A DNA stretch of 64,000 nt, from contig PGXV01000001.1 of the NCBI GenBank assembly GCA_002839315.1, forward strand, positions 372,001 to 436,000. The letters run 5' to 3'. The notes under the pieces are model-generated. The model had not been told where the DNA came from. It made no database searches and saw only the letters and a program-made list of their open reading frames with translations. Below are positions 1 through 64,000 of the stretch, one piece after another. Source of the DNA: Spirochaetae bacterium HGW-Spirochaetae-3. GTDB taxonomy: Bacteria; Spirochaetota; Spirochaetia; Treponematales; UBA12059. The first letter of the stretch is position 1. Every line of letters starts with the position of its first letter. The translations under genes were made by a program, and so were the position numbers.

Positions 1-483
1 GTGCTCGAATGGGACGCCTTCAAGCGCGCGCGCGAAGGATTACCCGCGGACGCGGGGCTTGCGTACAAGGGCATGCTCGGCGTCGTCGCCGTCGGCCGCT
101 ATCGCTTGATGGACGGAGAGAAGCTCGAGACCATACTCAAGGTGGCTCATTGGCTCGATCCCGAAAACGACCTGAAGCGCGATTGGCCGCGCAAGAAGCA
201 ATTCAACGTGAACGAGGATCTTGACGGGCTCATCGCGGTGCTCGACCACGTGCTCCAGGCGGCGTACTGGAAGCCCAAGAGCCCCGAGCTCGGGTTCGTC
301 GCCATGTTTACCGATACCGCCGGTACCTACTGGTTCCGCGTTTCGCGCGGCTTCCATACGGCGCTCAACGAGAGCCTCGCCAGCCTCGAGGCCCTCGTCG
401 ACGAGGCGTCGGAACTTGCCACGCCCGAGCAGAAAGAGCGCGTAGGCTCCCTGTACCGCAGGTTGTCCGAGTTCTTCAACTGA
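1..483 (+). CDS. Hypothetical protein, probably cut at its 5' end
   Basis: The reading frame is open from the first base of the window and ends at TGA 481-483, giving at least 160 residues. A GTG lies at base 1, but no upstream sequence is visible, so the true start may lie outside the window. The protein has no signal peptide or membrane segment. It contains aromatic-rich stretches (YWKPK around residue 90, GTYWFRVSRGF around 109) and ends in a Glu/Leu-rich helix. I do not recognise the family. It converges tail to tail with trmB, with no space between the two stops and no terminator. Confidence 0.6.
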   Translation: MLEWDAFKRAREGLPADAGLAYKGMLGVVAVGRYRLMDGEKLETILKVAHWLDPENDLKRDWPRKKQFNVNEDLDGLIAVLDHVLQAAYWKPKSPELGFVAMFTDTAGTYWFRVSRGFHTALNESLASLEALVDEASELATPEQKERVGSLYRRLSEFFN

Positions 484-1194
484 TCAGCGCTTGATGAATT
501 TCAGTTCGCGGATCGGGCGGCCGTCGTTTATGGCGCGCTGCTCGAATTTCGTCACCGGGCGCCATGCCTCACGGTCCGCCCAGCGACCGTACGCGTTACG
601 TAGCGCGGGCTCGGCGGACATCGTCTCGAGCGTCGCCTCGGCGTATTCTTCCCAGTCGGTTACGTAGTAGAGATAGCCGCCGGCCTTGAGGCGGCTCGCC
701 ATGAGCCTGACGAAATCCGCGCCCATGATGCGCCGCTTGTGGTGGCGCTTCTTGGGCCAGGGGTCGGGGAAGAATACGTGGAACCCGTCTACCGATTCTG
801 GCGCCAGCATCGAATCGACGACCTCGACGGCGTCGTGCCTGCAGACGCGCAGGTTGGCTATCGTCCTGGCCTCTATCTCGGACAGAAGCTTGCCTACGCC
901 CGGCGCGTGCACTTCCAGCCCGAGGAAAGCCACGTCGGGCAGCGCCTCGGCTATCGCCACGGTAGCGGTTCCCATGCCGAAGCCTATCTCGACGATAAAT
1001 GGCGCGTCGCGGCCGACGACGTCGACGGGGCCGAGCGTCCGGGCGGGTTCCCAGTCGAAGCCGTACTTGGGATAGAGTCCGACGAGCGCGTCTTTCTGCA
1101 TATCGGTCATGCGGCCGGAGCGCACGACGTAGCTCCGTATGCCGACCTCGCGGACTGATAGGGGGCCGTTTAATCCGGCAGGCGAATTTTCCAT
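484..1194 (-). CDS. trmB: tRNA (guanine-N7-)-methyltransferase
   Basis: This enzyme makes m7G at position 46 of tRNA variable loops using S-adenosylmethionine. The 236-residue protein has the Rossmann SAM-binding motif EIGFGMG at residues 69-75 and the TrmB signature PDPWPKKRHHKRR at 143-155. The longer open frame up to base 1278 adds an Arg-rich stretch unlike the family, so I start at ATG 1194 (MENSPAG). The start region overlaps the end of the upstream lipoprotein gene by 25 bases, suggesting translational coupling within a hisS-lipoprotein-trmB operon. Confidence 0.93.
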   Translation of the reverse strand: MENSPAGLNGPLSVREVGIRSYVVRSGRMTDMQKDALVGLYPKYGFDWEPARTLGPVDVVGRDAPFIVEIGFGMGTATVAIAEALPDVAFLGLEVHAPGVGKLLSEIEARTIANLRVCRHDAVEVVDSMLAPESVDGFHVFFPDPWPKKRHHKRRIMGADFVRLMASRLKAGGYLYYVTDWEEYAEATLETMSAEPALRNAYGRWADREAWRPVTKFEQRAINDGRPIRELKFIKR

Positions 1195-1856
1195 GAGAAG
1201 AATCCTATCTCCGCCTTCGGCTCCAGGCCGTAGACGGCAATGTAATCGGAACCGGAGCGCCACTGTCCATCGGCCCACAGCGAATCGAGCGATGTCTCGC
1301 CCTCCGCGACGGGGACCGTCAACACGACGTTACCGCCTGAATCAAAGAAGAACGCGGTATTCACGGGATACGCCGTATCGACGATCACCCTGTCGCCGGA
1401 CAGGCGGACGGCGGGGAGATCGTAAGCGCTCGTCTCGGGCGCGCTCAGGCTGAATACTCGCTCGGCCCGCTCGCCGGCCAGGTCCACGAGCACGACGCGG
1501 TACTGTCCCCGCGGCATGGTCGGCCCGGGCGCGTCGAGCGAATTGGCCCCTAGCCAAACCGCGGCTCCGGCATCGTCGCGTTGCCAGTCGTCGCGGGTCA
1601 TGGTCCAGCACAGCTCGTCTCCGTCGTGCACTACGTACAGGTAGTCGAGGTCGTCGACGCCATCACCGTCCGCGACGGAGGCGAACAGGGACAAGCGCTC
1701 GTCCCTGCCGCCGTCGGGGCCCGTAGCGACGACGACGAGCCTCGCGCCCGTCGCCGCGATCACGGGCGTCGCAACCGAGCAACCCGTCGTTACCGTAATC
1801 GCCAGAATCGACACCGCGACGATATTCAGGACCGGTCTCCGGGAAGATCGCACCAC
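1170..1856 (-). CDS. Exported lipoprotein of unknown function
   Basis: The 228-residue product starts at GTG 1856, with an AAGG ribosome site just after the hisS stop. It has a basic N-terminus, a hydrophobic core and a lipobox ending in Cys26 (TVTTGC), so it should be processed by signal peptidase II. The remainder is rich in Asp, Gly and beta-strand-like segments, with no cysteines or motifs I recognise apart from the lipid-attachment Cys and one more Cys. It lies between hisS and trmB on the same strand, 9 bases after hisS and overlapping trmB. Its role is unknown; an envelope function is inferred from the signal only. Confidence 0.75.
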   Translation of the reverse strand: MVRSSRRPVLNIVAVSILAITVTTGCSVATPVIAATGARLVVVATGPDGGRDERLSLFASVADGDGVDDLDYLYVVHDGDELCWTMTRDDWQRDDAGAAVWLGANSLDAPGPTMPRGQYRVVLVDLAGERAERVFSLSAPETSAYDLPAVRLSGDRVIVDTAYPVNTAFFFDSGGNVVLTVPVAEGETSLDSLWADGQWRSGSDYIAVYGLEPKAEIGFFSWKIRLPD

Positions 1857-1865
1857 CCTTGCCTT

Positions 1866-3167
1866 CTAGGCGCCTTGGAGGACCGCTATGACGGCATCTA
1901 CGCTCGCGTACTCGGCGTTGGCCCGCTCGGACAGATTCCTGAGTAGCCAGGCGCCACGGCCCTTCTCCTCGGGCCCGCGGATGAGCGCGAAGGCCGCTCC
2001 CTTGAGCTCGGCGTAAGCGTACTGCTGGACGAGCTTCTTGGCCTCTGGATATACCTCGCAGGCTATGCCCTCAGCGCGGAGGGCCGAGGCGGCGGCCTGG
2101 TACTCGGCGCACAGGGTCGGATCGGAGTTGGCTACGAGGACGCGTGTATAGCCGCCGCGCTTGCCGGACCTGCCCAAGGCCTCGAACGCGGCGATGAGCC
2201 GGTCGATGCCGACGGACGCGCCGACGCCCGGCAACCGTTGTCGGGTATAAAGGGACGCGAGGTCGTTATATCGGCCGCCTGAGCAGACCGAGCCTATCTC
2301 GGGAATCTCGTCGAGGAACGTCTCGAATACGACGCCGGTATAGTAGTCGAGGCCCCGCGTGATGCTCGGGCTTAGCGTCAGCATGCCGGACAGACCGCAG
2401 GCAGTAGCCATGCCGAACAACTCGGCGAGCCTGTCCGAGTCGGGATTCGAGCCCCCCGCTATCCTCGTCATTCGCTCGAGGGTCGCCTCGAACCCGTCGC
2501 CGCCCTTTATGAATTCGAGCACCTCGTCGGCGGCCGTATCGCCGGCCAGCTCCGCGAGCTGGCGCCTCGTCTCTTCGGCCCCTATCTTGGCGAGCTTGTC
2601 GACGACGCGGAGCGCCTCGACCGACTTCCCCGAGATGCCGGCCTTGGCGAGGAAGCGGTTGAATACGCCGCGATGGTTGACGTGTATCGACGCGCCGGGC
2701 ACGCCGAGCGCGCTCATCGCCTGGGCTATGGTCGCCATGATATCGAAATCGGCCGATGCCGTATCGACGCCGACGATGTCGAAGTCGCATTGCATGAATT
2801 CGCGGTAGCGCCCCCGCTGGGTATTCTCGCCGCGCCAGACCTTGGCCATATGATAGCGCCGGAACGGCAGGTAGAGCTCGCCCGCGTGTTCCGCCATGAA
2901 CCGCGCGAACGGCACGGTCAGGTCGAAGCGCATCGCCACGTCGCGCTCGCCGTTGTCCTTGAAACGATAGACCTGCTTCTCGGTCTCGCCGCCCGCCTTG
3001 CCGAGCAGGATCTCGGCGTATTCCAGGACCGGGGTATCGATAGGGACGAACCCGAAGCGCCTGAATGTCTCGGTAAGGGCTTCGAGGAGCGCCTCGCGCT
3101 CCATCTCCGCCTGGGGAAGAAAATCCCTGAATCCCTTGAGGACGCGGGGCTGTATGATATCGGACAT
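1866..3167 (-). CDS. hisS: Histidyl-tRNA synthetase
   Basis: Class II aminoacyl-tRNA synthetase that charges tRNA-His in the cytosol. The 433-residue length is usual. Motif 1 (KGFRDFLPQ) is near the N-terminus, motif 2 lies around residues 105-130 (YHMAKVWRGENTQRGRYREF), and the histidine-binding loop RGLDYYTGVVFE is near 266. A C-terminal anticodon-binding domain follows (TRVLVANSD onward). The start ATG 3167 has the strong site AGGAG in the preceding dozen bases. It is the first gene of a three-gene minus-strand unit and is divergent from coaX. Confidence 0.97.
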   Translation of the reverse strand: MSDIIQPRVLKGFRDFLPQAEMEREALLEALTETFRRFGFVPIDTPVLEYAEILLGKAGGETEKQVYRFKDNGERDVAMRFDLTVPFARFMAEHAGELYLPFRRYHMAKVWRGENTQRGRYREFMQCDFDIVGVDTASADFDIMATIAQAMSALGVPGASIHVNHRGVFNRFLAKAGISGKSVEALRVVDKLAKIGAEETRRQLAELAGDTAADEVLEFIKGGDGFEATLERMTRIAGGSNPDSDRLAELFGMATACGLSGMLTLSPSITRGLDYYTGVVFETFLDEIPEIGSVCSGGRYNDLASLYTRQRLPGVGASVGIDRLIAAFEALGRSGKRGGYTRVLVANSDPTLCAEYQAAASALRAEGIACEVYPEAKKLVQQYAYAELKGAAFALIRGPEEKGRGAWLLRNLSERANAEYASVDAVIAVLQGA

Positions 3168-3245
3168 GCTCTTCTCTCCTACGTTGCCTACGATTATGGA
3201 CTGACCGCGCCCCCCTGCGCAAGCATAGACCTTACGGCCATCGAC

Positions 3246-3274
3246 TTGACAGCGGGTTCGGCGACGGCGATTAT
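3246..3274 (+). promoter_or_regulatory. Promoter of coaX (TTGACA-N17-GATTAT)
   Basis: A perfect -35 box TTGACA (3246-3251) is followed after 17 bases by GATTAT (3269-3274), matching the -10 consensus at 4 of 6 positions. Only seven bases separate the -10 box from the coaX ATG at 3282, so transcription should begin at or next to the start codon. Confidence 0.55.
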
Positions 3275-3281
3275 AGGCGCC

Positions 3282-4043
3282 ATGCTATTCGTCATCGATG
3301 CCGGCAATACGAACATCGTCGGCGGAGTCTACGACTCCGGGCGCCTCATAGAGACCCTCCGTATCAGGACCGTTCCGGGCAAGACAGAAGATGAATACGG
3401 AGTCATCGTTAAGGGCATACTACAGGACAGGGGCGTTGCCGCTACCTCGATCGATCGGATTATCCTGAGTTCCGTGGTACCGCAGTTGACCGCGGCGATG
3501 GAGAAGATGGCACGGCACCTCTTCGGCGTCGAACCCGTCCTGCTCGGTCCGGCCGTATACGGCAAGCTGCCGGTGAACGTGGTCGCCGCACACGAGATAG
3601 GTTCCGACCTCGTCGCCGACGCCATGGCGGCCTGGACGAGGTTCAGCGGGGCCTGCCTCGTCGTGGATTTCGGAACGGCGCTGACGTTCACCGCGGTAGA
3701 CTCGTCAGGGGCGATAATCGGTGTATCCATAGCCCCCGGCCTCGGGACGGCCGCGGGTTCCCTCTCGACGGCGACTGCTCAGTTGCCGTCGGTCCCGCTG
3801 GAGGCGCCGGCTTCCGCGATGGGCAGGAATACCGTGGAGGCGATACAGGCCGGCGTCGTGCTCGGCTACACGGGGCTCGTCGAATACATGGTGGGCCGCA
3901 TACGAAAGGAACTGGGAGGCGCCAAGGTCGTCGCGACGGGCGGATTGTGCAGGGTCCTGGCCGACCTGACCGACGTCTTCGACGCGATAGACCCAGACCT
4001 GACGCTACGAGGCCTCGCGGAGATGGAACGATACCTGTTCTGA
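3282..4043 (+). CDS. coaX: Type III pantothenate kinase
   Basis: Catalyses the first step of coenzyme A synthesis, phosphorylating pantothenate. The 253-residue protein has the ASKHA phosphate-loop motif DAGNTN (D6), the GSDLVAD motif at 107-113 containing the catalytic Asp109, and DFGTALTFT at 129-137, where Asp129 is the monovalent-cation ligand in this family. The open frame extends far upstream opposite hisS, but only ATG 3282 gives the family N-terminus (MLFVIDAGNT). There is no real Shine-Dalgarno sequence, and the promoter sits directly against the start codon. Confidence 0.95.
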   Translation: MLFVIDAGNTNIVGGVYDSGRLIETLRIRTVPGKTEDEYGVIVKGILQDRGVAATSIDRIILSSVVPQLTAAMEKMARHLFGVEPVLLGPAVYGKLPVNVVAAHEIGSDLVADAMAAWTRFSGACLVVDFGTALTFTAVDSSGAIIGVSIAPGLGTAAGSLSTATAQLPSVPLEAPASAMGRNTVEAIQAGVVLGYTGLVEYMVGRIRKELGGAKVVATGGLCRVLADLTDVFDAIDPDLTLRGLAEMERYLF

Positions 4044-4047
4044 CGGC

Positions 4048-4491
4048 CTAGATACGCAATAGCTCGGATAGCTCGTCGCCTGAAACATGATCCTCCGGAG
4101 ACGAATCCTCTACTATCGACGAGCGTAGCGCCTCCCTGAGCTCGGACGCCCCGGCTTTGTGGGCGGCGGCTATCCTCTCCAGCTCATCGGACGAACTGGA
4201 GAAGCTCTGCGCGAGCGGGGCTTCCGGCCGCAGCATGTCCGACAATGCGTCCGCGAACGATCGCGTCGTCCTGGACAGGAGCCGTAGGCATTCGGGCCGG
4301 TCAACGAGATGCTCGTTCTGCAGAACCAGGTCCTTGACTCGCCTCAGGGTCGTATCGGAGAGCCTGACAGCCGACAGTACGGCTTCGCCGATGATGTCCG
4401 GATCGAGCTCTAGTTTAGAGGCGTCGCAGATTACGCGAACCAGCCCGTCGACGATAAAGAAATCGTCTTCATAATGTACAACGTGCGGCAT
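4048..4491 (-). CDS. Conserved hypothetical protein
   Basis: The 147-residue acidic, helix-rich protein starts at ATG 4491 (MPHVVHYEDDFF). A GTG at 4533 would add 14 residues but lies upstream of the apparent transcription start. It has no signal peptide, membrane segment or zinc ligands. The last 60 residues are Ser/Glu-rich and end SGDELSELLRI. I do not recognise the family. It converges with coaX (4 bases between stops) and its promoter faces away from that of rpsF. The -10 box TACAAT ends six bases before the ATG and no ribosome site exists, so the mRNA is probably leaderless. Confidence 0.6.
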   Translation of the reverse strand: MPHVVHYEDDFFIVDGLVRVICDASKLELDPDIIGEAVLSAVRLSDTTLRRVKDLVLQNEHLVDRPECLRLLSRTTRSFADALSDMLRPEAPLAQSFSSSSDELERIAAAHKAGASELREALRSSIVEDSSPEDHVSGDELSELLRI

Positions 4492-4497
4492 GGGTAT

Positions 4498-4527
4498 ATT
4501 GTAGCTCGCTCGGGCTTCTCGGTAAAG
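4498..4527 (-). promoter_or_regulatory. Promoter CTTTAC-N18-TACAAT
   Basis: Reading the minus strand, CTTTAC (4527-4522), an 18-base spacer and TACAAT (4503-4498) lead straight into ATG 4491 with six bases between. The -10 box matches 5 of 6 consensus positions. Confidence 0.5.
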
Positions 4528-4556
4528 CGGCACTCGACGTATTCTTCTAGAAGTCC

Positions 4557-4586
4557 TTGATGCAGACAGGCTTTATGAGATATGAT
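4557..4586 (+). promoter_or_regulatory. Promoter of the rpsF operon (TTGATG-N18-TATGAT)
   Basis: TTGATG at 4557-4562 and TATGAT at 4581-4586 are separated by 18 bases and lie about 80 bases before rpsF. The predicted leader therefore contains the strong hairpin at 4627-4646. Confidence 0.65.
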
Positions 4587-4626
4587 CGATCGAATTGCGG
4601 GCCGCTTCGTCGGCTCGCGGCTCCTT

Positions 4627-4646
4627 ATCCGCCCGTTCGGGCGGAT
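4627..4646 (+). promoter_or_regulatory. Hairpin in the rpsF leader
   Basis: ATCCGCCCG (4627-4635) and CGGGCGGAT (4638-4646) form a perfect nine-pair stem with a minimal loop (TT, or four bases if the last pair opens), 22 bases before the rpsF start. No run of T follows, so it is not a plain terminator. S6-S18 autoregulation through a leader hairpin is known in other bacteria; whether this is that element is inference. Confidence 0.45.
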
Positions 4647-4668
4647 CACTAGACCACAGGGAGGATCA

Positions 4669-4950
4669 ATGCGACCCTACGAACTTACCGTAATCTTTCA
4701 GACGGAAGAGGAACTCTACCGTCAGGCGAAGGAAATCGTCTCGGCCACGCTAAAGCAGCAGGGCGGAGAAATCGTAAAAGAAGAAGAACTGGGCGAACGC
4801 CCGCTGGCTTACGAGATAAAGGGCAAGAAGCGCGGACGCTACGTGCTCTTCGTCGCTAATATGGCGCCGGATAAGCTCCTCGCCGTCGAAAAGGTGCTCA
4901 AGCTCGAGCAGACCATCCTGAAGTACCTTTTCGTCCGGGCCGAAGACTGA
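4669..4950 (+). CDS. rpsF: 30S ribosomal protein S6
   Basis: Small-subunit protein that forms a heterodimer with S18 on the 30S platform. The 93-residue length and the motifs MRPYELTVIF, EELGERPLAYEIKGKKRGRYVLF and LKLEQTILKYLFVR are typical. ATG 4669 is chosen because it has GGGAGG seven bases upstream and gives the family N-terminus; the open frame begins 29 codons earlier. It is the first gene of the operon rpsF-ssb-rpsR-membrane protein-rplI. Confidence 0.97.
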   Translation: MRPYELTVIFQTEEELYRQAKEIVSATLKQQGGEIVKEEELGERPLAYEIKGKKRGRYVLFVANMAPDKLLAVEKVLKLEQTILKYLFVRAED

Positions 4951-4963
4951 CGGGAGGGACGCC

Positions 4964-5440
4964 ATGGCCGATCTCAGCGTAGCAGTCCTTGTCGGAAGGT
5001 TGACCCGCGACGCGGAACTTAAATATACCAACTCAGGACAGGCCATCTGCCATTTTTCCGTAGCGACGAGCTCCAGGAAGAAGAAGGGCGACCAGTGGGT
5101 GGACGAAGCCAGCTTCTGGGACGTCGACCTTTGGGGCAAACAGGGCGAATCGGTGAACCAGTACCTCGTGAAGGGTAAGCTGGTAGCCGTAGAAGGCACT
5201 ATGCGCCAGGATCGCTGGGAACAGGACGGCCAGTCCCGCATGAAGGTAATAATCAACGCGAACACCGTGCAGCTCCTCGGCTCCAACCAGGCCGGAGGAC
5301 AGTCGTACGGAGGTTCGCAAGGCGCCCCGAGTCAGCAGGACGGACCTCGAGAATACCAGTCCCGCGACGGCGGCCGGCCTCAGGGCCAGGCTCCCAGGGC
5401 GCCAGCGTCCGATGATTTCTCGGACGACATTCCGTTCTAA
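4964..5440 (+). CDS. ssb: Single-stranded DNA-binding protein
   Basis: Binds and protects single-stranded DNA in replication and repair. The 158-residue protein has an N-terminal OB fold (residues 1-105, with VGRLTRDAELKY, FSVATSSRKKKG and WVDEASFWDVDLWGKQ), a Gly/Gln/Ser-rich linker and the acidic C-terminal tip DDIPF that recruits partner proteins. It has a GGGAGG ribosome site and sits 13 bases after rpsF, the usual rpsF-ssb-rpsR order. Confidence 0.97.
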   Translation: MADLSVAVLVGRLTRDAELKYTNSGQAICHFSVATSSRKKKGDQWVDEASFWDVDLWGKQGESVNQYLVKGKLVAVEGTMRQDRWEQDGQSRMKVIINANTVQLLGSNQAGGQSYGGSQGAPSQQDGPREYQSRDGGRPQGQAPRAPASDDFSDDIPF

Positions 5441-5470
5441 CGAACGGCAAGCAACCTAAGGAGACGATTT

Positions 5471-5770
5471 ATGTCCGATATGAATCAGGGTAGAGACGAT
5501 CGCGGATCCCGCAACGATGATTCGCGCGGCGACGATCGCGGCGGCCGCGGCGGCCGCAAGGGCTTTTTCCGCAAGAAGGTCTGCAAGTTCTGCACCCAGA
5601 AGCTGAAGATCGACTACAAGGACCCCGAGACCCTCAAGCGCTTCATCACCGAGCGCGGAAAGATCCTGCCCCGCAGGATCACCGGTTCTTGCGCGAAGCA
5701 CCAGAGGCGCCTCGCCGTGGCCATCAAGCGCGCCCGCGCCCTCGCGTACATCCCCTACGTGACGAAGTAG
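5471..5770 (+). CDS. rpsR: 30S ribosomal protein S18
   Basis: Partner of S6 in the 30S subunit. The 99-residue protein has the core [20 protein letters not shown], a [21 protein letters not shown] segment and an ending LAYIPYVTK. The first 30 residues are an Arg/Asp/Gly-rich extension before the core, somewhat longer than in many bacteria. The ribosome site AAGGAGA precedes ATG 5471. Confidence 0.97.
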
Positions 5771-5775
5771 CGTTA

Positions 5776-6780
5776 ATGCTCGACGAGGCCCGCCTTAAGC
5801 GATTTTCGATGCCCGCCCTGCTGGGCGTGCTATCGGCCGTACTCTACGGTACGGTCGCCCTCATGCCGATCTTCCTCGTACCCCTGCAGCTTTCGGGAAC
5901 GAGGAAAGGCTATAGGGCGATGATCGTAAGCGCTGGCGCCTCGGCGATCATTATCGGGATATGGCAGACTATCGCGTTGGCCAAGGCCGGTATCGTCAGC
6001 GCTAGCACGCTGGCTATCGGCGTCTCGGCTCCGTTGGCGATGATCCTGGCGCTGATTGCCATGGGTTCCCCGCGGCTTAAGCGCCTTCCGTTCGCGCTCC
6101 GCGCGCTACTCGGAGCGGCGTTCGCCTCCGCGATCAGCTTGCCGTCTATCTATGCGGCGATCAGGGATCCTGCCGTACGCGCGATGTTCATAGCCGCCTT
6201 CGAGTCGGCGGGCACCGCGTTCGGCGCCGGCTCGCTAGACGCCGAGACGCTATGGGTAGCGCTGAAGACCGGCATCGCGTCGAGCTACGGCGCAGTTCTG
6301 TTCGCTTTCCTGTTCTTGAGCGCGTGGATGGGCTCCAGACTGGGATCGTTCCAGAGATTCGTAAAAGAACCCTCGGACGGTTCCTCCGAGTCGGAGCGCC
6401 CGAGAGACGAAGACGTCATGTCCTTGCCTCCCAGGCTCTCGGCTTACCGTTTGCCCGGCCCCCTCGTATGGGTTTTGCTCGCCTCTTGGGCGGGACTGCT
6501 CGTAAACCGTTTTTTCCCTTCTTTCGTTCTTTCGGCGGTCGCTCTTAACGCGGCCTTAGCTTTATCGATCTGCTACGGCGTCCAGGGCCTCGCCGTGGCC
6601 GGCGCGCTCGCCGAACGCGCCGGCCTGGCCCCTGCCTTGCGAATTCTCGGACCGATCGCGCTAATCCTCCTCATCGTGAGCGGGGTAGCCGGCCTTATGG
6701 CCGTCGGCGCCTTGGCTTTGCTCGGTACCCTAGAGACCTGGATTCCGTTCCGTGCAGTAACCAAAGGAGATTTACCATGA
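5776..6780 (+). CDS. Polytopic membrane protein between rpsR and rplI (DUF2232/YybS-like)
   Basis: The 334-residue product begins at ATG 5776 five bases after the rpsR stop and ends overlapping rplI by ATGA. I count about eight hydrophobic segments (for example residues 14-36, 47-70, 77-95 and 230-250), with an acidic, Ser-rich cytoplasmic loop near 200-220. Position and topology match the YybS/DUF2232 family seen beside rplI in Firmicutes; the assignment rests on context and hydrophobic pattern, not on a specific motif. Function unknown. Confidence 0.7.
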   Translation: MLDEARLKRFSMPALLGVLSAVLYGTVALMPIFLVPLQLSGTRKGYRAMIVSAGASAIIIGIWQTIALAKAGIVSASTLAIGVSAPLAMILALIAMGSPRLKRLPFALRALLGAAFASAISLPSIYAAIRDPAVRAMFIAAFESAGTAFGAGSLDAETLWVALKTGIASSYGAVLFAFLFLSAWMGSRLGSFQRFVKEPSDGSSESERPRDEDVMSLPPRLSAYRLPGPLVWVLLASWAGLLVNRFFPSFVLSAVALNAALALSICYGVQGLAVAGALAERAGLAPALRILGPIALILLIVSGVAGLMAVGALALLGTLETWIPFRAVTKGDLP

Positions 6781-7346
6781 AGGTAATCCTGAACAACGAC
6801 GTTCCCAACCTGGGCGAACTAGGAGACGTGAAGGACGTCGCCACCGGCTACGCCCGCAACTTCCTGCTGCCCCGCGGCCTCGTGTACCCGTACACCCCCG
6901 CCGCTGTGGCGATGTTCGAGAAGCGCAAGGCCGAGATCGAGACCCGCAAGGCCGAGAAGCGCGCCTCGAGCGCCGATCTCAAGACCAGGATCGAAGCCGA
7001 GGAACTCGTTCTCGATATGCCCGCCGGCCAGAACGGCAAGCTCTTCGGCGCCGTTTCCAACGCGACGATTGCCGACGAGCTCCTCAAGAAGGGCATCAAT
7101 ATCGATCGCAAGAAGATCGAGGTCCCAGGACGCGTCATCAAGAGCGTCGGCAACTACAGGGTCCTCATCCGCCTCTACGAGAAGGACGAGGCTACCGTGC
7201 TCGTCGCTATCAAGGGTCACTCGGAGAAGGCCAAGCAGGCCGTAGCGCCGGAGCCGCCCAAGCGCCACCGCCGCGAAGAGCAGGTAGAGGCCCAGCCCGA
7301 AGCCCAGCCCGAGGCCGGCGCCGAGCCCGAAGCTTCGGAGAACTAA
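6777..7346 (+). CDS. rplI: 50S ribosomal protein L9 with long C-terminal tail
   Basis: Large-subunit protein at the base of the L1 stalk. The N-terminal signature MKVILNNDVPNLGELGDVKDV and GYARNFLLPRGLV are clear, followed by the connecting helix rich in Lys/Glu (residues 47-70) and a C-terminal RNA-binding domain. At 189 residues it is about 40 longer than usual: from residue 150 there is a basic patch (PPKRHRREEQ) and then a repetitive Glu/Pro/Ala tail. ATG 6777 has AAAGGAG upstream and overlaps the previous stop. Confidence 0.96.
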   Translation: MKVILNNDVPNLGELGDVKDVATGYARNFLLPRGLVYPYTPAAVAMFEKRKAEIETRKAEKRASSADLKTRIEAEELVLDMPAGQNGKLFGAVSNATIADELLKKGINIDRKKIEVPGRVIKSVGNYRVLIRLYEKDEATVLVAIKGHSEKAKQAVAPEPPKRHRREEQVEAQPEAQPEAGAEPEASEN

Positions 7347-7355
7347 GAACCGCGC

Positions 7356-8702
7356 ATGATACCCGCCCAGCTCAAGGATAAGGTTCCGCCGCATAACGCG
7401 GAAGCCGAACAGGCCGCGCTGGGCGCGCTACTCTTGGATCCGGACGCGGTACCGCACATACTTAGGTACCTGCGTCCGGACGATTTCTACGTCAACGCCA
7501 ATAAGAACGTATTCTCCGCTATCGTCTCCCTATTCGAGAAGGGCCAGAAGGCCGACCTTATAACGCTCGCCGACGAGATGCGCGTGCTCAGCTGCCTCGA
7601 CCAATCCGGCGGCCCTGCATATATCGCGAAGCTTACCGATTCCGTTCCTTCCAGCGCCAACATGGAGTATTACGCGAAAATCGTGCAGGAATGCTCGATC
7701 AGGCGGAATCTACTCCGCCTGGCGGCCGATATCAGCCAGAAGGCCCACGATGATTCCATCGATACGGGAATCCTACTCGACGAGCTTCAGGAAAGCATCT
7801 TCGAGGTAAACCAGGATAGACAGACGGTTTCCTATCGTAGCGTCAGGGAAATCGTTCCTGACGCCATGAAAATGATAGAAGAGCTGGCCAAGAACAAGAA
7901 CCAGTACACCGGCGTACCTAGCGGTTACGCGGAGCTGGATAGCATGACGAGCGGCTTCCAGGATTCCGAGCTCATAATCATCGGAGCCCGGCCGAGCGTC
8001 GGCAAGACAGCGTTCGCCCTAAATATCGCCGCTCACGTCGCGCTTCGTGAACGCATGCCCGTCTGTTTCTTCTCCCTGGAAATGTCGGATCTGTCGCTGA
8101 CGTACCGCATACTCTCCAGCGAGGCCCGGATAGACTCGGAAAAAATCAAGAGCGGACTTATCAAGCCGAGCGATATCCAGAGCCTGATGGACGCCGCTAG
8201 CCGCATCTACGATGCGCCGATGTACATCGTGGACGTGCCTAACCTTAAGCTCCTCGACCTCCGGTCCCTGGCCAGGCGCATGAAGAGCGAGAAGGACGTC
8301 AAGATCATCTTCATAGACTACCTAACGCTCATTACCCACGAGAATTCCGATCTGCCCCGATGGGAGCAGATATCCAGCATATCCCGATCGCTCAAGGCTC
8401 TCGCCCGCGAGCTACGCATACCGGTGGTCGCGCTATCCCAGCTCAAGCGCGAAGCGGAGGGCAAGCAGCCGTCGCTCGCCGACCTAAGGGAATCGGGATC
8501 GATCGAGCAGGACGCCGACCTCATCATGTTCCTGCACCGCGAGCGCGAGATCGACAAGCGTAAGGACGAGCGAGCGCCGTATACGCCGACGGACCTCCTC
8601 GTCGCCAAGCACCGTAACGGACCCGTCGGCAAGGTCGGGCTCTTGTTCTTCAACAAGATTACGAGATTCGAATCGCTTGAAAAGGAACACGCCGAACATT
8701 AG
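7356..8702 (+). CDS. dnaB: Replicative DNA helicase
   Basis: Hexameric 5'-3' helicase that unwinds DNA at the fork and works with DnaG primase. The 448-residue protein has the N-terminal domain starting at PHNAEAEQAALGALLLDP, Walker A GARPSVGKT near 210-218, Walker B IIFIDYLTL and the DnaB motifs LSQLKREAEGKQPSLADLRESG and GSIEQDAD. The start ATG 7356 has only a weak, distant ribosome site (GGAG about 15 bases upstream), suggesting coupling to rplI, which ends 9 bases before. Confidence 0.97.
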   Translation: MIPAQLKDKVPPHNAEAEQAALGALLLDPDAVPHILRYLRPDDFYVNANKNVFSAIVSLFEKGQKADLITLADEMRVLSCLDQSGGPAYIAKLTDSVPSSANMEYYAKIVQECSIRRNLLRLAADISQKAHDDSIDTGILLDELQESIFEVNQDRQTVSYRSVREIVPDAMKMIEELAKNKNQYTGVPSGYAELDSMTSGFQDSELIIIGARPSVGKTAFALNIAAHVALRERMPVCFFSLEMSDLSLTYRILSSEARIDSEKIKSGLIKPSDIQSLMDAASRIYDAPMYIVDVPNLKLLDLRSLARRMKSEKDVKIIFIDYLTLITHENSDLPRWEQISSISRSLKALARELRIPVVALSQLKREAEGKQPSLADLRESGSIEQDADLIMFLHREREIDKRKDERAPYTPTDLLVAKHRNGPVGKVGLLFFNKITRFESLEKEHAEH

Positions 8703-8726
8703 ACTCGGTATACGGAGGGTCGTTCA

Positions 8727-9023
8727 ATGGATATCGAAAAAAGCTACGATCTCAGCTTCCTCGTAAACGACACCGAGCACATGGTGTTGGAAGAACTCGG
8801 TCGCCGCTTGGAATCCGCCGACGCGGAAGGCGTATGCGATTGCCAGGAATGCGTCGTTGACATGGCGGCGCTGGCCCTCAACATGTTGGAGCCCCGCTAC
8901 CACGCGTCGCTATTGGGTACGATGTACGCGCACGCGGACCAGGCCGGGGCTTATGCCGAGAAGGTGGCCAAGGCGGTCGCGGAGGCCATGGGAAAGGTCA
9001 AGAGCAACCCTTCCCACATCTAG
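8727..9023 (+). CDS. ComFB-family late competence-like protein
   Basis: The 98-residue protein contains CDCQECVVDMAALALNMLEPRY around residues 37-58, the hallmark of the ComFB family (a Cys-rich turn followed by D.AALALN.L.PRY). The family is named from the Bacillus comF locus and is found with signalling and surface-motility genes in many phyla; its biochemical role is not settled, although cyclic-dinucleotide binding has been described for some members. CGGAGGG precedes ATG 8727. It lies 24 bases after dnaB and converges with the CpXC gene. Confidence 0.8.
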   Translation: MDIEKSYDLSFLVNDTEHMVLEELGRRLESADAEGVCDCQECVVDMAALALNMLEPRYHASLLGTMYAHADQAGAYAEKVAKAVAEAMGKVKSNPSHI

Positions 9024-9038
9024 TCGGGGCTATTCCGA

Positions 9039-9662
9039 TCAGCCGGCGTCCGACGCAGACGACAGGAAGCCCAGCTTCTTTATCGACTTGTACCTACCGG
9101 AGAATATCGTCTTGTACGGTTCCTTTGATACGGCCGATCCGATGTCTGACGCTATCCTGTCGTACGACGTCCTCGGTAGCTTTACGACTCCCGCCTGGCC
9201 CGACTTCAGCCCCAGGATGTGGAACTCCAGCGAACCGTCCTTGAGGCCGTTGTAGAAGACGGAAACGTCCGCTTCCGGTTCCGATTCCTCCGCCTTGCCC
9301 TGCAACACGTATTTCAGCGCCTCTACCGCCTTGGGATCGAATCCGTCGCGCAGTATCCTGGCGCGCTCGAACAGTTCCTGGTAGCCGAGCAGTATCTCCC
9401 CGGAGCCTGACGGGTCGGCCTTGCCGCGATAGGCGGACAGGCGCTCCATATCGGACAGCACGACGGCGTCGAGCCCGCGCGTAGCGGACTTGACCCTGAG
9501 CGGGAGCTCTGCCCTGACGAGGGCTCCGCAACGAGGACAGACGGCGGAGGGCGAATCGCCGTCGGCGAGTCTGGCCAGTCCGGACGGATCGGCGTCAAGA
9601 TCGATGATATCCGGGACATCAATCTCCACGACGGCGTCGCAACGGCACGTTACCTTTTTCAT
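9039..9662 (-). CDS. CpXC-domain zinc-binding protein
   Basis: The 207-residue protein has an N-terminal zinc-ribbon-like arrangement: a CRC pair at residues 6-8 and CPRCG near 42, as in the CpXC domain family. The rest is mixed helix and strand without membrane segments. Two ATGs lie six bases apart (9668 and 9662). The strong site CGGAGG directly abuts the first but is six bases from the second, so the ribosome spacing selects 9662 (MKKVTC). It lies downstream of rseP and may be cotranscribed. Function unknown; nucleic-acid or protein binding is only a guess. Confidence 0.75.
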   Translation of the reverse strand: MKKVTCRCDAVVEIDVPDIIDLDADPSGLARLADGDSPSAVCPRCGALVRAELPLRVKSATRGLDAVVLSDMERLSAYRGKADPSGSGEILLGYQELFERARILRDGFDPKAVEALKYVLQGKAEESEPEADVSVFYNGLKDGSLEFHILGLKSGQAGVVKLPRTSYDRIASDIGSAVSKEPYKTIFSGRYKSIKKLGFLSSASDAG

Positions 9663-9698
9663 ATGCATCCTCCGATGGTCGGTATACTCGATAAAACG

Positions 9699-11057
9699 CT
9701 ATTTTCCAGAGAAAAACAAGACGTCCCCGACGGTCGACAACAAGAATAGCGCCGCGACGGCTATCATTCCGATCGTCTGGTAGCGGAGCACGGTCTTTAC
9801 CTTGGCCGCCTTCCTCCTGACGAGTTCGATGACGAAGAGGAGTATCGAGCCGCCGTCGAGCAGGGGAATAGGAAGCAAGTTCATCGCGAAAAGGCCGATG
9901 GACAGGATCGCGAGGAAATTGAGAGCGACGGACATGCCGTCGGCGCTCTGCCCGGATAGGCCGTTCTTGGCGACTGTCCCTACCATCCACGTTATGCGCG
10001 CCGGCCCTGATACCGCCTTGAGGAGGTTTACGCCCATGAAAAGCGAGGCCAAGCCGCGATAGGTCGCGGATATAGTCTTTCCCGTCTCGGAGAAGCCCAT
10101 CGACAAGGCCTCTCCGATGCCGTTCGCGCGCACGGTACTGACGCGCGATTCCCATCCAAGGCCCAGGTCGACGCCGGCTCCAGCCTGATACGATAGGACG
10201 AGCGTCGCGTCCGACTGGGCGCCGTCGCGGGAATAGCGGACGTCCGCTCTCGACGGCTTCTCGGCTTCCAGCCAGGACATGAGCGCGATGGTATGGCTGA
10301 CGGGAATGCCGCCGACGGAGAGTATCCTGTCGCCGGGGCGAAGGCCAGCCAGAGCGGCCGGGCCAGACGGCACGACCGCCGCTACGACGGGCTCTATCCA
10401 CGGATATACGCCGACGCGTCCGGCTCCTGATTCCTTGTCGAGCTCGGGGCGGATGTGTATGCCTACGGGAATTCCTCCCCGATCGACGCTCACTTCTATG
10501 GGTTTCTTTGCGGAGAGGGATATGGATTCCTGTATTTCGGAAAAAGACGAGATCGACTGGCCGTCGATGGACACGATCCTGTCGCCCGAACGCAATCCAG
10601 CCGAATCGGCTGGATAGGATCCTCCGTCGTACTCGCTCGCCAGAATGATCCGGTTGTCCCAGCTATGCGTATCGTATCCAGCGGCCATGATGACTACATA
10701 CACGGCGAAGGCGAATACGACGTTCATAAGAGGGCCGCCGAACGCTATCATGATGCGTCGGATGGGCGATGCCCCGAAGTACGTACCGCTCTCGCGGGGG
10801 AACTCGTCGAGTCCCTGCTCTATCGCCTTGCGATAGGAATCCTCGCCCTTCATCCTGCAATAGCCGCCTATGGGCAACGCGGATAGGGTATAGGCCGTCT
10901 TCCCGATTTTCCTCGAAACGATCCTCGGCCCCCAGCCTAGAGAGAATTCCTCTACGTCGACGCCTACGAGCCTCGACATCGCGAAATGCCCCAGCTCGTG
11001 AAAGAATACGACGACGCCGAGGCCGAGAAGCCCCAGGATAATGGTAACTACGGTCAT
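9699..11057 (-). CDS. rseP: Site-2 intramembrane zinc metalloprotease
   Basis: Cleaves transmembrane anti-sigma factors or signal-peptide remnants inside the membrane. The 452-residue protein has the zinc motif HELGH (H20-E21-x-x-H24) in the first membrane segment, SLGWGPRI, two PDZ-like regions (about residues 125-200 and 215-290), and the second catalytic-site motif NLLPIPLLDGG near 393. Its start overlaps the dxr stop by ATGA, and it ends the rpsB-to-rseP block, as is common in bacteria. Confidence 0.95.
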   Translation of the reverse strand: MTVVTIILGLLGLGVVVFFHELGHFAMSRLVGVDVEEFSLGWGPRIVSRKIGKTAYTLSALPIGGYCRMKGEDSYRKAIEQGLDEFPRESGTYFGASPIRRIMIAFGGPLMNVVFAFAVYVVIMAAGYDTHSWDNRIILASEYDGGSYPADSAGLRSGDRIVSIDGQSISSFSEIQESISLSAKKPIEVSVDRGGIPVGIHIRPELDKESGAGRVGVYPWIEPVVAAVVPSGPAALAGLRPGDRILSVGGIPVSHTIALMSWLEAEKPSRADVRYSRDGAQSDATLVLSYQAGAGVDLGLGWESRVSTVRANGIGEALSMGFSETGKTISATYRGLASLFMGVNLLKAVSGPARITWMVGTVAKNGLSGQSADGMSVALNFLAILSIGLFAMNLLPIPLLDGGSILLFVIELVRRKAAKVKTVLRYQTIGMIAVAALFLLSTVGDVLFFSGK

Positions 11058-12181
11058 CGATTCTCCTTGACTATTCGTTCAGCCGCGGCGCGCGCTTCGA
11101 AGTCTACGGCGCGTACCGACTCAATGTCTTCGAGCGTCGCGGGGAAGGGCGATTCGAGGGTCTCGGCGACGATGCGATATATATCGGTGAAGCGCGCTCG
11201 GCCAGCCATGAAGGCGGCGACCGCGACCTCGTCGGCGGCGTTATACGCGTCGGTGGCGCCTTCGCCCGCGAGCAGCGCCTGATAGGCCAGTCCAAGGAGC
11301 GGATAACGCCTAGGATCCGGCTTGGAGAAGTGGAGAAGAACGTCGCAAGGATCCATGTCGGCTACGTCCTCGTCGACTGATTCGGGCCAAGCGAGCGCGT
11401 TCAGTATAGGTATGCGCATATCGGGTCGCGACATCTGCGCGTACAACGATCCGTCCTTCGTTCGAATGAACGAATGGACGCGGCTCTCCGGATGGATAAC
11501 TACCTCGATACGTTCCGGCGGCATGGAGAAAAGCCTGGCTGCCTCGATTACCTCCAGTCCCTTGTTAGCCATCGAGGCCGAATCTACGGTTATCTTCGCG
11601 CCCATATTCCACGTCGGATGCGACAGCGCGTCGGTAGGCGTCATCGAGGCGAGGCTTTCCACGGGCGCGTCGCGGAAGGCGCCGCCCGATGCCGTAATGA
11701 CGACCCCGCGCACGGAATCGCGTCCGAAGCGCTCGATCATGTTGAAGATAGCCGAATGCTCCGAATCGACGGGGAGGATCTTCCTCCCGGCCGTACGGGC
11801 GGCGTCGAGGACGAGGCGCCCGGCCATGACGATCGTTTCCTTGTTGGCCAGCGCGAGGTCCTTGCCCGAGGCGACGGCGTAGAACGACGGCATCAGTCCG
11901 TCGGCTCCGGCCGCCGCGTTAAGGACGATATCCGCGTCGGTTTCCTCTATCAGTCGACGGAGGCCGTCGGATCCGGCATAGCGTATGCCGTCAGTCGCGG
12001 TCGAACGACCGCTCAGGCATAGCGAGGCCCGCGGATGCGCCCGAGACGCGGTAGCGAGTCCGGCCGCGTCTCGATGCGCCGACATACCGACGACGGAGAA
12101 CGAATCGGGATGCCGCGCCGCGACGTCGAGCGTCTGCCGTCCTATCGACCCCGTAGCCCCGATTACGATAACGCGCTTCAT
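11054..12181 (-). CDS. dxr: 1-deoxy-D-xylulose 5-phosphate reductoisomerase
   Basis: Second enzyme of the MEP isoprenoid pathway, converting DXP to MEP with NADPH; it supplies UppS further up the operon. The 375-residue protein has the nucleotide motif IGATGSIGRQTLD at 7-19, LANKETIVMAG, the metal/substrate region LPVDSEHSAIFNM, TASGGAFRD and TWNMGAKITVDSASMANKG. A GTG at 12193 would add four residues; neither start has a strong ribosome site. I prefer ATG 12181, which matches the family N-terminus. It begins 26 bases after the cdsA stop. Confidence 0.96.
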   Translation of the reverse strand: MKRVIVIGATGSIGRQTLDVAARHPDSFSVVGMSAHRDAAGLATASRAHPRASLCLSGRSTATDGIRYAGSDGLRRLIEETDADIVLNAAAGADGLMPSFYAVASGKDLALANKETIVMAGRLVLDAARTAGRKILPVDSEHSAIFNMIERFGRDSVRGVVITASGGAFRDAPVESLASMTPTDALSHPTWNMGAKITVDSASMANKGLEVIEAARLFSMPPERIEVVIHPESRVHSFIRTKDGSLYAQMSRPDMRIPILNALAWPESVDEDVADMDPCDVLLHFSKPDPRRYPLLGLAYQALLAGEGATDAYNAADEVAVAAFMAGRARFTDIYRIVAETLESPFPATLEDIESVRAVDFEARAAAERIVKENR

Positions 12182-12207
12182 CGCGACGGCCACGCCCTAT
12201 GCCCGGC

Positions 12208-13080
12208 TCATGACAGTATCCCGATGATCGCCAGAATGCCCGTAAATACCGGCGCCGCGAACAGCAGGCTGTCGAACGAGTCCAATACGCCTCCCCGGCC
12301 CGGGACGACGGTTCCGGAATCCTTGACTCCGGCGGATCGCTTGACGGCGGACTCGAACAGGTCGCCGATGACGACGGCCACTCCGCAGAGGCTTCCGAGC
12401 GCGGCGAGCGCGGCCCAGTCGCGCGGTACGGCGGCAGGGAACAGGAACGGTCCGGCGAAGGCGCATGCCACGCTGCCGGCGAGGCCAGCTATCAGGCCCT
12501 CGAGGCTCTTATTGGGCGAAACCGCGAAAATTCCGCGATTACGGCCTAGGGTCACGCCCGCTAGCCATGCGAGGCTGTCGTTGCCGAATACTATCATCGC
12601 GAACCAGATGAGTAATTGCCCGGAATGATCCGTCGCTCCGAGTATGACGATGATCGCGGAGCCGAGGGCTCCGGGGTACATAAGGTACAGCGCGTTCGCG
12701 GAGGCTCGCCTTATCGATGTCTCGATGGTATCGACCCTGCGCGGCAACGCGAGGGGCAGAGCCGCTATCAGGAACTCGGCGATCATGATACAGGCCAACG
12801 GCGCTAGCCATGACGCCGCGAGGCCTTGAGCGGGGTAGGCCAGCCTCGAGACGTATACGGCGACTGCAGGAGAAATACCGAGGACGACGGCGATAGCCGA
12901 TCGGATCGCGGCTGCGTCCGGCTCGACCATGCGCACCAGTTCCAGGCTCGTTCCGGCGCAGAACAAGAGAACGATGGCCGCGAGCGCCGCGTGGTTCATG
13001 AACGGTACGTAGACTGCCAGCGCGAACAGCAGAGGAACCGCTATGCCTACGAACAGTATGCGGGTAAGAAAATTATTCAT
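12208..13080 (-). CDS. cdsA: Phosphatidate cytidylyltransferase
   Basis: Makes CDP-diacylglycerol, the precursor of phospholipids. The 290-residue membrane protein has several hydrophobic helices and the family signature region FGNDSLAWLAGVTLGRN and SPNKSLEGLIAGLAGS, then GDLFESAVKRSAGVKDSG and PGRGGVLDSFDSLLFAAP. The start ATG 13080 overlaps the uppS stop by ATGA; the longer frame would place 24 unlikely residues before the first membrane helix. Confidence 0.95.
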   Translation of the reverse strand: MNNFLTRILFVGIAVPLLFALAVYVPFMNHAALAAIVLLFCAGTSLELVRMVEPDAAAIRSAIAVVLGISPAVAVYVSRLAYPAQGLAASWLAPLACIMIAEFLIAALPLALPRRVDTIETSIRRASANALYLMYPGALGSAIIVILGATDHSGQLLIWFAMIVFGNDSLAWLAGVTLGRNRGIFAVSPNKSLEGLIAGLAGSVACAFAGPFLFPAAVPRDWAALAALGSLCGVAVVIGDLFESAVKRSAGVKDSGTVVPGRGGVLDSFDSLLFAAPVFTGILAIIGILS

Positions 13081-13775
13081 CGGGCATCCCCGTACCGACG
13101 CTCTCTGCGCAAATACTCTCCGACGGCAAGCTCCAGGTGCTCCGACGTCCAATCGGGCCAGAGCACGTCGGAAAAATACAGCTCCGAGTACGCCGCCTGC
13201 CAGAGCAGGAAATTGGAAAGGCGAAGTTCCCCGCCCGCCCGTATTATCAAGTCGGGATCCGGCATGTCGGGAACGTCGAGGTATGATCGGAATTCTTCCT
13301 CGGAACAGCGCGTCTTAGAAGCCGGCATCTTCGCGACGGCTCGGAGTATCTCGTCCCGGCCGCCGTAGTTAACGGCTAGGTTCACCCTGATGCCTTCGAA
13401 TCCGGCCGTATCGGATACGACCCTGAGGATAGCGTCCTGAACGTCAGACGGTAGGCCGGAGAGGTCGCCGGAATGGGCGACGCGAACGCCGTTTTCCTTG
13501 TAGAAATCGAATTCCGCGCACAGGTAGGTACTAACGAGCCCCATCAGGAATTTAACCTCTTCCTGGGCTCGTTTCCAATTCTCGGTGCTGAAGGTATAGA
13601 GCGTCAGGTTGCCGATCCCCATGGACTTCGCCGCCTTGACGATCCGCTTGGCGGCCTTTAGCCCTTCTCGGTGGCCCTCGGTGCGCGGAAGGCCGCGAGC
13701 CTTCGCCCAGCGACCGTTTCCGTCCATGAAGATGGCGACGTGCGCCGGAGCTTGTCTATGGGTAGTGGGCTGCAT
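13077..13775 (-). CDS. uppS: Isoprenyl transferase (undecaprenyl diphosphate synthase type)
   Basis: Condenses isopentenyl units into the C55 carrier lipid for peptidoglycan. The 232-residue protein has the catalytic loop MDGNGRWAKARG at residues 17-28 (Asp18), GHREG, LTLYTFSTENWKR and the C-terminal RAGGELRLSNFLLWQAAYSELYF. The start ATG 13775 lies two bases after the frr stop and is followed by the family motif HVAIFMDGNG. It sits between frr and cdsA in the conserved translation/lipid block. Confidence 0.96.
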   Translation of the reverse strand: MQPTTHRQAPAHVAIFMDGNGRWAKARGLPRTEGHREGLKAAKRIVKAAKSMGIGNLTLYTFSTENWKRAQEEVKFLMGLVSTYLCAEFDFYKENGVRVAHSGDLSGLPSDVQDAILRVVSDTAGFEGIRVNLAVNYGGRDEILRAVAKMPASKTRCSEEEFRSYLDVPDMPDPDLIIRAGGELRLSNFLLWQAAYSELYFSDVLWPDWTSEHLELAVGEYLRRERRYGDAR

Positions 13776-13777
13776 AA

Positions 13778-14323
13778 TCAGACTTCCAGGATTTCCTTCT
13801 CTTTTTCATCCAGGACCTTGTTGATCTGGGCGACATATGAATCGGTCAGCTTCTGCAGCTCTTCTTCGGCCTTCTTCACCGCGTCTTCAGGTACGTCGGT
13901 CCGCTTCTTTATATCCTCGAGGCCGTCACGCCTGATGTTACGAATGCCGACCCGAGAAGTCTCGGCCGTAGCCTTCGCGCCCTTGACGAGTTCCTTGCGA
14001 CGCTGTTCGGTAAGGGGGGGGATGGCGATCCGGATGACCTTGCCGTCGTTCGACGGATTAAGGCCGAGCTCCGACTTCTGTATTGACTTCTCTATCTCGC
14101 TGATGAGGGCCCGATCCCAGGGCTGAATCACGATAAGGCGCGCCTCCGGGACCGAGACCGTGGCGACTTGCGATATCGGCGACTTCTGTCCGTAATAATC
14201 TACGCGTAGCTTGTCGAGTATCGTCGGAGACGCTCGACCGGTCCTTATGGCCGCGAAATCGTCCTTGAGCGAGGCTACGGTTTTCTTCATGCGTTCTTCG
14301 CACGCGTTCTTGACGTCTTCCAT
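13778..14323 (-). CDS. frr: Ribosome recycling factor
   Basis: With EF-G it splits post-termination ribosomes. The 181-residue length and the motifs FAAIRTGRASPTILD, IVIQPWDRALISEIEKSI, IRIAIPPLTEQRRKELVK and ETSRVGIRNIRRDG are typical of the three-helix-bundle family. AGGGAG precedes ATG 14323. In most bacteria pyrH lies between tsf and frr; here there is only a 96-base spacer with a hairpin. Confidence 0.97.
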   Translation of the reverse strand: MEDVKNACEERMKKTVASLKDDFAAIRTGRASPTILDKLRVDYYGQKSPISQVATVSVPEARLIVIQPWDRALISEIEKSIQKSELGLNPSNDGKVIRIAIPPLTEQRRKELVKGAKATAETSRVGIRNIRRDGLEDIKKRTDVPEDAVKKAEEELQKLTDSYVAQINKVLDEKEKEILEV

Positions 14324-14372
14324 TGCTCTCCCTTTCGAGAACCCGAGTCAAAGGCTCCTGGTTCGCTCATGA

Positions 14373-14412
14373 CGAAGGACCATTCGGACATTCTTTCCCG
14401 GATGGTCCTTCG
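14373..14412 (-). terminator. Hairpin between tsf and frr
   Basis: CGAAGGACCAT and ATGGTCCTTCG form a perfect 11-pair stem around an 18-base loop. No T run follows on the minus strand, so it may be a partial terminator, an attenuator or an mRNA-processing site lowering frr relative to tsf. Confidence 0.4.
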
Positions 14413-14419
14413 AGCCTTG

Positions 14420-15271
14420 TTAGTTATCTCCGACCTTCACGTAGTAGTAGTCGACTATGGACAGCTCGGTGCCGGCGGCCTTGGCGATCGACGCCATGAC
14501 GGCCTTGACGGTCTGCTTCTCGTCCTTGACGAATCCCTGGTCGACGAGGCATATCTCGCTCATAAGCTTCTTGAGCTTGCCCGCGAGGATACCTTCTATT
14601 ACCTTGGCCGGCTTGCCGGACATCTTCTCGTCGCCCTCGACCTGCTTCTTGAAGATTTCTTCCTGCTCCTTGATCCAGTCGGCGCTGATGCGCGACTGAT
14701 CGACGAACATCGGCCTGAAAGCGGCCACATGGAGCGCCAGGTCGTGTACGAAGCCGGTAACATCGGCGTTCGCGAAGGCATCGGCCTTGCCGGACTTCAT
14801 CTTCACTACGACGGCGAGCTTGCCTTCGCCGTGAACGTAGGAGTGCACGTACTCGGTAGCGTCGGCCTTGGCGAGCACGATGCGCTTCAGGGTTATGTTT
14901 TCTTTGATTACGCTGGCAAGGTCCTTTACGATCGCCTCGAGCTCGGCGTTGGGGGCTGCATAGCCCTTCTCCAGGCTGAGCGCGGCCATCGTTTCGCCGC
15001 CCTTGATGAAATCATCATTGCGGCAGACGAAGTCGGTCTCGCAGGCGATCTCTACGACCGCTATGGCGCCCGCCTTCTCGGCGATGAAAACGCGGCCCTC
15101 GTTGGTGGCGCGCCCGGAGCGCTTCGCCACGCCCGCGAGTCCCCATTCCTTGAGTTTTCGCTCGGCCAATGCGAAGTCGCCTTCGGCCTCGACGAGGGCT
15201 TTTTTGCAATCCATCATCCCCGCGCCGGTCTTCTCGCGCAGGTTCTTTATATCGCTCGCCTTGATATCCAC
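14420..15271 (-). CDS. tsf: Elongation factor Ts
   Basis: Nucleotide-exchange factor for EF-Tu. The 283-residue protein has the N-terminal UBA-like domain IKNLREKTGAGMMDCKKAL, LAERKLKEWG, the signature RATNEGRVFI and VEIACETDFVCRNDDF, then the dimerisation core. The start is GTG 15271 (GTG GAT ATC), chosen because AAGGAG lies seven bases upstream. It follows rpsB by 10 bases. Confidence 0.97.
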   Translation of the reverse strand: MDIKASDIKNLREKTGAGMMDCKKALVEAEGDFALAERKLKEWGLAGVAKRSGRATNEGRVFIAEKAGAIAVVEIACETDFVCRNDDFIKGGETMAALSLEKGYAAPNAELEAIVKDLASVIKENITLKRIVLAKADATEYVHSYVHGEGKLAVVVKMKSGKADAFANADVTGFVHDLALHVAAFRPMFVDQSRISADWIKEQEEIFKKQVEGDEKMSGKPAKVIEGILAGKLKKLMSEICLVDQGFVKDEKQTVKAVMASIAKAAGTELSIVDYYYVKVGDN

Positions 15272-15281
15272 GATAATCTCC

Positions 15282-16175
15282 TTATTTGGCGTAGTACTTG
15301 TCTTCCTCGACGATGGGCTCTACGGTCGCAGAAGCGGCCTCGCCTGCTTCGACCGCCTCGACGGGAGCGACCGCAGCCGGCGCCTCGGGAGAGCTCTCGT
15401 AGGTCGCTACGTCCACTTCCACTTCTTCCTCGTCGTCGGTCTTGGCTTCCTCGGTCGCCGACTCGCCTTCGTCGTCGTTCAGCGTCTCGATGATCTTCAG
15501 GCCGGTCTCGCTCTCGGCCTCGACTACCGCGTTGGCGATGATCTGGGTAAAGAGCGATATGGAGCGGATGGCGTCGTCGTTGCCGGGGATCGGGTAGTCG
15601 ATGCCCTCGGGATTACAGTTGGTATCGACTACGGCTACGATCGGGATGCCGAGGCGCTGGGCCTCCGCTACGGCGATGGCTTCCTTGCGGGTGTCGATGA
15701 CGAAGATGACGCCGGGGAGCTTGGTCATGCCCTTGATGCCGGAAAGGTTCTTCTCGAGCTTGGCCTTCTCCTTCTGGAGCTGGGCCTGTTCCTTCTTCGT
15801 GAAGCTGGAGAAGTCTTCCTTCTCGAGCTTGATAAGGCGCTCTATCGACTTGCGAACGGTCGAAAAGTTGGTGAGCATGCCGCCGAGCCAGCGGTTGTTC
15901 ACGTAGAACTGCTCGCAGCGCTCCGCTTCCTTCTGGATGGCCTGCTGGGCCTGCTTCTTCGTGCCGACGAACAGAACGGGCTTGCCGGACGCGACGGTCT
16001 TGCGGACTACGTCGTAGGCTTCCTTGATGGACTGGATGGTCTTCTGCAGATCGATGATGTGGATGCCGTTCCGCTCGGCGAAGATGAATTTCTTCATGCG
16101 CGGATCCCAGCGCTTGACCTGGTGCCCGAAATGGACTCCGGACTCCAAAAGGCTCTTCATGGTGACTACGGCCAC
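15282..16175 (-). CDS. rpsB: 30S ribosomal protein S2 with acidic C-terminal extension
   Basis: Small-subunit protein needed for late 30S assembly and S1 binding. The conserved core includes [34 protein letters not shown] and [22 protein letters not shown] start at GTG 16175, which gives the usual S2 beginning [11 protein letters not shown] and has GGAGG five bases upstream; ATG 16187 overlaps that ribosome site and is unlikely. The product is 297 residues. After about residue 235 there is an extra tail, first Glu/Asp-rich and then Ala/Pro/Val-rich. Confidence 0.95.
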
Positions 16176-16253
16176 GTGTTCCTCCATTGGCTTCCGATCG
16201 TATCGGAAGCCCCCTTCACTTGTTCTCGTCGGTGCGCGTCCGTATAAGGACGC
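16176..16253 (-). promoter_or_regulatory. rpsB mRNA leader with two hairpins
   Basis: Just upstream of the GGAGG ribosome site lies a perfect ten-pair stem, GGCTTCCGAT/ATCGGAAGCC with a three-base loop (16189-16211). A second stem, GCGTCC/GGACGC with a six-base loop, lies at 16236-16253. A TTGACC box occurs further upstream, but I find no convincing -10. S2 represses its own operon through the leader in E. coli, so this is a candidate autoregulatory element; that role is inferred. Confidence 0.5.
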
Positions 16254-16294
16254 CGATCGACGGAAGATTCGCCTGCGGGTCAAGAATTCTCATC

Positions 16295-16930
16295 TTAGCC
16301 CGATGGCGCGCCGGCTTCGTCTCCGAACGGAAACGGGTAGCCGATCCGCGACAGGATGCCATAAAACGCATGTAGTGGCAAGCCCACGACGCCTGAATAC
16401 GAGCCTTCTATGCGTTCCGCGAAGAAGGCGGCGCTCTCCTGTATACGATAGGCGCCGGCGGCGCCGCGCCATTCTCCTGTCGACACGTACCAGTCAATTT
16501 CGCGCGAGTCCAGGCTCGCGAAGGTGACGGTCGTCTCTGATACGGCTCGCTCCACGGCTCCTGTAAGCCTATTGAGCCCGCACAAACCGGACGAAACGAC
16601 GTGGGTGCGGCCGGAAAGGGACTCCAGCATGGCGCGGGCGTCGTCCTCGCAGACAGGCTTCCCGAAGCCCACCCCCTCTAGAGATACGAGCGTATCGGCG
16701 CCTATTGCCCAATAGGGCGGGTAGGGCGCCTCGGACGCGCTCCGGCGCACCTTGAGCTCCGCGAGGGCGACGACTCGCTCCTTGATTGGCAGGTCATCGA
16801 ATGCGCTCTCGTCAACGTCGGCCGGATAGGCCAGTACCTGGAATCCGAGACTACGCAACGATTCCTGCCTGCGTGGAGAGGCGCTAGCCAGTACGATCGG
16901 TTCATATCGAGAGGTAAAAGCATTAGACAT
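16295..16930 (-). CDS. maf: Maf-family nucleotide pyrophosphatase
   Basis: Hydrolyses non-canonical or pyrimidine nucleoside triphosphates to monophosphates (house-cleaning; linked to septum control in Bacillus). The 211-residue protein has LASASPRRQESL at 14-25, WAIGADTLVSLEG, GKPVCEDDARAML, SGRTHVVSSGLC and the C-terminal GAYRIQESAAFF. These features place it in the Maf family, probably the dTTP/UTP branch. It lies upstream of rpsB on the same strand with a 119-base gap holding the rpsB leader. Confidence 0.93.
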   Translation of the reverse strand: MSNAFTSRYEPIVLASASPRRQESLRSLGFQVLAYPADVDESAFDDLPIKERVVALAELKVRRSASEAPYPPYWAIGADTLVSLEGVGFGKPVCEDDARAMLESLSGRTHVVSSGLCGLNRLTGAVERAVSETTVTFASLDSREIDWYVSTGEWRGAAGAYRIQESAAFFAERIEGSYSGVVGLPLHAFYGILSRIGYPFPFGDEAGAPSG

Positions 16931-16967
16931 ACGGACATGCTACCGAATTAGCGTAAATTGGGGAAGG

Positions 16968-17000
16968 TTGACATGGGGCATCCTTCTATCGTACTACTAT
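16968..17000 (+). promoter_or_regulatory. Promoter of tRNA-Arg
   Basis: A perfect TTGACA (16968-16973) is followed by TACTAC at 16992 (18-base spacer) or TACTAT at 16995, just before the tRNA at 17007. Confidence 0.5.
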
Positions 17001-17006
17001 CGAGTC

Positions 17007-17080
<74 letters not shown>

Positions 17081-17088
17081 ATATTACG

Positions 17089-17197
17089 GCGCGAACGATC
17101 GCGCTGGGTCGACCTGGGACGGAGACCGCAGAACAGGAGCCTGTTACCCATTCTTTTTCGGGTAACGGTGAGCGTTAGGCGTGCTCCGTTTTTTTTT
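17089..17197 (+). terminator. Structured trailer and terminator after tRNA-Arg (possible small RNA)
   Basis: This stretch has nested inverted repeats: GCGCGA/TCGCGC (17089-17104), ACGGAG (17119-17124) with CTCCGT (17184-17189), ACCG/CGGT, AACAGG/CCTGTT, and GTTACCC/GGGTAAC (17143-17166). It ends in nine consecutive T (17189-17197). The closing stem plus T run makes it at least an intrinsic terminator for the tRNA transcript. The branched interior is more than a terminator needs, so a small RNA is possible. It lacks the motifs of SRP RNA, tmRNA or 5S. Confidence 0.55.
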
Positions 17198-17234
17198 CAC
17201 CTGACGAATAGCCTCGCTACCGCCTTCAGCCATT

Positions 17235-17263
17235 TTGCATTATCTCCCCGAATCGATTAGCAT
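17235..17263 (+). promoter_or_regulatory. Promoter TTGCAT-N17-TAGCAT
   Basis: TTGCAT (17235-17240) and TAGCAT (17258-17263) are 17 bases apart and about 50 bases before the gene at 17312, leaving a leader that includes its GGGAG ribosome site. Confidence 0.5.
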
Positions 17264-17311
17264 AGGGAGCGGAATGTCCTTTCGAAGAATCGCGGATAAT
17301 AGGGAGCGTAC

Positions 17312-18058
17312 ATGATAAGGAATGCGCTATTGGTGGCATTGGTAGCCTGTGCGACGATCGATCCTGCCGCCGTTCATGCCCAAGGCTTCGTCGACGTGGA
17401 AAGCGGAGCGGCCTTCACCGGATATAACGACGTACGCATCCCGAGCGAGACGGGTACGCTCATTTCCCTGAAGACCGATATCGTATCGGAGCCCGCGTTC
17501 GTTCTCAGGGTGCGGGCGGGCTATACCTTCGGGGGGCGCCACACCGTGATGGTCCTCGCGGCCCCGTTAAGCGCCTTCGGCTCCGGCACCCTCGAAGAGG
17601 CTATCGACTATCAAGGCGTTACCTTCCCCGTATCGACGAAGGTCTACTCGAGCTACCGCTTCGATTCCTATCGCCTGAGCTACCGCTATACGTTCGTAGA
17701 GAACGAATCCCTCGTCTTCGCGGCCGGGCTCGTCGGTAAGCTTAGGGTCGCGGATATCGCCATCATGAGCGACGATGCCTATGCCCATAGAGGCAACATA
17801 GGCTTCGTCCCCCTTCTTAGCGCACTGCTACAGGTGAAAATTTCTGGGCCTTTCAGCGTCTTGCTCGATGCGGATGCCCTGGTAACGCCCTTCGGCCGGG
17901 CCGAGGACGCGCTCCTCGCCGTGCAATACGCTCTTTCCGATAGGGTTACCGCGAGAATAGGCTACAGACTACTCGAAGGTGGGTCGGATGGCGGCGGTAG
18001 CGTATATACCTTCGCGCTCTTTCATTATGCGACGATGGGCATGACCGTTAGGTTCTAG
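17312..18058 (+). CDS. Predicted outer-membrane beta-barrel protein
   Basis: The 248-residue product has a signal peptide (hydrophobic core, cleavage after AVHA near residue 23). It then shows alternating hydrophobic/polar strands with many aromatic residues (YRFDSYRLSYRYTF around 115, TARIGYRLLEGG near 215) and a C-terminal phenylalanine (GMTVRF), as in autotransported barrels assembled by BamA. No cysteines occur in the mature part. I do not recognise a specific family. It has its own promoter and GGGAG site, and no operon partner downstream on the same strand. Confidence 0.7.
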   Translation: MIRNALLVALVACATIDPAAVHAQGFVDVESGAAFTGYNDVRIPSETGTLISLKTDIVSEPAFVLRVRAGYTFGGRHTVMVLAAPLSAFGSGTLEEAIDYQGVTFPVSTKVYSSYRFDSYRLSYRYTFVENESLVFAAGLVGKLRVADIAIMSDDAYAHRGNIGFVPLLSALLQVKISGPFSVLLDADALVTPFGRAEDALLAVQYALSDRVTARIGYRLLEGGSDGGGSVYTFALFHYATMGMTVRF

Positions 18059-18095
18059 CGCGAGTTATAGGAAGCGGAGGCGTCGTTCTTTTTCC

Positions 18096-18242
18096 TTATG
18101 CGTACATATCCAACGCGGTGCCCGAACTCGGATCGTTAGGGGCCGGCTCCGATTCGGGCTCTGGCTCAGGCTCGGGTTTGATTGACGCGACGGGCTCCGT
18201 TCGCGGTAACGGGATATCGGTTCCTATCTCTTCGATAGCCAT
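18096..18242 (-). CDS. Small Pro/Glu-rich protein, 48 codons
   Basis: A short frame runs from ATG 18242 to TAA 18096-18098 and encodes 48 residues. It starts MAIEEIGTDIPLPRTEP, has a central PEPEPEPESEPAP stretch and ends in GTALDMYA. It has a proper ribosome site (AAAGGGG, six bases from ATG), a plausible promoter and a palindrome in its leader, so it is likely a real gene. It has no signal peptide or membrane segment. I do not know the family. It is separated from the HEAT-repeat gene upstream by that gene's terminator, so it is transcribed on its own. Confidence 0.65.
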   Translation of the reverse strand: MAIEEIGTDIPLPRTEPVASIKPEPEPEPESEPAPNDPSSGTALDMYA

Positions 18243-18256
18243 ACAGATCCCCTTTC

Positions 18257-18271
18257 ATGGCTACTAGCCAT
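18257..18271. promoter_or_regulatory. 15-base palindrome (operator candidate)
   Basis: ATGGCTA-C-TAGCCAT is a perfect inverted repeat with one central base. It lies at the predicted transcription start of the 48-codon gene, between its -10 box and ribosome site, where a repressor would block transcription or a small hairpin would sit at the mRNA 5' end. Confidence 0.4.
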
Positions 18272-18278
18272 ATTGATA

Positions 18279-18307
18279 AATATACTGCTTTTGGCGCGAT
18301 GAATAAA
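18279..18307 (-). promoter_or_regulatory. Promoter of the 48-codon gene (TTTATT-N17-TATATT)
   Basis: On the minus strand, TATATT (18284-18279) is a good -10 box; the -35 box TTTATT (18307-18302) is weak. It overlaps the T-rich tail of the terminator of the upstream gene. Confidence 0.4.
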
Positions 18308-18311
18308 GAAA

Positions 18312-18341
18312 AGCCCCGGAACGCATTGGCGCTCCGGGGCT
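18312..18341 (-). terminator. Intrinsic terminator of the HEAT-repeat gene
   Basis: AGCCCCGGA and TCCGGGGCT form a nine-pair GC-rich stem, extended by CGC/GCG inside. On the minus strand it is followed by TTTTCTTTATT. It lies 22 bases after the stop at 18363. Confidence 0.85.
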
Positions 18342-18362
18342 CTTATATTCCAATCAGTACGG

Positions 18363-19088
18363 TTATTTCCCGCTACCGGAACTCGCCGCGGAGTACTTGC
18401 GAAGCTTCGAGAGCAGATCCTTGGCCTTCTGCTTGACGGGGGTGATGTAGTTGCCGTCGGCGATCTTCATCACGGCCCTGATGGCTGCCGGATCCTTTAT
18501 GCCGTTATTCGCGTCGGCGAGAGCCTCGAGCGCCACGAGGCTCTCGAAGGCGAGGCTGTTGTCCGGGAACAGGATGTCGAAGCGATTGACGACGAAGGCT
18601 ATGGTCTGGGTAGCGTCGTCCCCGTTCATGATGCCGATCTTCCCGATCGAACGGATGGCGGCGGCGATGACCATGGGCTCCGTATCGGCGAGCGCTACCT
18701 TGAGGAGGGTGTCCTTCGCTTCCTCGGTCTTGAATTCGCCGAGGAGGAGGCACGCCTCGCGCCTGACGTCGGGGTAGTTGTTCAGGGTGCGTCCGACGCC
18801 GCCCGATCGTACGATCGTCATGGAGCTCTCCAGCGCGAGGTACTCGAGGGCCTTGCGTACCTCCGGGCTCACGCGGCCCTCGTCGACGGACTGGCGGATG
18901 TACTGAAGCGCCACGAGCTTCATGTCCTTACTGTCCGAGTACGCCTGCTCGCGGATAATCATCGTCTCCAACGGGTCCTGCAGATATGATTCCTCGACGG
19001 TCCGCTCGCCGCCGGTAGTCGTTTGACTCCACGCGGGGGCGAAAGCTAGAGCGGCCAAGGCGACGAGCGCGGTTATGCTACGTTTCAT
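18363..19088 (-). CDS. Exported HEAT-repeat-like protein
   Basis: The 241-residue protein starts at ATG 19088, with GGAGG five bases upstream; an earlier in-frame start would add nine charged residues. A signal peptide with cleavage near APAWSQ is clear. Residues 60-200 contain helical repeats of HEAT/PBS type (DVRREACLLLGEFKTEEAKDTLLKVAL, VIAAAIRSIGKIG, FESLVALEALAD), suggesting a protein-interaction scaffold in the periplasm. The lipoprotein gene upstream ends two bases before this start, so the two are cotranscribed and probably act together. Specific role unknown. Confidence 0.75.
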   Translation of the reverse strand: MKRSITALVALAALAFAPAWSQTTTGGERTVEESYLQDPLETMIIREQAYSDSKDMKLVALQYIRQSVDEGRVSPEVRKALEYLALESSMTIVRSGGVGRTLNNYPDVRREACLLLGEFKTEEAKDTLLKVALADTEPMVIAAAIRSIGKIGIMNGDDATQTIAFVVNRFDILFPDNSLAFESLVALEALADANNGIKDPAAIRAVMKIADGNYITPVKQKAKDLLSKLRKYSAASSGSGK

Positions 19089-19090
19089 GA

Positions 19091-19651
19091 TTACCTCCAG
19101 ATCGCGATCTTCCATGTATCGCCGATTTTCTCTAGGTTGTAAAGTACCAAGCGCTCGCCCTTCGCGTTGATGGTAATCGCGCGAATACGGTTGGCGTCGA
19201 TAAATTCTATATCATCGACCCTGTCGTTCTGTCTCGACGGGTAGACTACGTATATAAAATAATCCTGCAGGGAACGGAGGGAGATCCCTTGCCGCTTGAG
19301 GACCGGAGCGTCGGAGATCCTGGCGAGGGTCTCGGGAGACGAATACTGCGCCCGATATTCCGCCGTGAGGGCCGAGGACCACGATGTATAATCCTTAGCC
19401 TGGATAATGGAATTCAGCCCCTGGATCAAGGCGCGGACGTCGAAGAACGTGGCCTGCTTCATCTCGACGGTAACCGAAGCGGGGTCGAACGGCGCTGAAT
19501 GGACGGGAGGGGACACCACCTCGGGGACGACCGTATCGACGGCCCTCTCGGGCTCCGTGACCGCCGGTTCCGGTTGTGAGGCGCAAGCGGCCATGATCGA
19601 TACGATAGCCGCTACGAACGCGATCCTGCTCATTCGATGCGAATTATACAT
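19091..19651 (-). CDS. Lipoprotein with SnoaL/NTF2-like tail (tentative)
   Basis: The product is 186 residues from ATG 19651 or 180 from ATG 19633. A short hydrophobic segment ends in the lipobox IMAACAS, followed by a Pro/Glu/Val-rich linker to about residue 60. The globular part (FFDVRALIQGLNSIIQAKDY to the end) has the pattern of small cystatin/NTF2-like folds, ending DTWKIAIWR; that resemblance is tentative. The promoter TTGACA-N17-TACTAT ends six bases before ATG 19651 and there is no ribosome site, pointing to leaderless translation from 19651. Its stop overlaps the ribosome site of the HEAT-repeat gene. Confidence 0.7.
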   Translation of the reverse strand: MYNSHRMSRIAFVAAIVSIMAACASQPEPAVTEPERAVDTVVPEVVSPPVHSAPFDPASVTVEMKQATFFDVRALIQGLNSIIQAKDYTSWSSALTAEYRAQYSSPETLARISDAPVLKRQGISLRSLQDYFIYVVYPSRQNDRVDDIEFIDANRIRAITINAKGERLVLYNLEKIGDTWKIAIWR

Positions 19652-19657
19652 ACGCGT

Positions 19658-19686
19658 ATAGTATACCTAAGCATGGCTATTGTCAA
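19658..19686 (-). promoter_or_regulatory. Promoter TTGACA-N17-TACTAT
   Basis: On the minus strand a perfect TTGACA (19686-19681) is 17 bases from TACTAT (19663-19658). Only six bases separate the -10 box from ATG 19651. Confidence 0.6.
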
Positions 19687-19737
19687 AACGAGAAGGTGAG
19701 TCTTATGTCATTCGCGCCGGTTGCCGCTCGTTTTTTA

Positions 19738-19766
19738 TTGATGGCATCGATCTTTTGAAGTATGAT
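19738..19766 (+). promoter_or_regulatory. Promoter TTGATG-N17-TATGAT
   Basis: The same two hexamers as the rpsF promoter, here 17 bases apart (19738-19743 and 19761-19766). The next gene starts at 19778, leaving a leader of only about five bases and no ribosome site. Confidence 0.6.
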
Positions 19767-19777
19767 AGCCCCATTAT

Positions 19778-20938
19778 ATGAAGACGACGACGCTCGAAAC
19801 GGTGAATATTACTCAGCTGCATCGAATGGAATACGAAGCATCGCCCGATGTCGTCGTGTCTGCTCCGGGATTGGTTCGCCTGATCGGCGAGCATACGACC
19901 GCGAGCGATGGCATCATGCTTGCGTTTCCGCTCGACCGACGCGTATCGATAGCGGTATCGCTCCGCCGCGATTCGTCTATCCGCTTCCTCGCGGCGGATC
20001 TGAACGAACGCAAGCGCACCAATCTCTCCAACCTCAAGTATAAGAGGGAGGATCGTTGGGCAAATTTCATAAAGGCCGCGCTCTCGGCCTACGTCGGCGA
20101 GGTCGCGGGCGCCAAAGGTTATAATATCACGGTCTCTGGAGACGTCCCGCAATCGCTCGGCTTAGGCTCGGCTACCGCCATACAATGCGCCGCGGCCAAG
20201 GCGGCTGCACTCGCGGCTGGGTTCGACCCGAGCCCGGCCGATCTTGCCCGTACCATCGTAGAGACAGATCGATCCTATTTCGACAGACAGACCAGGGCGG
20301 CCAACTATATCGCTACGCTTTCCGCGTCTAGCGGAGAATTTGCGTTCGTCGACTCGCTCCACGGTACGTCCGAGCCGCTAGCCTCGGTATTCTCCGGCGT
20401 CAGGCTCATGCTCACGGATTCTCGCGTGCCCAGGCCGCCCCTGGATAGCGAAATACGCCAACGATCGGACGATTGCGAGACGGGCCTCGCGTTGATGAAC
20501 GGATCGGGATCGCGCAGGCTCAGGGACTATTCCATCGACGAACTCGATGAATACATGGGATTGATGCCCGAGCGCGTCAGGCGGCATTGCGCCTTTTTCG
20601 TTGAAGAGGTCCAGCGGGTGAGGGAATGCAAGGAAGCCGCAATCCACGGCGACCTCGCGTCGTTCGCGAAGATCCTGAATAAATCGCAAGCCAGCCTGCG
20701 AAACAGCTATGAAATTTCATGCCCCGAGATCGATTGGCTCGTGAAGCGGGCGCTCGAGATAGACGGCGTGCTCGCCAGCCGCATGATAGGCAAGGGATTC
20801 GGCGGCTGCACGCTCAGCATACTCGACGACGACGCCATCGAAGGATACAAGGCTCGTCTCGACGAATACGAGAGGATCTTCGGATTCAAGCCCAACGCCT
20901 TGGAAATTTCGGTCGGCGCTGGTATGATCGCCGAGTAG
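19778..20938 (+). CDS. GHMP kinase, galactokinase-like but lacking key residues
   Basis: The 386-residue protein has the three GHMP-kinase motifs in order: SAPGLVRLIGEHT at 28-40, the ATP-loop region PQSLGLGSATAIQCAAAKA near 126, and KGFGGCTLSIL near 340. In galactokinases the first motif reads APGRVNLIGEHTDYN; here the Arg is Leu and the Asp is Thr (HTTAS). The CGIMDQ segment carrying the catalytic Asp has no counterpart (the region reads FDRQTRAANY). It may phosphorylate another sugar, or be a non-catalytic relative. It stands between its own promoter and surE (31 bases). Confidence 0.8.
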   Translation: MKTTTLETVNITQLHRMEYEASPDVVVSAPGLVRLIGEHTTASDGIMLAFPLDRRVSIAVSLRRDSSIRFLAADLNERKRTNLSNLKYKREDRWANFIKAALSAYVGEVAGAKGYNITVSGDVPQSLGLGSATAIQCAAAKAAALAAGFDPSPADLARTIVETDRSYFDRQTRAANYIATLSASSGEFAFVDSLHGTSEPLASVFSGVRLMLTDSRVPRPPLDSEIRQRSDDCETGLALMNGSGSRRLRDYSIDELDEYMGLMPERVRRHCAFFVEEVQRVRECKEAAIHGDLASFAKILNKSQASLRNSYEISCPEIDWLVKRALEIDGVLASRMIGKGFGGCTLSILDDDAIEGYKARLDEYERIFGFKPNALEISVGAGMIAE

Positions 20939-20969
20939 CCGCCCCGGCGGGTCGGCTCCAGGAGCGTCG

Positions 20970-21740
20970 ATGAAGATTTTACTTACGAACGATGACGGTT
21001 ACTCCAGCGAAGGCATCAAGGCTCTGGAACTGGCCCTGGGAACGGCTCACGAGGTCTGGACTCTGGCTCCCGATTCCGAACGTTCCGGCATGAGCCATTC
21101 GATGTCGCTACGGCACCCCCTGAAGATTCGCAAGATGGCCGAGCGCGGCTACAGCTGTTCCGGAACGCCGGCCGACTGCGTCATTCTCGCGGCCCACGGG
21201 GTCATTCCCTTCGTCCCGGACGTCGTCGTGTCGGGCATCAATCGCGGGCCGAACCTCGGTACCGACCTCATCTACTCCGGCACGGCCGCGGCGGCCCGTC
21301 AGGCGACGCTTAACGGCATTCCCGGCATAGCCGTATCTCTGGCGACGTATACCGGGCCGTTCAGGTACGTCGCGCTGGCGAACCTCGTCGCGGAACGCCT
21401 CGAATACCTCGTTTCCCTATGGTCGCCTGACGTATTCATAAACCTCAACGCGCCCGAGGAGCCTGACGGCTATAGGTACGATATCGTCGAAGCGTTCCCG
21501 AGCCGCAGGATATATAAGGATACGATCAAATTCTTCGAAGGGCCGGAAGGGTATTCGTACTGCTTCTTCATGGACGGCCATGTAGACACGCATCAAGAAA
21601 AGGGTAGCGACGAGGACGTCGTCAACCGCGGGCTAGCCTCCGTAACGAGGGTGCTCGCCTATCCGCGCGCGGCCGGAGGGCTCTCCGACGGCGGCTCGGA
21701 AGGGCTCGCGCTCGCAAGAGAGGACGGGGCGGCGAGGTGA
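20970..21740 (+). CDS. surE: 5'/3'-nucleotidase SurE
   Basis: Metal-dependent nucleoside-monophosphate phosphatase of the SurE family. The 256-residue protein has the metal-binding start MKILLTNDDGYSSEGI (Asp8, Asp9), APDSERSGMSHSM, the CSGTPADCVIL segment and SGINRGPNLGTDLIYSGTAAAARQA. The C-terminus is Gly/Ala/Arg-rich. GGAGCG precedes ATG 20970. The stop overlaps the next gene (GTGA), so surE, the TPR gene and the propeller gene form one unit. Confidence 0.95.
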   Translation: MKILLTNDDGYSSEGIKALELALGTAHEVWTLAPDSERSGMSHSMSLRHPLKIRKMAERGYSCSGTPADCVILAAHGVIPFVPDVVVSGINRGPNLGTDLIYSGTAAAARQATLNGIPGIAVSLATYTGPFRYVALANLVAERLEYLVSLWSPDVFINLNAPEEPDGYRYDIVEAFPSRRIYKDTIKFFEGPEGYSYCFFMDGHVDTHQEKGSDEDVVNRGLASVTRVLAYPRAAGGLSDGGSEGLALAREDGAAR

Positions 21741-22435
21741 AAAAGCAGAAGCCGACGGGATCGACAGCAATAAAGGATGCGAACCGGCAATACAGGGCCG
21801 GCGACTACGAATCCGCCGTCGCGACGCTCGGCTCCGCTACCGTCGACGAGGAAGATTACCTCGATCTCGCGTACCTGATGGGATTATGCTATGCCCGCCT
21901 CAGGCGTTTCGATGAGGCGCTCTTGTACCTGGAACAGGTAGTAACGCAGGGCGACGCCGACTCGAGGGCTGCGCAGTGCCGCATGGCCCTGGCGTACGTA
22001 TACGCCGAGACGGGTCGGTCAAAGCTATCGGAATACGAGCTCAGGAAGCTCGTCGAGGCCTCTAGGGAGACGCCGCAGGTATGCGCGGCCCTCGGGCACG
22101 CCAACTGGAAGCAAGGACGCCTGGACGAGGGGCTTCGATGGTACTCGAAGGCGTTGGAACTCGACCCTGAGAATCCGACCGCGCTTAACGGATACGGTTA
22201 CCTGCTCGCCTGCGCCGATAGGGACCTGGAAAAGGCCCTGACGTGTTGCCGGAAGGCGATGGATAGCGATCCGGACAATCCGGCGTATGCCGACTCTATA
22301 GGATGGGCTTACTTCAAGCTCGGCAGGCTCGACGAGGCAGGACGCTTCCTGCGTTCCGCCGTCGAGACGCTGGGCGACGACGACGAGTCGCGGGACCATA
22401 TCGCGGCCCTCGAGAAGGCGATCCTGAAACGATGA
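21737..22435 (+). CDS. Cytoplasmic TPR protein
   Basis: The 232-residue product starts at GTG 21737, overlapping surE. It consists almost wholly of tetratricopeptide-type helical pairs: AIKDANRQYRAGDYESAVATL, YLMGLCYARLRRFDEALLYLEQV, GRLDEGLRWYSKALELDPENPTALNGYGYLL and YADSIGWAYFKLGRLDEAGRFL. No signal peptide is visible. The stop overlaps the next start (ATGA). It is likely a scaffold; the partner is unknown but may be one of the operon neighbours. Confidence 0.8.
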   Translation: MKKQKPTGSTAIKDANRQYRAGDYESAVATLGSATVDEEDYLDLAYLMGLCYARLRRFDEALLYLEQVVTQGDADSRAAQCRMALAYVYAETGRSKLSEYELRKLVEASRETPQVCAALGHANWKQGRLDEGLRWYSKALELDPENPTALNGYGYLLACADRDLEKALTCCRKAMDSDPDNPAYADSIGWAYFKLGRLDEAGRFLRSAVETLGDDDESRDHIAALEKAILKR

Positions 22436-24501
22436 AGAAAATACTCGCGACCTTGTTCATGCTCGCCGCGATAGCCTCCGCGAACGCGCAGTTCGCCTAC
22501 AAGATACGATCGCCGCTCGCCGCTGAGTCGTTTCGCACGGGCGTGGAAGCGTATGGAAGGGGCCGCTACGCGGAGGCGCTGTCTCAATTCGAGCGCGCGC
22601 TCTCTAGCGAGAACGCCGATCCCCTCTGCCTCTATTGGCTGGGCAAGTCGTACTTCAGGCTAGGAGTCACGAGCGCGGCCTTCGACCGATGGAGCGAGGC
22701 GCTCGCAGCGGCCGGGTCGTCCCCGTTCATCGAGAGCCGGCTGGAGCTGGCCGGCGCTTCCGCCGATCCGAGGGGGCTCGAGCCGCCGGACCGCTATGTC
22801 CGCGTATCCGAGCTGAACGGCAGGAAGGACAGGCTCGACCTGTTCTTACGCCCCTCCTGGGTAGAGCCGTTACCCGACGGCTCGGTTATCATCGTATCGC
22901 ACGGCACCGACGCGCTACTCGTCGTCGACGCCAACGCGCGTATCGTCTCTACCATTAACGCCGGCTCGATCGGCTTCGACCGCCCCTTCGCGTGCGCCAG
23001 GCTCGATGACGGTACGTTGTTCGTTACCGAGTTCCAGTCCGACAGGGTAACGAGACTGTCGCCGGATGGACGCGTGCTCGGATATTCAGGCGACTCGTCC
23101 GGTCCCGGCCGACTGTCCGGCCCACAGTATATCGCCGCCGATGGCGACGGTTTCGTCTACGTCGGCGACGTCGGATTTTCACGCGTCGTCAAGTACGCGA
23201 GAGACGGCACTATGGTGCTGTCGTTCGGGACGCGTAGCGCCGTATTCGACGGATTACGCATGCCGACGGGGATCGCGACTATCGGGGACAGAGTCTATGT
23301 CGCCGACGCCGCGCTCAAGGCTATCTTCGTCTTCGACGCGTACGGCAATTTCGTCTCCAGGCTTCAGACCGTCACGTTGCAGCGACCGGAAGGCATGCGG
23401 GCGGTCCGCGACGGCAAGCTTCTCGTGGCCGACGGGGCGCGGGTGCTGCTCATCGATACCGAGACCGGCGCGGCGACCGAGCTGTACCGATCCGAAAGGA
23501 AGAAGCCGTACGTCGTTTCAGCTGCTTTCGACGCAAACGACGAACTTCTCGTTGCCGATTTCGACGCCTCGGAGATCGCATACCTTTCAGACCCGGCGTC
23601 GCGCTTCGCAGGCTTGTCGGTAGAGCTCGGACGCGTCTATTCCGACCAATTCCCGCGCGTCAGCTTCGACGTACGCGTCAAGGACCGATACGGCAGGCCT
23701 ATAACGGGGTTGGGATCGCCTAATTTCTACGTTTCCGAGACCGTCGTCAGCAAGGAACGACGCGTCGAGGGGGATATTCCCGTCGACTATCTCGCCTCCT
23801 CTATAAGGCCGGCTTCCGCGTTCTCGTTCGAAGGCGCCCTTGACGCTTCGGGCAGCATCGATATGACGTTCCTGCTGGAAGGATCGACCGCGGTAGCGGC
23901 CCGAAGGCTCGAGGCCCGCGACGCCGCGGTCTCGATTCTAGCGTCACTCGGAAACGACGCGAGGGCAAGGCTCGTAGTCGCCGGCAGAACCGCCCAGCCG
24001 CCGTCCGGAGCCTCCGTCGGCGCTATAAGCGACGCGATACTCAACGCGGTCCCCTCCGACGCGTGGCGTTTCGACTCGGGGCTTAGGCTCGCCGCCGGCT
24101 CTCTGTTCGATTCCTCGGGGAGGCGCGCGCTCGTCTATATCGGTACCGGGTCGGTCAATGAACTATACCTTGACGGACCGTCGCTATCCGAGCTCTCGTC
24201 GATGCTCGCTAACAACGGCATAGCCCTGTACGCGGTAATCCTCGGCAAAACAGCGCCCTCGCCCGCGCTCTCGTATCTCGTAGCGGCGTCCGGGGGATCG
24301 ATCTACGCATCCGACCGGCCGGAGGGCCTGTCGGAGATCACGACGAGGATTCGTTCGGCGCAAACGGGGCAGTACAGGCTGTCATACGTCTCGTCGGCGA
24401 ACGACGGCTTCGGGAGGGCCTACCTGCCGTTCGGCGTTGAGGTGTACCTGCGCGATCGTTCCGGCAAGGACGAAAGCGGATTCTTTGCGCCGCTTCGCTA
24501 G
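22432..24501 (+). CDS. Exported TPR, NHL-propeller and VWA-like protein
   Basis: The 689-residue protein starts at ATG 22432 with a signal peptide ending ASANAQ. After it come one or two TPR units (VEAYGRGRYAEALSQFERAL, CLYWLGKSYFRLGVTSAAF). An NHL-type beta-propeller follows at about 125-410 with repeats such as GPQYIAADGDGFVYVGDVG and MPTGIATIGDRVYVADA. The C-terminal region from about 460 resembles a von Willebrand A fold (MTFLLEGSTAV, GRRALVYIGTGS, NNGIALYAVILG) but lacks the usual DxSxS metal site. Probably a periplasmic or surface binding protein. Confidence 0.75.
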   Translation: MKKILATLFMLAAIASANAQFAYKIRSPLAAESFRTGVEAYGRGRYAEALSQFERALSSENADPLCLYWLGKSYFRLGVTSAAFDRWSEALAAAGSSPFIESRLELAGASADPRGLEPPDRYVRVSELNGRKDRLDLFLRPSWVEPLPDGSVIIVSHGTDALLVVDANARIVSTINAGSIGFDRPFACARLDDGTLFVTEFQSDRVTRLSPDGRVLGYSGDSSGPGRLSGPQYIAADGDGFVYVGDVGFSRVVKYARDGTMVLSFGTRSAVFDGLRMPTGIATIGDRVYVADAALKAIFVFDAYGNFVSRLQTVTLQRPEGMRAVRDGKLLVADGARVLLIDTETGAATELYRSERKKPYVVSAAFDANDELLVADFDASEIAYLSDPASRFAGLSVELGRVYSDQFPRVSFDVRVKDRYGRPITGLGSPNFYVSETVVSKERRVEGDIPVDYLASSIRPASAFSFEGALDASGSIDMTFLLEGSTAVAARRLEARDAAVSILASLGNDARARLVVAGRTAQPPSGASVGAISDAILNAVPSDAWRFDSGLRLAAGSLFDSSGRRALVYIGTGSVNELYLDGPSLSELSSMLANNGIALYAVILGKTAPSPALSYLVAASGGSIYASDRPEGLSEITTRIRSAQTGQYRLSYVSSANDGFGRAYLPFGVEVYLRDRSGKDESGFFAPLR

Positions 24502-24525
24502 GTCGTATAAAAAACAAGTCCGCGC

Positions 24526-24554
24526 TTGACTCGATCACCCGGTTTCGATATAGT
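24526..24554 (+). promoter_or_regulatory. Promoter of tRNA-Thr (TTGACT-N17-TATAGT)
   Basis: Near-consensus boxes at 24526-24531 and 24549-24554 with ideal spacing lie 14 bases before the tRNA, so the gene is expected to be well transcribed despite its mismatches. Confidence 0.7.
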
Positions 24555-24568
24555 GGCCCTCGTTCCAC

Positions 24569-24641
24569 GCCATCTTAGCTCAGTTGGCAGAGCGCGTGAC
24601 TTGTAATCTCGAGGTCCCCGGTTCGATTCCGGGAGATGCCT
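24569..24641 (+). tRNA. tRNA-Thr (anticodon TGT) with two stem mismatches
   Basis: The sequence folds as a tRNA with D stem GCTC/GAGC, anticodon loop CTTGTAA (anticodon TGT, 24602-24604) and a perfect T arm CCCGG-TTCGATT-CCGGG. Two pairs are broken. The acceptor GCCATCT/AGATGCC has C opposite C at the second pair, and the anticodon stem CGTGA/TCTCG has T opposite T in the middle. CCA is not encoded. It is still most likely tRNA-Thr, but it may be decaying. Confidence 0.75.
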
Positions 24642-24643
24642 TC

Positions 24644-24668
24644 GAAGGTTCAAATCCTTCTCTCTCCA
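24644..24668 (+). pseudogene. Orphan 3' end of a second tRNA
   Basis: Two bases after tRNA-Thr lies a perfect T arm (GAAGG-TTCAAAT-CCTTC), then TCTCTCC and A, exactly what the T arm, 3' acceptor strand and discriminator of another tRNA would look like. The matching 5' strand GGAGAGA and the rest of the cloverleaf are absent. It is a remnant left by deletion or recombination between neighbouring tRNA genes, or by a past integration. Confidence 0.6.
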
Positions 24669-24672
24669 TTCT

Positions 24673-24698
24673 TAAGGACCGCCGTATGGCGGTCCTTA
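24673..24698 (+). terminator. Intrinsic terminator after the tRNA pair
   Basis: TAAGGACCGCC and GGCGGTCCTTA form an 11-pair stem with loop GTAT, followed by TTTGTTT. It closes the tRNA transcript just before the next gene at 24718. Confidence 0.8.
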
Positions 24699-24717
24699 TT
24701 TGTTTACGAGGTATAGT

Positions 24718-25239
24718 ATGGATGCTCCGTTCTGGAGTGATGGCCTGTATTTCGAATGCGCCAGATGCTCCGCGTGCTGCAGGCACGAGCCCGGCTTCGT
24801 ATTCCTGTCCACATTCGATCTACGCAGGCTATTCACGCATAGCGCCCTTGCCTTCCGCGAATTTGTCGATACATTGTTAAGGACAGTAGACATCGGCACC
24901 GGCAACGCGATAAGCCTTAGGGAAAAGTCGAATAATGACTGTATACTATGGAACGGTAACGGATGCTCGGCCTACGAGGCGCGTCCCGTACAATGCGCGA
25001 CGTACCCGTTCTGGCAGGGAGTCATCGATACTCCCGAAGACTGGAATCGCGAATCTCTGGACTGTCCAGGAATAGGAAGGGGCCCTTTGGTTACGGCCGA
25101 AGCCATCGGCGATCGCCTGTGGCGAAGGCGTGCCTATCCGCCCCTCATCATCCCATACGATGTCGCATTGGAGTCAATCGATGAAGATACGCTTCTGGGG
25201 CGCTCGGGGATCGCTTCCGACACCCTTAACGCCCGATAA
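24718..25239 (+). CDS. YkgJ-family cysteine-cluster protein
   Basis: The 173-residue protein has the cysteine pattern of the YkgJ/UPF0153 family: CARCSACC at 14-21, a middle Cys, then CSAYEARPVQCATYPFW and a later CPG. The cysteines are thought to bind a metal ion or iron-sulphur cluster; the function is unknown. GAGG lies six bases before ATG 24718, which is preferred over an ATG six codons upstream near the terminator. It overlaps the next gene by 59 bases in another frame, an unusually long overlap for this genome. Confidence 0.85.
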   Translation: MDAPFWSDGLYFECARCSACCRHEPGFVFLSTFDLRRLFTHSALAFREFVDTLLRTVDIGTGNAISLREKSNNDCILWNGNGCSAYEARPVQCATYPFWQGVIDTPEDWNRESLDCPGIGRGPLVTAEAIGDRLWRRRAYPPLIIPYDVALESIDEDTLLGRSGIASDTLNAR

Positions 25240-26119
25240 GCTACGGAGCAAGATTTCGTCGATCGTGCAGCGTATTACGCCGTCCGACCTCGAATCGCAG
25301 GAGTCGCGCGAGCTATTCCTGGCGCGGCTCCCCGATTACCTGTTCTCCACCGTCGGCGGTAATACGGCGTGCGTCGAGGTCGAGACCGACGAGCGATGCA
25401 GGATCGTATTCGACGCGGGCACGGGCATAAGGAACCTCGGACAGGAAATCGTCGCTTCCAGGAAGGCGGCGACCGTCCACCTCTTCTTCTCGCATTTCCA
25501 CTGGGATCATATACAGGGCCTTCCGTTCTTCGCTCCCGGATTCGACCCGCGTACCCGCCTCTCCATGTACAGCCCCGATCCCAAGCTGCGGGAAATCCTC
25601 GAGGGCCAGATGAAGCCGCCGTATTTTCCCATAGGGCTTGACGCCATGGGCGCGCAGAAGGAATTCATGCTCCTGGAAGGCCGCGGCGTACGCATCGGGG
25701 ACGTCCAGGTGCGTTACCGCGCCATGAGCCATCCCGGCGGCTGCTACAGCTACGCGATCGAGGAAGGCGGAAAGAAGGCCATTTACTCCACCGACACCGA
25801 ACTCGATCCCAAGGACTTCGACAGGACCCCGGAGAACGAGAGCTACTTCAAGGGGGCGGACGCGCTGATCATAGACGCTCAGTACACGCTCGGCGAGGCT
25901 ATAGAGAAACAGTACTGGGGGCATTCGTCCTTCAGCCTGGCCGCCGACTTCGCGGCGTCCTGGCATATCAAGCGGCTCGTGCTCTTCCACCACGAGCCGG
26001 CGTACGGGGATCAGAAGATCGGATCGATACTGAAGTCGGCCTCATGGTACCTCAAGCATATAGAGGATAGGGGCATCGAGGTCGTCCTGGCGCGGGAGGG
26101 CGTAGAGATTGACGTTTGA
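25181..26119 (+). CDS. Metallo-beta-lactamase-fold hydrolase
   Basis: The 312-residue protein begins MKIRFWGARGSLPTPL, has GGNTACVEVE near 59 and the zinc motif HFHWDH at 105-110, then SHPGGCYSYAIE, DTELDPKD and a late HHEP motif. This is the pattern of the PhnP/cyclic-phosphodiesterase-like branch of the superfamily. The insert at residues 20-55 before GGNT is characteristic of its bacterial relatives with unknown substrate. ATG 25181 lies within the previous gene with GGAG upstream. Cytosolic hydrolase; substrate not predictable. Confidence 0.85.
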   Translation: MKIRFWGARGSLPTPLTPDKLRSKISSIVQRITPSDLESQESRELFLARLPDYLFSTVGGNTACVEVETDERCRIVFDAGTGIRNLGQEIVASRKAATVHLFFSHFHWDHIQGLPFFAPGFDPRTRLSMYSPDPKLREILEGQMKPPYFPIGLDAMGAQKEFMLLEGRGVRIGDVQVRYRAMSHPGGCYSYAIEEGGKKAIYSTDTELDPKDFDRTPENESYFKGADALIIDAQYTLGEAIEKQYWGHSSFSLAADFAASWHIKRLVLFHHEPAYGDQKIGSILKSASWYLKHIEDRGIEVVLAREGVEIDV

Positions 26120-26336
26120 AAATCTGTGTACATCCGAATTCTCGGTCACGCTGTCGGGTTCCGAGACGATAGGACTCTATATAGCGCTGGCGCGCGAAGA
26201 AGAAAGCCTCGACCATCATCAGCTCGTCGCCCTCGAGCGCCTGCGTGCCATCCTGTATGAATATCTTTCCGTAGAAGAGCTCGAGGGTATAGGGCTCGCG
26301 TATGCAGGACTGATTGTCAAGGAAGGCGATCTATGA
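26109..26336 (+). CDS. Small hypothetical protein with TTG start
   Basis: The 75-residue acidic protein is open from TTG 26109 (GGAGGG eight bases upstream) to TGA, overlapping the hydrolase by 11 bases and mltG by ATGA. That tight packing on both sides supports it as a real gene. It is helix-rich (LARKEE-like EEESLDHHQLVALERLRAIL, then VEELEGIGLAY) and has no signal peptide or cysteine motif. Function unknown. Confidence 0.65.
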   Translation: MTFENLCTSEFSVTLSGSETIGLYIALAREEESLDHHQLVALERLRAILYEYLSVEELEGIGLAYAGLIVKEGDL

Positions 26337-27379
26337 AGTCGGGAGCATTGCGCGTCATCGGCGCGTTCGCGGCCTTCATCCTCGTCGTCGCCGTGGCCGG
26401 AGGCGTCGCCGTACTCGCATTCGCCGTATCCCTCGATAAGCCGACCGGCGCCATAGGACCGAACGGATCGGTGTTCACCGTCGGACCGGGAGAGACGGGA
26501 TCGTCGGTCGCGAGAAGGCTAGCTCAGGACGAGGTAATTAAATCCGAGTATCTATTCCGCTTGCTGATGAGGTCCAAGGGTCTCGAGCACTCTCTCAAGG
26601 CCGGCGATTACGCGATAGAGGCCGATATGGGCTCGACCGACATACTCGCCATGATATCCGGGGGTAAGCAGGCGCTGATCCGCATGACGATACCGGAGGG
26701 GACCGGCCTCAAGGCCATCGCTACGGCCGCAGAGGCCGCCGGCATCGCCTCAGCCGACGATGTTACGGCGGCGGCGCACGACGCCGCTCTCTTGAAGCGC
26801 CTGGGCATCCCCGCGAAGTCGGCTATCGGCTATCTATTCCCCGATACGTATCTATTGCCCCGCAACGCCGGAGGCGACGAGGTCGTGTCCCTGATGGTCG
26901 AAACGATGAGGAAACGCGTCTACCAGGCCGTTCCCGAGGCGGTCGAGCTGTCGCCAGAGGAATTGCACGATCGCGTCATACTCGCGAGCATCGTCGAGCG
27001 GGAGTACAGGGTCGCGGAAGAGGCTCCGCTGATGGCAAGCGTCTTCCTGAACCGCCTGCGCATCGGCATGGCCCTGCAATCGTGCGCGACCGTCGTCTAC
27101 GTCATTTCCGAGGTGCAGGACAAACCGCATCCCACGAGGATATTCGACAGGGACCTCAAGATCGACGACCCGTTCAATACATATCTCTACCCCGGGCTTC
27201 CGCCCGAACCTATCTGCGACCCCGGCCTAACCGCCCTGTCGGCTACATTACGGCCGGCGATAACGAAGTACCTCTATTTCAGGCTCGTAGACGAGGCGAG
27301 CGGGAAGCACTACTTCTCGGCGACGCTCGACGAACATATACGGGCGGCCTCTCTCGCGGTAAAGCCCAAGGGCCGATGA
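26333..27379 (+). CDS. mltG: Endolytic peptidoglycan transglycosylase
   Basis: Cuts nascent glycan strands in the inner membrane and sets strand length. The 348-residue protein has one N-terminal membrane helix (residues 9-32), a LysM-like part (VFTVGPGETGSSVARRLAQDEVI) and the catalytic YceG/MltG domain with ASIVEREYR (catalytic Glu near 222), SVFLNRLRIGMALQSCATVVY and YNTYLYPGLPPEPI-like FNTYLYPGLPPEPICDPG. It overlaps dnaG by ATGA. The neighbouring rod-shape operon fits a cell-wall role. Confidence 0.94.
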   Translation: MKSGALRVIGAFAAFILVVAVAGGVAVLAFAVSLDKPTGAIGPNGSVFTVGPGETGSSVARRLAQDEVIKSEYLFRLLMRSKGLEHSLKAGDYAIEADMGSTDILAMISGGKQALIRMTIPEGTGLKAIATAAEAAGIASADDVTAAAHDAALLKRLGIPAKSAIGYLFPDTYLLPRNAGGDEVVSLMVETMRKRVYQAVPEAVELSPEELHDRVILASIVEREYRVAEEAPLMASVFLNRLRIGMALQSCATVVYVISEVQDKPHPTRIFDRDLKIDDPFNTYLYPGLPPEPICDPGLTALSATLRPAITKYLYFRLVDEASGKHYFSATLDEHIRAASLAVKPKGR

Positions 27380-29169
27380 AGCGCATCCCGGAGAGGATAG
27401 TCCAGGAAATAGTCTCGCGGTCCGACATAGTCAAGGTGGTCGGCGAATACGTGCGTCTCGAGAAGAGAGGCTCCCGCTGGACCGGCCTGTGCCCCTTCCA
27501 CAACGAGCGGACGCCGTCCTTCGGCGTCAACGAGGAACGCGGCTTCTTCTACTGCTTCGGATGCAAGAAGGGCGGCGACGCCATCACCTTCATCAAGGAA
27601 ATAGAGAAATGCGGCTACGTCGAAGCGCTCGAGCATCTCGCCGACAAGGCTGGCGTCGTCATAACCTACGAAGGCGACGAGGATCCCGCCGAAGCCAAGG
27701 CGGCAAAAGATCGCGAATCGCTCTATGAGCTCTACGAGCGCCTTGCCGGGACCTTTCATCACCTGCTTATATCGGATCCTCGCGGTACCGAGGCGCTCGA
27801 CTACGTGCGCAGGAGAAGGCTCTCGGATCAAACTCTCGTCGACTTTAGGCTGGGTTACGTACCCAAGGACCGAGCCTGGCTTTTCCGATTCCTGCGCGCC
27901 AAGTCCTATTCCGTGGAATTCCTCTCCAAGTCCGGCCTGTTCTCTGGCAAGTACCCGGAATCGTCCATTTTCTCGGATCGCCTTATCTTTCCTATCAGCG
28001 ACGTACGAGGAAGAGTCGTCGCTTTCGGCGGAAGGCTACTATCCGGAGACGGCCCGAAATATATCAATTCTCCTGAAACGCTTATATTCAAGAAGCATGA
28101 AACGCTTTTCGGTCTATCCAAGGCCGCGCAGGCGATGAGGACTTCCGGCGAGGCTATCCTGTGCGAAGGGTACATGGATACGATAGCGTTCCACGCGGCG
28201 GGCGTCGCCAACGCCGTTGCGCCGTTAGGCACGTCGTTCACCGAATCGCAGGCCGCCCTGTTGAAGCGTTACGCCGCGACGCTCATCCTTAGCTTCGATA
28301 GCGATGACGCCGGCGTCAAGGCGACCGAGCGCGCCATGGGCATCGCCGAGAACGTAGGACTCGCCGTCAGGGTGCTTCGGATCGCCGGCGCGAAGGATCC
28401 TGCAGAGATTTTAGAAAAAAACGGCCCGGAGAGATTGAAAATTAATGCCGCTTCCACTATAACTTCCGATGATTTTGTATTGGGAAACGCAGCCTCTATG
28501 CTAAGAGCCGGGGATTCTGAGTCGCAGTCGGAGGCTTTTGGATACCTTTTCCCCTTTATTGCGGATGTTTCTTCGGAAATCAGGCGCGATGCATTCATTA
28601 ACGCCGCCGCGACGCGTCTCGGCGCCGATCCTGCTTCAGTTAGGAGCGATTATTCACGATTCTTGAATAAGGGTTCGCCAAAACGAACGATCGCTCGAGA
28701 AACGGCTTCATCGGGCTTCGTCCCGAGCGCCGACGCGGAATTGATCGCGGCAATCGTGGCGAACTCGGAACTCTTCGAGTCGGCTCGATCCGAGATCGGC
28801 TATATAGACTTCGACGAAGAGCCGTTGAAAGACGCGTTCATTACTATGGAGGAATGCTATCGAAGCGGAGACCAGAGCGTCGCCGCGATTACCGGACGCT
28901 TGACGAGCGAGGGACTCAAGGAGTTCATTCTGCAGAAAATTTCCGATGGAGCGTATTCCATTAATCCAGAACGGTTCGTCATAGACGGAGTGCGTCGGGT
29001 TAAGGAACGGACGCTGGAACAGCAGAATCAACGCCTGGTCGCTCGCATCCGCGAGTACGATCCGGATCGGGACGGCGATGAGCTGTCTCTTAATGATCTA
29101 CTGTATGAAAAGATGTACGTAGATGGAGAACTCACCAGGATAAAGGAAGAGCGGCATGGGCGACCCTGA
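27376..29169 (+). CDS. dnaG: DNA primase
   Basis: Makes RNA primers for replication with DnaB. The 597-residue protein has the CHC2 zinc finger (Cys39, His42, Cys60, Cys63), the RNA-polymerase core ([34 protein letters not shown]), the Toprim motifs EGYMD and LSFDSDDAG, and a C-terminal helicase-binding region. The stretch around 28420-28620 is visibly more AT-rich than its surroundings, within the less conserved C-terminal part. ATG 27376 overlaps the mltG stop; the end overlaps rpoD by 14 bases, giving the macromolecular-synthesis pair dnaG-rpoD. Confidence 0.96.
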
Positions 29170-30892
29170 ACTCGATCCCGCGATTGCGAAGCTACTCGAA
29201 TACGCGAAGTCAAAGAAGACGATCAGCTTCGACGAGCTGTCTGACTTCTTGCCTGAGGAATTACTGAATTCAGACAAGATCGATGGCGTCCTCGCCCTTC
29301 TCGAGAGCAATAACATACAGCTCGAAGAAGAGGAACTCCAGGTCGATGAAGCCTCGGAGCCTAAAGAGCACGAGCCGGAGACGACCTCGACGAAGGAAAA
29401 GAAACGACTCGTATATAACGACAAGGAAAGCGCCGTAGACGACCCGATCCGCCTGTACCTACGGGAAATCGGCAAGGAGAACCTCCTCACCGCTGAGCAG
29501 GAAGTGGAGCTCTCCAAGCAGATGGAGGAGGGCGAGAACATCATCAAGGGAATCATCAAGAAGAGCGGCATGCTGATTCCCGAGTTCTACCAGATTTCCG
29601 TCAAGGCCAAGCGAGAATCCGGCTCTCAGCAGCGCAAGGAGAACTCCGAGCGTATCGCCGAGCGGCGTCGTCTCAATCAGTTCTACCGAGACGTCCTCCG
29701 CGACACGCAGGTCGAGCTCAAGTCCTATATGGAGACGAAAAAGCGCATCGCGTCTCGGGGCGGCGACGTCAAGGCCGATGAGCAGCTCCTCAAGTCCCGT
29801 AACGAGCTGCTCGACAGGCTAGGGGAGGCGGACCTCCATCCCGAAGAGATCAACTCGTTCTCCGAAAAGTTCATCAACGCCGCGAAGCGCATCAAGAAAT
29901 ACCGGCGCGAGCAGGAGCGCCTCGAACGGGCCCTGCAGGTCGAAAACCTCCGCGAGCTCCGCGTGCTCGGTCGGAACCTGACGCTCAAGGAGCGACGGGA
30001 ACAGATCGAGGCCGACCTCGGGATCGGCGCCGACGAGATAAAGGAACGGATCAGGCAGATCCAGGTCACCGAGAAAAAACTCGAAGAACTTGAATACTCC
30101 TTCGAGAACGACTGCGACGTCATCATAACTATGGCCAAGGAGATAAACCGCGGGCGTATCATGATGAAGAACGCCAAGGATCGACTCATCAAGGCCAACC
30201 TGCGTCTCGTCGTGTCCATCGCCAAGAAATACACGAACCGCGGCCTGCATTTCTTCGACCTCGTGCAGGAAGGTAACATAGGCCTGATAAAGGCCGTAGA
30301 GAAGTTCGAGTACCGCAAGGGATATAAATTCTCCACCTACGCGACGTGGTGGATACGGCAGGCCATTACACGGTCGATAAGCGACCAGGCGAGAACCATC
30401 CGCGTACCCGTCCACATGATCGAGCAGATCAACAAGGTCGTCCGCGAGTCGCGCCAGCTCATGCAGAAACTGGGCAGGGAGCCGACCGACGAAGAGGTCG
30501 CTCAGCAGCTCGGCTGGCCCGTGACCCGCGTAAAGAGCGTCAAGAACGTAGCTCGCGAGCCCATAAGCCTCGAGACGCCGATCGGCGAGGACGAGGACAG
30601 CCTGCTGGGCGATTTCATAGAGGACAAGGAGATAGAGAACCCCAGCGTCCAGACGGACTACAAGCTCCTTCAGGAGCAGATACGCTCGGTCCTGTCGACC
30701 CTGCCTCCCAGGGAGCAGGAAGTCCTGCGCATGCGCTTCGGCCTCGACGACGGATATTCCTTGACCCTCGAGGAGGTCGGCCTCTATTTCAACGTTACCC
30801 GCGAGCGTATACGGCAGATAGAAGCCAAGGCGCTCAAGAAGCTACGCCATTTCAAGCGCAGCCAGAAATTACGGGATTACGTCGACCATTGA
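29156..30892 (+). CDS. rpoD: Primary sigma factor RpoD (sigma-70)
   Basis: Directs RNA polymerase to housekeeping promoters. The 578-residue protein has region 1.1-like acidic helices (residues 1-70), region 1.2 ([27 protein letters not shown]), a large non-conserved insertion (about 135-310), region 2 ([29 protein letters not shown] and [14 protein letters not shown]), region 3, and region 4 with the helix-turn-helix [28 protein letters not shown]. The TTGACA/TATAAT-type promoters in this window agree with its conserved regions 2.4 and 4.2. It starts inside the end of dnaG. Confidence 0.97.
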
Positions 30893-30905
30893 TATTGATT
30901 CTTTC

Positions 30906-30944
30906 CACGGCAGGCGCGACGTTGATCACGACGCGCCTGCCGTG
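30906..30944 (+). terminator. Long GC-rich inverted repeat after rpoD
   Basis: CACGGCAGGCGCG and CGCGCCTGCCGTG form a perfect 13-pair stem around a 13-base loop, 13 bases after the rpoD stop. No T run follows, so it is a weak or factor-assisted terminator or an mRNA-stabilising end. A promoter overlaps its right half. Confidence 0.5.
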
Positions 30945-30951
30945 CTATAAT
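30922..30951 (+). promoter_or_regulatory. Promoter TTGATC-N18-TATAAT
   Basis: TTGATC (30922-30927) lies in the hairpin loop and a perfect TATAAT (30946-30951) lies just after the stem. It serves the zinc-ribbon gene at 30993 and perhaps rnpB. Confidence 0.65.
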
Positions 30952-30992
30952 CGCGCGTCATCGCGACATTACCCTAAACGAGGTGAAACCAT

Positions 30993-31856
30993 ATGCTGAT
31001 GGAAGAACTTTTCGAGCGACTACGAACGTTCCAGGAGCTCCTGATGGAGCGTGTCGCCATCGAAAAGGAAGTACGGGAACTGCCGAAATCGATACTGGCG
31101 CAAGAAGAGGTCCTCACGCGCGCCAGGAAGAGCTACGGCGAGCGCAGCCAGCGCTTCGAGGAAGCCCAGTCCAGGGTCGGGCAGCTCCGCGCCGAGCTAG
31201 CCGATGTAATGGCGCACAAGGAAAAATCCGAGCAGCAGATGGACTCGATCTCCAACCCTCGCGAATTCGAGGCGCTTAACAAGGAGATCACCGAAGCGGG
31301 CCTCAAGGAAGACCAGCTACGCAAGGACGTCAAGCGTGAAGATGAGAATCTCATAGAAGCCGAGAGCGAAGTCCGTTCCAGCGAGACGCTGATCACGTCC
31401 CAAGAGGCGGAGATCGAAGAGAAGCGTACCCGTATAAAGAACGACGAAGCCTCCATGAAGGCTCGGGTTACCGAGCTCAAGGGTAAAGAAGACGATATCA
31501 CCAAGGATATCGACACGGAAGTCGTATTCAAATTCGAGCGCATCATCAAGTCCAAGCAGGGCGTCGGTATAGTTCCCGTAAAGGGCGTCGTATGCTCAGG
31601 CTGCTCGATGATACTGCCCGCCCAGTTCGTCAACGAAGTGCGGCAGAGCGACAAGATCGTATTCTGCCCATATTGCTCCCGCGTCCTTTTCTACCAGGAA
31701 GGCGACGAATCGCAGGAAGACATGATCGTCGATATCGAATCCGGTTCGCTCGCCGACCTCGACGACTTCGGCGACGATTCCGACGACGACTATGATTCGG
31801 ATTCCGACATGGACGGCGATTCTGACAAAGGATCGATGAGCGACTCCGACGATTAG
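30993..31856 (+). CDS. Coiled-coil protein with C4 zinc ribbon and acidic tail
   Basis: The 287-residue protein has a long coiled coil (residues 1-185, Glu/Lys/Arg-rich heptads). A four-cysteine zinc ribbon follows, with CSGC near 206 and CPYC near 232, as in the CT398-like/DUF164 family (PF02591). The tail from about 250 is almost only Asp and Ser (DDSDDDYDSDSD). Family members are thought to bind nucleic acid or flagellar/secretion proteins; the role is not established. AACGAGGTG precedes the start; a second ATG two codons later is possible. It is followed 8 bases later by rnpB. Confidence 0.85.
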   Translation: MLMEELFERLRTFQELLMERVAIEKEVRELPKSILAQEEVLTRARKSYGERSQRFEEAQSRVGQLRAELADVMAHKEKSEQQMDSISNPREFEALNKEITEAGLKEDQLRKDVKREDENLIEAESEVRSSETLITSQEAEIEEKRTRIKNDEASMKARVTELKGKEDDITKDIDTEVVFKFERIIKSKQGVGIVPVKGVVCSGCSMILPAQFVNEVRQSDKIVFCPYCSRVLFYQEGDESQEDMIVDIESGSLADLDDFGDDSDDDYDSDSDMDGDSDKGSMSDSDD

Positions 31857-31864
31857 GTAATCAT

Positions 31865-32257
31865 AGGGACGAACCGGGCCGCCGTCGCCGAGGCTTGCCT
31901 CGGCGGAGGAAAGTCCGGGCTCGAAAGGACGCGACGCCGGCTAACGGCCGGGCGTACGGCTGGCGACGGCCGTACGACAGAAAGCGCAACAGAAAGCGAA
32001 CCGCCTGCGCCGAAAGGCGCGGGTAAGGGTGAAAAGGTGGGGTAAGAGCCCACCGCGTTCGCGGCGACGCGAACGGCACGGCAAGCCTCGTCGCGAGCAA
32101 GGCCGAACAGCGGAGGCGCGGTTCGCGCTCCGTCTCCACCGCGAGGTGGAGACGGTACTCCGCGGGTAGGCCGCGAAAGCGGAAGAGCGATCTTCCGCAA
32201 AGATGGATGGCGGCCGCCGCGAAAGCGGTACAGAACCCGGCTTATAGGTTCGTCCCT
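31865..32257 (+). ncRNA. rnpB: RNase P RNA, bacterial type A
   Basis: Catalytic RNA that removes 5' leaders from tRNA precursors. The P1 ends pair perfectly: AGGGACGAACC (31865-31875) with GGTTCGTCCCT (32247-32257), followed by TTTT. Conserved elements are present in order: GAGGAAAGTCCGGGCTC (P4 5' side), ACAGAAAGC, the GGGTAAGGGTGAAAAGGTG and GGTAAGAGCCCACCGC core, and ACAGAACCCGGCTTA near the 3' end. It is about 393 bases long. A long open frame on the opposite strand is only a consequence of GC-rich structured RNA. Confidence 0.97.
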
Positions 32258-32271
32258 TTTCATTGCCTTAA

Positions 32272-32301
32272 TTGACTTTAGCGGTCCGGGCGTGGTACAA
32301 C
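32272..32301 (+). promoter_or_regulatory. Promoter TTGACT-N18-TACAAC
   Basis: Boxes at 32272-32277 and 32296-32301 lie between rnpB and the TPR gene. The expected transcription start is about seven bases before ATG 32315, leaving no room for a ribosome site. Confidence 0.5.
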
Positions 32302-32314
32302 GAACCCGATTGTT

Positions 32315-33280
32315 ATGAACGACTATTCCCACGGCATTTCGCGCGGTTCTGACCCATTCCTCAAGAAACTCAGACGCCGGCGGCTCATCACCGGAGCGCT
32401 CGTGTTCATTGGCATAGGCATAGTCGCGGTATGCGCTATCCTGGCTTTCTCGGCCGTAGCGGTCAAGCGCGCCTTCCCGAAGGCGACTCAGGACTCCATC
32501 GTCTCGTTATGGTCCGCGAAAGACTACGTTAGCGTCTCCAGGGCATGCGACGAAGCGCTCGAGCTGGCTCCCCTCGATCCTTTCTACCTGATATTCAAGG
32601 GATTCTCCGCTTTCTATCTAGGCTTGTCAGAGAGCGGCGGCGAAAAGCGTGCCGCCCGCATGGATGAAGCCGTATTCTCTATTCGAAAAGCCTTGATCGA
32701 CCCAAAAACGCCGCTCAAGGCGGAAGCGACGTATATCCTCGGAAAGGCTTATTTCCATAAGGGGCCCGATTACTACAACGAGGCGATTTCATACCTCGTC
32801 GAATCTAATGCGCTGGGTTATTCCAAGGCCGATACATGGGAATACCTCGCGATAGCCGCCCAAGGGGCGGATAGGATCGATCAGAGCGTCGATTTCTTCG
32901 ACAAGGCCATTTCCCTGAAACCCGACTCTCCGGAACTGATGCTCGCGGCGGCTACGGCTAACGCTCAGGCGGGGCATAGAGACCGCGCTGAGTCCCTGGC
33001 CAACGAAGCGATGGCGGCTACGAGCGACGAGTACCTCGCGGAGCGTTGCGGCTTTCTTCTCGGCGACCTCTACATGAAATCCGGTCGCCTTGACGAGGCG
33101 CTAGCGAGGTACCAATCCATACAAGATAAAAATCCCGAGTCGGCAGACGCATGGTACTATCAAGGTCTCGTCCTCATCGCGGCAGGCGATCCGATACGCG
33201 CGCGAGCCGCATGGCGCAAGGCAATCTCGATAGACCCGATGCACGCCGGCGCAAGACAAAAACTATCTGAACGTTCATAG
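32315..33280 (+). CDS. Membrane-anchored TPR protein
   Basis: The 321-residue protein has a basic N-terminus (LKKLRRRRLITG) and one membrane helix at about 24-48, then periplasmic TPR units (SRACDEALELAPLDPFYLIF, ATYILGKAYFHKGPDYYNEAISYL, DQSVDFFDKAISLKPDSPELM and a C-terminal AWRKAISIDPMHAGARQKL). It is placed 21 bases before mreB, so it may be cotranscribed with the rod operon and help assemble it; that is an inference from position. The mRNA leader is very short. Confidence 0.8.
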   Translation: MNDYSHGISRGSDPFLKKLRRRRLITGALVFIGIGIVAVCAILAFSAVAVKRAFPKATQDSIVSLWSAKDYVSVSRACDEALELAPLDPFYLIFKGFSAFYLGLSESGGEKRAARMDEAVFSIRKALIDPKTPLKAEATYILGKAYFHKGPDYYNEAISYLVESNALGYSKADTWEYLAIAAQGADRIDQSVDFFDKAISLKPDSPELMLAAATANAQAGHRDRAESLANEAMAATSDEYLAERCGFLLGDLYMKSGRLDEALARYQSIQDKNPESADAWYYQGLVLIAAGDPIRARAAWRKAISIDPMHAGARQKLSERS

Positions 33281-33301
33281 ACTTGCATTAAGGAGCACAT
33301 C

Positions 33302-34345
33302 ATGGCGAAACGACGGTTATTTGACTCGCTGTCTCTCGATATCGGTATCGACCTAGGCACCTGCAACACGCTGATTTACGTACGCGGCAAGGGTATAGTA
33401 ATAAACGAGCCTTCCGTCGTCGCGGTCGAGCGCGGGACAAAGCGCGTCATCGCCGTCGGCTCCGAGGCTAAGCGCATGCTATGGAAGACTCCCGGAAACA
33501 TCATCGCCATTCGCCCCCTTCGCGACGGCGTCATCGCCGATCCCGATACGACCGAGAAGATGATCAAATACTTCATCCAGAAGGTAATTCCGCGCAGGTG
33601 GTTCATCAAGCCCAGGATGGTCATCGGGATACCGACGTGCATAACCGAAGTCGAGAGGCGCGCCGTCGTGGAGGCCGCGTACAAGGCCGGCGCCCGCGAG
33701 GTAGAGGTGCTACCCGAATCGCTCGCCGCGGCCATCGGTTCCGACATACCTATACACGAACCCGCGGGACATATGATATGCGATATCGGCGGAGGAACGA
33801 CCGAGATCTCCGTAATATCCCTCAAGGACCTGGTCGTCACGAACGCTATCCGTATCGGCGGCGACGAATTCGACGAAGCCATCATCAAGCATATCCGGGC
33901 CGCCCACAACCTGATCATAGGAGAGCAGACCGCCGAGAGGCTCAAGATAGAGATAGGCAACGCCAGCCCCGACAAGGTCATAGAGAAAGTCGAGATAAAG
34001 GGAACGGACGCCATCACCGGACTCCCAAGGCGCCTGGAAATCGATTCCGTCGAGGTCCGCGAGGCGTTGCAGGAACCCGTGAACCAGATCGTCGAGGAAA
34101 TAAAAAAGACGCTCGGCCAGACTCCGCCCGAGCTCGCAGCCGATATCATAGAGCGCGGCATCGTTATGGCGGGAGGCGGCTCCCTTCTCAAGGGCCTGCC
34201 GCGCCTTATCGCCAAGGAAACGGGCGTGCCGGTCATACTCGCCGAGCGGCCGCTGGAGTGCGTCGCCATCGGCGCTGGCAAGTACTTTGAGGCGATACAC
34301 GGCACCGACGTCGCCTTCGGATCCGCCAGCAAGATGAATCTGTAG
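33302..34345 (+). CDS. mreB: Rod shape-determining actin homologue MreB
   Basis: Cytoskeletal ATPase that guides lateral wall synthesis. The 347-residue protein has the phosphate-1 motif [28 protein letters not shown], the [16 protein letters not shown] segment, [15 protein letters not shown] (phosphate 2), adenosine-site [15 protein letters not shown] and C-terminal VAIGAGK. AAGGAG precedes ATG 33302. It is the first gene of mreB-mreC-mreD-mrdA-rodA, the elongasome operon. Confidence 0.98.
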
Positions 34346-34351
34346 CTTCCG

Positions 34352-35212
34352 ATGGCCCAACGCGACATGGGCGCCAGGCGCCGAACGATGGGCTCCGCGC
34401 TCTTTATGGCAGTCTCGCTCATTACGCTCGTCGTATCGACGCGGAGCATGGCCGGCTTTCCGGAGCGCATCGGTCTCTCGGTACTATCGTTCCTCCAGAG
34501 AGGCTTCGACGGCGTCGGCAGATTCGTGTCCGAAACCGTCAACAGCATCTCCGAGCTACGCAGGCTCGAACAGAGTCATGCGGCTCTCCTCTCCAGGGTA
34601 GAGACCCTCGGGAACCTGGAGCGCGAGTACGCCGACCTCAAGCGGGAGAACGAAAGGCTTAATGAGCAGCTCGGGTTCATGTCGAACGCGAAATACACGT
34701 CGATATCTGCCAAGATAATCGCGCGGGATCCGGAGAACCTGTACTCGACGTTCGTCGTCAATAAAGGCGCCTCCAACGGCATCGCGAAGAACCAGGCGGT
34801 TATCGCGTACCAGGACGGCGCAGAGGGCCTCGTCGGAAGGGTCGTCGAGGTAGGCCGGACCAGTTGCGTCGTTTCGCCTATATACGATAACTCGGCGTAC
34901 GTATCGATTAAACTGGAACGTTCCCGATACGACGGCCTCGCCGTAGGATCGGGAACGGCCGAGGCGCCTCTCGTAATTCGGTACGTAAAGAAGCGCGCGA
35001 AGGAAGAAATTCAATACGGCGACCTCGTCGTTACTAGCGGGCTCCAGTCTCTGTACCCGCCAGGAATCAGCGTCGGTCGCGTCACGCGACTCAAGGACCT
35101 GGATTACCTGACGTCGCTCGAGCTTGAGATGGAGCCTATAATCGATTTCGGGCGCATCGAGTACGTATTCATCGTTCGCAACGAATCGCCCGAATCCCGA
35201 GAACTGGAGTAG
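34352..35212 (+). CDS. mreC: Rod shape-determining protein MreC
   Basis: Bitopic membrane protein that links MreB to PBP2 in the periplasm. The 286-residue product has one N-terminal membrane segment (residues 15-33), a coiled coil (about 65-110, ELRRLEQSHAALLSRVETLGNLEREYADLKRENERL) and the beta domain with YSTFVVNKGASNGIAKNQAVI, GLVGRVVEVGRTSCVVSPI and GDLVVTSGLQSLYPPGISVGRV. It is separated from mreB and mreD by 6 and 5 bases. Confidence 0.96.
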   Translation: MAQRDMGARRRTMGSALFMAVSLITLVVSTRSMAGFPERIGLSVLSFLQRGFDGVGRFVSETVNSISELRRLEQSHAALLSRVETLGNLEREYADLKRENERLNEQLGFMSNAKYTSISAKIIARDPENLYSTFVVNKGASNGIAKNQAVIAYQDGAEGLVGRVVEVGRTSCVVSPIYDNSAYVSIKLERSRYDGLAVGSGTAEAPLVIRYVKKRAKEEIQYGDLVVTSGLQSLYPPGISVGRVTRLKDLDYLTSLELEMEPIIDFGRIEYVFIVRNESPESRELE

Positions 35213-35217
35213 ATCCG

Positions 35218-35721
35218 ATGGTACGTCGCTGGCTCCTTTCCTTCGGCCTCATCGCCCTGCTCATAGTCATCCAATCGACGTGGCTCGACTATATCTCGGT
35301 TTACTCGGTGGTCCCGGACCTATCGCTGATAGCGATAGTGTATATAGCGTTCAAGAGCCCCAACCTTCAGGGCCAATCGGTAGGCTTCGCGGCCGGATTG
35401 CTGCAGGACGGAATCAGCGCGGCTCCTTTCGGCTTGAACGCGTTCGTTAAGACCGCGGTCGCATGGCTTGCCAATCTCCTTTCGGGAAAATTCTATATCG
35501 ACAGGCTGCTCATGCCCGCCATCTTCGGATTCGCGGCTACTCTCGCCAAGGCGATATACCTCGCCGTGCTGTCGGCTTTCTTCGCCGGCAAGGTGTTCTC
35601 GTACGATTTCCTCGGACGCGTGCTATGGATAGAGGCGGGATATAACGCCGTCGCCGCGCCGATCCTGTTCCTCCTCTTAAGCCCGCTCGACCGCTTCCTC
35701 ATCCCGCCGGAAAAGCGCTGA
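35218..35721 (+). CDS. mreD: Rod shape-determining protein MreD
   Basis: Small polytopic membrane protein of the elongasome. The 167-residue sequence has about five hydrophobic segments, with the conserved patch YSVVPDLSLIAIVYIAF near 30 and LGRVLWIEAGYNAVAAPILFLLL near the end. Sequence conservation in this family is low; position between mreC and mrdA makes the call firm. Its TGA overlaps the mrdA ATG by one base. Confidence 0.92.
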   Translation: MVRRWLLSFGLIALLIVIQSTWLDYISVYSVVPDLSLIAIVYIAFKSPNLQGQSVGFAAGLLQDGISAAPFGLNAFVKTAVAWLANLLSGKFYIDRLLMPAIFGFAATLAKAIYLAVLSAFFAGKVFSYDFLGRVLWIEAGYNAVAAPILFLLLSPLDRFLIPPEKR

Positions 35722-37595
35722 TGAGCGATTACTCCGAAGGGCCGAAGGGCAACAGCCAGTCCAGATTCCTCGTGCTTCTCGTTATCGCGGTTTTTATCTT
35801 CGTCTCGTATTCTTCATATCTCTTCTACCTTCAGGTAGTCCGCGGAGTGGAATACCAGAAGAAGGCCGTTACCATATCCAGGCAGATAGAACGGCTCCCG
35901 GCGCAACGCGGCGAGATATACGACAGGAACTACAATCTTCCGCTCGTCCTCAATATCGATTCCTTCGCGCTCGTCGTCGTACCGGCGGAGATCCCCGCGC
36001 CCATGCGCGATACCGTCTTCGCTAAGCTCGCGGCCGTCCTCGACGAGCCTATAGACGAGATCAGGCGCCGCATACCGCCTTCGTATTACAGGATGTTCCA
36101 GCAAGTAGAAATATCCTCCTCCGTGGATCAGAGCATAATCGTCAAGATAGCCGAGAGGATAGACGAATTCCCCGGCGTCTCGTGGTACTCCCGCCCCAAG
36201 CGGAATTACCTGGAAACGGGCAGCTTCTCGCACATCATCGGATATGTCGGGGATATATCCAGGGATGAGCTTAAGATCTACTACAATCGCGGTTATCAGA
36301 CCGGCGATATAATCGGCAAGGCCGGAATCGAGCGCCAGTACGACAGCGTACTGCGCGGTACCGACGGACGGCAGTACAAGACGGTCGACGTCCGCGGTCG
36401 CCGCGTCGAGGCCGGCTCCAGGGACGTCGATCCTCCGTTGATGGGCAAGAACATCGTGCTCACGATAGACCGATCGACGCAGATACTCGCCGAGAAGGCG
36501 CTGGGCGAGCGAATCGGATCGGTCGTCGTTCTGAAACCCGCTACGGGCGAGATCCTCGCCCTGGTATCGTATCCGTCCTTCAACGCCAACATGATAGTCG
36601 AGAAGGGCGGCAACAACGAGTACGCGCGTCTCCTGGCCGATCCGAGAACGCCTCTGATACAGCGGGCCATCCAGTCCAGTTATCCGCCCGCCTCGACCTT
36701 CAAGACGGTGATGACGGCCGGCATAGTTGAGGAAAAGGCAATCCCGCTCGACGAGACCGTCCTGTGCAACGGTGAAATAAGCTACGGCGACAGGATCTTC
36801 CGGTGCCATATCCGCAAGCCGGGCCATGGGCGCCTCGACCTGGAGAGCGCCTTGGCCCAATCCTGCGACGTTTACTTCTGGGAAGTCGGACGCGACAAGC
36901 TCGGTATCGAGCGCATCGTATCGTATGCGAGGGAATTCGGATTCGGGCAGGAGACCGGTATCGATCTACCGGGAGAGGTCGCCGGATTCGTTCCGACGCC
37001 TCAATGGAAGGAACGGCGTTTCCACGAAAAATGGCTCGGTGGAGACACGCTCAACTTGGCGATCGGGCAGGGGTATATGCTCGCGACGCCGCTACAGCTC
37101 GCGGATATGATGGCCATGGTCGTCAACGAAGGCGTAATATATAAGCCGCATCTCCTGAAGGAGATACGCGATCCGCGCGACGGTTCCATCATGACGAGAA
37201 CGACGCCCGAAGTGCTCATGGCGTCGAGCATATCGAAGGAAACCTTCAAGATCACAAAAGAGTACCTACGCGGGGTGATAGTGAACGGCACGGCCCGCTA
37301 TCCGGTCAGTACCAAGACTGTTTCGCTCGGCGGCAAGACAGGAACCGCCGAAGTAGGGCTATCCGATCGCTGGCATTCGTGGTTCGTCGGGTTCGGCCCG
37401 ACCGACGCGACCAATCCCGAAGACGTCATCATCGTGGTCGCGATGATAGAGGCCACCAACCCTTGGGAATGGTGGGCTCCGTACGCGACGAACATAGTAT
37501 TCCAAGGTTATTTCGGCGGCCAGACGTACGAGGAAGCGGCCGCGCAGCTCGGCCTCCTCGGTAGGTCTATCCCCGTAGCGGCGAGGGCTGAATAG
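35721..37595 (+). CDS. mrdA: Penicillin-binding protein 2 (elongation transpeptidase)
   Basis: Class B PBP that cross-links peptidoglycan with RodA. The 624-residue protein has an N-terminal membrane helix (residues 16-38), the dimerisation/pedestal region (LPAQRGEIYDRNYNLPLVLN), and the transpeptidase domain with active-site STFK (Ser325, Lys328), the SCD motif (SxN position) near 388 and KTGTAE near 536. TPLQLADMMAMVVNEG is another family mark. It lies directly before rodA. Confidence 0.97.
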   Translation: MSDYSEGPKGNSQSRFLVLLVIAVFIFVSYSSYLFYLQVVRGVEYQKKAVTISRQIERLPAQRGEIYDRNYNLPLVLNIDSFALVVVPAEIPAPMRDTVFAKLAAVLDEPIDEIRRRIPPSYYRMFQQVEISSSVDQSIIVKIAERIDEFPGVSWYSRPKRNYLETGSFSHIIGYVGDISRDELKIYYNRGYQTGDIIGKAGIERQYDSVLRGTDGRQYKTVDVRGRRVEAGSRDVDPPLMGKNIVLTIDRSTQILAEKALGERIGSVVVLKPATGEILALVSYPSFNANMIVEKGGNNEYARLLADPRTPLIQRAIQSSYPPASTFKTVMTAGIVEEKAIPLDETVLCNGEISYGDRIFRCHIRKPGHGRLDLESALAQSCDVYFWEVGRDKLGIERIVSYAREFGFGQETGIDLPGEVAGFVPTPQWKERRFHEKWLGGDTLNLAIGQGYMLATPLQLADMMAMVVNEGVIYKPHLLKEIRDPRDGSIMTRTTPEVLMASSISKETFKITKEYLRGVIVNGTARYPVSTKTVSLGGKTGTAEVGLSDRWHSWFVGFGPTDATNPEDVIIVVAMIEATNPWEWWAPYATNIVFQGYFGGQTYEEAAAQLGLLGRSIPVAARAE

Positions 37596-38915
37596 ATGGC
37601 AACGCTCAGGAATTTGGCCAAGGCTATCGATTGGACGATAATACTCGCCATCTCCATACTCATGGTCATAGGCATACTCTTCATATACTCGTCGGGAGTT
37701 ACGAGCGCCGGCGATATCGTCTCCGCCGAGTATACGAAGCAGATCGTCTGGTCCATTACGGGGCTCGCGCTTCTATTAGCTGCCATCCTCGTTGATACGA
37801 AGCGCATTTTCGATTATATGCCGCTGATATACGGCTTCTTTATCGCGATACTGGTATACACAAGGGTATTCGGCAAGGTCGTCAATGGCGCGAGGTCATG
37901 GATCGGACTATTCGGGGATTACGGAATCCAGCCTTCCGAATTCATGAAAATAGCGACGGCGCTTTTCCTCGCGTACTACCTGGAAAAAAGCTCGCACGAA
38001 TCGTCTTCCTTCAAGCGCTTCATCGCATCGTTCTCTATCGTAGCGTTGCCCATGGGACTGATACTCATTCAGCCGGATTTCGGGACCGCGCTCGTCTTCG
38101 TTCCGCTCTACCTGGCGATGGCGTACATCGGGGGGATAAACAGGCGCTACCTCCTATCCTTTATCCTGACGGGCGGCATCGCCATCATCCTTACGGTCAT
38201 GCCCCTATGGCAGCAGCTTATCGTCGCGAAGCCGTCAATATTATTGAGGATTCTATACGAGAAGCCCTATATCTATTACGCGCTATTCATACTCGCGTTT
38301 ACCGTCGTTCTTTCACTACTAGGGTATAGGTTCTTCAAGAGGAAGTATTATTATTGGACGGCTTACGCGTCCATGATATCGACCCTCGGGCTCGGTTTTT
38401 CCATCGTCGGGCAGCATTTCCTCAAGGAATACCAAGTCAAGCGCCTGATCGTGTTCCTCGATCCTAGCATCGATCCGCTTGGCTCCGGCTGGAATATCCT
38501 GCAATCGATTACTGCCATAGGATCCGGCGGCGTTTCCGGCAAGGGATTCCTCCAGGGGACTCAGAGCCATTACCGTTACCTGCCTCAGCAGAGCACCGAC
38601 TTCATCTTCAGCATCATCTCCGAAGAGCTAGGATTCCTCGGCGGAATAATCGTCTTCGCCCTGTTCTTCTATATTCTACTCAGGCTGACGCTCTCCATCA
38701 GGAACGTACGGAGCGTCTCGTCCGCTTCGTTCGTCGCGGGGATATTCAGCATCATCCTATTCCACTTCACCATAAACGCCGGCATGGCGATGGGAGTCAT
38801 GCCGATTACCGGCATCCCGCTCCTATTCCTGTCGTATGGCGGCTCCTCTTTATGGGCTATCTGCATCGGAGTCGGGCTCTCGCTCGGCATCGGCGCCAGG
38901 AGATACGATTCATGA
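37596..38915 (+). CDS. rodA: Peptidoglycan glycosyltransferase RodA (SEDS family)
   Basis: Polymerises lipid II into glycan strands together with PBP2. The 439-residue protein has about ten membrane segments and the SEDS motifs GARSWI, QPSEFMKI, LIQPDFGTALVFVPLY, DPSIDPLGSGWNILQSITAIGSGG, QSTDFIFSIISEELGFLGG and the C-terminal GITGIPLLFLSYGGSS-like MPITGIPLLFLSYGGSS. A loop of about 60 residues between the middle helices (around LYEKPYIYYALFILAFTVV) is longer than in E. coli. ATG 37596 follows the mrdA stop without a gap. Confidence 0.97.
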   Translation: MATLRNLAKAIDWTIILAISILMVIGILFIYSSGVTSAGDIVSAEYTKQIVWSITGLALLLAAILVDTKRIFDYMPLIYGFFIAILVYTRVFGKVVNGARSWIGLFGDYGIQPSEFMKIATALFLAYYLEKSSHESSSFKRFIASFSIVALPMGLILIQPDFGTALVFVPLYLAMAYIGGINRRYLLSFILTGGIAIILTVMPLWQQLIVAKPSILLRILYEKPYIYYALFILAFTVVLSLLGYRFFKRKYYYWTAYASMISTLGLGFSIVGQHFLKEYQVKRLIVFLDPSIDPLGSGWNILQSITAIGSGGVSGKGFLQGTQSHYRYLPQQSTDFIFSIISEELGFLGGIIVFALFFYILLRLTLSIRNVRSVSSASFVAGIFSIILFHFTINAGMAMGVMPITGIPLLFLSYGGSSLWAICIGVGLSLGIGARRYDS

Positions 38916-41431
38916 ACCGCGTCGAGCCCTGCTCTTTATTCAAGACCGACCTCCCGAAGATCCAGAAACCGTCCCGGTACCTCGGCGGCGAAAGCGGGTC
39001 GACGGTAAAGGAAACGGCCGACGTGCGGATTGCGCTATGCTTCCCCGATCTATACGAGATCGGCATGGCCAATAACGCGATGCGGATACTGTACGCGGGT
39101 CTTAACGGTCTCGATGGCGTTGCATGCGAGCGAGTATTCTCCGTCGGGCTCGACTACGAGTCGCTACTCAGGAAGAACGGTACGCCGCTGTACGGACTGG
39201 AAACGGGAACGCCCGTATCGGGATTCGACATGCTCGCGTTCACCGTAGGGTACGAGCTGGCCGCGACGAATATCCTTACCGTGCTCGATCTCTCCGGTAT
39301 TCCGCTACGGTCTTCGGAGCGCGGGCCCGGCGATCCCATCATCATCGCCGGCGGTCCCGCTATAACTAATCCGGCGCCATATTCTCGCATCCTCGACGCC
39401 GTATGGATAGGAGAGGCCGAAGACGCATTCTACGATACCGTGGCCGGATTGCGCGATCTCAAGCGGGCCGGCGCTAGCCGAGACGAGCTGTTAGCCTCTC
39501 TTCGCGATCGACCCTCCGTGTGGATCCCCGGCAAGAAGGCCGTACGGCACGTTCATACCGGATTCTCTTCCGCGCCATACCGGTATTCGTTCCCGTCGCC
39601 GATAGTGAAGCCGGTACAGGACCACGGCGTCGTAGAGATCATGCGCGGCTGCCCCAACGGCTGCCGCTTCTGCCACGCCGGTTACTTCTATCGCCCCAGG
39701 AGGCTTCGCGCCGTAGACCGGATACTCGAGGAGGTCGAGGCCCAGGTCAAGGTAGCCGGACACCGCGAGATAAGCCTCTCGTCGCTGTCCAGCGGCGACT
39801 ATCCGGGCATCGCGTCGCTCGTCTCCCTGCTTAATTCTCGGTGGGCCCATGAAGGCGTATCCTTCCAGTTGCCTTCGCTCAAGGTGGAAACGTTCCCGCT
39901 CGAGCTGATCGAGGATATTTCCGGCATGCGAAAAAGCGGCCTTACCTTCGCGATAGAGACGCCGCTCGAGCAATGGCAGCTGACCCTGAACAAGAAAGTC
40001 GGTATCGACAAGATAAGGACTATTCTGCAGGAGGCCGCGCTACGGGGCTACCGCGTAGCCAAGTTCTACTTCATGGTCGGATTGCCGCTTCCGGTAGCCG
40101 GCGTCAAGGAAGAAGACGCGATCATATCGTTCATCAAGGATATATCGTCTTCCGCGCCGGGCATGAAGCTCAACATAACGATCGCCACGTTCGTTCCCAA
40201 GCCGCATACGCCGTTCCAGTGGAGCGCCCAGTTATCGCCTGTCGAGGCCGCCTCCAGGATATTCGCCGTAAAGGACGCTTTCAGGGCGGACCAGCGCGTC
40301 AAGGTAACCTACCATTCGCCGTACCTGTCATGGCTCGAGGGCATCGTAGCCAGGGGTGACGATAGTGTAGGGGACCTCATCGTCGCGGCGTTCGAGCGCG
40401 GCGCGCGGTTCGACGCATGGGACGATCTCTTCAGGAAAGACGCATGGGAGTCGGCGATCGGCGCCTCCGGGCTTAACCTCGCGGCGCTGACCGGCGACCG
40501 AGACGCGTCCGCGGATCTCCCGTGGTCGGACGTATCATTGCGCGTCTCAAACTCGTACCTGCTGCGCGAGCTCGCACGTTCCAGGGATTCTGTACTGACC
40601 GCCGTATGCGAGGATTCATGCCTGGAACGTTGCGGGGCGTGTTCCGACGATGTCTCGATAAGCGGTGACGAGGAAATCAGGAACCGTATCGACGAACTCA
40701 TTATTGAAGACGCGTCGGATCCTTCAAGGCCTATCAACCGATTCGAATCCAAGCAAGCGCCAGCGGAAGGCACGAGATTCAGATTCCTATTCCGTTACTC
40801 GAAGATAGGCCGGGCCGCGTTCCTCGCGCACCACGAGGTGCATTCCATGATAAGCGCGGCGCTGGATAGAACCGGTATCTCGGTCGCGTATTCCCAGGGA
40901 TTCAATCCGATGCCCCGCCTCGAGATATCCGAGCCGCTTTCCTTGGGCTTCGAATCGATGGACGAATACGGCGTCGCCATACTGACGGGGCCGCCGGCGG
41001 TAGACGCGTCGGCGATACTCGCATCAGCTAACGCGTCGCTTCATCAGGAGATGCAGATTCACGAAGCCGTTATACTGACCTGCGAGGACGGAAAACGATT
41101 TCCTTCGCTGTCGTCCGTTCACTGGGGCTCGCGATTCCGCATAGACCTGTTGGAGACCGGATTCGTTCCTGTGCGGTTTGCAGATTACCTCGATTCGCTT
41201 CTGGCGAAGGACGATCGAATTTCCGGCGCTGAATTAAGCATTACCGATACTACTATGGATATTTTATTACCGTTCGCCGGCACGAGGGAACTCGGGATAC
41301 CGGCGATATTCGAGGCTGCCTTCGGCGCTCCCATACGAGATTCGAGAGTCTCGGTACGGCGAGTAGCGCAATACGCGAAACGCGCGGACGGCACGCCGAC
41401 TGCGTACTTTACGCGATACGCCGAACTCTAA
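38912..41431 (+). CDS. Fused radical SAM protein with B12-binding-like and DUF2344 domains
   Basis: The 839-residue protein joins two proteins that are separate in many bacteria. The first (1 to about 600) has a cobalamin-binding-like N-terminal fold (RIALCFPDLYEIGMANNAMRIL) and a radical SAM core with the cluster motif Cys247-PNG-Cys251-RF-Cys254 (TIGR03960 type). The second, from about 625 (FRFLFRYSKIGRAAFLAHHE to the end), is the DUF2344/TIGR03936 partner. A Cys-rich linker (CEDSCLERCGACSDD) lies between. The start overlaps the rodA stop. The substrate is unknown; RNA modification is often proposed. Confidence 0.88.
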   Translation: MNRVEPCSLFKTDLPKIQKPSRYLGGESGSTVKETADVRIALCFPDLYEIGMANNAMRILYAGLNGLDGVACERVFSVGLDYESLLRKNGTPLYGLETGTPVSGFDMLAFTVGYELAATNILTVLDLSGIPLRSSERGPGDPIIIAGGPAITNPAPYSRILDAVWIGEAEDAFYDTVAGLRDLKRAGASRDELLASLRDRPSVWIPGKKAVRHVHTGFSSAPYRYSFPSPIVKPVQDHGVVEIMRGCPNGCRFCHAGYFYRPRRLRAVDRILEEVEAQVKVAGHREISLSSLSSGDYPGIASLVSLLNSRWAHEGVSFQLPSLKVETFPLELIEDISGMRKSGLTFAIETPLEQWQLTLNKKVGIDKIRTILQEAALRGYRVAKFYFMVGLPLPVAGVKEEDAIISFIKDISSSAPGMKLNITIATFVPKPHTPFQWSAQLSPVEAASRIFAVKDAFRADQRVKVTYHSPYLSWLEGIVARGDDSVGDLIVAAFERGARFDAWDDLFRKDAWESAIGASGLNLAALTGDRDASADLPWSDVSLRVSNSYLLRELARSRDSVLTAVCEDSCLERCGACSDDVSISGDEEIRNRIDELIIEDASDPSRPINRFESKQAPAEGTRFRFLFRYSKIGRAAFLAHHEVHSMISAALDRTGISVAYSQGFNPMPRLEISEPLSLGFESMDEYGVAILTGPPAVDASAILASANASLHQEMQIHEAVILTCEDGKRFPSLSSVHWGSRFRIDLLETGFVPVRFADYLDSLLAKDDRISGAELSITDTTMDILLPFAGTRELGIPAIFEAAFGAPIRDSRVSVRRVAQYAKRADGTPTAYFTRYAEL

Positions 41432-41561
41432 GAACCATCCAAGATCCCGGATGCCCCAGGGGACGCTTGGAGCAATCATAACGATACTCGTTGGTAGACA
41501 GAATATACATTATCGGAAGTCGCGCGTATTCAAAATTCAACGGCTAGGGCTACCCCTATTT

Positions 41562-42233
41562 CTAGAAGTTCAGCGTAATCAGGCCAAGCCAGACCGCATC
41601 GCTATAGACCTCCGTCAGCCCGTCGAGACCATAGGATGCGGCGTAGAATTGGGCATAATAAAATTCGTCTGGATCCGAAGTTGCAGATTTATAATCATCG
41701 TCGCCTGTAAGCGGTAGGTCTAGAAATGATAGATATTCTCCAGAAATTAACTCATTCCTCTTTATGGCGAACGAATATGCCGTGTCTATTATATTTAATA
41801 ATGGTTCGTCGCTAGTGAAAAATTCGATGCTGGCGTATTCGCCTGGACCCAGGATGGTCTTGTGAAGCGTAGGAATAGGAATCGAATTACCCCTAACGAG
41901 CCTTTTATAGTTAAGCCCCGATGGTGAGATTAAATAAGACTCTACAACAGATCCAGGGACGCTATCTGTAGCATTCTGCTTTGCAGTAATAATATCCTTA
42001 TCAATATCAGCCGAGGCTGAAGCGGCGTAAATCTTATAAAAAATATAAATTCCATTGAAATCAGCATCAACAGATGACGGTCTCTGAAAGATTATATTCG
42101 ACTCGTCCTCGGAATAAGAAACTGGTTCGATACTTAGATAGCTCAGCGTATCGATACCGCACGAGGAAAGCGCTATCGCGAACGATAGCGCACCCGTGAA
42201 CGAGATTATCTTATGCCGGAACCGATTACTCAT
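41562..42233 (-). CDS. Low-GC lipoprotein downstream of the adenylate cyclase
   Basis: The 223-residue protein has a signal peptide with the lipobox ALSSC (Cys25). The mature part is rich in Asp, Ser, Tyr and Ile, with beta-strand character (FNGIYIFYKIYAASASAD, GEYASIEFFTSDEP, EFYYAQFYAASYGLDG), and I recognise no family. Its DNA is much more AT-rich than the neighbours (41700-42130), suggesting recent acquisition or relaxed, fast evolution. It starts six bases after the cyclase stop, so the two are cotranscribed. Confidence 0.7.
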   Translation of the reverse strand: MSNRFRHKIISFTGALSFAIALSSCGIDTLSYLSIEPVSYSEDESNIIFQRPSSVDADFNGIYIFYKIYAASASADIDKDIITAKQNATDSVPGSVVESYLISPSGLNYKRLVRGNSIPIPTLHKTILGPGEYASIEFFTSDEPLLNIIDTAYSFAIKRNELISGEYLSFLDLPLTGDDDYKSATSDPDEFYYAQFYAASYGLDGLTEVYSDAVWLGLITLNF

Positions 42234-42239
42234 AGGCGC

Positions 42240-44645
42240 CTATTTAACCGCCAATTTCGCCGGCGGCTCTATGGATTCCAGGCAATCTACCAACTCGTAT
42301 ATGAGCACGGGCTTGTTCTTTCCCTTGACGCGTATATTGTCTAGCTCGCGTACGACGAACTTGTCCTTCACGTGCGCGTAGGTATACTCGCTGATGATAA
42401 TGCCGGTACCGTACTCCTTGTTCGTGGCCTCCAGCCTGGAGCACAGGTTGACGTTGTCGCCCATAAGCGTGTAGTTCATACGTTGCCTTGAACCCATGTT
42501 GCCTACGGTCATGATGCCGGAGTTGATTCCTATCCCTATGCGGATGTGCTTGGCCTCGGGCCAGCCGCTGTTTAGCTCCTCCAGTACCTGCATCTGCTTG
42601 AGCGCGCACTTGCACGCCATCTCGGCGTGGTCCTGCAGCGGCAGCGGCGCTCCCCAGAACGCCATCATCGCGTCGCCGATGTACTTGTCGAGGGTGCCCA
42701 TGTAATCGATAGCCAGGTCGGTCATCGCCGAGAAATAGATGTTCAGGTGGTTGACGAGCTCCTGCGAGGTCATGTTCTCGGACAGGGTCGTGAACCCGCG
42801 TATATCGGAGAAGAAAACCGTCAGCTCCTTGTCGACGCCCCCGAGCTCCGGAGGATCGTTGGCGAGCTGGTCGACGACCCTGGGGCTCAGGTACTTGCCG
42901 AAGGTCTCGCGGATCTGCTTCTTGTCGCGTTCCTCGGTGAAGACGCGATAGACGACGACCGACAAGAACATGAATCCGGCGCCGAGCGACGGCATCGAAA
43001 AATTGACCAGATATGACTTCACGTCGAAAACGTAGTTGACGCCGAAAAACATCGCGACGACAGCGGCGATCGTTATGAAGAATCCGGCGATAGCCGGGAG
43101 GCGCGAGCTGACGAACGCTATCAGGAGCAGTACCGCGCCGAGTACCGCCAGGTCGACCCAAGCCGGCGCCTGGTGGATGAAGTTATCCATGAGTATCGTA
43201 TTAAGGGCGTTCGCGTGCATCTCGATACCGAACATGATGCCGAGCGGCGTAGGCTTCTCGTCCTCGGCGACGCCGGCCGCGAATGCGCCGACCATCAGGA
43301 TCTTGTCCTTGACGGCGAGCGTCCGCCGCCAGGTTTCCGGGTCCGGTCCTGGCGCGCGATTGGCGTAGGCGGCGTACGATCGGACCGGGAAGGTTTGCAC
43401 TCCGTCCGACGTAGGGCTAGAACGGGCTCCCATGAAGTTCACGAGCATCTGGCCTCGCTCGTTTATAGGTATTCGGATCTCCGGTAGTACCCTTCTCCTG
43501 CCTTCGCTGACGAGGTTGCCGTCCTTGTCGTACTGATCAGCCTCTACCTGTACGGCGTACGGAACGAGCGCTCCGGTCTCGGGGTCTCGAACCATGGGCG
43601 AAGGAATAAGAATATGGGACCCCGCGACCACCTCGATCTCGTCTAGCGTCCGGTGGAAGTAATTAAGCGCGAGCGAAAGCGTTATGGCCGGCACGAAACT
43701 GTCAGTATAGCGGCGCACGACGTAGTAACTATCGTCCGGGACGCCGTCCATGTCGACATCCTCGATTTTCATCGGGGCCCGATCCTTCATCCTTTCCTGT
43801 AGCTTGGCGATCCCGGCGGCCGTGAGAGGCGTCTCTATATCGTGATTGCGGCCCGTTTCGTCCTGCCAGGCGAGCCTCTCGAACGCGGCGGCGTCTACCA
43901 TGAATCCCGGCTTTAGCTCGTCAAGCCGGATAATCCCGGAAAGGACGCTGGAACGGAGAACGAGCGGTTGCCTTCGGAATACCTGGTCGGAATCCGACAG
44001 GAAATTGGCATGGCCGTAACCCGCGGCGGCGGCTCCCAGGGGCTCGAGAGGAGGCTCGTAGCCATAAAACTCGGGTATGGCCTTCCAGTCCCCTCGTACG
44101 TTCTTTACCGTCCCCCAACCCTCGTATAGCTTGCTCTGTCGAACGGTCAGCGGGTCGTTCTCCTCGGCGGTGCCGTACGGCGAAAGCACCGTCTCGAGGA
44201 ACACCCGATCGGAATCGGCGACCGCCTTGACGAGCAACGCGTCGTTGGTAGGGTTCGAATCTTCCTCGATGAAGAAGACATCTATGAATAATGAATCCTC
44301 GCGATTATCCTGATCCTTTAGCCTGGAGAACGCGTTGATGAGATCGGCGTGCCTAGTCCTCGAGAACGGCCATTTGCCGTACTCGGCGAGCGTCTTCTGG
44401 TCTATCCCGAGAATAAGGATGCTATCCGATATCTTGAGATTCTGATGGGAAAGCACGGCGCCTTCCTGTATGGACTTGGATTGGCGCGTCGTCTTTAGCC
44501 TGAAATGCGTATCGAGTACCGGGCCGTCGAGGTTCTGCATTATTTTCGTCGTATAAAAAAGCAGCGCGAAGACGCCGAAGAGGACAATTGCGATTAGGAA
44601 GGCGAAATATTTCGCGTCGAATATCCTCGATCGTTTCTTGGGCAT
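42240..44645 (-). CDS. CHASE2-domain class III adenylate/guanylate cyclase
   Basis: Membrane receptor predicted to make cAMP in response to an extracytoplasmic signal. The 801-residue protein has an N-terminal membrane helix (14-33) and a large periplasmic CHASE2 domain (about 45-480, with ILILGIDQKTLAEYGKWPFSRTRHADLI). Three more helices follow at about 500-570, then the catalytic domain from about 600 with FFSDIRGFTTLSE (metal Asp), YIGDAMMAFWGAPL (second metal Asp) and GDNVNLCSRLEA. GGAGG precedes ATG 44645. A lipoprotein gene follows directly, perhaps a sensing partner. Confidence 0.93.
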   Translation of the reverse strand: MPKKRSRIFDAKYFAFLIAIVLFGVFALLFYTTKIMQNLDGPVLDTHFRLKTTRQSKSIQEGAVLSHQNLKISDSILILGIDQKTLAEYGKWPFSRTRHADLINAFSRLKDQDNREDSLFIDVFFIEEDSNPTNDALLVKAVADSDRVFLETVLSPYGTAEENDPLTVRQSKLYEGWGTVKNVRGDWKAIPEFYGYEPPLEPLGAAAAGYGHANFLSDSDQVFRRQPLVLRSSVLSGIIRLDELKPGFMVDAAAFERLAWQDETGRNHDIETPLTAAGIAKLQERMKDRAPMKIEDVDMDGVPDDSYYVVRRYTDSFVPAITLSLALNYFHRTLDEIEVVAGSHILIPSPMVRDPETGALVPYAVQVEADQYDKDGNLVSEGRRRVLPEIRIPINERGQMLVNFMGARSSPTSDGVQTFPVRSYAAYANRAPGPDPETWRRTLAVKDKILMVGAFAAGVAEDEKPTPLGIMFGIEMHANALNTILMDNFIHQAPAWVDLAVLGAVLLLIAFVSSRLPAIAGFFITIAAVVAMFFGVNYVFDVKSYLVNFSMPSLGAGFMFLSVVVYRVFTEERDKKQIRETFGKYLSPRVVDQLANDPPELGGVDKELTVFFSDIRGFTTLSENMTSQELVNHLNIYFSAMTDLAIDYMGTLDKYIGDAMMAFWGAPLPLQDHAEMACKCALKQMQVLEELNSGWPEAKHIRIGIGINSGIMTVGNMGSRQRMNYTLMGDNVNLCSRLEATNKEYGTGIIISEYTYAHVKDKFVVRELDNIRVKGKNKPVLIYELVDCLESIEPPAKLAVK

Positions 44646-44702
44646 TGAGCGCCTCCGCTTCAGATTTTTGACGAATACTCTAATGGTCTCCCAGTACGAG
44701 AA

Positions 44703-44722
44703 AGCCCGGCCGAGGCCGGGCT
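44703..44722 (-). terminator. Intrinsic terminator of the TPR gene
   Basis: AGCCCGGCC/GGCCGGGCT, nine pairs with a two-base gap, lies 22 bases after the stop at 44745. On the minus strand it is followed by TTCTC after the stem's last T, a short U-rich tail. Confidence 0.65.
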
Positions 44723-44744
44723 CCCGTCATTTAAAGAAGGAAAG

Positions 44745-45464
44745 CTACCTGGCGAGGCCTTGCGACTTCAACAGGATTATACGATCATGGGCGATCTTTG
44801 TCCAATCGCTTTCGGCGCCGGTGGCGACGAGCCTCGTATAGGCTTCCATAGCCTGATCATAACGCTTGGTAGTCTCGTAGATACGCCCGATGGACAGCGT
44901 TATCCTGCCGACGCCTGGAGCGGCGGGATACTCGGATTCGGACTTTACGAGATAAGCGATCGCAGCGTCCGTATCTCCGCGGTCCTCGGCAATCGCGGCC
45001 GCGTTGGCCAGGGCCACGGGAGCGAGATGGGACTTGGGATACGAGTCGGCGATGAGCGCATAGGCCTTCTCCGCGCCTGGCAGGTCGTTGTCCGCGTAAA
45101 GCACCTGAGCCTTTATCGTCGCGGCCCTCGCGGACGCGTATCGCCTGCCGTACTTGGACGCGACGGCCTCGGCCTCGGCCAAGAGGGCGGCGCCCTTCCC
45201 CGTCCGCTCGCCGGCCTCGAGCGCGTTCCATGCTTCGTAGTTGTTCTCCAGCTGCTCGAGGGCGACGGCCGACTTCGCGTCGATCGAACTCGTCACCATC
45301 GACGCGATGCCGAATCCGACGACCGCGACGACAGCCGCGATACCTATTACCAGGAACAGCTTACGGTTCGCGTGCATGAAATCGTTCAGCCGTTCGTTGA
45401 ACGTTACATCATTAGAGGCGCTGGCCTGAGCGGCGGCCTTGGCCCCGATTTCCTTAGAGCTCAT
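44745..45464 (-). CDS. Membrane-anchored tetratricopeptide protein (YfgM-like)
   Basis: The 239-residue protein has a cytoplasmic N-terminus (35 residues), one membrane helix (about 37-60) and periplasmic TPR-like helices (YASARAATIKAQVLYADNDLPGAEKAYALIADSYPKS, DAAIAYLVKSESEYPAAPGV, RYDQAMEAYTRLV). The layout resembles YfgM, a periplasmic chaperone-network component, but the identity is low-confidence. It is 7 bases downstream of the sigma-54 activator and ends at a terminator. Confidence 0.75.
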   Translation of the reverse strand: MSSKEIGAKAAAQASASNDVTFNERLNDFMHANRKLFLVIGIAAVVAVVGFGIASMVTSSIDAKSAVALEQLENNYEAWNALEAGERTGKGAALLAEAEAVASKYGRRYASARAATIKAQVLYADNDLPGAEKAYALIADSYPKSHLAPVALANAAAIAEDRGDTDAAIAYLVKSESEYPAAPGVGRITLSIGRIYETTKRYDQAMEAYTRLVATGAESDWTKIAHDRIILLKSQGLAR

Positions 45465-45471
45465 CTGATAC

Positions 45472-46983
45472 CTACTCCTTCGGGTTAGCTATGCTTAATT
45501 CCTTGATCAATCGAGACAGATACGTTCTCTGTATGTCGAGCACCTTCGCGGTCTCGGTCTGGTTCCAGGCGTGCTCATCGAGCGCGCTGGCGATGAAGTG
45601 CTTCTTGAAGATCGTCAGCGCGTCCTTGAGGCTTTTGCCCCTGTACTCGTCCCGCCCCATGGCTACGTCGCCGATGAGGAGGTCCCTGGCGCCTATCGTC
45701 TTCTCCTTGGCGATGACGACCGCCCGCTCGACCGCATTCTCCAGCTCGCGTACGTTCCCCGGCCACGGATACGACAGCATATGCTCAATGGCCTGGTCGG
45801 TAAAGCCGGTAAACTGCTTCTTCGTTTCCCTGCCGAATTTCTTCAGGAAGAAATCGGCGAGCGCGGGTATGTCTTCCTTGCGCTGGCGTAACGGCGGCAC
45901 GTAGATGGGCAGCACGTTGAGGCGGTAATAAAGGTCGTTGCGGAACTCTCCGCGTTTGACCTGCGCGTCGATGTCGCGATTCGTAGCGGCGACGATACGC
46001 ACGTCGACCGTGACGGTATCGCTAGAGCCGACAAGCTCGAAGGTCTTCTGCTGTAGCACGCGCAGGAGCTTCGCCTGTAGCCTGAGCGGCAGGTCGCCTA
46101 TCTCGTCAAGGAATATGGTTCCCTTGTCGGCTAGCTCGAAGCGCCCGCGCCTGTTCTGTATCGCGTCGGTGAAGGCGCCCTTTACGTGCCCGAACAGCTC
46201 GCTCTCAAGCAGTCCTTCCGGTAACGCGGCGCAGTTAACCCTGACGAATGGGCCGTTCTTCCTGTTGGATCGCAGGTGTACCTGCTCGGCTATCAATTCC
46301 TTGCCGACGCCCGACTCTCCGAGTATCAGGACCGACGAATCGGTCTTCGCGATACGCTCGATCAGGTCGAGCTTCTCGACGATATCGGGGCTCTTCGCTA
46401 TCAATACGTGATAGCCCTTGTCGGTGGATATCTGGTCGCGTAGGTAACCGATCTCTTCGCGGGCTTTCTCGAGATACTTGGCGTTCTCTATCGCGATAGC
46501 GGCCTGCACGGCGAATATCTCGAGCCACTGAAGGTCGGATTGCGTAAAGTATTTCTTGTCTTTCTTGTTGATTATCTCGAAGAGTCCGACGCATTTCTCG
46601 CGGACGATCATCGGGACCGCGAGAATACTGTAGGTAGGGAAATCGATCGATTTTGAAATATCGCCGTAAAAACGGGAATCCGTCTCAACGTCGTTGACGA
46701 TAAGGGACTGGCCGTGTTCCGCGACCCACCCGGCGATGCCCTCGCCGGGATTGAGGCTGAACTTCTTGATGTCGCGCCCCTTGGGTCCGAGTGCGATCTC
46801 GAAATACAGCTTTCCGTCCTCTTCGTTCTTCAGTATCAACGAAGAGGCTTCTCCGGCGGAGAGCCGCGTTGCCGACTCAAGGATCTGAGTCAGCAACGAC
46901 GTCGCGTCGCCGTAGTTGGAATTGATGAGCGTATTGATCTCGATCAGCGTTTCGAACTTCTCGGGATCTATACGTTCAAACAT
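45472..46983 (-). CDS. GAF-domain sigma-54-dependent transcriptional activator
   Basis: The 503-residue protein has an N-terminal GAF sensor (about 20-165, LSAGEASSLILKNEEDGKLYFEI), a central AAA+ domain with Walker A GESGVGKE near 222, Walker B IFLDEIGDLPL, and a C-terminal Fis-type helix-turn-helix (NQTETAKVLDIQRTYLSRLIKEL). The sigma-54 contact loop reads GAFTDA instead of the common GAFTGA. It activates sigma-54 promoters in response to a ligand bound by GAF, not to phosphorylation, since no receiver domain is present. Targets are not visible in the window. Confidence 0.93.
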   Translation of the reverse strand: MFERIDPEKFETLIEINTLINSNYGDATSLLTQILESATRLSAGEASSLILKNEEDGKLYFEIALGPKGRDIKKFSLNPGEGIAGWVAEHGQSLIVNDVETDSRFYGDISKSIDFPTYSILAVPMIVREKCVGLFEIINKKDKKYFTQSDLQWLEIFAVQAAIAIENAKYLEKAREEIGYLRDQISTDKGYHVLIAKSPDIVEKLDLIERIAKTDSSVLILGESGVGKELIAEQVHLRSNRKNGPFVRVNCAALPEGLLESELFGHVKGAFTDAIQNRRGRFELADKGTIFLDEIGDLPLRLQAKLLRVLQQKTFELVGSSDTVTVDVRIVAATNRDIDAQVKRGEFRNDLYYRLNVLPIYVPPLRQRKEDIPALADFFLKKFGRETKKQFTGFTDQAIEHMLSYPWPGNVRELENAVERAVVIAKEKTIGARDLLIGDVAMGRDEYRGKSLKDALTIFKKHFIASALDEHAWNQTETAKVLDIQRTYLSRLIKELSIANPKE

Positions 46984-46984
46984 G

Positions 46985-49354
46985 TTATTCGTTCTTGCTA
47001 GAGCTGTCCTTCTTCCCCTTGAGCAGGTCGCCGAGGGTAAAGCCCTCGCTCGAGGAGCCCTCGTCCATGAAGCGGGACATCTCGGCCTGCTGCTGCTTGC
47101 GCTCCAGGTCGCGCACCGACAGGGAGAGCTTCTGGCGCTCCGGGCTGAGTTCGGTGATGACCACCTTGATGGGCGATCCGACTTCGTACTTCTTTACGGC
47201 TACTTCGAACTCTTCGTCGCGGTTCATGCTGAGATTGGACTTGTTGACCAAGCCTTCTATCTCTCCGGGCACTTTCACGAATACGCCGAAATCGGTGATG
47301 GAAGAGACCGTGCCCTCGAGGACGGAGCCGACGCGGTAGGTACCGGAGAAAGCCTGCCATGGATCGTCGGAGAGCCTGCGAACGGACAGCCTGATGCTGT
47401 GGTCGTTGGGCTGGTTCTCGATAACCATGACCTCGAGGTCCTCGCCGACCTGAATCTCGGAACCGGCGTTGCGGACCTTCTTCGTCCAGGAAAGCTCCTC
47501 GGCGGGAAGGAAGCCGTCGATACCGTCCTCGAGCTCCACGAACGCCCCGGAAGCGGTTATCTTTACGACCTTCTTGGTGAGCTTCATGCCGACCGGGAAG
47601 CGGTCGTCTATCGTCGTCCACGGATTTTCGTGCACCTGGCGCAGACCGAGCGAGACCTTCTGCTGATCGAGGTCGTATCCCAGGATCATGCATTCTACGC
47701 CGTCGCCGACCTTGAGCATCTCGTCGGGGCGCTTGACGCGCTTGACCCACGAGAATTCCGATATATGCGCGAGGCCTTCGATGCCGTCCTCGAGCTCGAT
47801 GAAGGCGCCGTAGTCGGTAAGCTTGGTGACCGTACCGTTGACGACCGCGTCGAGGTGATAACGTTCTTCGAAAGTCTCCCACGGATCCTGGGAAAAATGC
47901 TTCAGGGACAGGTTGATTCGTCCCTCTTCAGGATCGATCTTGATAACCTTGAGCTCTATCTCCTGGCCCTTCTTCACGAAGTCCTTGGGCTTGGTCACGT
48001 GCCCCCAGCTCATATCGTTGATATGAAGCAGGCCGTCGAATCCGCCCAGGTCGATGAAAGCGCCGAAACTTGTAAAACTCTTCACGGCGCCCTTGACGGT
48101 ATCGCCGATCTGGACAGAAGCGAAGAACGCGTCCCTGCGGACCTTGGTCTCCTCTTCGAGGAATTCTCGCCTGTTAACGACGATATTTACCCGCTTCTCC
48201 GAATACAGGCGTTCGATGTAGAATTTGGATTTTACCTTGATGAGGTAATCGCCCTTTTCAACGCGCTGAACGTCGGCCTTGGAAACGGGAAGGAAGGCTC
48301 GAAGGCCGTAGCCGAGGCTAACCTCGAAGCCGCCCTTTATTTCCTTCTCGATAACGCCCTCGATCGTCTCATGGTTCTTGTGGGCGTTCTGGATGTTCCG
48401 CCAATGGACCTTCTCGTCGGCTTTCGACTTGGAAACGTACGTTTCCCCGGACCTAGTCTCCTTCTTCATGAGGACGACGGTTACGGTGTCGCCGACTTTC
48501 GGCGGTTCCTGGAATTCAGAGAGCGGGATCTTTCCTTCGCTCTTGGCGCCGACGTCTACGAACACGCAGTCGCTGGCGATCTGTACCACCTGTCCCTCGA
48601 CGAGGTCGCCCTCTTCCAGGTGGTTCATGGTTTTTAGATACTGTTCCTGTAACTGTGTCTGGATGCTGTCGTCGGAGGGAGCGACTGCGCCCATTTCCAC
48701 TTCCTTGGCCATAAGGTTCCCTTGCTGTTGAATTTTCGTGTTCACAATGTCATAAACTTGATCTATGGTCAAGTATGATGTATCTAAATAGAAGGCTTTA
48801 GGCGATTTTTTAAGGCTGCCTTCCGCCTTATTCCTGTCTATTCCGTCCCGCATCTCTATATTCAGCCTGATTTCATCGAGGCTAAGCGAACTCGTTCCCT
48901 GATCGAAACGTCGTTTCGCGCGCGCGTCCACGCTCGCGTCGATATAGATCTGGACTTCGGCGTCCGGGAATACCACGGTGCAGATGTCGCGCCCTTCCAC
49001 GACCGCGTCGATACCGGATCCTATCGCCCGAACGATACGATTGACGACGTGGCGAACCGGCACTATAGCCGAGACCTGCGCTACCTGGGCTTCAACCTCG
49101 GCGCTGCGCAGGAAAGGATCGACCGGCTCGCCGTCGAGGAAGAGACCGCCGACGCGATACTCGAGCCTCGCCGACTCGGCGTACGACACGACGGCGGAAC
49201 GGTCTTCCAACGAAATTCCCGAGCGCATGGCGCCATAGGTAATCGCTCGGTACAGGTTCCCGGAATTGATGTACGTAAAGCCGTTACGCTCGGCTATCAT
49301 CCGAGCGATCGTGCTCTTCCCCGTGCCCGCCGGGCCGTCCATAGCGACGATCAT
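46985..49354 (-). CDS. cmk-rpsA: Cytidylate kinase-ribosomal protein S1 fusion
   Basis: One frame encodes 789 residues. Residues 1 to about 212 are CMP kinase: MIVAMDGPAGTGKSTIARM (Walker A), INSGNLYRA, VVEGRDICTVVFPDA and FDQGTSSLSLDEI. From residue 215 six S1 RNA-binding repeats follow (first LEEGDLVEGQVVQIASDCVFVD, last VGSVLEGTVSSITDFGVFV), with a Ser/Lys tail. ATG 49354 has GGAGGG upstream and overlaps rluB. An internal ATG at 48712 (MAKEVEMG) has AAGGGA five bases upstream, so free S1 of 575 residues may also be made. The fusion is known in treponemes. Confidence 0.95.
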   Translation of the reverse strand: MIVAMDGPAGTGKSTIARMIAERNGFTYINSGNLYRAITYGAMRSGISLEDRSAVVSYAESARLEYRVGGLFLDGEPVDPFLRSAEVEAQVAQVSAIVPVRHVVNRIVRAIGSGIDAVVEGRDICTVVFPDAEVQIYIDASVDARAKRRFDQGTSSLSLDEIRLNIEMRDGIDRNKAEGSLKKSPKAFYLDTSYLTIDQVYDIVNTKIQQQGNLMAKEVEMGAVAPSDDSIQTQLQEQYLKTMNHLEEGDLVEGQVVQIASDCVFVDVGAKSEGKIPLSEFQEPPKVGDTVTVVLMKKETRSGETYVSKSKADEKVHWRNIQNAHKNHETIEGVIEKEIKGGFEVSLGYGLRAFLPVSKADVQRVEKGDYLIKVKSKFYIERLYSEKRVNIVVNRREFLEEETKVRRDAFFASVQIGDTVKGAVKSFTSFGAFIDLGGFDGLLHINDMSWGHVTKPKDFVKKGQEIELKVIKIDPEEGRINLSLKHFSQDPWETFEERYHLDAVVNGTVTKLTDYGAFIELEDGIEGLAHISEFSWVKRVKRPDEMLKVGDGVECMILGYDLDQQKVSLGLRQVHENPWTTIDDRFPVGMKLTKKVVKITASGAFVELEDGIDGFLPAEELSWTKKVRNAGSEIQVGEDLEVMVIENQPNDHSIRLSVRRLSDDPWQAFSGTYRVGSVLEGTVSSITDFGVFVKVPGEIEGLVNKSNLSMNRDEEFEVAVKKYEVGSPIKVVITELSPERQKLSLSVRDLERKQQQAEMSRFMDEGSSSEGFTLGDLLKGKKDSSSKNE

Positions 49355-50088
49355 ATCGTTCCCTCCATGCCTAGCGAGGCGAGCTCCTCGTCCGTCAGCG
49401 ATCTCCAGCGCCCTTCGACGAGTCCGCCGAGCCGAACGGGGCCGATGGCGACGCGCTTCAGCACGATCGCCTTCAGGCCGAACGACGCGAGGGCGCGTCG
49501 TATCTCCCTGTTCTTCCCCTCGACGAGGCGTATCTCGCAGCGTCGCTCTCCGGTAATCGTAGCCCGCTCGGCCTTCAGGACTTCGCCGTCGTCCGCGATG
49601 CCGGACTCGAATCGCTTCCCGAAATCGTTCGGGACGCGGCAATCCGTCTCGACGTAGTATTCCTTGACCAGGCCGGACGAAGGGTGCCCTACCCTCGCCG
49701 CGAAGGCGCCGTCGTTGGTGAACATGATGAGTCCGCAGGAATCGAGGTCGAGGCGGCCGATATTATAGACGCGTTCCTGTATCTGCGGCTTGAATAGAGA
49801 CGCGGCGAGCGGCCGACCGAAATCGTCGCTCATCGCGCACAGGTATCCGGGAGGCTTATTAAGGACGAGCCGATGTATTTTCGCCTCGGCGACGACCTGC
49901 TTGCCGTCGACGGTCAGGGAGTCCTCGGGCGTAGCCCGTACTCCGAGCTCCGTGACGACGCGGCCGTTCAGGCTCACCCTGCCGGAACGGATCATATCCT
50001 CGGCGGCGCGCCTCGAGGCTATGCCCGCCCGCGCTATGAGCGCCTGTATCCTGACGCCGGGCGCGCCGGACGGCTCGTCTTCGCTCAT
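49351..50088 (-). CDS. rluB: RluB/RsuA-family rRNA pseudouridine synthase
   Basis: Converts a uridine of 23S (or 16S) rRNA to pseudouridine. The 245-residue protein has an N-terminal S4 domain (VRIQALIARAGIASRRAAEDMIRSGRVSLNG), the catalytic motif GRLDLDSCGLIMFTNDG (catalytic Asp in RLD) and ending motifs EGKNREIRRALASFG and LKRVAIGPVRLGGL. ATG 50088 overlaps the scpB stop by ATGA and is preferred over the longer Arg-rich frame. Order scpA-scpB-rluB is common. Confidence 0.94.
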   Translation of the reverse strand: MSEDEPSGAPGVRIQALIARAGIASRRAAEDMIRSGRVSLNGRVVTELGVRATPEDSLTVDGKQVVAEAKIHRLVLNKPPGYLCAMSDDFGRPLAASLFKPQIQERVYNIGRLDLDSCGLIMFTNDGAFAARVGHPSSGLVKEYYVETDCRVPNDFGKRFESGIADDGEVLKAERATITGERRCEIRLVEGKNREIRRALASFGLKAIVLKRVAIGPVRLGGLVEGRWRSLTDEELASLGMEGTI

Positions 50089-50636
50089 CCCTCGTCCTCG
50101 AGCTCGAAACGGTCGCGTTCTAGCTCGTCGAGCTTGGGAAGGTCCGCGATGCTTCCGAGCCTGAAGAATTTCAGGAAATCCTTCGTCGTGCCGTACTGGA
50201 TCGGCTTGCCGGGGGCGTCCTTCTTGCCGACTTCCTTTATGAAGCCCTTCTCGAGCAGGAAACGCATCATGGTATCGGCCGCGACGCCGCGTATCGCCTC
50301 TACCTCGGCCCTCGTGACCGGCTGCGAATACGCGATGATGGATAGCGTCTCGAGCGCGGCGCGCGAAAGCTTCTGCTCGTTCTTGCGCCCGTAACGGTCC
50401 TTGAGGATTTCCCAGAGCTCCCGCTTCGGGGCGAGCATCCATCCGCCCGCCATCTCCGCTAGCTCGAGCCCGTGGCCCGGGGCCGCGAGCGTCTCCCTGA
50501 GGTGTTCTATCGCCGCCTCGACGAGCTCCTTGCCGAGCCCGCTTATCCTGGCGAGCGAGGCCTCGTCCACAGGCTCGGATTCGAGGAAGAGAATCGTCTC
50601 TACGATAGCCGCCTCGCGATCAAGATTCAGGTCCAT
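50085..50636 (-). CDS. scpB: Segregation and condensation protein B
   Basis: Kleisin-associated winged-helix protein of the Smc-ScpA-ScpB condensin. The 183-residue protein has paired winged-helix domains with VETILFLESEPVDEASLARISGL at the start, GWMLAPKRELWEIL, LSRAALETLSIIAYSQPVTRAEVEAIRGV (family signature) and FIKEVGKKDAPGKPIQYGTTKDFLKFF. It overlaps the scpA end by 17 bases. Confidence 0.95.
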   Translation of the reverse strand: MDLNLDREAAIVETILFLESEPVDEASLARISGLGKELVEAAIEHLRETLAAPGHGLELAEMAGGWMLAPKRELWEILKDRYGRKNEQKLSRAALETLSIIAYSQPVTRAEVEAIRGVAADTMMRFLLEKGFIKEVGKKDAPGKPIQYGTTKDFLKFFRLGSIADLPKLDELERDRFELEDEG

Positions 50637-51390
50637 CTCCGCTCCGCTTCTCGTGTCTTCGTATCTGGATGTCGCCGAAAAGGCGATGCTGGTGAATCGA
50701 TATCACTCGGTATTTTACCGCCTCGAGCAACGCCAGGAACGCGCATACGATATCCAGCGTCGATCCCGGGCGCGTAATCAGGTCATGGAACGCGAACGAC
50801 TCCCGCGAATCGAGAAGTTCGTGTATAAGCGCCGTCTTCTCGTTGATGGATACTTCCTCATACATGTCGATAATGCGCTCGCTCGACATGCCGCCCATCA
50901 ATCCCGAGAACGACTTCAGAAGGTCCCATACGTCGATCTTGTCCCAGAGCTCCTCGTCGCCGAACGGCAGGGCCCGCTGCATCTTCGTCCGCTCGATGGT
51001 CCATTCGACCTCGAGCTCCTTTTTCTCCATCAGCTCCGAGAGCTTCTTGAATTTCTGGTACTCGATGAGCTTCTCGACGAGATCGCGCCTCGGATCCTCT
51101 ATTTCATCCGACAGGTCTATCTCGACCGGCAGCAGCATGCGGCTCTTTATATACAGTAGCGTCGCTGCCAGCAGGTAAAACTCGGTAAGGTCCTCGAGCT
51201 TGACGCCGTCGACCTCGGCGAGCGAAGCGAGGAACTGCTCCGTGATGGAGGCGATAGGTATATCGTAGATGCTGACCTCGTTCTTCTTTATGAGGAAGAG
51301 GAGAAGGTCGAGAGGTCCCTCGAACTCGTCGAGACGGTAGCTTCGCCCGGTATGTCCGGGCTCCTGCGGCAATTCGGTGGATTCTTCCAT
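50620..51390 (-). CDS. scpA: Segregation and condensation protein A (kleisin)
   Basis: Bridges Smc heads in chromosome condensation. The 256-residue protein has the N-terminal YRLDEFEGPLDLLLFLIKKNEVSIYDIPIASITEQFL, the middle LTEFYLLAATLLYIKSRMLLP and the C-terminal winged helix IVCAFLALLEAVKYRVISIHQH. No strong ribosome site is seen beyond GGAA; the first residues (MEESTELPQEPGHTG) precede the family start. It lies 15 bases after folK. Confidence 0.95.
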   Translation of the reverse strand: MEESTELPQEPGHTGRSYRLDEFEGPLDLLLFLIKKNEVSIYDIPIASITEQFLASLAEVDGVKLEDLTEFYLLAATLLYIKSRMLLPVEIDLSDEIEDPRRDLVEKLIEYQKFKKLSELMEKKELEVEWTIERTKMQRALPFGDEELWDKIDVWDLLKSFSGLMGGMSSERIIDMYEEVSINEKTALIHELLDSRESFAFHDLITRPGSTLDIVCAFLALLEAVKYRVISIHQHRLFGDIQIRRHEKRSGDGPES

Positions 51391-51405
51391 GCGGTCGTTC
51401 CCCGA

Positions 51406-51900
51406 TTATAGCGGCGGTCCGGCATGCAGGTAAATCCCCTGCCCGCCGGATCCGGCGAGATACGCGGCGAAGGGCTCGCCGCTAACCGGGTGCCGTAGCC
51501 CGGGGGACAGTTCCTCGAGGGGCGCCAATACGAAGGCCCTCTCGGTCATCCCCGGATGAGGGACCGCGAGATCGGGCGTATCGATAATAAGCTCTCCGTA
51601 GAGGAGCAGGTCGATATCCAGGGTCCTCGGCCCCTTGCTGCGCTCGCGGCTCCTGTCCCGTCCGAAGCGCGCCTCTATCGCCTGCGTACGGGAGAGCAGC
51701 TCCCCGGGAGACAGGTCGCTCTCGCCGCATACGACGAGATTGAGGAAATCAGCCTGATCGAGTACGTAGCGCGGCGCGGTCCTGTATATGGACGACGAGC
51801 GCATACCATCCAGGCAGGCGCCGAGCTCCACGAGCGCGCCGCGCAGGATAGCCTCGCAGTCGCCGGAATTAGAACCGAGCCCGAGGTATACGAGGCTCAG
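51406..51900 (-). CDS. folK: Dihydropterin pyrophosphokinase (HPPK) with non-AUG start
   Basis: Pyrophosphorylates 6-hydroxymethyl-dihydropterin in folate synthesis. The catalytic signature [13 protein letters not shown] is clear, as are [14 protein letters not shown] and [19 protein letters not shown]. The conserved N-terminal strand-loop [11 protein letters not shown] lies upstream of the only conventional start (GTG 51831), and no ATG, GTG or TTG exists between it and an in-frame TGA 51915-51917. Translation must therefore begin at CTG 51900 (sharing TG with the recA stop TGA) or ATT 51903, giving 164-165 residues. Coupling to recA translation probably drives it. Confidence 0.85.
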
Positions 51901-53114
51901 AATAGCCCGCCGTCTTCATCGGGAGCTGGCTTGGCCGCGCGGGGGTCGGACCGGTCGGGCGCCGGCGCCTTCGACGCGGGGACCGCGGATTTCTCCTTGG
52001 CGGCCGTAGGCGCCGGCTGAACGGGTTTGGCCGTAGCCGATGCGGCCGCGGCCTTCTTCTCCGCTTCCAGTTGCGCGGTGGATTTCTTGGGAGGGAAGAA
52101 GATGGCGCGGACCTTGGCCTCTATCTCCTCGGCCAGTTCCTTGTTCTGCTCCAGCGTCGCCTTTGCGTTTTCCTTGCCCTGGCCGAGTTTCTCGTCGCCA
52201 TAGGTGTACCACGCGCCTTTCTTGTCGGCGACGCCGCACTTGACGGCCGCGTCCAGCAGGCTGGCTATCGCGGATATGCCCTTGCCGAACATGATATCTA
52301 GCTCCACGCGGCGGAACGGCGGCGCGACCTTGTTCTTGACGACCTTGACGCGGACCTTGTTGCCTATGGCCTCGTCGCCGCTGGACTCTATGGTCTCGAT
52401 GCGCCTTACCTCGATGCGTATCGATGAATAGAACTTGAGCGCGTTGCCGCCGGTCGTCGTCTCGGGATTGCCGAACATGACGCCTATCTTCATGCGTATC
52501 TGGTTTATGAATATCAGGATGGTCTTAGACTTGGAGAGGGTCCCGGTCAGCTTGCGCAGCGCCTGGCTCATCAGGCGAGCCTGGAGTCCCATGTGCGCGT
52601 CGCCCATGTCTCCCTCTATCTCGGCCTGGGGCGTCAACGCGGCTACCGAGTCGACGACGATGATGTCGACGGCGCCGGAGCGTACCAGCGAATCCGCGAT
52701 CTCGAGGGCCTGCTCGCCGTTGTCAGGCTGCGACACCCACAGCTCGTCGGTATTGACGCCGAGATTCTTGGCGTAGACGGGATCGAGCGCGTGCTCGGCG
52801 TCTATGAACGCGGCGATGCCGCCCTTCTTCTGGGCCTCGGCTATCGCGTGCAGCGCAAGCGTCGTCTTGCCCGAGGATTCCGGCCCGTATATCTCGATGA
52901 TGCGCCCGCGCGGGTATCCGCCGACCCCGAGCGCTTCGTCAAGCAGGATAGATCCCGAGGGGATGGATTCTATGCCGAGCGGATTATCGTACTTGCCCAG
53001 CTGCATGAGCGAACCCAGGCCATACTGCTTCTCTATCTGGAGGCGGGCGGCCTCGAGCGCCTTGAGCTTGTCATCGGGCGTTTGGGTCGCGTAGTTGACT
53101 TCGTTTTTGGCCAT
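51897..53114 (-). CDS. recA: Recombinase RecA
   Basis: Forms filaments on single-stranded DNA for homologous recombination. The 405-residue protein starts at ATG 53114 with AGGAGG upstream. It has Walker A GPESSGKT (77-84), [32 protein letters not shown], loop 1 and [30 protein letters not shown] (loop 2). The tail after about 345 is extended and Ala/Lys/Pro-rich ([19 protein letters not shown]), ending DEDGGLF. A strong promoter precedes it. It begins a long run recA-folK-scpA-scpB-rluB-cmk/rpsA. Confidence 0.98.
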
Positions 53115-53169
53115 ATGGTCCTCCTGGCTGGGTATACGCGGCGCAAGGCACGAGCGCGTTCGCACGGCC

Positions 53170-53198
53170 ACTATATCGCGCGCGCGATGAATTGTCAC
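53170..53198 (-). promoter_or_regulatory. Promoter of recA (GTGACA-N17-TATAGT)
   Basis: On the minus strand GTGACA (53198-53193) and TATAGT (53175-53170) are 17 bases apart, each matching 5 of 6 consensus positions. The spacer is CG-repeat-rich. I see no LexA-like operator. Confidence 0.65.
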
Positions 53199-53217
53199 CA
53201 CGTTACGGTTGCGCGCG

Positions 53218-54519
53218 CTATCGTTTCCTGAAGCCGTCGAGCGGCGACAACGCCGCCGCCCGACGCGCGGGGCCCAGCGCGGCGACGAACGAAAGCGCGA
53301 CGGTAGCGGCGACGACGACGGCTATCTCGCCGAAGCGCACGTCGACCGGTATGGTCTCGAGATAATACGCCGGATCGAGCACCTTGAAAACCTCCGGGGC
53401 GGCTCCGCCCGATAATGTAGCCGAGACCTTCCTCGCGACGTTCGCCGTCTTCTCTATCAAGGCCAGTACGTCGTTTATCCGGAGGCTAGCCAGCATGCCG
53501 CCGGCTGCGCCTATCGCGGCGCCGAGACCGCCTATCGCGGCGCCGCCGAGCGAGAATATGCGGGCCAGGTCGGCGGGCCCCGCGCCTAGGCTCTTCATCA
53601 CGGCGATCTCCTGCCCGCGCTCGAGGACGAGCGTCGTAAGCGCGCTAGAGACGTTGACCGCGGCGACGGCGACCGTGACCGCCATGATGAGGAGCAGCAT
53701 CGTCCTCGTGCTGGCGAGCGACTCGAAGAGGTTGCGCTCCACGTCGCGCCACGAGTACGCCGTGAAGCCCGCGGGCAACCGGCCTTCGACGGCGTCCCTG
53801 GCGGCGTACGGCCGGCCGAAGGGATCGTCGGCCTTGATACCGACGAAGCTTCGGGAATTCTCCTTGGGGAGGACCCGGGCGGCGGTATCCTGACGCATGA
53901 ATAGCCACTGGGCGTCGAGGTCGCGATAACCCGCCGAGACTATCCCCCGCACCACCAGCATCGTCACGCGAGGCAGCATGCCGCCGTCGCGGCCCTTCTT
54001 GAGCGAGATGAGGTTGACGGGGTCTCCCGGCGAGAGGCCCAGCTTGGCGGCCATCGCCGAGCCCACGAGCGCGTCGTACGGCTTCGCGAGGATAGCCTCT
54101 CCCGATTCCACCCGAAGGTAGGCCGCGGTGGACGGGGCCGACAGGAAGCCCTGCTCTACACCGCGGACGGCGACGCCTTCCCTGCGGCCGTTGGCGAACG
54201 CCACGCCGACCGACTGCGTCTCTATCCACGCTCCGGTAATCCCGGGCGAAAGTAGCGCCGCGTCTCGGGCGGCCGCATAGTCGCTGGACGCGTACGGATA
54301 CGCCTGCGCGTGGTAGGTACCCAGTTCCACGTAGCGGGCGCTTATGCCCTGGATCATGCCGTCGGCGACCTGCATCACCGTTATCAGCGGCACGAGGCTT
54401 AGCGCGACGCTGAGCACCGCGCCGGCCAGGGCCTTACGCGCCTGGTCCCTGGCGCCGTCGGCGTCGCGGCGGCCGACGAAGAAGCGGGCCGCGACGAAGA
54501 CTACGGGAGAGCCTGTCAT
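53218..54519 (-). CDS. lolE: LolC/LolE-type lipoprotein-releasing permease (second copy)
   Basis: Inner-membrane subunit of the ABC system that extracts lipoproteins for transfer to the outer membrane. The 433-residue protein has one helix near residue 35, a large periplasmic MacB-type domain (about 60-270) and three C-terminal helices with the FtsX-family segment [31 protein letters not shown]. It pairs with LolD (overlap ATGA) and the other permease at 55189-56427. Which copy is LolC and which LolE cannot be decided from sequence by eye. Confidence 0.85.
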
Positions 54520-55196
54520 GACTCGACGAGCTCCCCGTCGCGCAACACGAAACGCCTGGAGGCGCGTCCGGCCATCCCTGGGTCATGGGTAACGACGAGG
54601 AGCGTCGTGCCGTGGCTCGCGGCAAGGTCGAACAGCAGGTCTTCCACGGCCCCGGCGCTCGCCCGGTCGAGATTGCCCGTCGGCTCGTCCGCCAGCACGA
54701 TCTCCGGATCGTTTACCAGGGCGCGGGCGATCGCGACGCGCTGGCGCTCCCCTCCGGACAGCTTCGCGGGCACGTGGGAAAGCCTGTCTCCGAGACCGAC
54801 CGCCTCGAGCAGCGGCCGCGCCTTGTCAATCGCCGCCTTCCGGTCTCCAGTCAGCATATAGGCGGGTAGCATGGCGTTCTCGAGCGCGGTGAAGTCCTTG
54901 AGGAGGTAATGGAACTGGAACACGAAGCCGACGACGCGGGCGCGGAACGCCGACAGCTCGTCGTCCCCGGCGCGGACGAGGTCGACGCCTCCCACGGACA
55001 CGTCGCCTCCGGAAGGCCTGTCCAAACCGCCCAGAATAGAGAGGAAGGTACTCTTGCCGCAGCCGCTCGGTCCGGTGATCGACGCGCAGGCGCCGCGCTC
55101 CAGCCGCAGGTCTACGCCGCGGAGGATCTGCAGGTCCTCCGCCTCGCTCCTGAATACCTTGCGGACCCCGCCGCACACGATCACGTCTTCACTCAT
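54516..55196 (-). CDS. lolD: Lipoprotein-releasing ABC transporter ATPase LolD
   Basis: Cytoplasmic ATPase driving LolC/E. The 226-residue protein has Walker A GPSGCGKS (42-49), a Q-loop region (VFQFHYLLKDFTALENAMLPAYM, typical of LolD/MacB ATPases), signature LSGGERQRVAIARAL, Walker B EIVLADEPTGNLD and a late His switch VVTHD. It overlaps both permease genes. Confidence 0.95.
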   Translation of the reverse strand: MSEDVIVCGGVRKVFRSEAEDLQILRGVDLRLERGACASITGPSGCGKSTFLSILGGLDRPSGGDVSVGGVDLVRAGDDELSAFRARVVGFVFQFHYLLKDFTALENAMLPAYMLTGDRKAAIDKARPLLEAVGLGDRLSHVPAKLSGGERQRVAIARALVNDPEIVLADEPTGNLDRASAGAVEDLLFDLAASHGTTLLVVTHDPGMAGRASRRFVLRDGELVES

Positions 55197-56427
55197 CGCG
55201 AAGGACCTCCGAAGGCAGGATACGGGAAACGCGCGAGCTGGCCGCCCGGGCGGCGACGACCGCCGACGCGGCGCCCGACGCGGTTATGAAGACCGTTTCG
55301 CCGAATGCGAGCCGCACCGGCACGTCTCCTATATAGAACAGATCGGGAGAGAAGAACTCGAAACCGCCGCCGGTGCCGCCCAGGGCTCCGTACATGAACG
55401 CGACGGCCGCCTCGACGGCGGAGAATACGTCGTTAATATTAAAGGAGACGAGAAGCCCGACGCAAAGACCTATAAGAGCGCCGCCGATCCCCGCGGCGAC
55501 GCCGTCGATCATGAACACGCTGCGAACGCTAGCCGAATCGGCGCCCAGCGCCTTCATCGTCGCAATATCCTCAACGCGCCCGTACACGGCCTTCCGCATC
55601 GAGTGGAAGATATTGACGCCTACGACGATGAAGATGAGGCCGACGAGCATCATCATCACCGACTTCTCCATCCTGAGCGCGCCGAAGAAGGCCCGGTTAT
55701 ACTCGCGCCAGCTCTCTACGCCGCCGACGCCGGCCGCCGCCAGCTCCGCCATCGCGCGCTCGTCGTCGTATCGGTCCGCGAGCTTGACGCCTATCGTCGG
55801 GGACTCGCCGTGAGCGAGGTCGCCGGCTGACGAAACGGGCAGGAACGCCAACGACGCGTCGTAATCGTAGTAGCCGCAACGGTAGACGCCCGATACGGTC
55901 AGCTCGATCATCCTCGCCGAGACGCCCTCTTCCTCGTCGGCCGATACGTCGAGAACCGACACGACGTCGCCTACGCGCAGATCCAGATGCCTGGATAGTT
56001 CGGATCCTATGACGATGCCGCCGCCGAACCCTCCGGAACGTAATTCCATCCTGGCGGCCATGCCCGGATCGATGGTCAGCGCGTCGTCGGGTAGTATCTT
56101 GACGCGAAGCGACGAGGCCTTACCCCGTTCGTTGGACGCCATCGTGCGTACGTCGACGAACGGCAAGACGGCGGTCGCCCGCGGCAGGAGAGCGCGCACC
56201 TCTTCGACGGTAGACGAAGACGACGGCACGCGCACGTGGTAGCTGTCCAGGTCGAGCACCGCGTCGATGAAGCCCATCTGGAATCCGTTCATCACGCCTA
56301 TGACGCAGAGCAACGCGGCGACGCCTACCGCTATGCCGGCGGTCGACGGAGCCAGCGAAGGTCCCGAGTCCCGGCCGGAACGGAACCAACGCGCCGCGAC
56401 GAAGCCGGTCCATCGCGAACGCGTCAC
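55189..56427 (-). CDS. lolC: LolC/LolE-type lipoprotein-releasing permease (first copy)
   Basis: The 412-residue protein has a helix at about 28-48 (GIAVGVAALLCVIGVMNGFQ), a periplasmic domain (about 55-265) and three C-terminal helices around the FtsX motif VYGRVEDIATMKALGADSASVRSVFMIDGVAAG. Order permease-ATPase-permease with overlaps of 8 and 4 bases makes a compact lolCDE unit. Its end overlaps LolD; its start overlaps the stop of the exported repeat protein, so that gene precedes it in the operon. Confidence 0.85.
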   Translation of the reverse strand: MTRSRWTGFVAARWFRSGRDSGPSLAPSTAGIAVGVAALLCVIGVMNGFQMGFIDAVLDLDSYHVRVPSSSSTVEEVRALLPRATAVLPFVDVRTMASNERGKASSLRVKILPDDALTIDPGMAARMELRSGGFGGGIVIGSELSRHLDLRVGDVVSVLDVSADEEEGVSARMIELTVSGVYRCGYYDYDASLAFLPVSSAGDLAHGESPTIGVKLADRYDDERAMAELAAAGVGGVESWREYNRAFFGALRMEKSVMMMLVGLIFIVVGVNIFHSMRKAVYGRVEDIATMKALGADSASVRSVFMIDGVAAGIGGALIGLCVGLLVSFNINDVFSAVEAAVAFMYGALGGTGGGFEFFSPDLFYIGDVPVRLAFGETVFITASGAASAVVAARAASSRVSRILPSEVLRDE

Positions 56428-57509
56428 TCGAAGCTCCTCGAGCGCACGACCCTTCCGTCGCGTAGCATCTCTTCAAGCGTACGGCGTCCGTCTTCGTAGC
56501 GTACGCGGACGAACGCCACGCCGCCGTCGTATAGCTCCTCGACCCGCGTCGTCGCGGATTCATAGCTGACCACGGAAACCGTGAGGCCGTCCTCCGACGT
56601 CCTCACGCTCGATACGGCACCGGCGTCGTCATAGCCGTATTCGATGACGGTAGCCTGTCCGTTCCCGGTCTTCTCGACGACAGACAGTCTTCCGGCCGTA
56701 TCATACCGCCGGTACGCTACCGATACGGCTACGCCTTTCAGTTCGGTCGTTATTTTTCCTGGTTTTCCGGCGCCGGGACCTTCATTCACGTAGTCGGTAA
56801 CGATTCGTCCGCCGTCGCCGTCCTCTATGACCGTCGAAGCCAGGACGCCGTCTTTCCAGGTGCGCGACTCGCGGCTGAGCATCGCGGCGCCAGCATACGC
56901 CGTGATAGCGACGAGCCTGCCGTCGCTATCGTAGTTTCGCAGTTCCAGGCCGCCAGGGCCGGCGCGCCAGCTCGAGAAGGCGCCCGTACGTGCGGAATCC
57001 GTCCCGAAGGATCGTCCGCCGGACTGCTTGGCCAGGGCGAGTCTTCCGTCCGGCGCGTACAGGTACGTGCTGACGATCGGTTCCTCGTCGCCGCGCGTCG
57101 TCCTCTTCGATACGAGCCGACCGTCGATGTATTCGTAGGCCGTCTCCTCGATCTCGCCGCCGGTTACGAAGGTTCGCTCTAGACGAGGCCGGCCGGCATC
57201 GTCGTACAGGACCTCTTCGCGTATCGCCCCGTCCTCCTCGAGCGCCTCTCGCGCCAGGATGCCTTCGGGGCCGTAGGTCCTGAGCCAGGCTTTCCGCGCC
57301 GCCCCGTCACGGTACAGCTCCGAACGTACGGTATCTCCCGAGCGGGCTACGAGGAGAGCGTATTCGGAGTCCGCTGGACCGGCTATCCGTTCCAGCACGA
57401 TGCCGGCTGGATCGGAAGCGTACCAGTCGCCTTTCATCGCGAGTTGTGCCGTCGCTATCGCTGGCGACAGGCATACGAGCGCTATAGCGATAGCCGTTCT
57501 ACGCTTCAC
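56424..57509 (-). CDS. Exported YD/MORN-like repeat protein
   Basis: The 361-residue protein has a signal peptide (cleavage near AIATAQ) and tandem repeats of about 20-25 residues of the form YDDAGRPRLERTF, YAPDGRLALAKQ, YDSDGRLVAITAY, YDTAGRLSVVEKTG, YGYDDAGAVSSVRT, resembling YD/RHS or toxin-antitoxin-type MORN repeats found in spirochaete surface proteins. No catalytic residues are evident. It overlaps ftsY (upstream) and lolC (downstream) by ATGA, so it belongs to the ftsY-lolCDE operon; an envelope-biogenesis role is inferred from that. Confidence 0.75.
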   Translation of the reverse strand: MKRRTAIAIALVCLSPAIATAQLAMKGDWYASDPAGIVLERIAGPADSEYALLVARSGDTVRSELYRDGAARKAWLRTYGPEGILAREALEEDGAIREEVLYDDAGRPRLERTFVTGGEIEETAYEYIDGRLVSKRTTRGDEEPIVSTYLYAPDGRLALAKQSGGRSFGTDSARTGAFSSWRAGPGGLELRNYDSDGRLVAITAYAGAAMLSRESRTWKDGVLASTVIEDGDGGRIVTDYVNEGPGAGKPGKITTELKGVAVSVAYRRYDTAGRLSVVEKTGNGQATVIEYGYDDAGAVSSVRTSEDGLTVSVVSYESATTRVEELYDGGVAFVRVRYEDGRRTLEEMLRDGRVVRSRSFE

Positions 57510-58378
57510 GATCCGAGCCCGAGGAACTCGTCGAGGTACCGGTCCGGATCGAAGGGCCCGATATCCTCATAGCGCTCTCCGTCGCAGACGAACGCGGTAG
57601 GTATCCCGAGCTGCCTCGCTATCGCCAGCGCGACGCCGCCCCTTGCGCTCGAGTCGTACTTGGTCAGCACGAGACCGTCTATCTTGACCGCCGCGGAGAA
57701 CGACTCCGCCTGCCTGAGCGCGTTCTGCCCCGTCGTGGCGTCGACGACGAGTAAGCGCCTGTACCTGGCCGTATCGGCCTTGGACGCGACGATCTTGTCC
57801 ATCTTCTCCAGTTCCTTTATCAGGTTCTGCTTGGTATGCATCCTGCCGGCCGTATCGGCGATGACGAGATCGGCGCCGACGGCCGTAGCCGACTCTATCG
57901 CGTCGAACAGGACGGCTCCCGAATCGGATCCTCGTTCCTGAGCCACGACCCGTACGCCGAGCCTCTCCCCGTGCAATCGAAGCTGGTCTATAGCCGCCGC
58001 CCGGAAGGTGTCGCCCGCGGCGAGCACCACCTTCTTGGAGGCGCCGTTATCCATCCAGTACTTGGCCAGCTTGGCGGAAGTCGTCGTCTTCCCGACGCCG
58101 TTGACGCCGAGGAGCATGACGATATTGAGCCCGCCGAGGCTCGGCGCTATCGATACGGGCCTGGCGTACGCGGACAACAGCCCCTTGAGCGCGAGACGGG
58201 CCTCGTCGCCCGTGCGTACGCCCGTCCTGGCGCATTCCGCCTTAAGCTCCTCGACGACCGAATCGGCGAACGCCGCGCCGAGGTCGCCTTCCACGAGCAG
58301 GTCGGCGAGGTCGTCCCAGTCCTCGTCCCCGACGACCTCCATGCCTAGCAGCTTGCGTATACGATCGCCGAACCTCAT
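57506..58378 (-). CDS. ftsY: Signal recognition particle receptor FtsY
   Basis: SRP-GTPase that docks ribosome-SRP complexes on the membrane. The 290-residue protein has only the NG domain: a short N helix bundle (LLGMEVVGDEDWDDLADLLVEGDLG), G1 LGVNGVGKTTTSAKLAKY near 94-111, G3 VIADTAGRMHTKQNLIKEL, and G4 LTKYDSSARGG. The acidic A domain of E. coli is absent, as in many bacteria. It starts 21 bases after the PEGA gene. Confidence 0.96.
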   Translation of the reverse strand: MRFGDRIRKLLGMEVVGDEDWDDLADLLVEGDLGAAFADSVVEELKAECARTGVRTGDEARLALKGLLSAYARPVSIAPSLGGLNIVMLLGVNGVGKTTTSAKLAKYWMDNGASKKVVLAAGDTFRAAAIDQLRLHGERLGVRVVAQERGSDSGAVLFDAIESATAVGADLVIADTAGRMHTKQNLIKELEKMDKIVASKADTARYRRLLVVDATTGQNALRQAESFSAAVKIDGLVLTKYDSSARGGVALAIARQLGIPTAFVCDGERYEDIGPFDPDRYLDEFLGLGS

Positions 58379-58399
58379 CTTGTCTCCTTTTTCATACCG

Positions 58400-59902
58400 C
58401 TAGCGCGCGGCGCCGATATACGCCGCGAGCCGAACGATGGCCCAGGCCGCGAGCCCCGCGGAAACTGACGCCGAAGCCCAGAACGCAGCCTGGCTCGTAT
58501 AGAATTTTCCATTGAGCATGTCGATGACATCGTCATCCGATCCGCCCGAAGCGGCGTATGCCTGCTCGGACTGATAATACGTCTGGAATAGCCCGCCGGA
58601 GATCACCGTTACCGGAAGCGATACGATGAACCAGCCGAGCGATCTATAGAATGCGCCCTTCTTATCGTCGAACCGTTCGTCGAACGTCGAGCCATCCGCG
58701 GGATCCAACGCGACGATGCGCGACTCCCCCGACGACTCCGGACGTATGACGATCTGGACATCGTCGAACCCGGGCATCGATATCCTCGCGACGCGGGAAT
58801 AAGCCGCTCCCGGCAGTTCAAGCGGAGCGTAACCCTCGAGGATTCCATCGACATGCACGGCGGCGCCCGGAGGAGCGCTCGCCAGCGAAAATCCTGTCGA
58901 GTCACGCTCTTGAAGGCTCAGGTCGACGAAGGCGTCGCTCCCGGGCGTCACGCCGAATACGGTCCCCGTCTTGGCATAGCCAAGCGCGCGCGCCTCCGCC
59001 TCGTGTGATCCCGGTTCGAAGTACAGCGCGTCATCACCCGCGAAGATCTTCCCGTCGAGGTACAGGTCGGCGACGGGAGGGGTAATCCTGAACACGGCGC
59101 GCGCATATGAGCGGCCGAGAACAGCCTGGGCCGCGGGTCGCTCGAATGCCGCGACCAGGTCGTCCAAGCCGTCGGCGAACGCGTATTCAGTCGCCGACCA
59201 GATATCGCGACCGACCGCCGCCGCGTACAGGGACAGCTCTACCGCGATGTAGGTTCCTTTGGGCCTTATGCTGCCGTGCACGAGCAGGTCGACCTTCTTT
59301 TCCTCGCATATCGCAGCGAGGCCGCCCGATAGAGGGACCAGGAGGCCCTTCTTATGGTCCGCCCACGTTTCTATGGCGACGGAACTGCCGGAGTCCGTAG
59401 GGGAAGCGTCGCCTAACGGCTCCTTTGACGCGGTTATCGCGATCATCAGCGCGTCTTCCGCCTCGAGCAGGGCCTTATCGTTAACGATCGAGGATGCGGC
59501 TCTCTTCGCTGGATCCCGTATCGACAACGCCTCGAGATCCCGCTTCTTCCTCGCCTCCGCGACGGCCTTCCTAGCCGAGACCACGCCGGACGCGCTCTTC
59601 TTGCGCGTTGCGATAGCGATCTCCTCCGACGATGGATACCGTTCATGCACGAAGGACAGCCTCGCCATAAGCTGCCGCGGTATGAGCGTCGCGGCGTCGC
59701 GGTACTCGGGCCCCGATCCCCCGGAGTCGAGTTCCGCCCAGGCCAGTACGAGCGTCGCCGATACGTCGGCCTTTTGGGCGACTGCCGCCTGGGCCGAGCA
59801 CGGCGACGGCATCGACGAGGCGACCAAGAAGGCTATGATGGCCGCCGAATCCCTAAGGAAACCCGTAGGGAAAATCCGCGAGGGGCCGTGCCTTCCGATC
59901 AA
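58400..59902 (-). CDS. Exported PEGA-domain protein with C-terminal membrane helices
   Basis: The 500-residue protein has an N-terminal signal-like segment (AAIIAFLVASSMPSPCSAQ). A Lys/Arg/Ala-rich helical part follows (about 95-150), then PEGA-type beta domains (VFRITPPVADLYLDGKIFAGDD near 275; FSLASAPPGAAVHVDGILEGYAPLELPG near 340), and two hydrophobic helices near the C-terminus (about 420-440 and 475-495). PEGA domains are beta-sandwich modules of envelope proteins. The gene lies between prfB (4 bases) and ftsY. Function unknown. Confidence 0.75.
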   Translation of the reverse strand: MIGRHGPSRIFPTGFLRDSAAIIAFLVASSMPSPCSAQAAVAQKADVSATLVLAWAELDSGGSGPEYRDAATLIPRQLMARLSFVHERYPSSEEIAIATRKKSASGVVSARKAVAEARKKRDLEALSIRDPAKRAASSIVNDKALLEAEDALMIAITASKEPLGDASPTDSGSSVAIETWADHKKGLLVPLSGGLAAICEEKKVDLLVHGSIRPKGTYIAVELSLYAAAVGRDIWSATEYAFADGLDDLVAAFERPAAQAVLGRSYARAVFRITPPVADLYLDGKIFAGDDALYFEPGSHEAEARALGYAKTGTVFGVTPGSDAFVDLSLQERDSTGFSLASAPPGAAVHVDGILEGYAPLELPGAAYSRVARISMPGFDDVQIVIRPESSGESRIVALDPADGSTFDERFDDKKGAFYRSLGWFIVSLPVTVISGGLFQTYYQSEQAYAASGGSDDDVIDMLNGKFYTSQAAFWASASVSAGLAAWAIVRLAAYIGAAR

Positions 59903-59906
59903 AGCG

Positions 59907-61041
59907 TCAATCCTCGTCTTCGTCGCCGTCGGCCTGTACCGTTCCGCCCTTCCACAGGAAGTGGAGATAGGAATCGATAAAGGGGTCGATGTCCCCGTCC
60001 ATCACGCCCTGTATATTGCCGACGGAGAATTTGGTCCGGTGGTCCTTGACCATGGTATAGGGCTGGAACACGTAGGAGCGTATCTGAGAGCCCCAGGCGA
60101 TCTCTTTCTTCTCGCCCTGGTATTTCTCGTTATCCTTGTCTTTTTCCTTGCGGTACAAATCGTAGAGCCGGCTCTTGAGCACGGACATCGCGACGTCCTT
60201 GTTCTTGTGCTGGCTACGCTCGTTCTGACAGGTAACGACGATGCCCGTCGCGAGATGCGTGATCCGTACGGCGCTGTCTGTCTTGTTGACCTTCTGCCCG
60301 CCCGCGCCGCCGGCCCGGTACGTATCGATGCGGATCTCGTCGGGCTTCACCGTCACGTCTATCGTGTCGTCGATCACCGGGAACGCCGATACGCTCGCGA
60401 AACTCGTGTGCCGTCTCGCGTTGGCGTCGAAGGGGCTGATTCTAACGAGACGATGCACGCCGGCCTCGCCGCGCATGTGACCGTACGCGTACGCGCCGTC
60501 TATCTCCACCGTGACGCTCTTGATGCCGCCTTCGGCCTCGAGCATATCGACGACCTCGTACTTGAAGCCGCGGCGCTCCGCCCAGCGGGTATACATCCGG
60601 AACAGCATGCCCGCCCAGTCGCAGGCCTCGGTGCCGCCGGAACCGGCATGTATAGAAAGGAATACACCCGTGCGGTCCGCCTCGCCGGTCATCAATTCAA
60701 GCGTTACCGCCTTGTCGAAGCGAGTACGTATATCGGAAAGCGAGTCACGGATCTCGGGCTCGAACGACGCCTCGGCCTCCTCTATCGCCATACCGTATAT
60801 CTCGTCGAGGGCGTCCATCGCGTGCTTGATGCCCTGCCAGGTATCAAGGCGGTTACGGAGTACCTTGAGTTCGCCCATGATGCGCTCGGAGCGTTTCTGG
60901 TCATCCCAGAAGCCGGGTTCGGACGATTGCGACTCTTTCGTCTCTATCTTGGATTGTATGGTAGCGGCGTCAAAGACGCCCCCATATTTCAAGGACTTCT
61001 TTCTTGAGTTGCGCTATCGGCGCCGCATATTCTTCGAGCAT
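59907..61041 (-). CDS. prfB: Peptide chain release factor 2 with programmed +1 frameshift
   Basis: Reads UGA and UAA stops. Translation begins at ATG 61041 (MLEEYAAPIAQ) and meets TGA 60972-60970 after 23 codons. The site TGGGGGCGTCTTTGAC has the SD-like GGGGG, the slippery CTT and TGA-C, exactly the RF2 autoregulatory signal. After a +1 slip the frame continues GAC GCC GCT to 59907, giving 377 residues. The downstream part has the anticodon-like SPF near 211 (RISPFDANARRHTS) and the catalytic GGQ (RAGGAGGQKVNK). An ATG at 60992 is not the start. Confidence 0.96.
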
Positions 61042-61064
61042 GCTGTTCTCCTCGCGGGCGAAGG

Positions 61065-61352
61065 CTACGCCTTGTCTGACGGCGCCCTCACGACGATGCG
61101 CTTCCAACGATTCTCCTTGAGGACCGATATGGCGAGTCGCCCTTCTATGGGATATTGGTAGATGCGGACGGTATCGTAGTAATCCGTCACCTTGTCGATG
61201 TCGCGTTTCAACGCGGCGACCAGCTTGTCGGTGGCGCGGACGCTCTCGAAGCAGGCGCGCTGAACCTTCTCGAACCCGTATTGAGGAAGAAGACCATACA
61301 CGGCGGCTCTCGAGTCCTCGCCTCCGAGGTCGCAAACGACTGACACGAACAT
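61065..61352 (-). CDS. Solitary Cas2/VapD-like protein
   Basis: The 95-residue protein has the ferredoxin-like pattern of Cas2: first strand MFVSVVCDLG with the acidic residue Asp8 at its end, then a helix (RAAVYGLLPQYGFEKVQ), strand ACFESVRATDKLVAAL, a second helix and YDTVRIYQYP. No CRISPR repeats or other cas genes occur in the window. VapD-type RNases share this fold, so either origin is possible. Promoter TTGACA-N16-TATACG ends seven bases before ATG 61352 and there is no ribosome site, so the mRNA looks leaderless. It is followed 23 bases later by prfB. Confidence 0.75.
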   Translation of the reverse strand: MFVSVVCDLGGEDSRAAVYGLLPQYGFEKVQRACFESVRATDKLVAALKRDIDKVTDYYDTVRIYQYPIEGRLAISVLKENRWKRIVVRAPSDKA

Positions 61353-61359
61353 GAGGTAT

Positions 61360-61387
61360 CGTATACGATGGTATCGTTCCGTGTCAA
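61360..61387 (-). promoter_or_regulatory. Promoter TTGACA-N16-TATACG
   Basis: On the minus strand TTGACA (61387-61382) and TATACG (61365-61360) are 16 bases apart and sit seven bases from ATG 61352. It may drive the Cas2-like gene, prfB, the PEGA gene, ftsY and lolCDE. Confidence 0.6.
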
Positions 61388-61430
61388 ACGAGACGTGCTG
61401 CGTCGCCTCCTTCGCGAACGCCCTGAGCTC

Positions 61431-61459
61431 TTGCGTTTAACGCGTTTTTCAGGCATTAT
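61431..61459 (+). promoter_or_regulatory. Promoter of the ABC-F gene (TTGCGT-N17-CATTAT)
   Basis: TTGCGT (61431-61436) and CATTAT (61454-61459) lie 17 bases apart, leaving a leader of about 37 bases that includes AAGGA before the TTG start. Confidence 0.5.
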
Positions 61460-61502
61460 TCGCAAACGGCTACGGAATCCTACACTTCATAAGGAACTCG
61501 AC

Positions 61503-63137
61503 TTGATCAATGTCAGCGAACTCAAGCTCGGCTTCGGCGAGCGCATACTCTTCAAGGACGTCAACCTCAAATTCGTACCAGGCAACTGCTACGGCATCAT
61601 AGGCGCCAACGGCGCCGGTAAATCGACCTTCCTCAAGGTTCTATCAGGCGAGCTCGAACCCGATTTCGGCCAGATATCGTACCCTCCCAAACTGCGCATG
61701 GCCGTCCTCAAGCAGGACCATTTCGAGTTCGAGGACGAGCGCCTCATCGACGTCGTCATCCGTGGCTACGACAAGCTCTACTCGATCATGAAAGAACGCG
61801 AGGCGATCTACGCCAAGGAAGATTTCAGCGAGGCCGACGGCATCCGCGCCAGCGAGCTCGAGGGCGAGTTCGCCGATATAGGCGGATGGGAAGCCGAGGC
61901 GCAGGCTTCCATCATGCTATCCGGCCTCGGCGTCTCCGAGACCGACCACGAGAAGCCTATGCGCGAGGTTACCGAGAGCCTCAAGGTGCGCGCCCTGCTC
62001 GCCCAGGCCCTGTTCGGCACGCCCGACATACTGCTCCTCGACGAGCCGACGAACGGCCTCGACCTCGACAGTATATCGTGGCTCGAGGACTTCCTCATGG
62101 ACTTCCCCAATATCGTCATCGTCGTATCCCATGATAGGCATTTCCTTAACTCCGTCTGTACGCAGATATGCGACATCGACTTCGGGCTTATCCGCCAGTA
62201 CCCGGGCAACTACGACTTCTGGTACAAGATATCCAAGATGCTTCAGGCCCAGATGAAGGACGTGAAGAAGCGCCGCGAGGACAAGATCAAGGACCTCAAG
62301 GAGTTCATCCAGCGATTCGCGTCGAACGCCGCCAAGAGCCGCCAGGCTACGAGCCGCCGCAAGGTGCTCGACAAGCTGGAGGTCGAGGACCTGCAACCGA
62401 CGAGCCGTCGCTTCCCGTGGGTCGGCTTCAAGCCGGAGCGCGATCCCGGCAACAACGTCGTCAGCCTCCGCGGCGTCACCAAGGTCGAGAACGGGGCCAC
62501 CGTGCTCAACGCGCTCGACCTCACTATCAACCGCGAGGACAAGATCGCCTTCGTCGGGCGCGAGCACCTTTCCAAGACCGCGCTTTTCCGCATCCTGTCG
62601 GGAGAGGACAAGGAGTTCGAAGGCGAATGCGCCTGGGGCCAGACGATGAGCACGTCGTACTTCCCCAAGGAGAACGCCGCCCTCTTCGATTCAGACGACT
62701 CCATCGTCGATTGGCTGAAGCGCTATACCTCCAGCGACGACGAAACCTATATTCGCTCGTTCCTCGGCCGCATGCTGTTCTCCGGCGACGAGGCCCTGAA
62801 GCCGGTGCGCGTGCTGTCGGGCGGCGAGAAGGTCCGATGCCTCCTGTCGAGGATGATGCTCCAGGCCGCGAACTGCCTCATACTCGACGAACCGACGAAC
62901 CATCTCGACCTCGAGTCCATTACCGCCCTCAACAACGGCCTCATGGAGTTCCCCGGCGTCGTCCTCTTCACCAGCCACGACCATGAGTTCGTCAACTCCG
63001 TCGCGAACCGCATCATAGAGATCTGTCCCGGCGGCATCATCGACCGCATGACGAGCTTCGACGAGTACCTGAAGGACGACCAGGTCAAGGCGTTGCGCGA
63101 CCAGTACTACCACGGACACACGATAGCGGAGATATAG
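61503..63137 (+). CDS. ybiT: ABC-F ATPase of the YbiT type with one degenerate site
   Basis: Ribosome-associated ABC-F protein with two ATPase domains. I start at TTG 61503 (family start MINVSELKLGFG), with AAGGA seven bases upstream; the frame open from 61368 is longer. Domain 1 has Walker A GANGAGKST and Walker B ILLLDEPTNGLD but a degenerate signature (TESLKVRA). A linker of charged helices (KRREDKIKDLKEF) with SANAAKSRQATSR follows. Domain 2 has the signature LSGGEKVR and Walker B CLILDEPTNHLD, but its Walker A is degenerate (GREHLSKT). The result is one intact composite site and one lost site. 544 residues. Confidence 0.92.
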   Translation: MINVSELKLGFGERILFKDVNLKFVPGNCYGIIGANGAGKSTFLKVLSGELEPDFGQISYPPKLRMAVLKQDHFEFEDERLIDVVIRGYDKLYSIMKEREAIYAKEDFSEADGIRASELEGEFADIGGWEAEAQASIMLSGLGVSETDHEKPMREVTESLKVRALLAQALFGTPDILLLDEPTNGLDLDSISWLEDFLMDFPNIVIVVSHDRHFLNSVCTQICDIDFGLIRQYPGNYDFWYKISKMLQAQMKDVKKRREDKIKDLKEFIQRFASNAAKSRQATSRRKVLDKLEVEDLQPTSRRFPWVGFKPERDPGNNVVSLRGVTKVENGATVLNALDLTINREDKIAFVGREHLSKTALFRILSGEDKEFEGECAWGQTMSTSYFPKENAALFDSDDSIVDWLKRYTSSDDETYIRSFLGRMLFSGDEALKPVRVLSGGEKVRCLLSRMMLQAANCLILDEPTNHLDLESITALNNGLMEFPGVVLFTSHDHEFVNSVANRIIEICPGGIIDRMTSFDEYLKDDQVKALRDQYYHGHTIAEI

Positions 63138-63169
63138 GCAAACGCCGACGCGTAGCGCGGCGTTTGCCT
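63136..63169 (+). terminator. Inverted repeat after the ABC-F gene
   Basis: AGGCAAACGCCG and CGGCGTTTGCCT form a perfect 12-pair stem with a ten-base loop that begins at the ABC-F stop codon. It lacks a T run but is well placed as a terminator. Confidence 0.5.
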
Positions 63170-63263
63170 CTCGTAGTTCAAGCGTACTCGCTACGCTCGC
63201 CGCTTAACTACGAGGCTGGAACCAGGGCTTGTTAGAGGCGCGCGGCGCTACGCGCGCGCTTCT
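63170..63263. repeat. Two further inverted repeats and a short direct repeat
   Basis: CTCGTAGTT(C)AAGCG at 63170-63184 pairs with CGCTTAACTACGAG at 63201-63214 (14 pairs, one bulge). AGAGGCGCGCG (63234-63244) pairs with CGCGCGCTTCT (63253-63263). CTACGCGCGCG at 63248-63258 recurs at 63283-63293. With the preceding stem this makes three hairpins in 130 bases; purpose unknown. Confidence 0.45.
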
Positions 63264-63316
63264 GGAAAGCTTCATCGTGACACTACGCGCGCGTTTCATG
63301 TAATCGTATGACTGTT

Positions 63317-64000
63317 TTACTCAATGGTGTTCATGTATTTAACCAGAATCGCGTCAATGACTTTCGCTTTGCCAATGCCAAATCCCGGCTCGGAAAAAGA
63401 ATACTCGGTTGTGAAGTAAGTATCGAAAAGTGCGTCGGCCCCATATTCGATTGCCTTCCGTTTTAAACAAAATATTATCTCTTCCTGCGTTGGCTTTGCG
63501 TCGAATATCGTCATCCGGTTTAAAACAAGGTGAACGCTTCCAATTACTATATATTCCTTATCCACTGGAACCGGATCATAGGATAGCTCAATTTCCCTGG
63601 GTAACTCTGCGATGACGACCTTTCCTTTTTCCGAGCTTTTATACTCAGGCATCTCTTCCCTGCAATGGAAAGAAACAGTTTTACCCTTCCTGTCAACAAC
63701 CGAAAACAGCCTATATACCTTCTCCTGCAAAAACATATATGGCAATGGAACGACCCCACTCTTCGTGACAGACGAAATGTAATTATTACCTGAAACAGAA
63801 TAGGATGTCTTATAGTACATCAGACTTAGTATATGCTCGCCCGGTTCGATTTTGATTCTGGCACTCCCAAAATCTACCTTTTCGCCATCGATACTTATTG
63901 TTTTTATCTCCCCAGGAACCTTAATATGCGCGAAATCAGATTGTGATTCCGGCGTCTCCGCGTCTAAAGGAAATACCTCTACTCTCTTGGATGTCGTCGC
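63317..64000 (-). CDS. Low-GC hypothetical protein, running off the right edge
   Basis: The frame is open from the window edge (GCG at 64000-63998) to the stop at 63317, at least 227 residues; ATG 63820 is only an internal methionine. The visible part has a beta-rich stretch with PEGA-like spacing (KVDFGSARIKIEPGEHILSL), then FSVVDRKGKTVSFHCREEMPEYK, and a C-terminal helix-strand part (EEIIFCLKRKAIEYGADALFD, IDAILVKYMNTIE). The DNA is clearly more AT-rich than the rest of the window. I do not recognise it. Confidence 0.65.
   Translation of the reverse strand, partial: ATTSKRVEVFPLDAETPESQSDFAHIKVPGEIKTISIDGEKVDFGSARIKIEPGEHILSLMYYKTSYSVSGNNYISSVTKSGVVPLPYMFLQEKVYRLFSVVDRKGKTVSFHCREEMPEYKSSEKGKVVIAELPREIELSYDPVPVDKEYIVIGSVHLVLNRMTIFDAKPTQEEIIFCLKRKAIEYGADALFDTYFTTEYSFSEPGFGIGKAKVIDAILVKYMNTIE

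Follow-up and report, generated by a model that had tools for sequence, protein, structure and literature searches.

A tRNA-Thr gene followed by the 3' end of a tRNA-Tyr gene: a probable tandem deletion in a spirochaete draft genome

How does the 3' end of one tRNA come to lie directly behind another tRNA gene? The question is raised by a locus in Spirochaetae bacterium HGW-Spirochaetae-3, within a stretch of 64,000 nucleotides analysed here as a whole (the window). An earlier note on this DNA read the arrangement as the scar of a deletion between adjacent tRNA genes or of an integration event, with the surviving tRNA possibly decaying. Here we compare the locus with its counterparts in related genomes, search the window's own genome for the missing gene and weigh the ways in which such a junction could have arisen.

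Results

The tRNA at the locus was described in the earlier note as having anticodon TGT, a C-C pair in the acceptor and a T-T pair in the anticodon stem, and ARAGORN, Rfam and the cmscan alignment bear this out. The alignment places the two non-standard pairs at C2(24570)-C71(24639) and, in the anticodon stem, at T(24597)-T(24609). With 58.8 bits against an Rfam gathering score of 29, the tRNA-Thr(TGT) lies above the tRNA family cut-off. Intact tRNA-Thr genes from 10 relatives (10 of 19 relative loci scored) reached 58.9-68.6 bits; the gene in the window is thus still a recognisable tRNA, its score at the low end and not apart from those of the relatives. Folded as RNA, neither the 73-base nor the 100-base stretch formed a cloverleaf, and their z values of -0.05 and -1.39 are no better than shuffles, so that no conclusion is drawn from the folding.

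Two bases past the discriminator T (24641) of this tRNA stands the perfect T arm that had been noted, GAAGG-TTCAAAT-CCTTC, followed directly by TCTCTCC A, the acceptor strand of a different tRNA (together 24644-24668), and no tRNA 5' half lies upstream of them at the locus. When positions 24500-24720 were used as a query, the part from ~139 to 170 matched the 3' end of the relatives' tRNA-Tyr at 94-100% in many short rows, and a covariance model of the relatives' tRNA-Tyr matched the scar weakly (27.2 bits, E 7e-4). Because of these two matches we consider that the orphan end is not a chance resemblance and that it represents the 3' end of a tRNA-Tyr(GTA). The bracketing signals were also recovered (table 1): the promoter-like site is the sole one found (shuffle mean 0.2), while for terminators the search gave 3 sites, the hairpin included (shuffle mean 0.5). 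Apart from the scar, the locus is an ordinary tRNA unit. Elsewhere in the window, positions 31866-32260 hold an ordinary class A RNase P RNA (263.8 bits).

Table 1. Features of the former Thr-Tyr unit, in window coordinates
Feature	Position	Strand	Evidence
Sigma-70-like promoter, TTGACT-17-TATAGT	24526..24554	+	10 of 12; 10 aligned relatives share TTGAC and TATAGT
tRNA-Thr(TGT)	24569..24641	+	Called by both ARAGORN and Rfam
Putative deletion junction, ATG, at both breakpoints in L002	24636..24638	+	Comparison with the closest relative, L002
tRNA-Tyr(GTA) remnant: variable-region end, complete T arm (24644-24660), acceptor 3' strand TCTCTCC (24661-24667), A73 (24668)	24639..24668	+	Match to the 3' end of relatives' tRNA-Tyr
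Intrinsic-terminator-like hairpin, 11 pairs	24673..24698	+	Same hairpin after tRNA-Tyr in L002, L005 and L006

The same query was searched against 39 genomes (the window's own and 38 relatives) and found matches in all 39, some of them just weak and to other tRNAs; the best 20 loci, comprising the window and 19 relative loci, were compared. ARAGORN identified a tRNA-Thr(TGT) followed by a tRNA-Tyr(GTA), both intact, in 18 of these 19 best-matching relative loci, and the remaining one (L004, genome G007) is cut by a contig end that falls inside the tRNA-Thr. Two same-genus genomes, G001 and G002 (79 and 87% complete), gave weak matches alone and are uninformative on the tandem. Aligned with 10 relatives (11 sequences in all), the window shows a single clean gap, which starts at the end of tRNA-Thr and extends to the tRNA-Tyr variable region. 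A complete tRNA that combines acceptor GGAGAGA with the orphan's T arm, which the earlier note suggested looking for, is present in relatives; it was not found in the window's own genome. One relative locus near a contig end (L011, G008:C163) carries the tRNA-Thr start on both strands as an inverted fold-back, probably an assembly artefact.

Relative to the best match, L002 (genome G004), 83 bp are missing from the window. The missing length is 70-97 bp against 16 other intact loci (the 98 bp computed for L012 counts an additional base of its tRNA-Thr) and rises to 218 bp for L014, whose spacer is longer. In L002 the trinucleotide ATG stands just before both breakpoints, in the contexts ATGGCT and ATGCCT. 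This 3-base match is weak: among hypothetical deletions in the L002 unit, 223 of the 4525 that span 60-109 bp have at least 3 matching bases, as do 9 of the 95 of the same length, so that microhomology at the breakpoints is suggestive only.

The comparison separates the two non-standard pairs. The T-T pair is present in all 19 relative loci; it therefore belongs to this tRNA-Thr and is no sign of decay. At the 3' end of tRNA-Thr the relatives read AGATGGC and the window AGATGCC, which marks the C-C pair at 2-71 as new, a by-product of the deletion junction with its C derived from tRNA-Tyr. Of the suggestion that the tRNA is decaying, only this one change survives, and it reflects the junction and not a general decay.

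On either side of the unit the sequence stays colinear with L002, L005 and L006, at 71-81% (8 loci compared). Together with the intact tandem of the relatives, this gives good support to the first of the two origins proposed earlier, a deletion that joined neighbouring tRNA genes. The second origin, in which the tRNA gene served a mobile element as attachment site and so acquired an additional tRNA 3' end, draws on the position of a T arm and acceptor strand directly past a tRNA, and tRNA 3' ends are common attachment sites. However, the extra end is that of tRNA-Tyr, the normal neighbour, and not of tRNA-Thr. The five neighbouring proteins scanned (a TPR protein, an NHL-repeat protein, a CxxCxxCC-domain protein, a metallo-beta-lactamase-fold protein and a YceG-like protein) gave no integrase match. 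Compared with the relatives there is no inserted DNA or mobile element at the locus; the same genes run on in the flanks, and DNA has been lost rather than gained. With no same-tRNA end duplication, inserted DNA or integrase, and with the tandem intact in relatives, we reject an integration scar as very improbable.

The scar appears to be rare. A search of 390 of the order's genomes, themselves part of a larger group, with the pattern CTTGTAATN{15,45}CTTCGAAGGTTC recovered a single genome, the window's own (reversed control, 0). The intact spacing, N{98,128}, was found in 59 of the 390 (reversed control, 2), among them all 15 same-family genomes outside the genus; the count is a lower bound given that the intact tandems of G005 and G031 were missed. 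A scan of genome contigs, which may omit records of the window's own or very near genomes, returned 11 matching stretches, compared with ~14 expected by chance at equal base frequencies. We attribute these to chance, as ARAGORN called no tRNA-Thr in any of the 11 and in 10 of them no tRNA whatsoever; the eleventh (L073) holds Leu and Pro tRNAs alone, away from the match. Among the literature matches listed, mostly on organelle genomes, no earlier report of such a scar was found, and one may still exist in print.

The window's own assembly, rated 98.28% complete, gave 43 tRNA matches, of which ARAGORN names 42 and none as Tyr; the 43rd is an odd tRNA-like element with no ARAGORN call and no GTA seen at the anticodon place. 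A DNA search of this genome with the tRNA-Tyr of L002 returned the scar alone, other pieces having E above 2. A covariance model built from 18 tRNA-Tyr reached at best 61.9 bits there, at a tRNA-Ser, compared with 113-114 bits, one gene each, in four same-genus genomes with the tandem; the model found no tRNA-Tyr in the other three same-genus genomes (79, 87 and 64% complete). The gene for tyrosyl-tRNA synthetase, tyrS, is intact. Genes for tRNA-Ile(GAT), tRNA-Ala(TGC) and tRNA-Ser(GGA) are likewise absent from the assembly, and 16S and 5S rRNA gave no match, although of 14 control genomes these searches likewise failed in 5 and 3, respectively. Because these other expected tRNAs and rRNAs are missing too, the absence of tRNA-Tyr from the assembly is weak evidence of its absence from the cell. 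Two readings are left: a tRNA-Tyr located in DNA missing from the assembly, or a junction that is itself an artefact or a minority variant.

Two further observations were made outside the window, in the same genome. One contig ends just past a Ser(TGA)-Ser(GCT)-Arg(GCG) tRNA cluster (G000:C14:208911-209218, L055), and the missing Ser(GGA) tRNA may lie in the gap beyond that end. The tRNA-like element mentioned above (G000:C5:225163-225260, minus strand; L060:101-198 and L110) scores 50.5 bits with the Rfam tRNA model and has acceptor, D and T arms, with a long extra hairpin replacing the anticodon loop (fold z -5.8). Its surroundings are AT-rich and include two resolvase-domain genes; a weak match to ABC-3C and one to DUF3732 lie close by. 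The element had no match in a phage collection and none in viral contigs by one exact pattern.

Discussion

It is close to certain that the sequence as given represents a deletion form of a Thr-Tyr tandem, and the deletion was most likely present in the sampled DNA. We favour, with a probability of roughly 0.6, the explanation that ~83 bp were deleted from an ancestral unit consisting of promoter, tRNA-Thr(TGT), short spacer, tRNA-Tyr(GTA) and terminator. The deletion would have begun in the 3' acceptor strand of tRNA-Thr and ended in the tRNA-Tyr variable region, with slippage or end joining at the 3-base ATG match as the probable mechanism; it would have removed the 5' part of tRNA-Tyr and put C in place of G71 in tRNA-Thr. 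The tRNA-Thr would still be made from the same promoter with C-C at 2-71, and a living cell with the deletion allele would have to obtain its tRNA-Tyr from DNA absent from the assembly.

The altered pair may have a cost. One published account counts both G1-C72 and C2-G71 among the bacterial Thr identity elements (PMC9976931), and the full acceptor-pair set with C2-G71 is not found in the window's tRNA-Thr, the sole tRNA-Thr(TGT) found in the assembly. Since C2-G71 is one of these elements and the pair that bacterial ThrRS reads at this place, reduced charging is a reasonable inference, and the tRNA with C-C at 2-71 is probably charged less well.

Against the deletion reading stands its consequence, namely that it would remove the only tRNA-Tyr gene and damage the only tRNA-Thr(TGT) found, with no replacement in the assembly; an error or a minority variant is therefore a serious possibility. 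Under this alternative the living population carries the intact tandem, and the junction was made by a polymerase jump over tRNA hairpins or an assembly error, or belongs to a rare variant picked by the assembler. A tRNA-Tyr is essential, and no other copy was found in an assembly of this estimated completeness. The draft also has gaps, as the absent rRNA matches and tRNAs attest (the rRNA searches with their missed controls), and the G007 contig of a relative likewise ends inside this tRNA-Thr. On the other side, the breakpoints share just 3 bases as judged from L002, probably too few to mislead a k-mer assembler, and the window contains no N and lies on a contig of 525 kb. We think an artefact or rare variant somewhat unlikely as the source of the junction.

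Returning to a real deletion, one version of it would have the ancestral tRNA-Tyr truly lost from the locus and supplied from outside the assembled chromosome (by a plasmid, a phage or a relocated copy) or put together from pieces, with ACA codons read by a tRNA-Thr lacking the C2-G71 identity pair. We regard this combination as improbable. A functional fused or split arrangement, in which joining in trans unites the Tyr 3' half with a 5' half from another locus or the trailer serves some function of its own, would fit the intact Tyr 3' end and its retention in a unit with promoter and terminator. A separate 5' half was nevertheless sought in the incomplete assembly and not found, the DNA query returning nothing beyond the scar below an E of 2 and the Tyr covariance model finding no tRNA-Tyr; furthermore, none of the other genomes searched shows the scar. 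Such an arrangement is accordingly difficult to credit.

If the ~83-bp deletion is real, it would be a recent loss of a tRNA gene that is single-copy in the nearest relatives, with a second tRNA harmed as well, and would illustrate how cells can live through such a loss. If it is not, the locus is a useful warning that an essential gene may contain a false or minority junction even in a draft genome rated 98% complete.

The closest counterpart of the locus is the Thr(TGT)-Tyr(GTA) tandem of its relatives, with which it shares gene order, promoter and the tRNA-Thr body including the T-T pair (19 of 19 loci), the terminator hairpin being common to the window and the closest relatives; it differs in lacking the ~83 bp that comprise the tRNA-Thr end, the spacer and the 5' part of tRNA-Tyr. 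The thrU-tyrU-glyT-thrT-tufB operon of E. coli is a known system close to this tandem. As a mutation, the event resembles short-microhomology deletions in its direct 3-base breakpoint match without insertion; it stands out by striking what is apparently the sole tRNA-Tyr gene, a target that one would not expect in a living cell.
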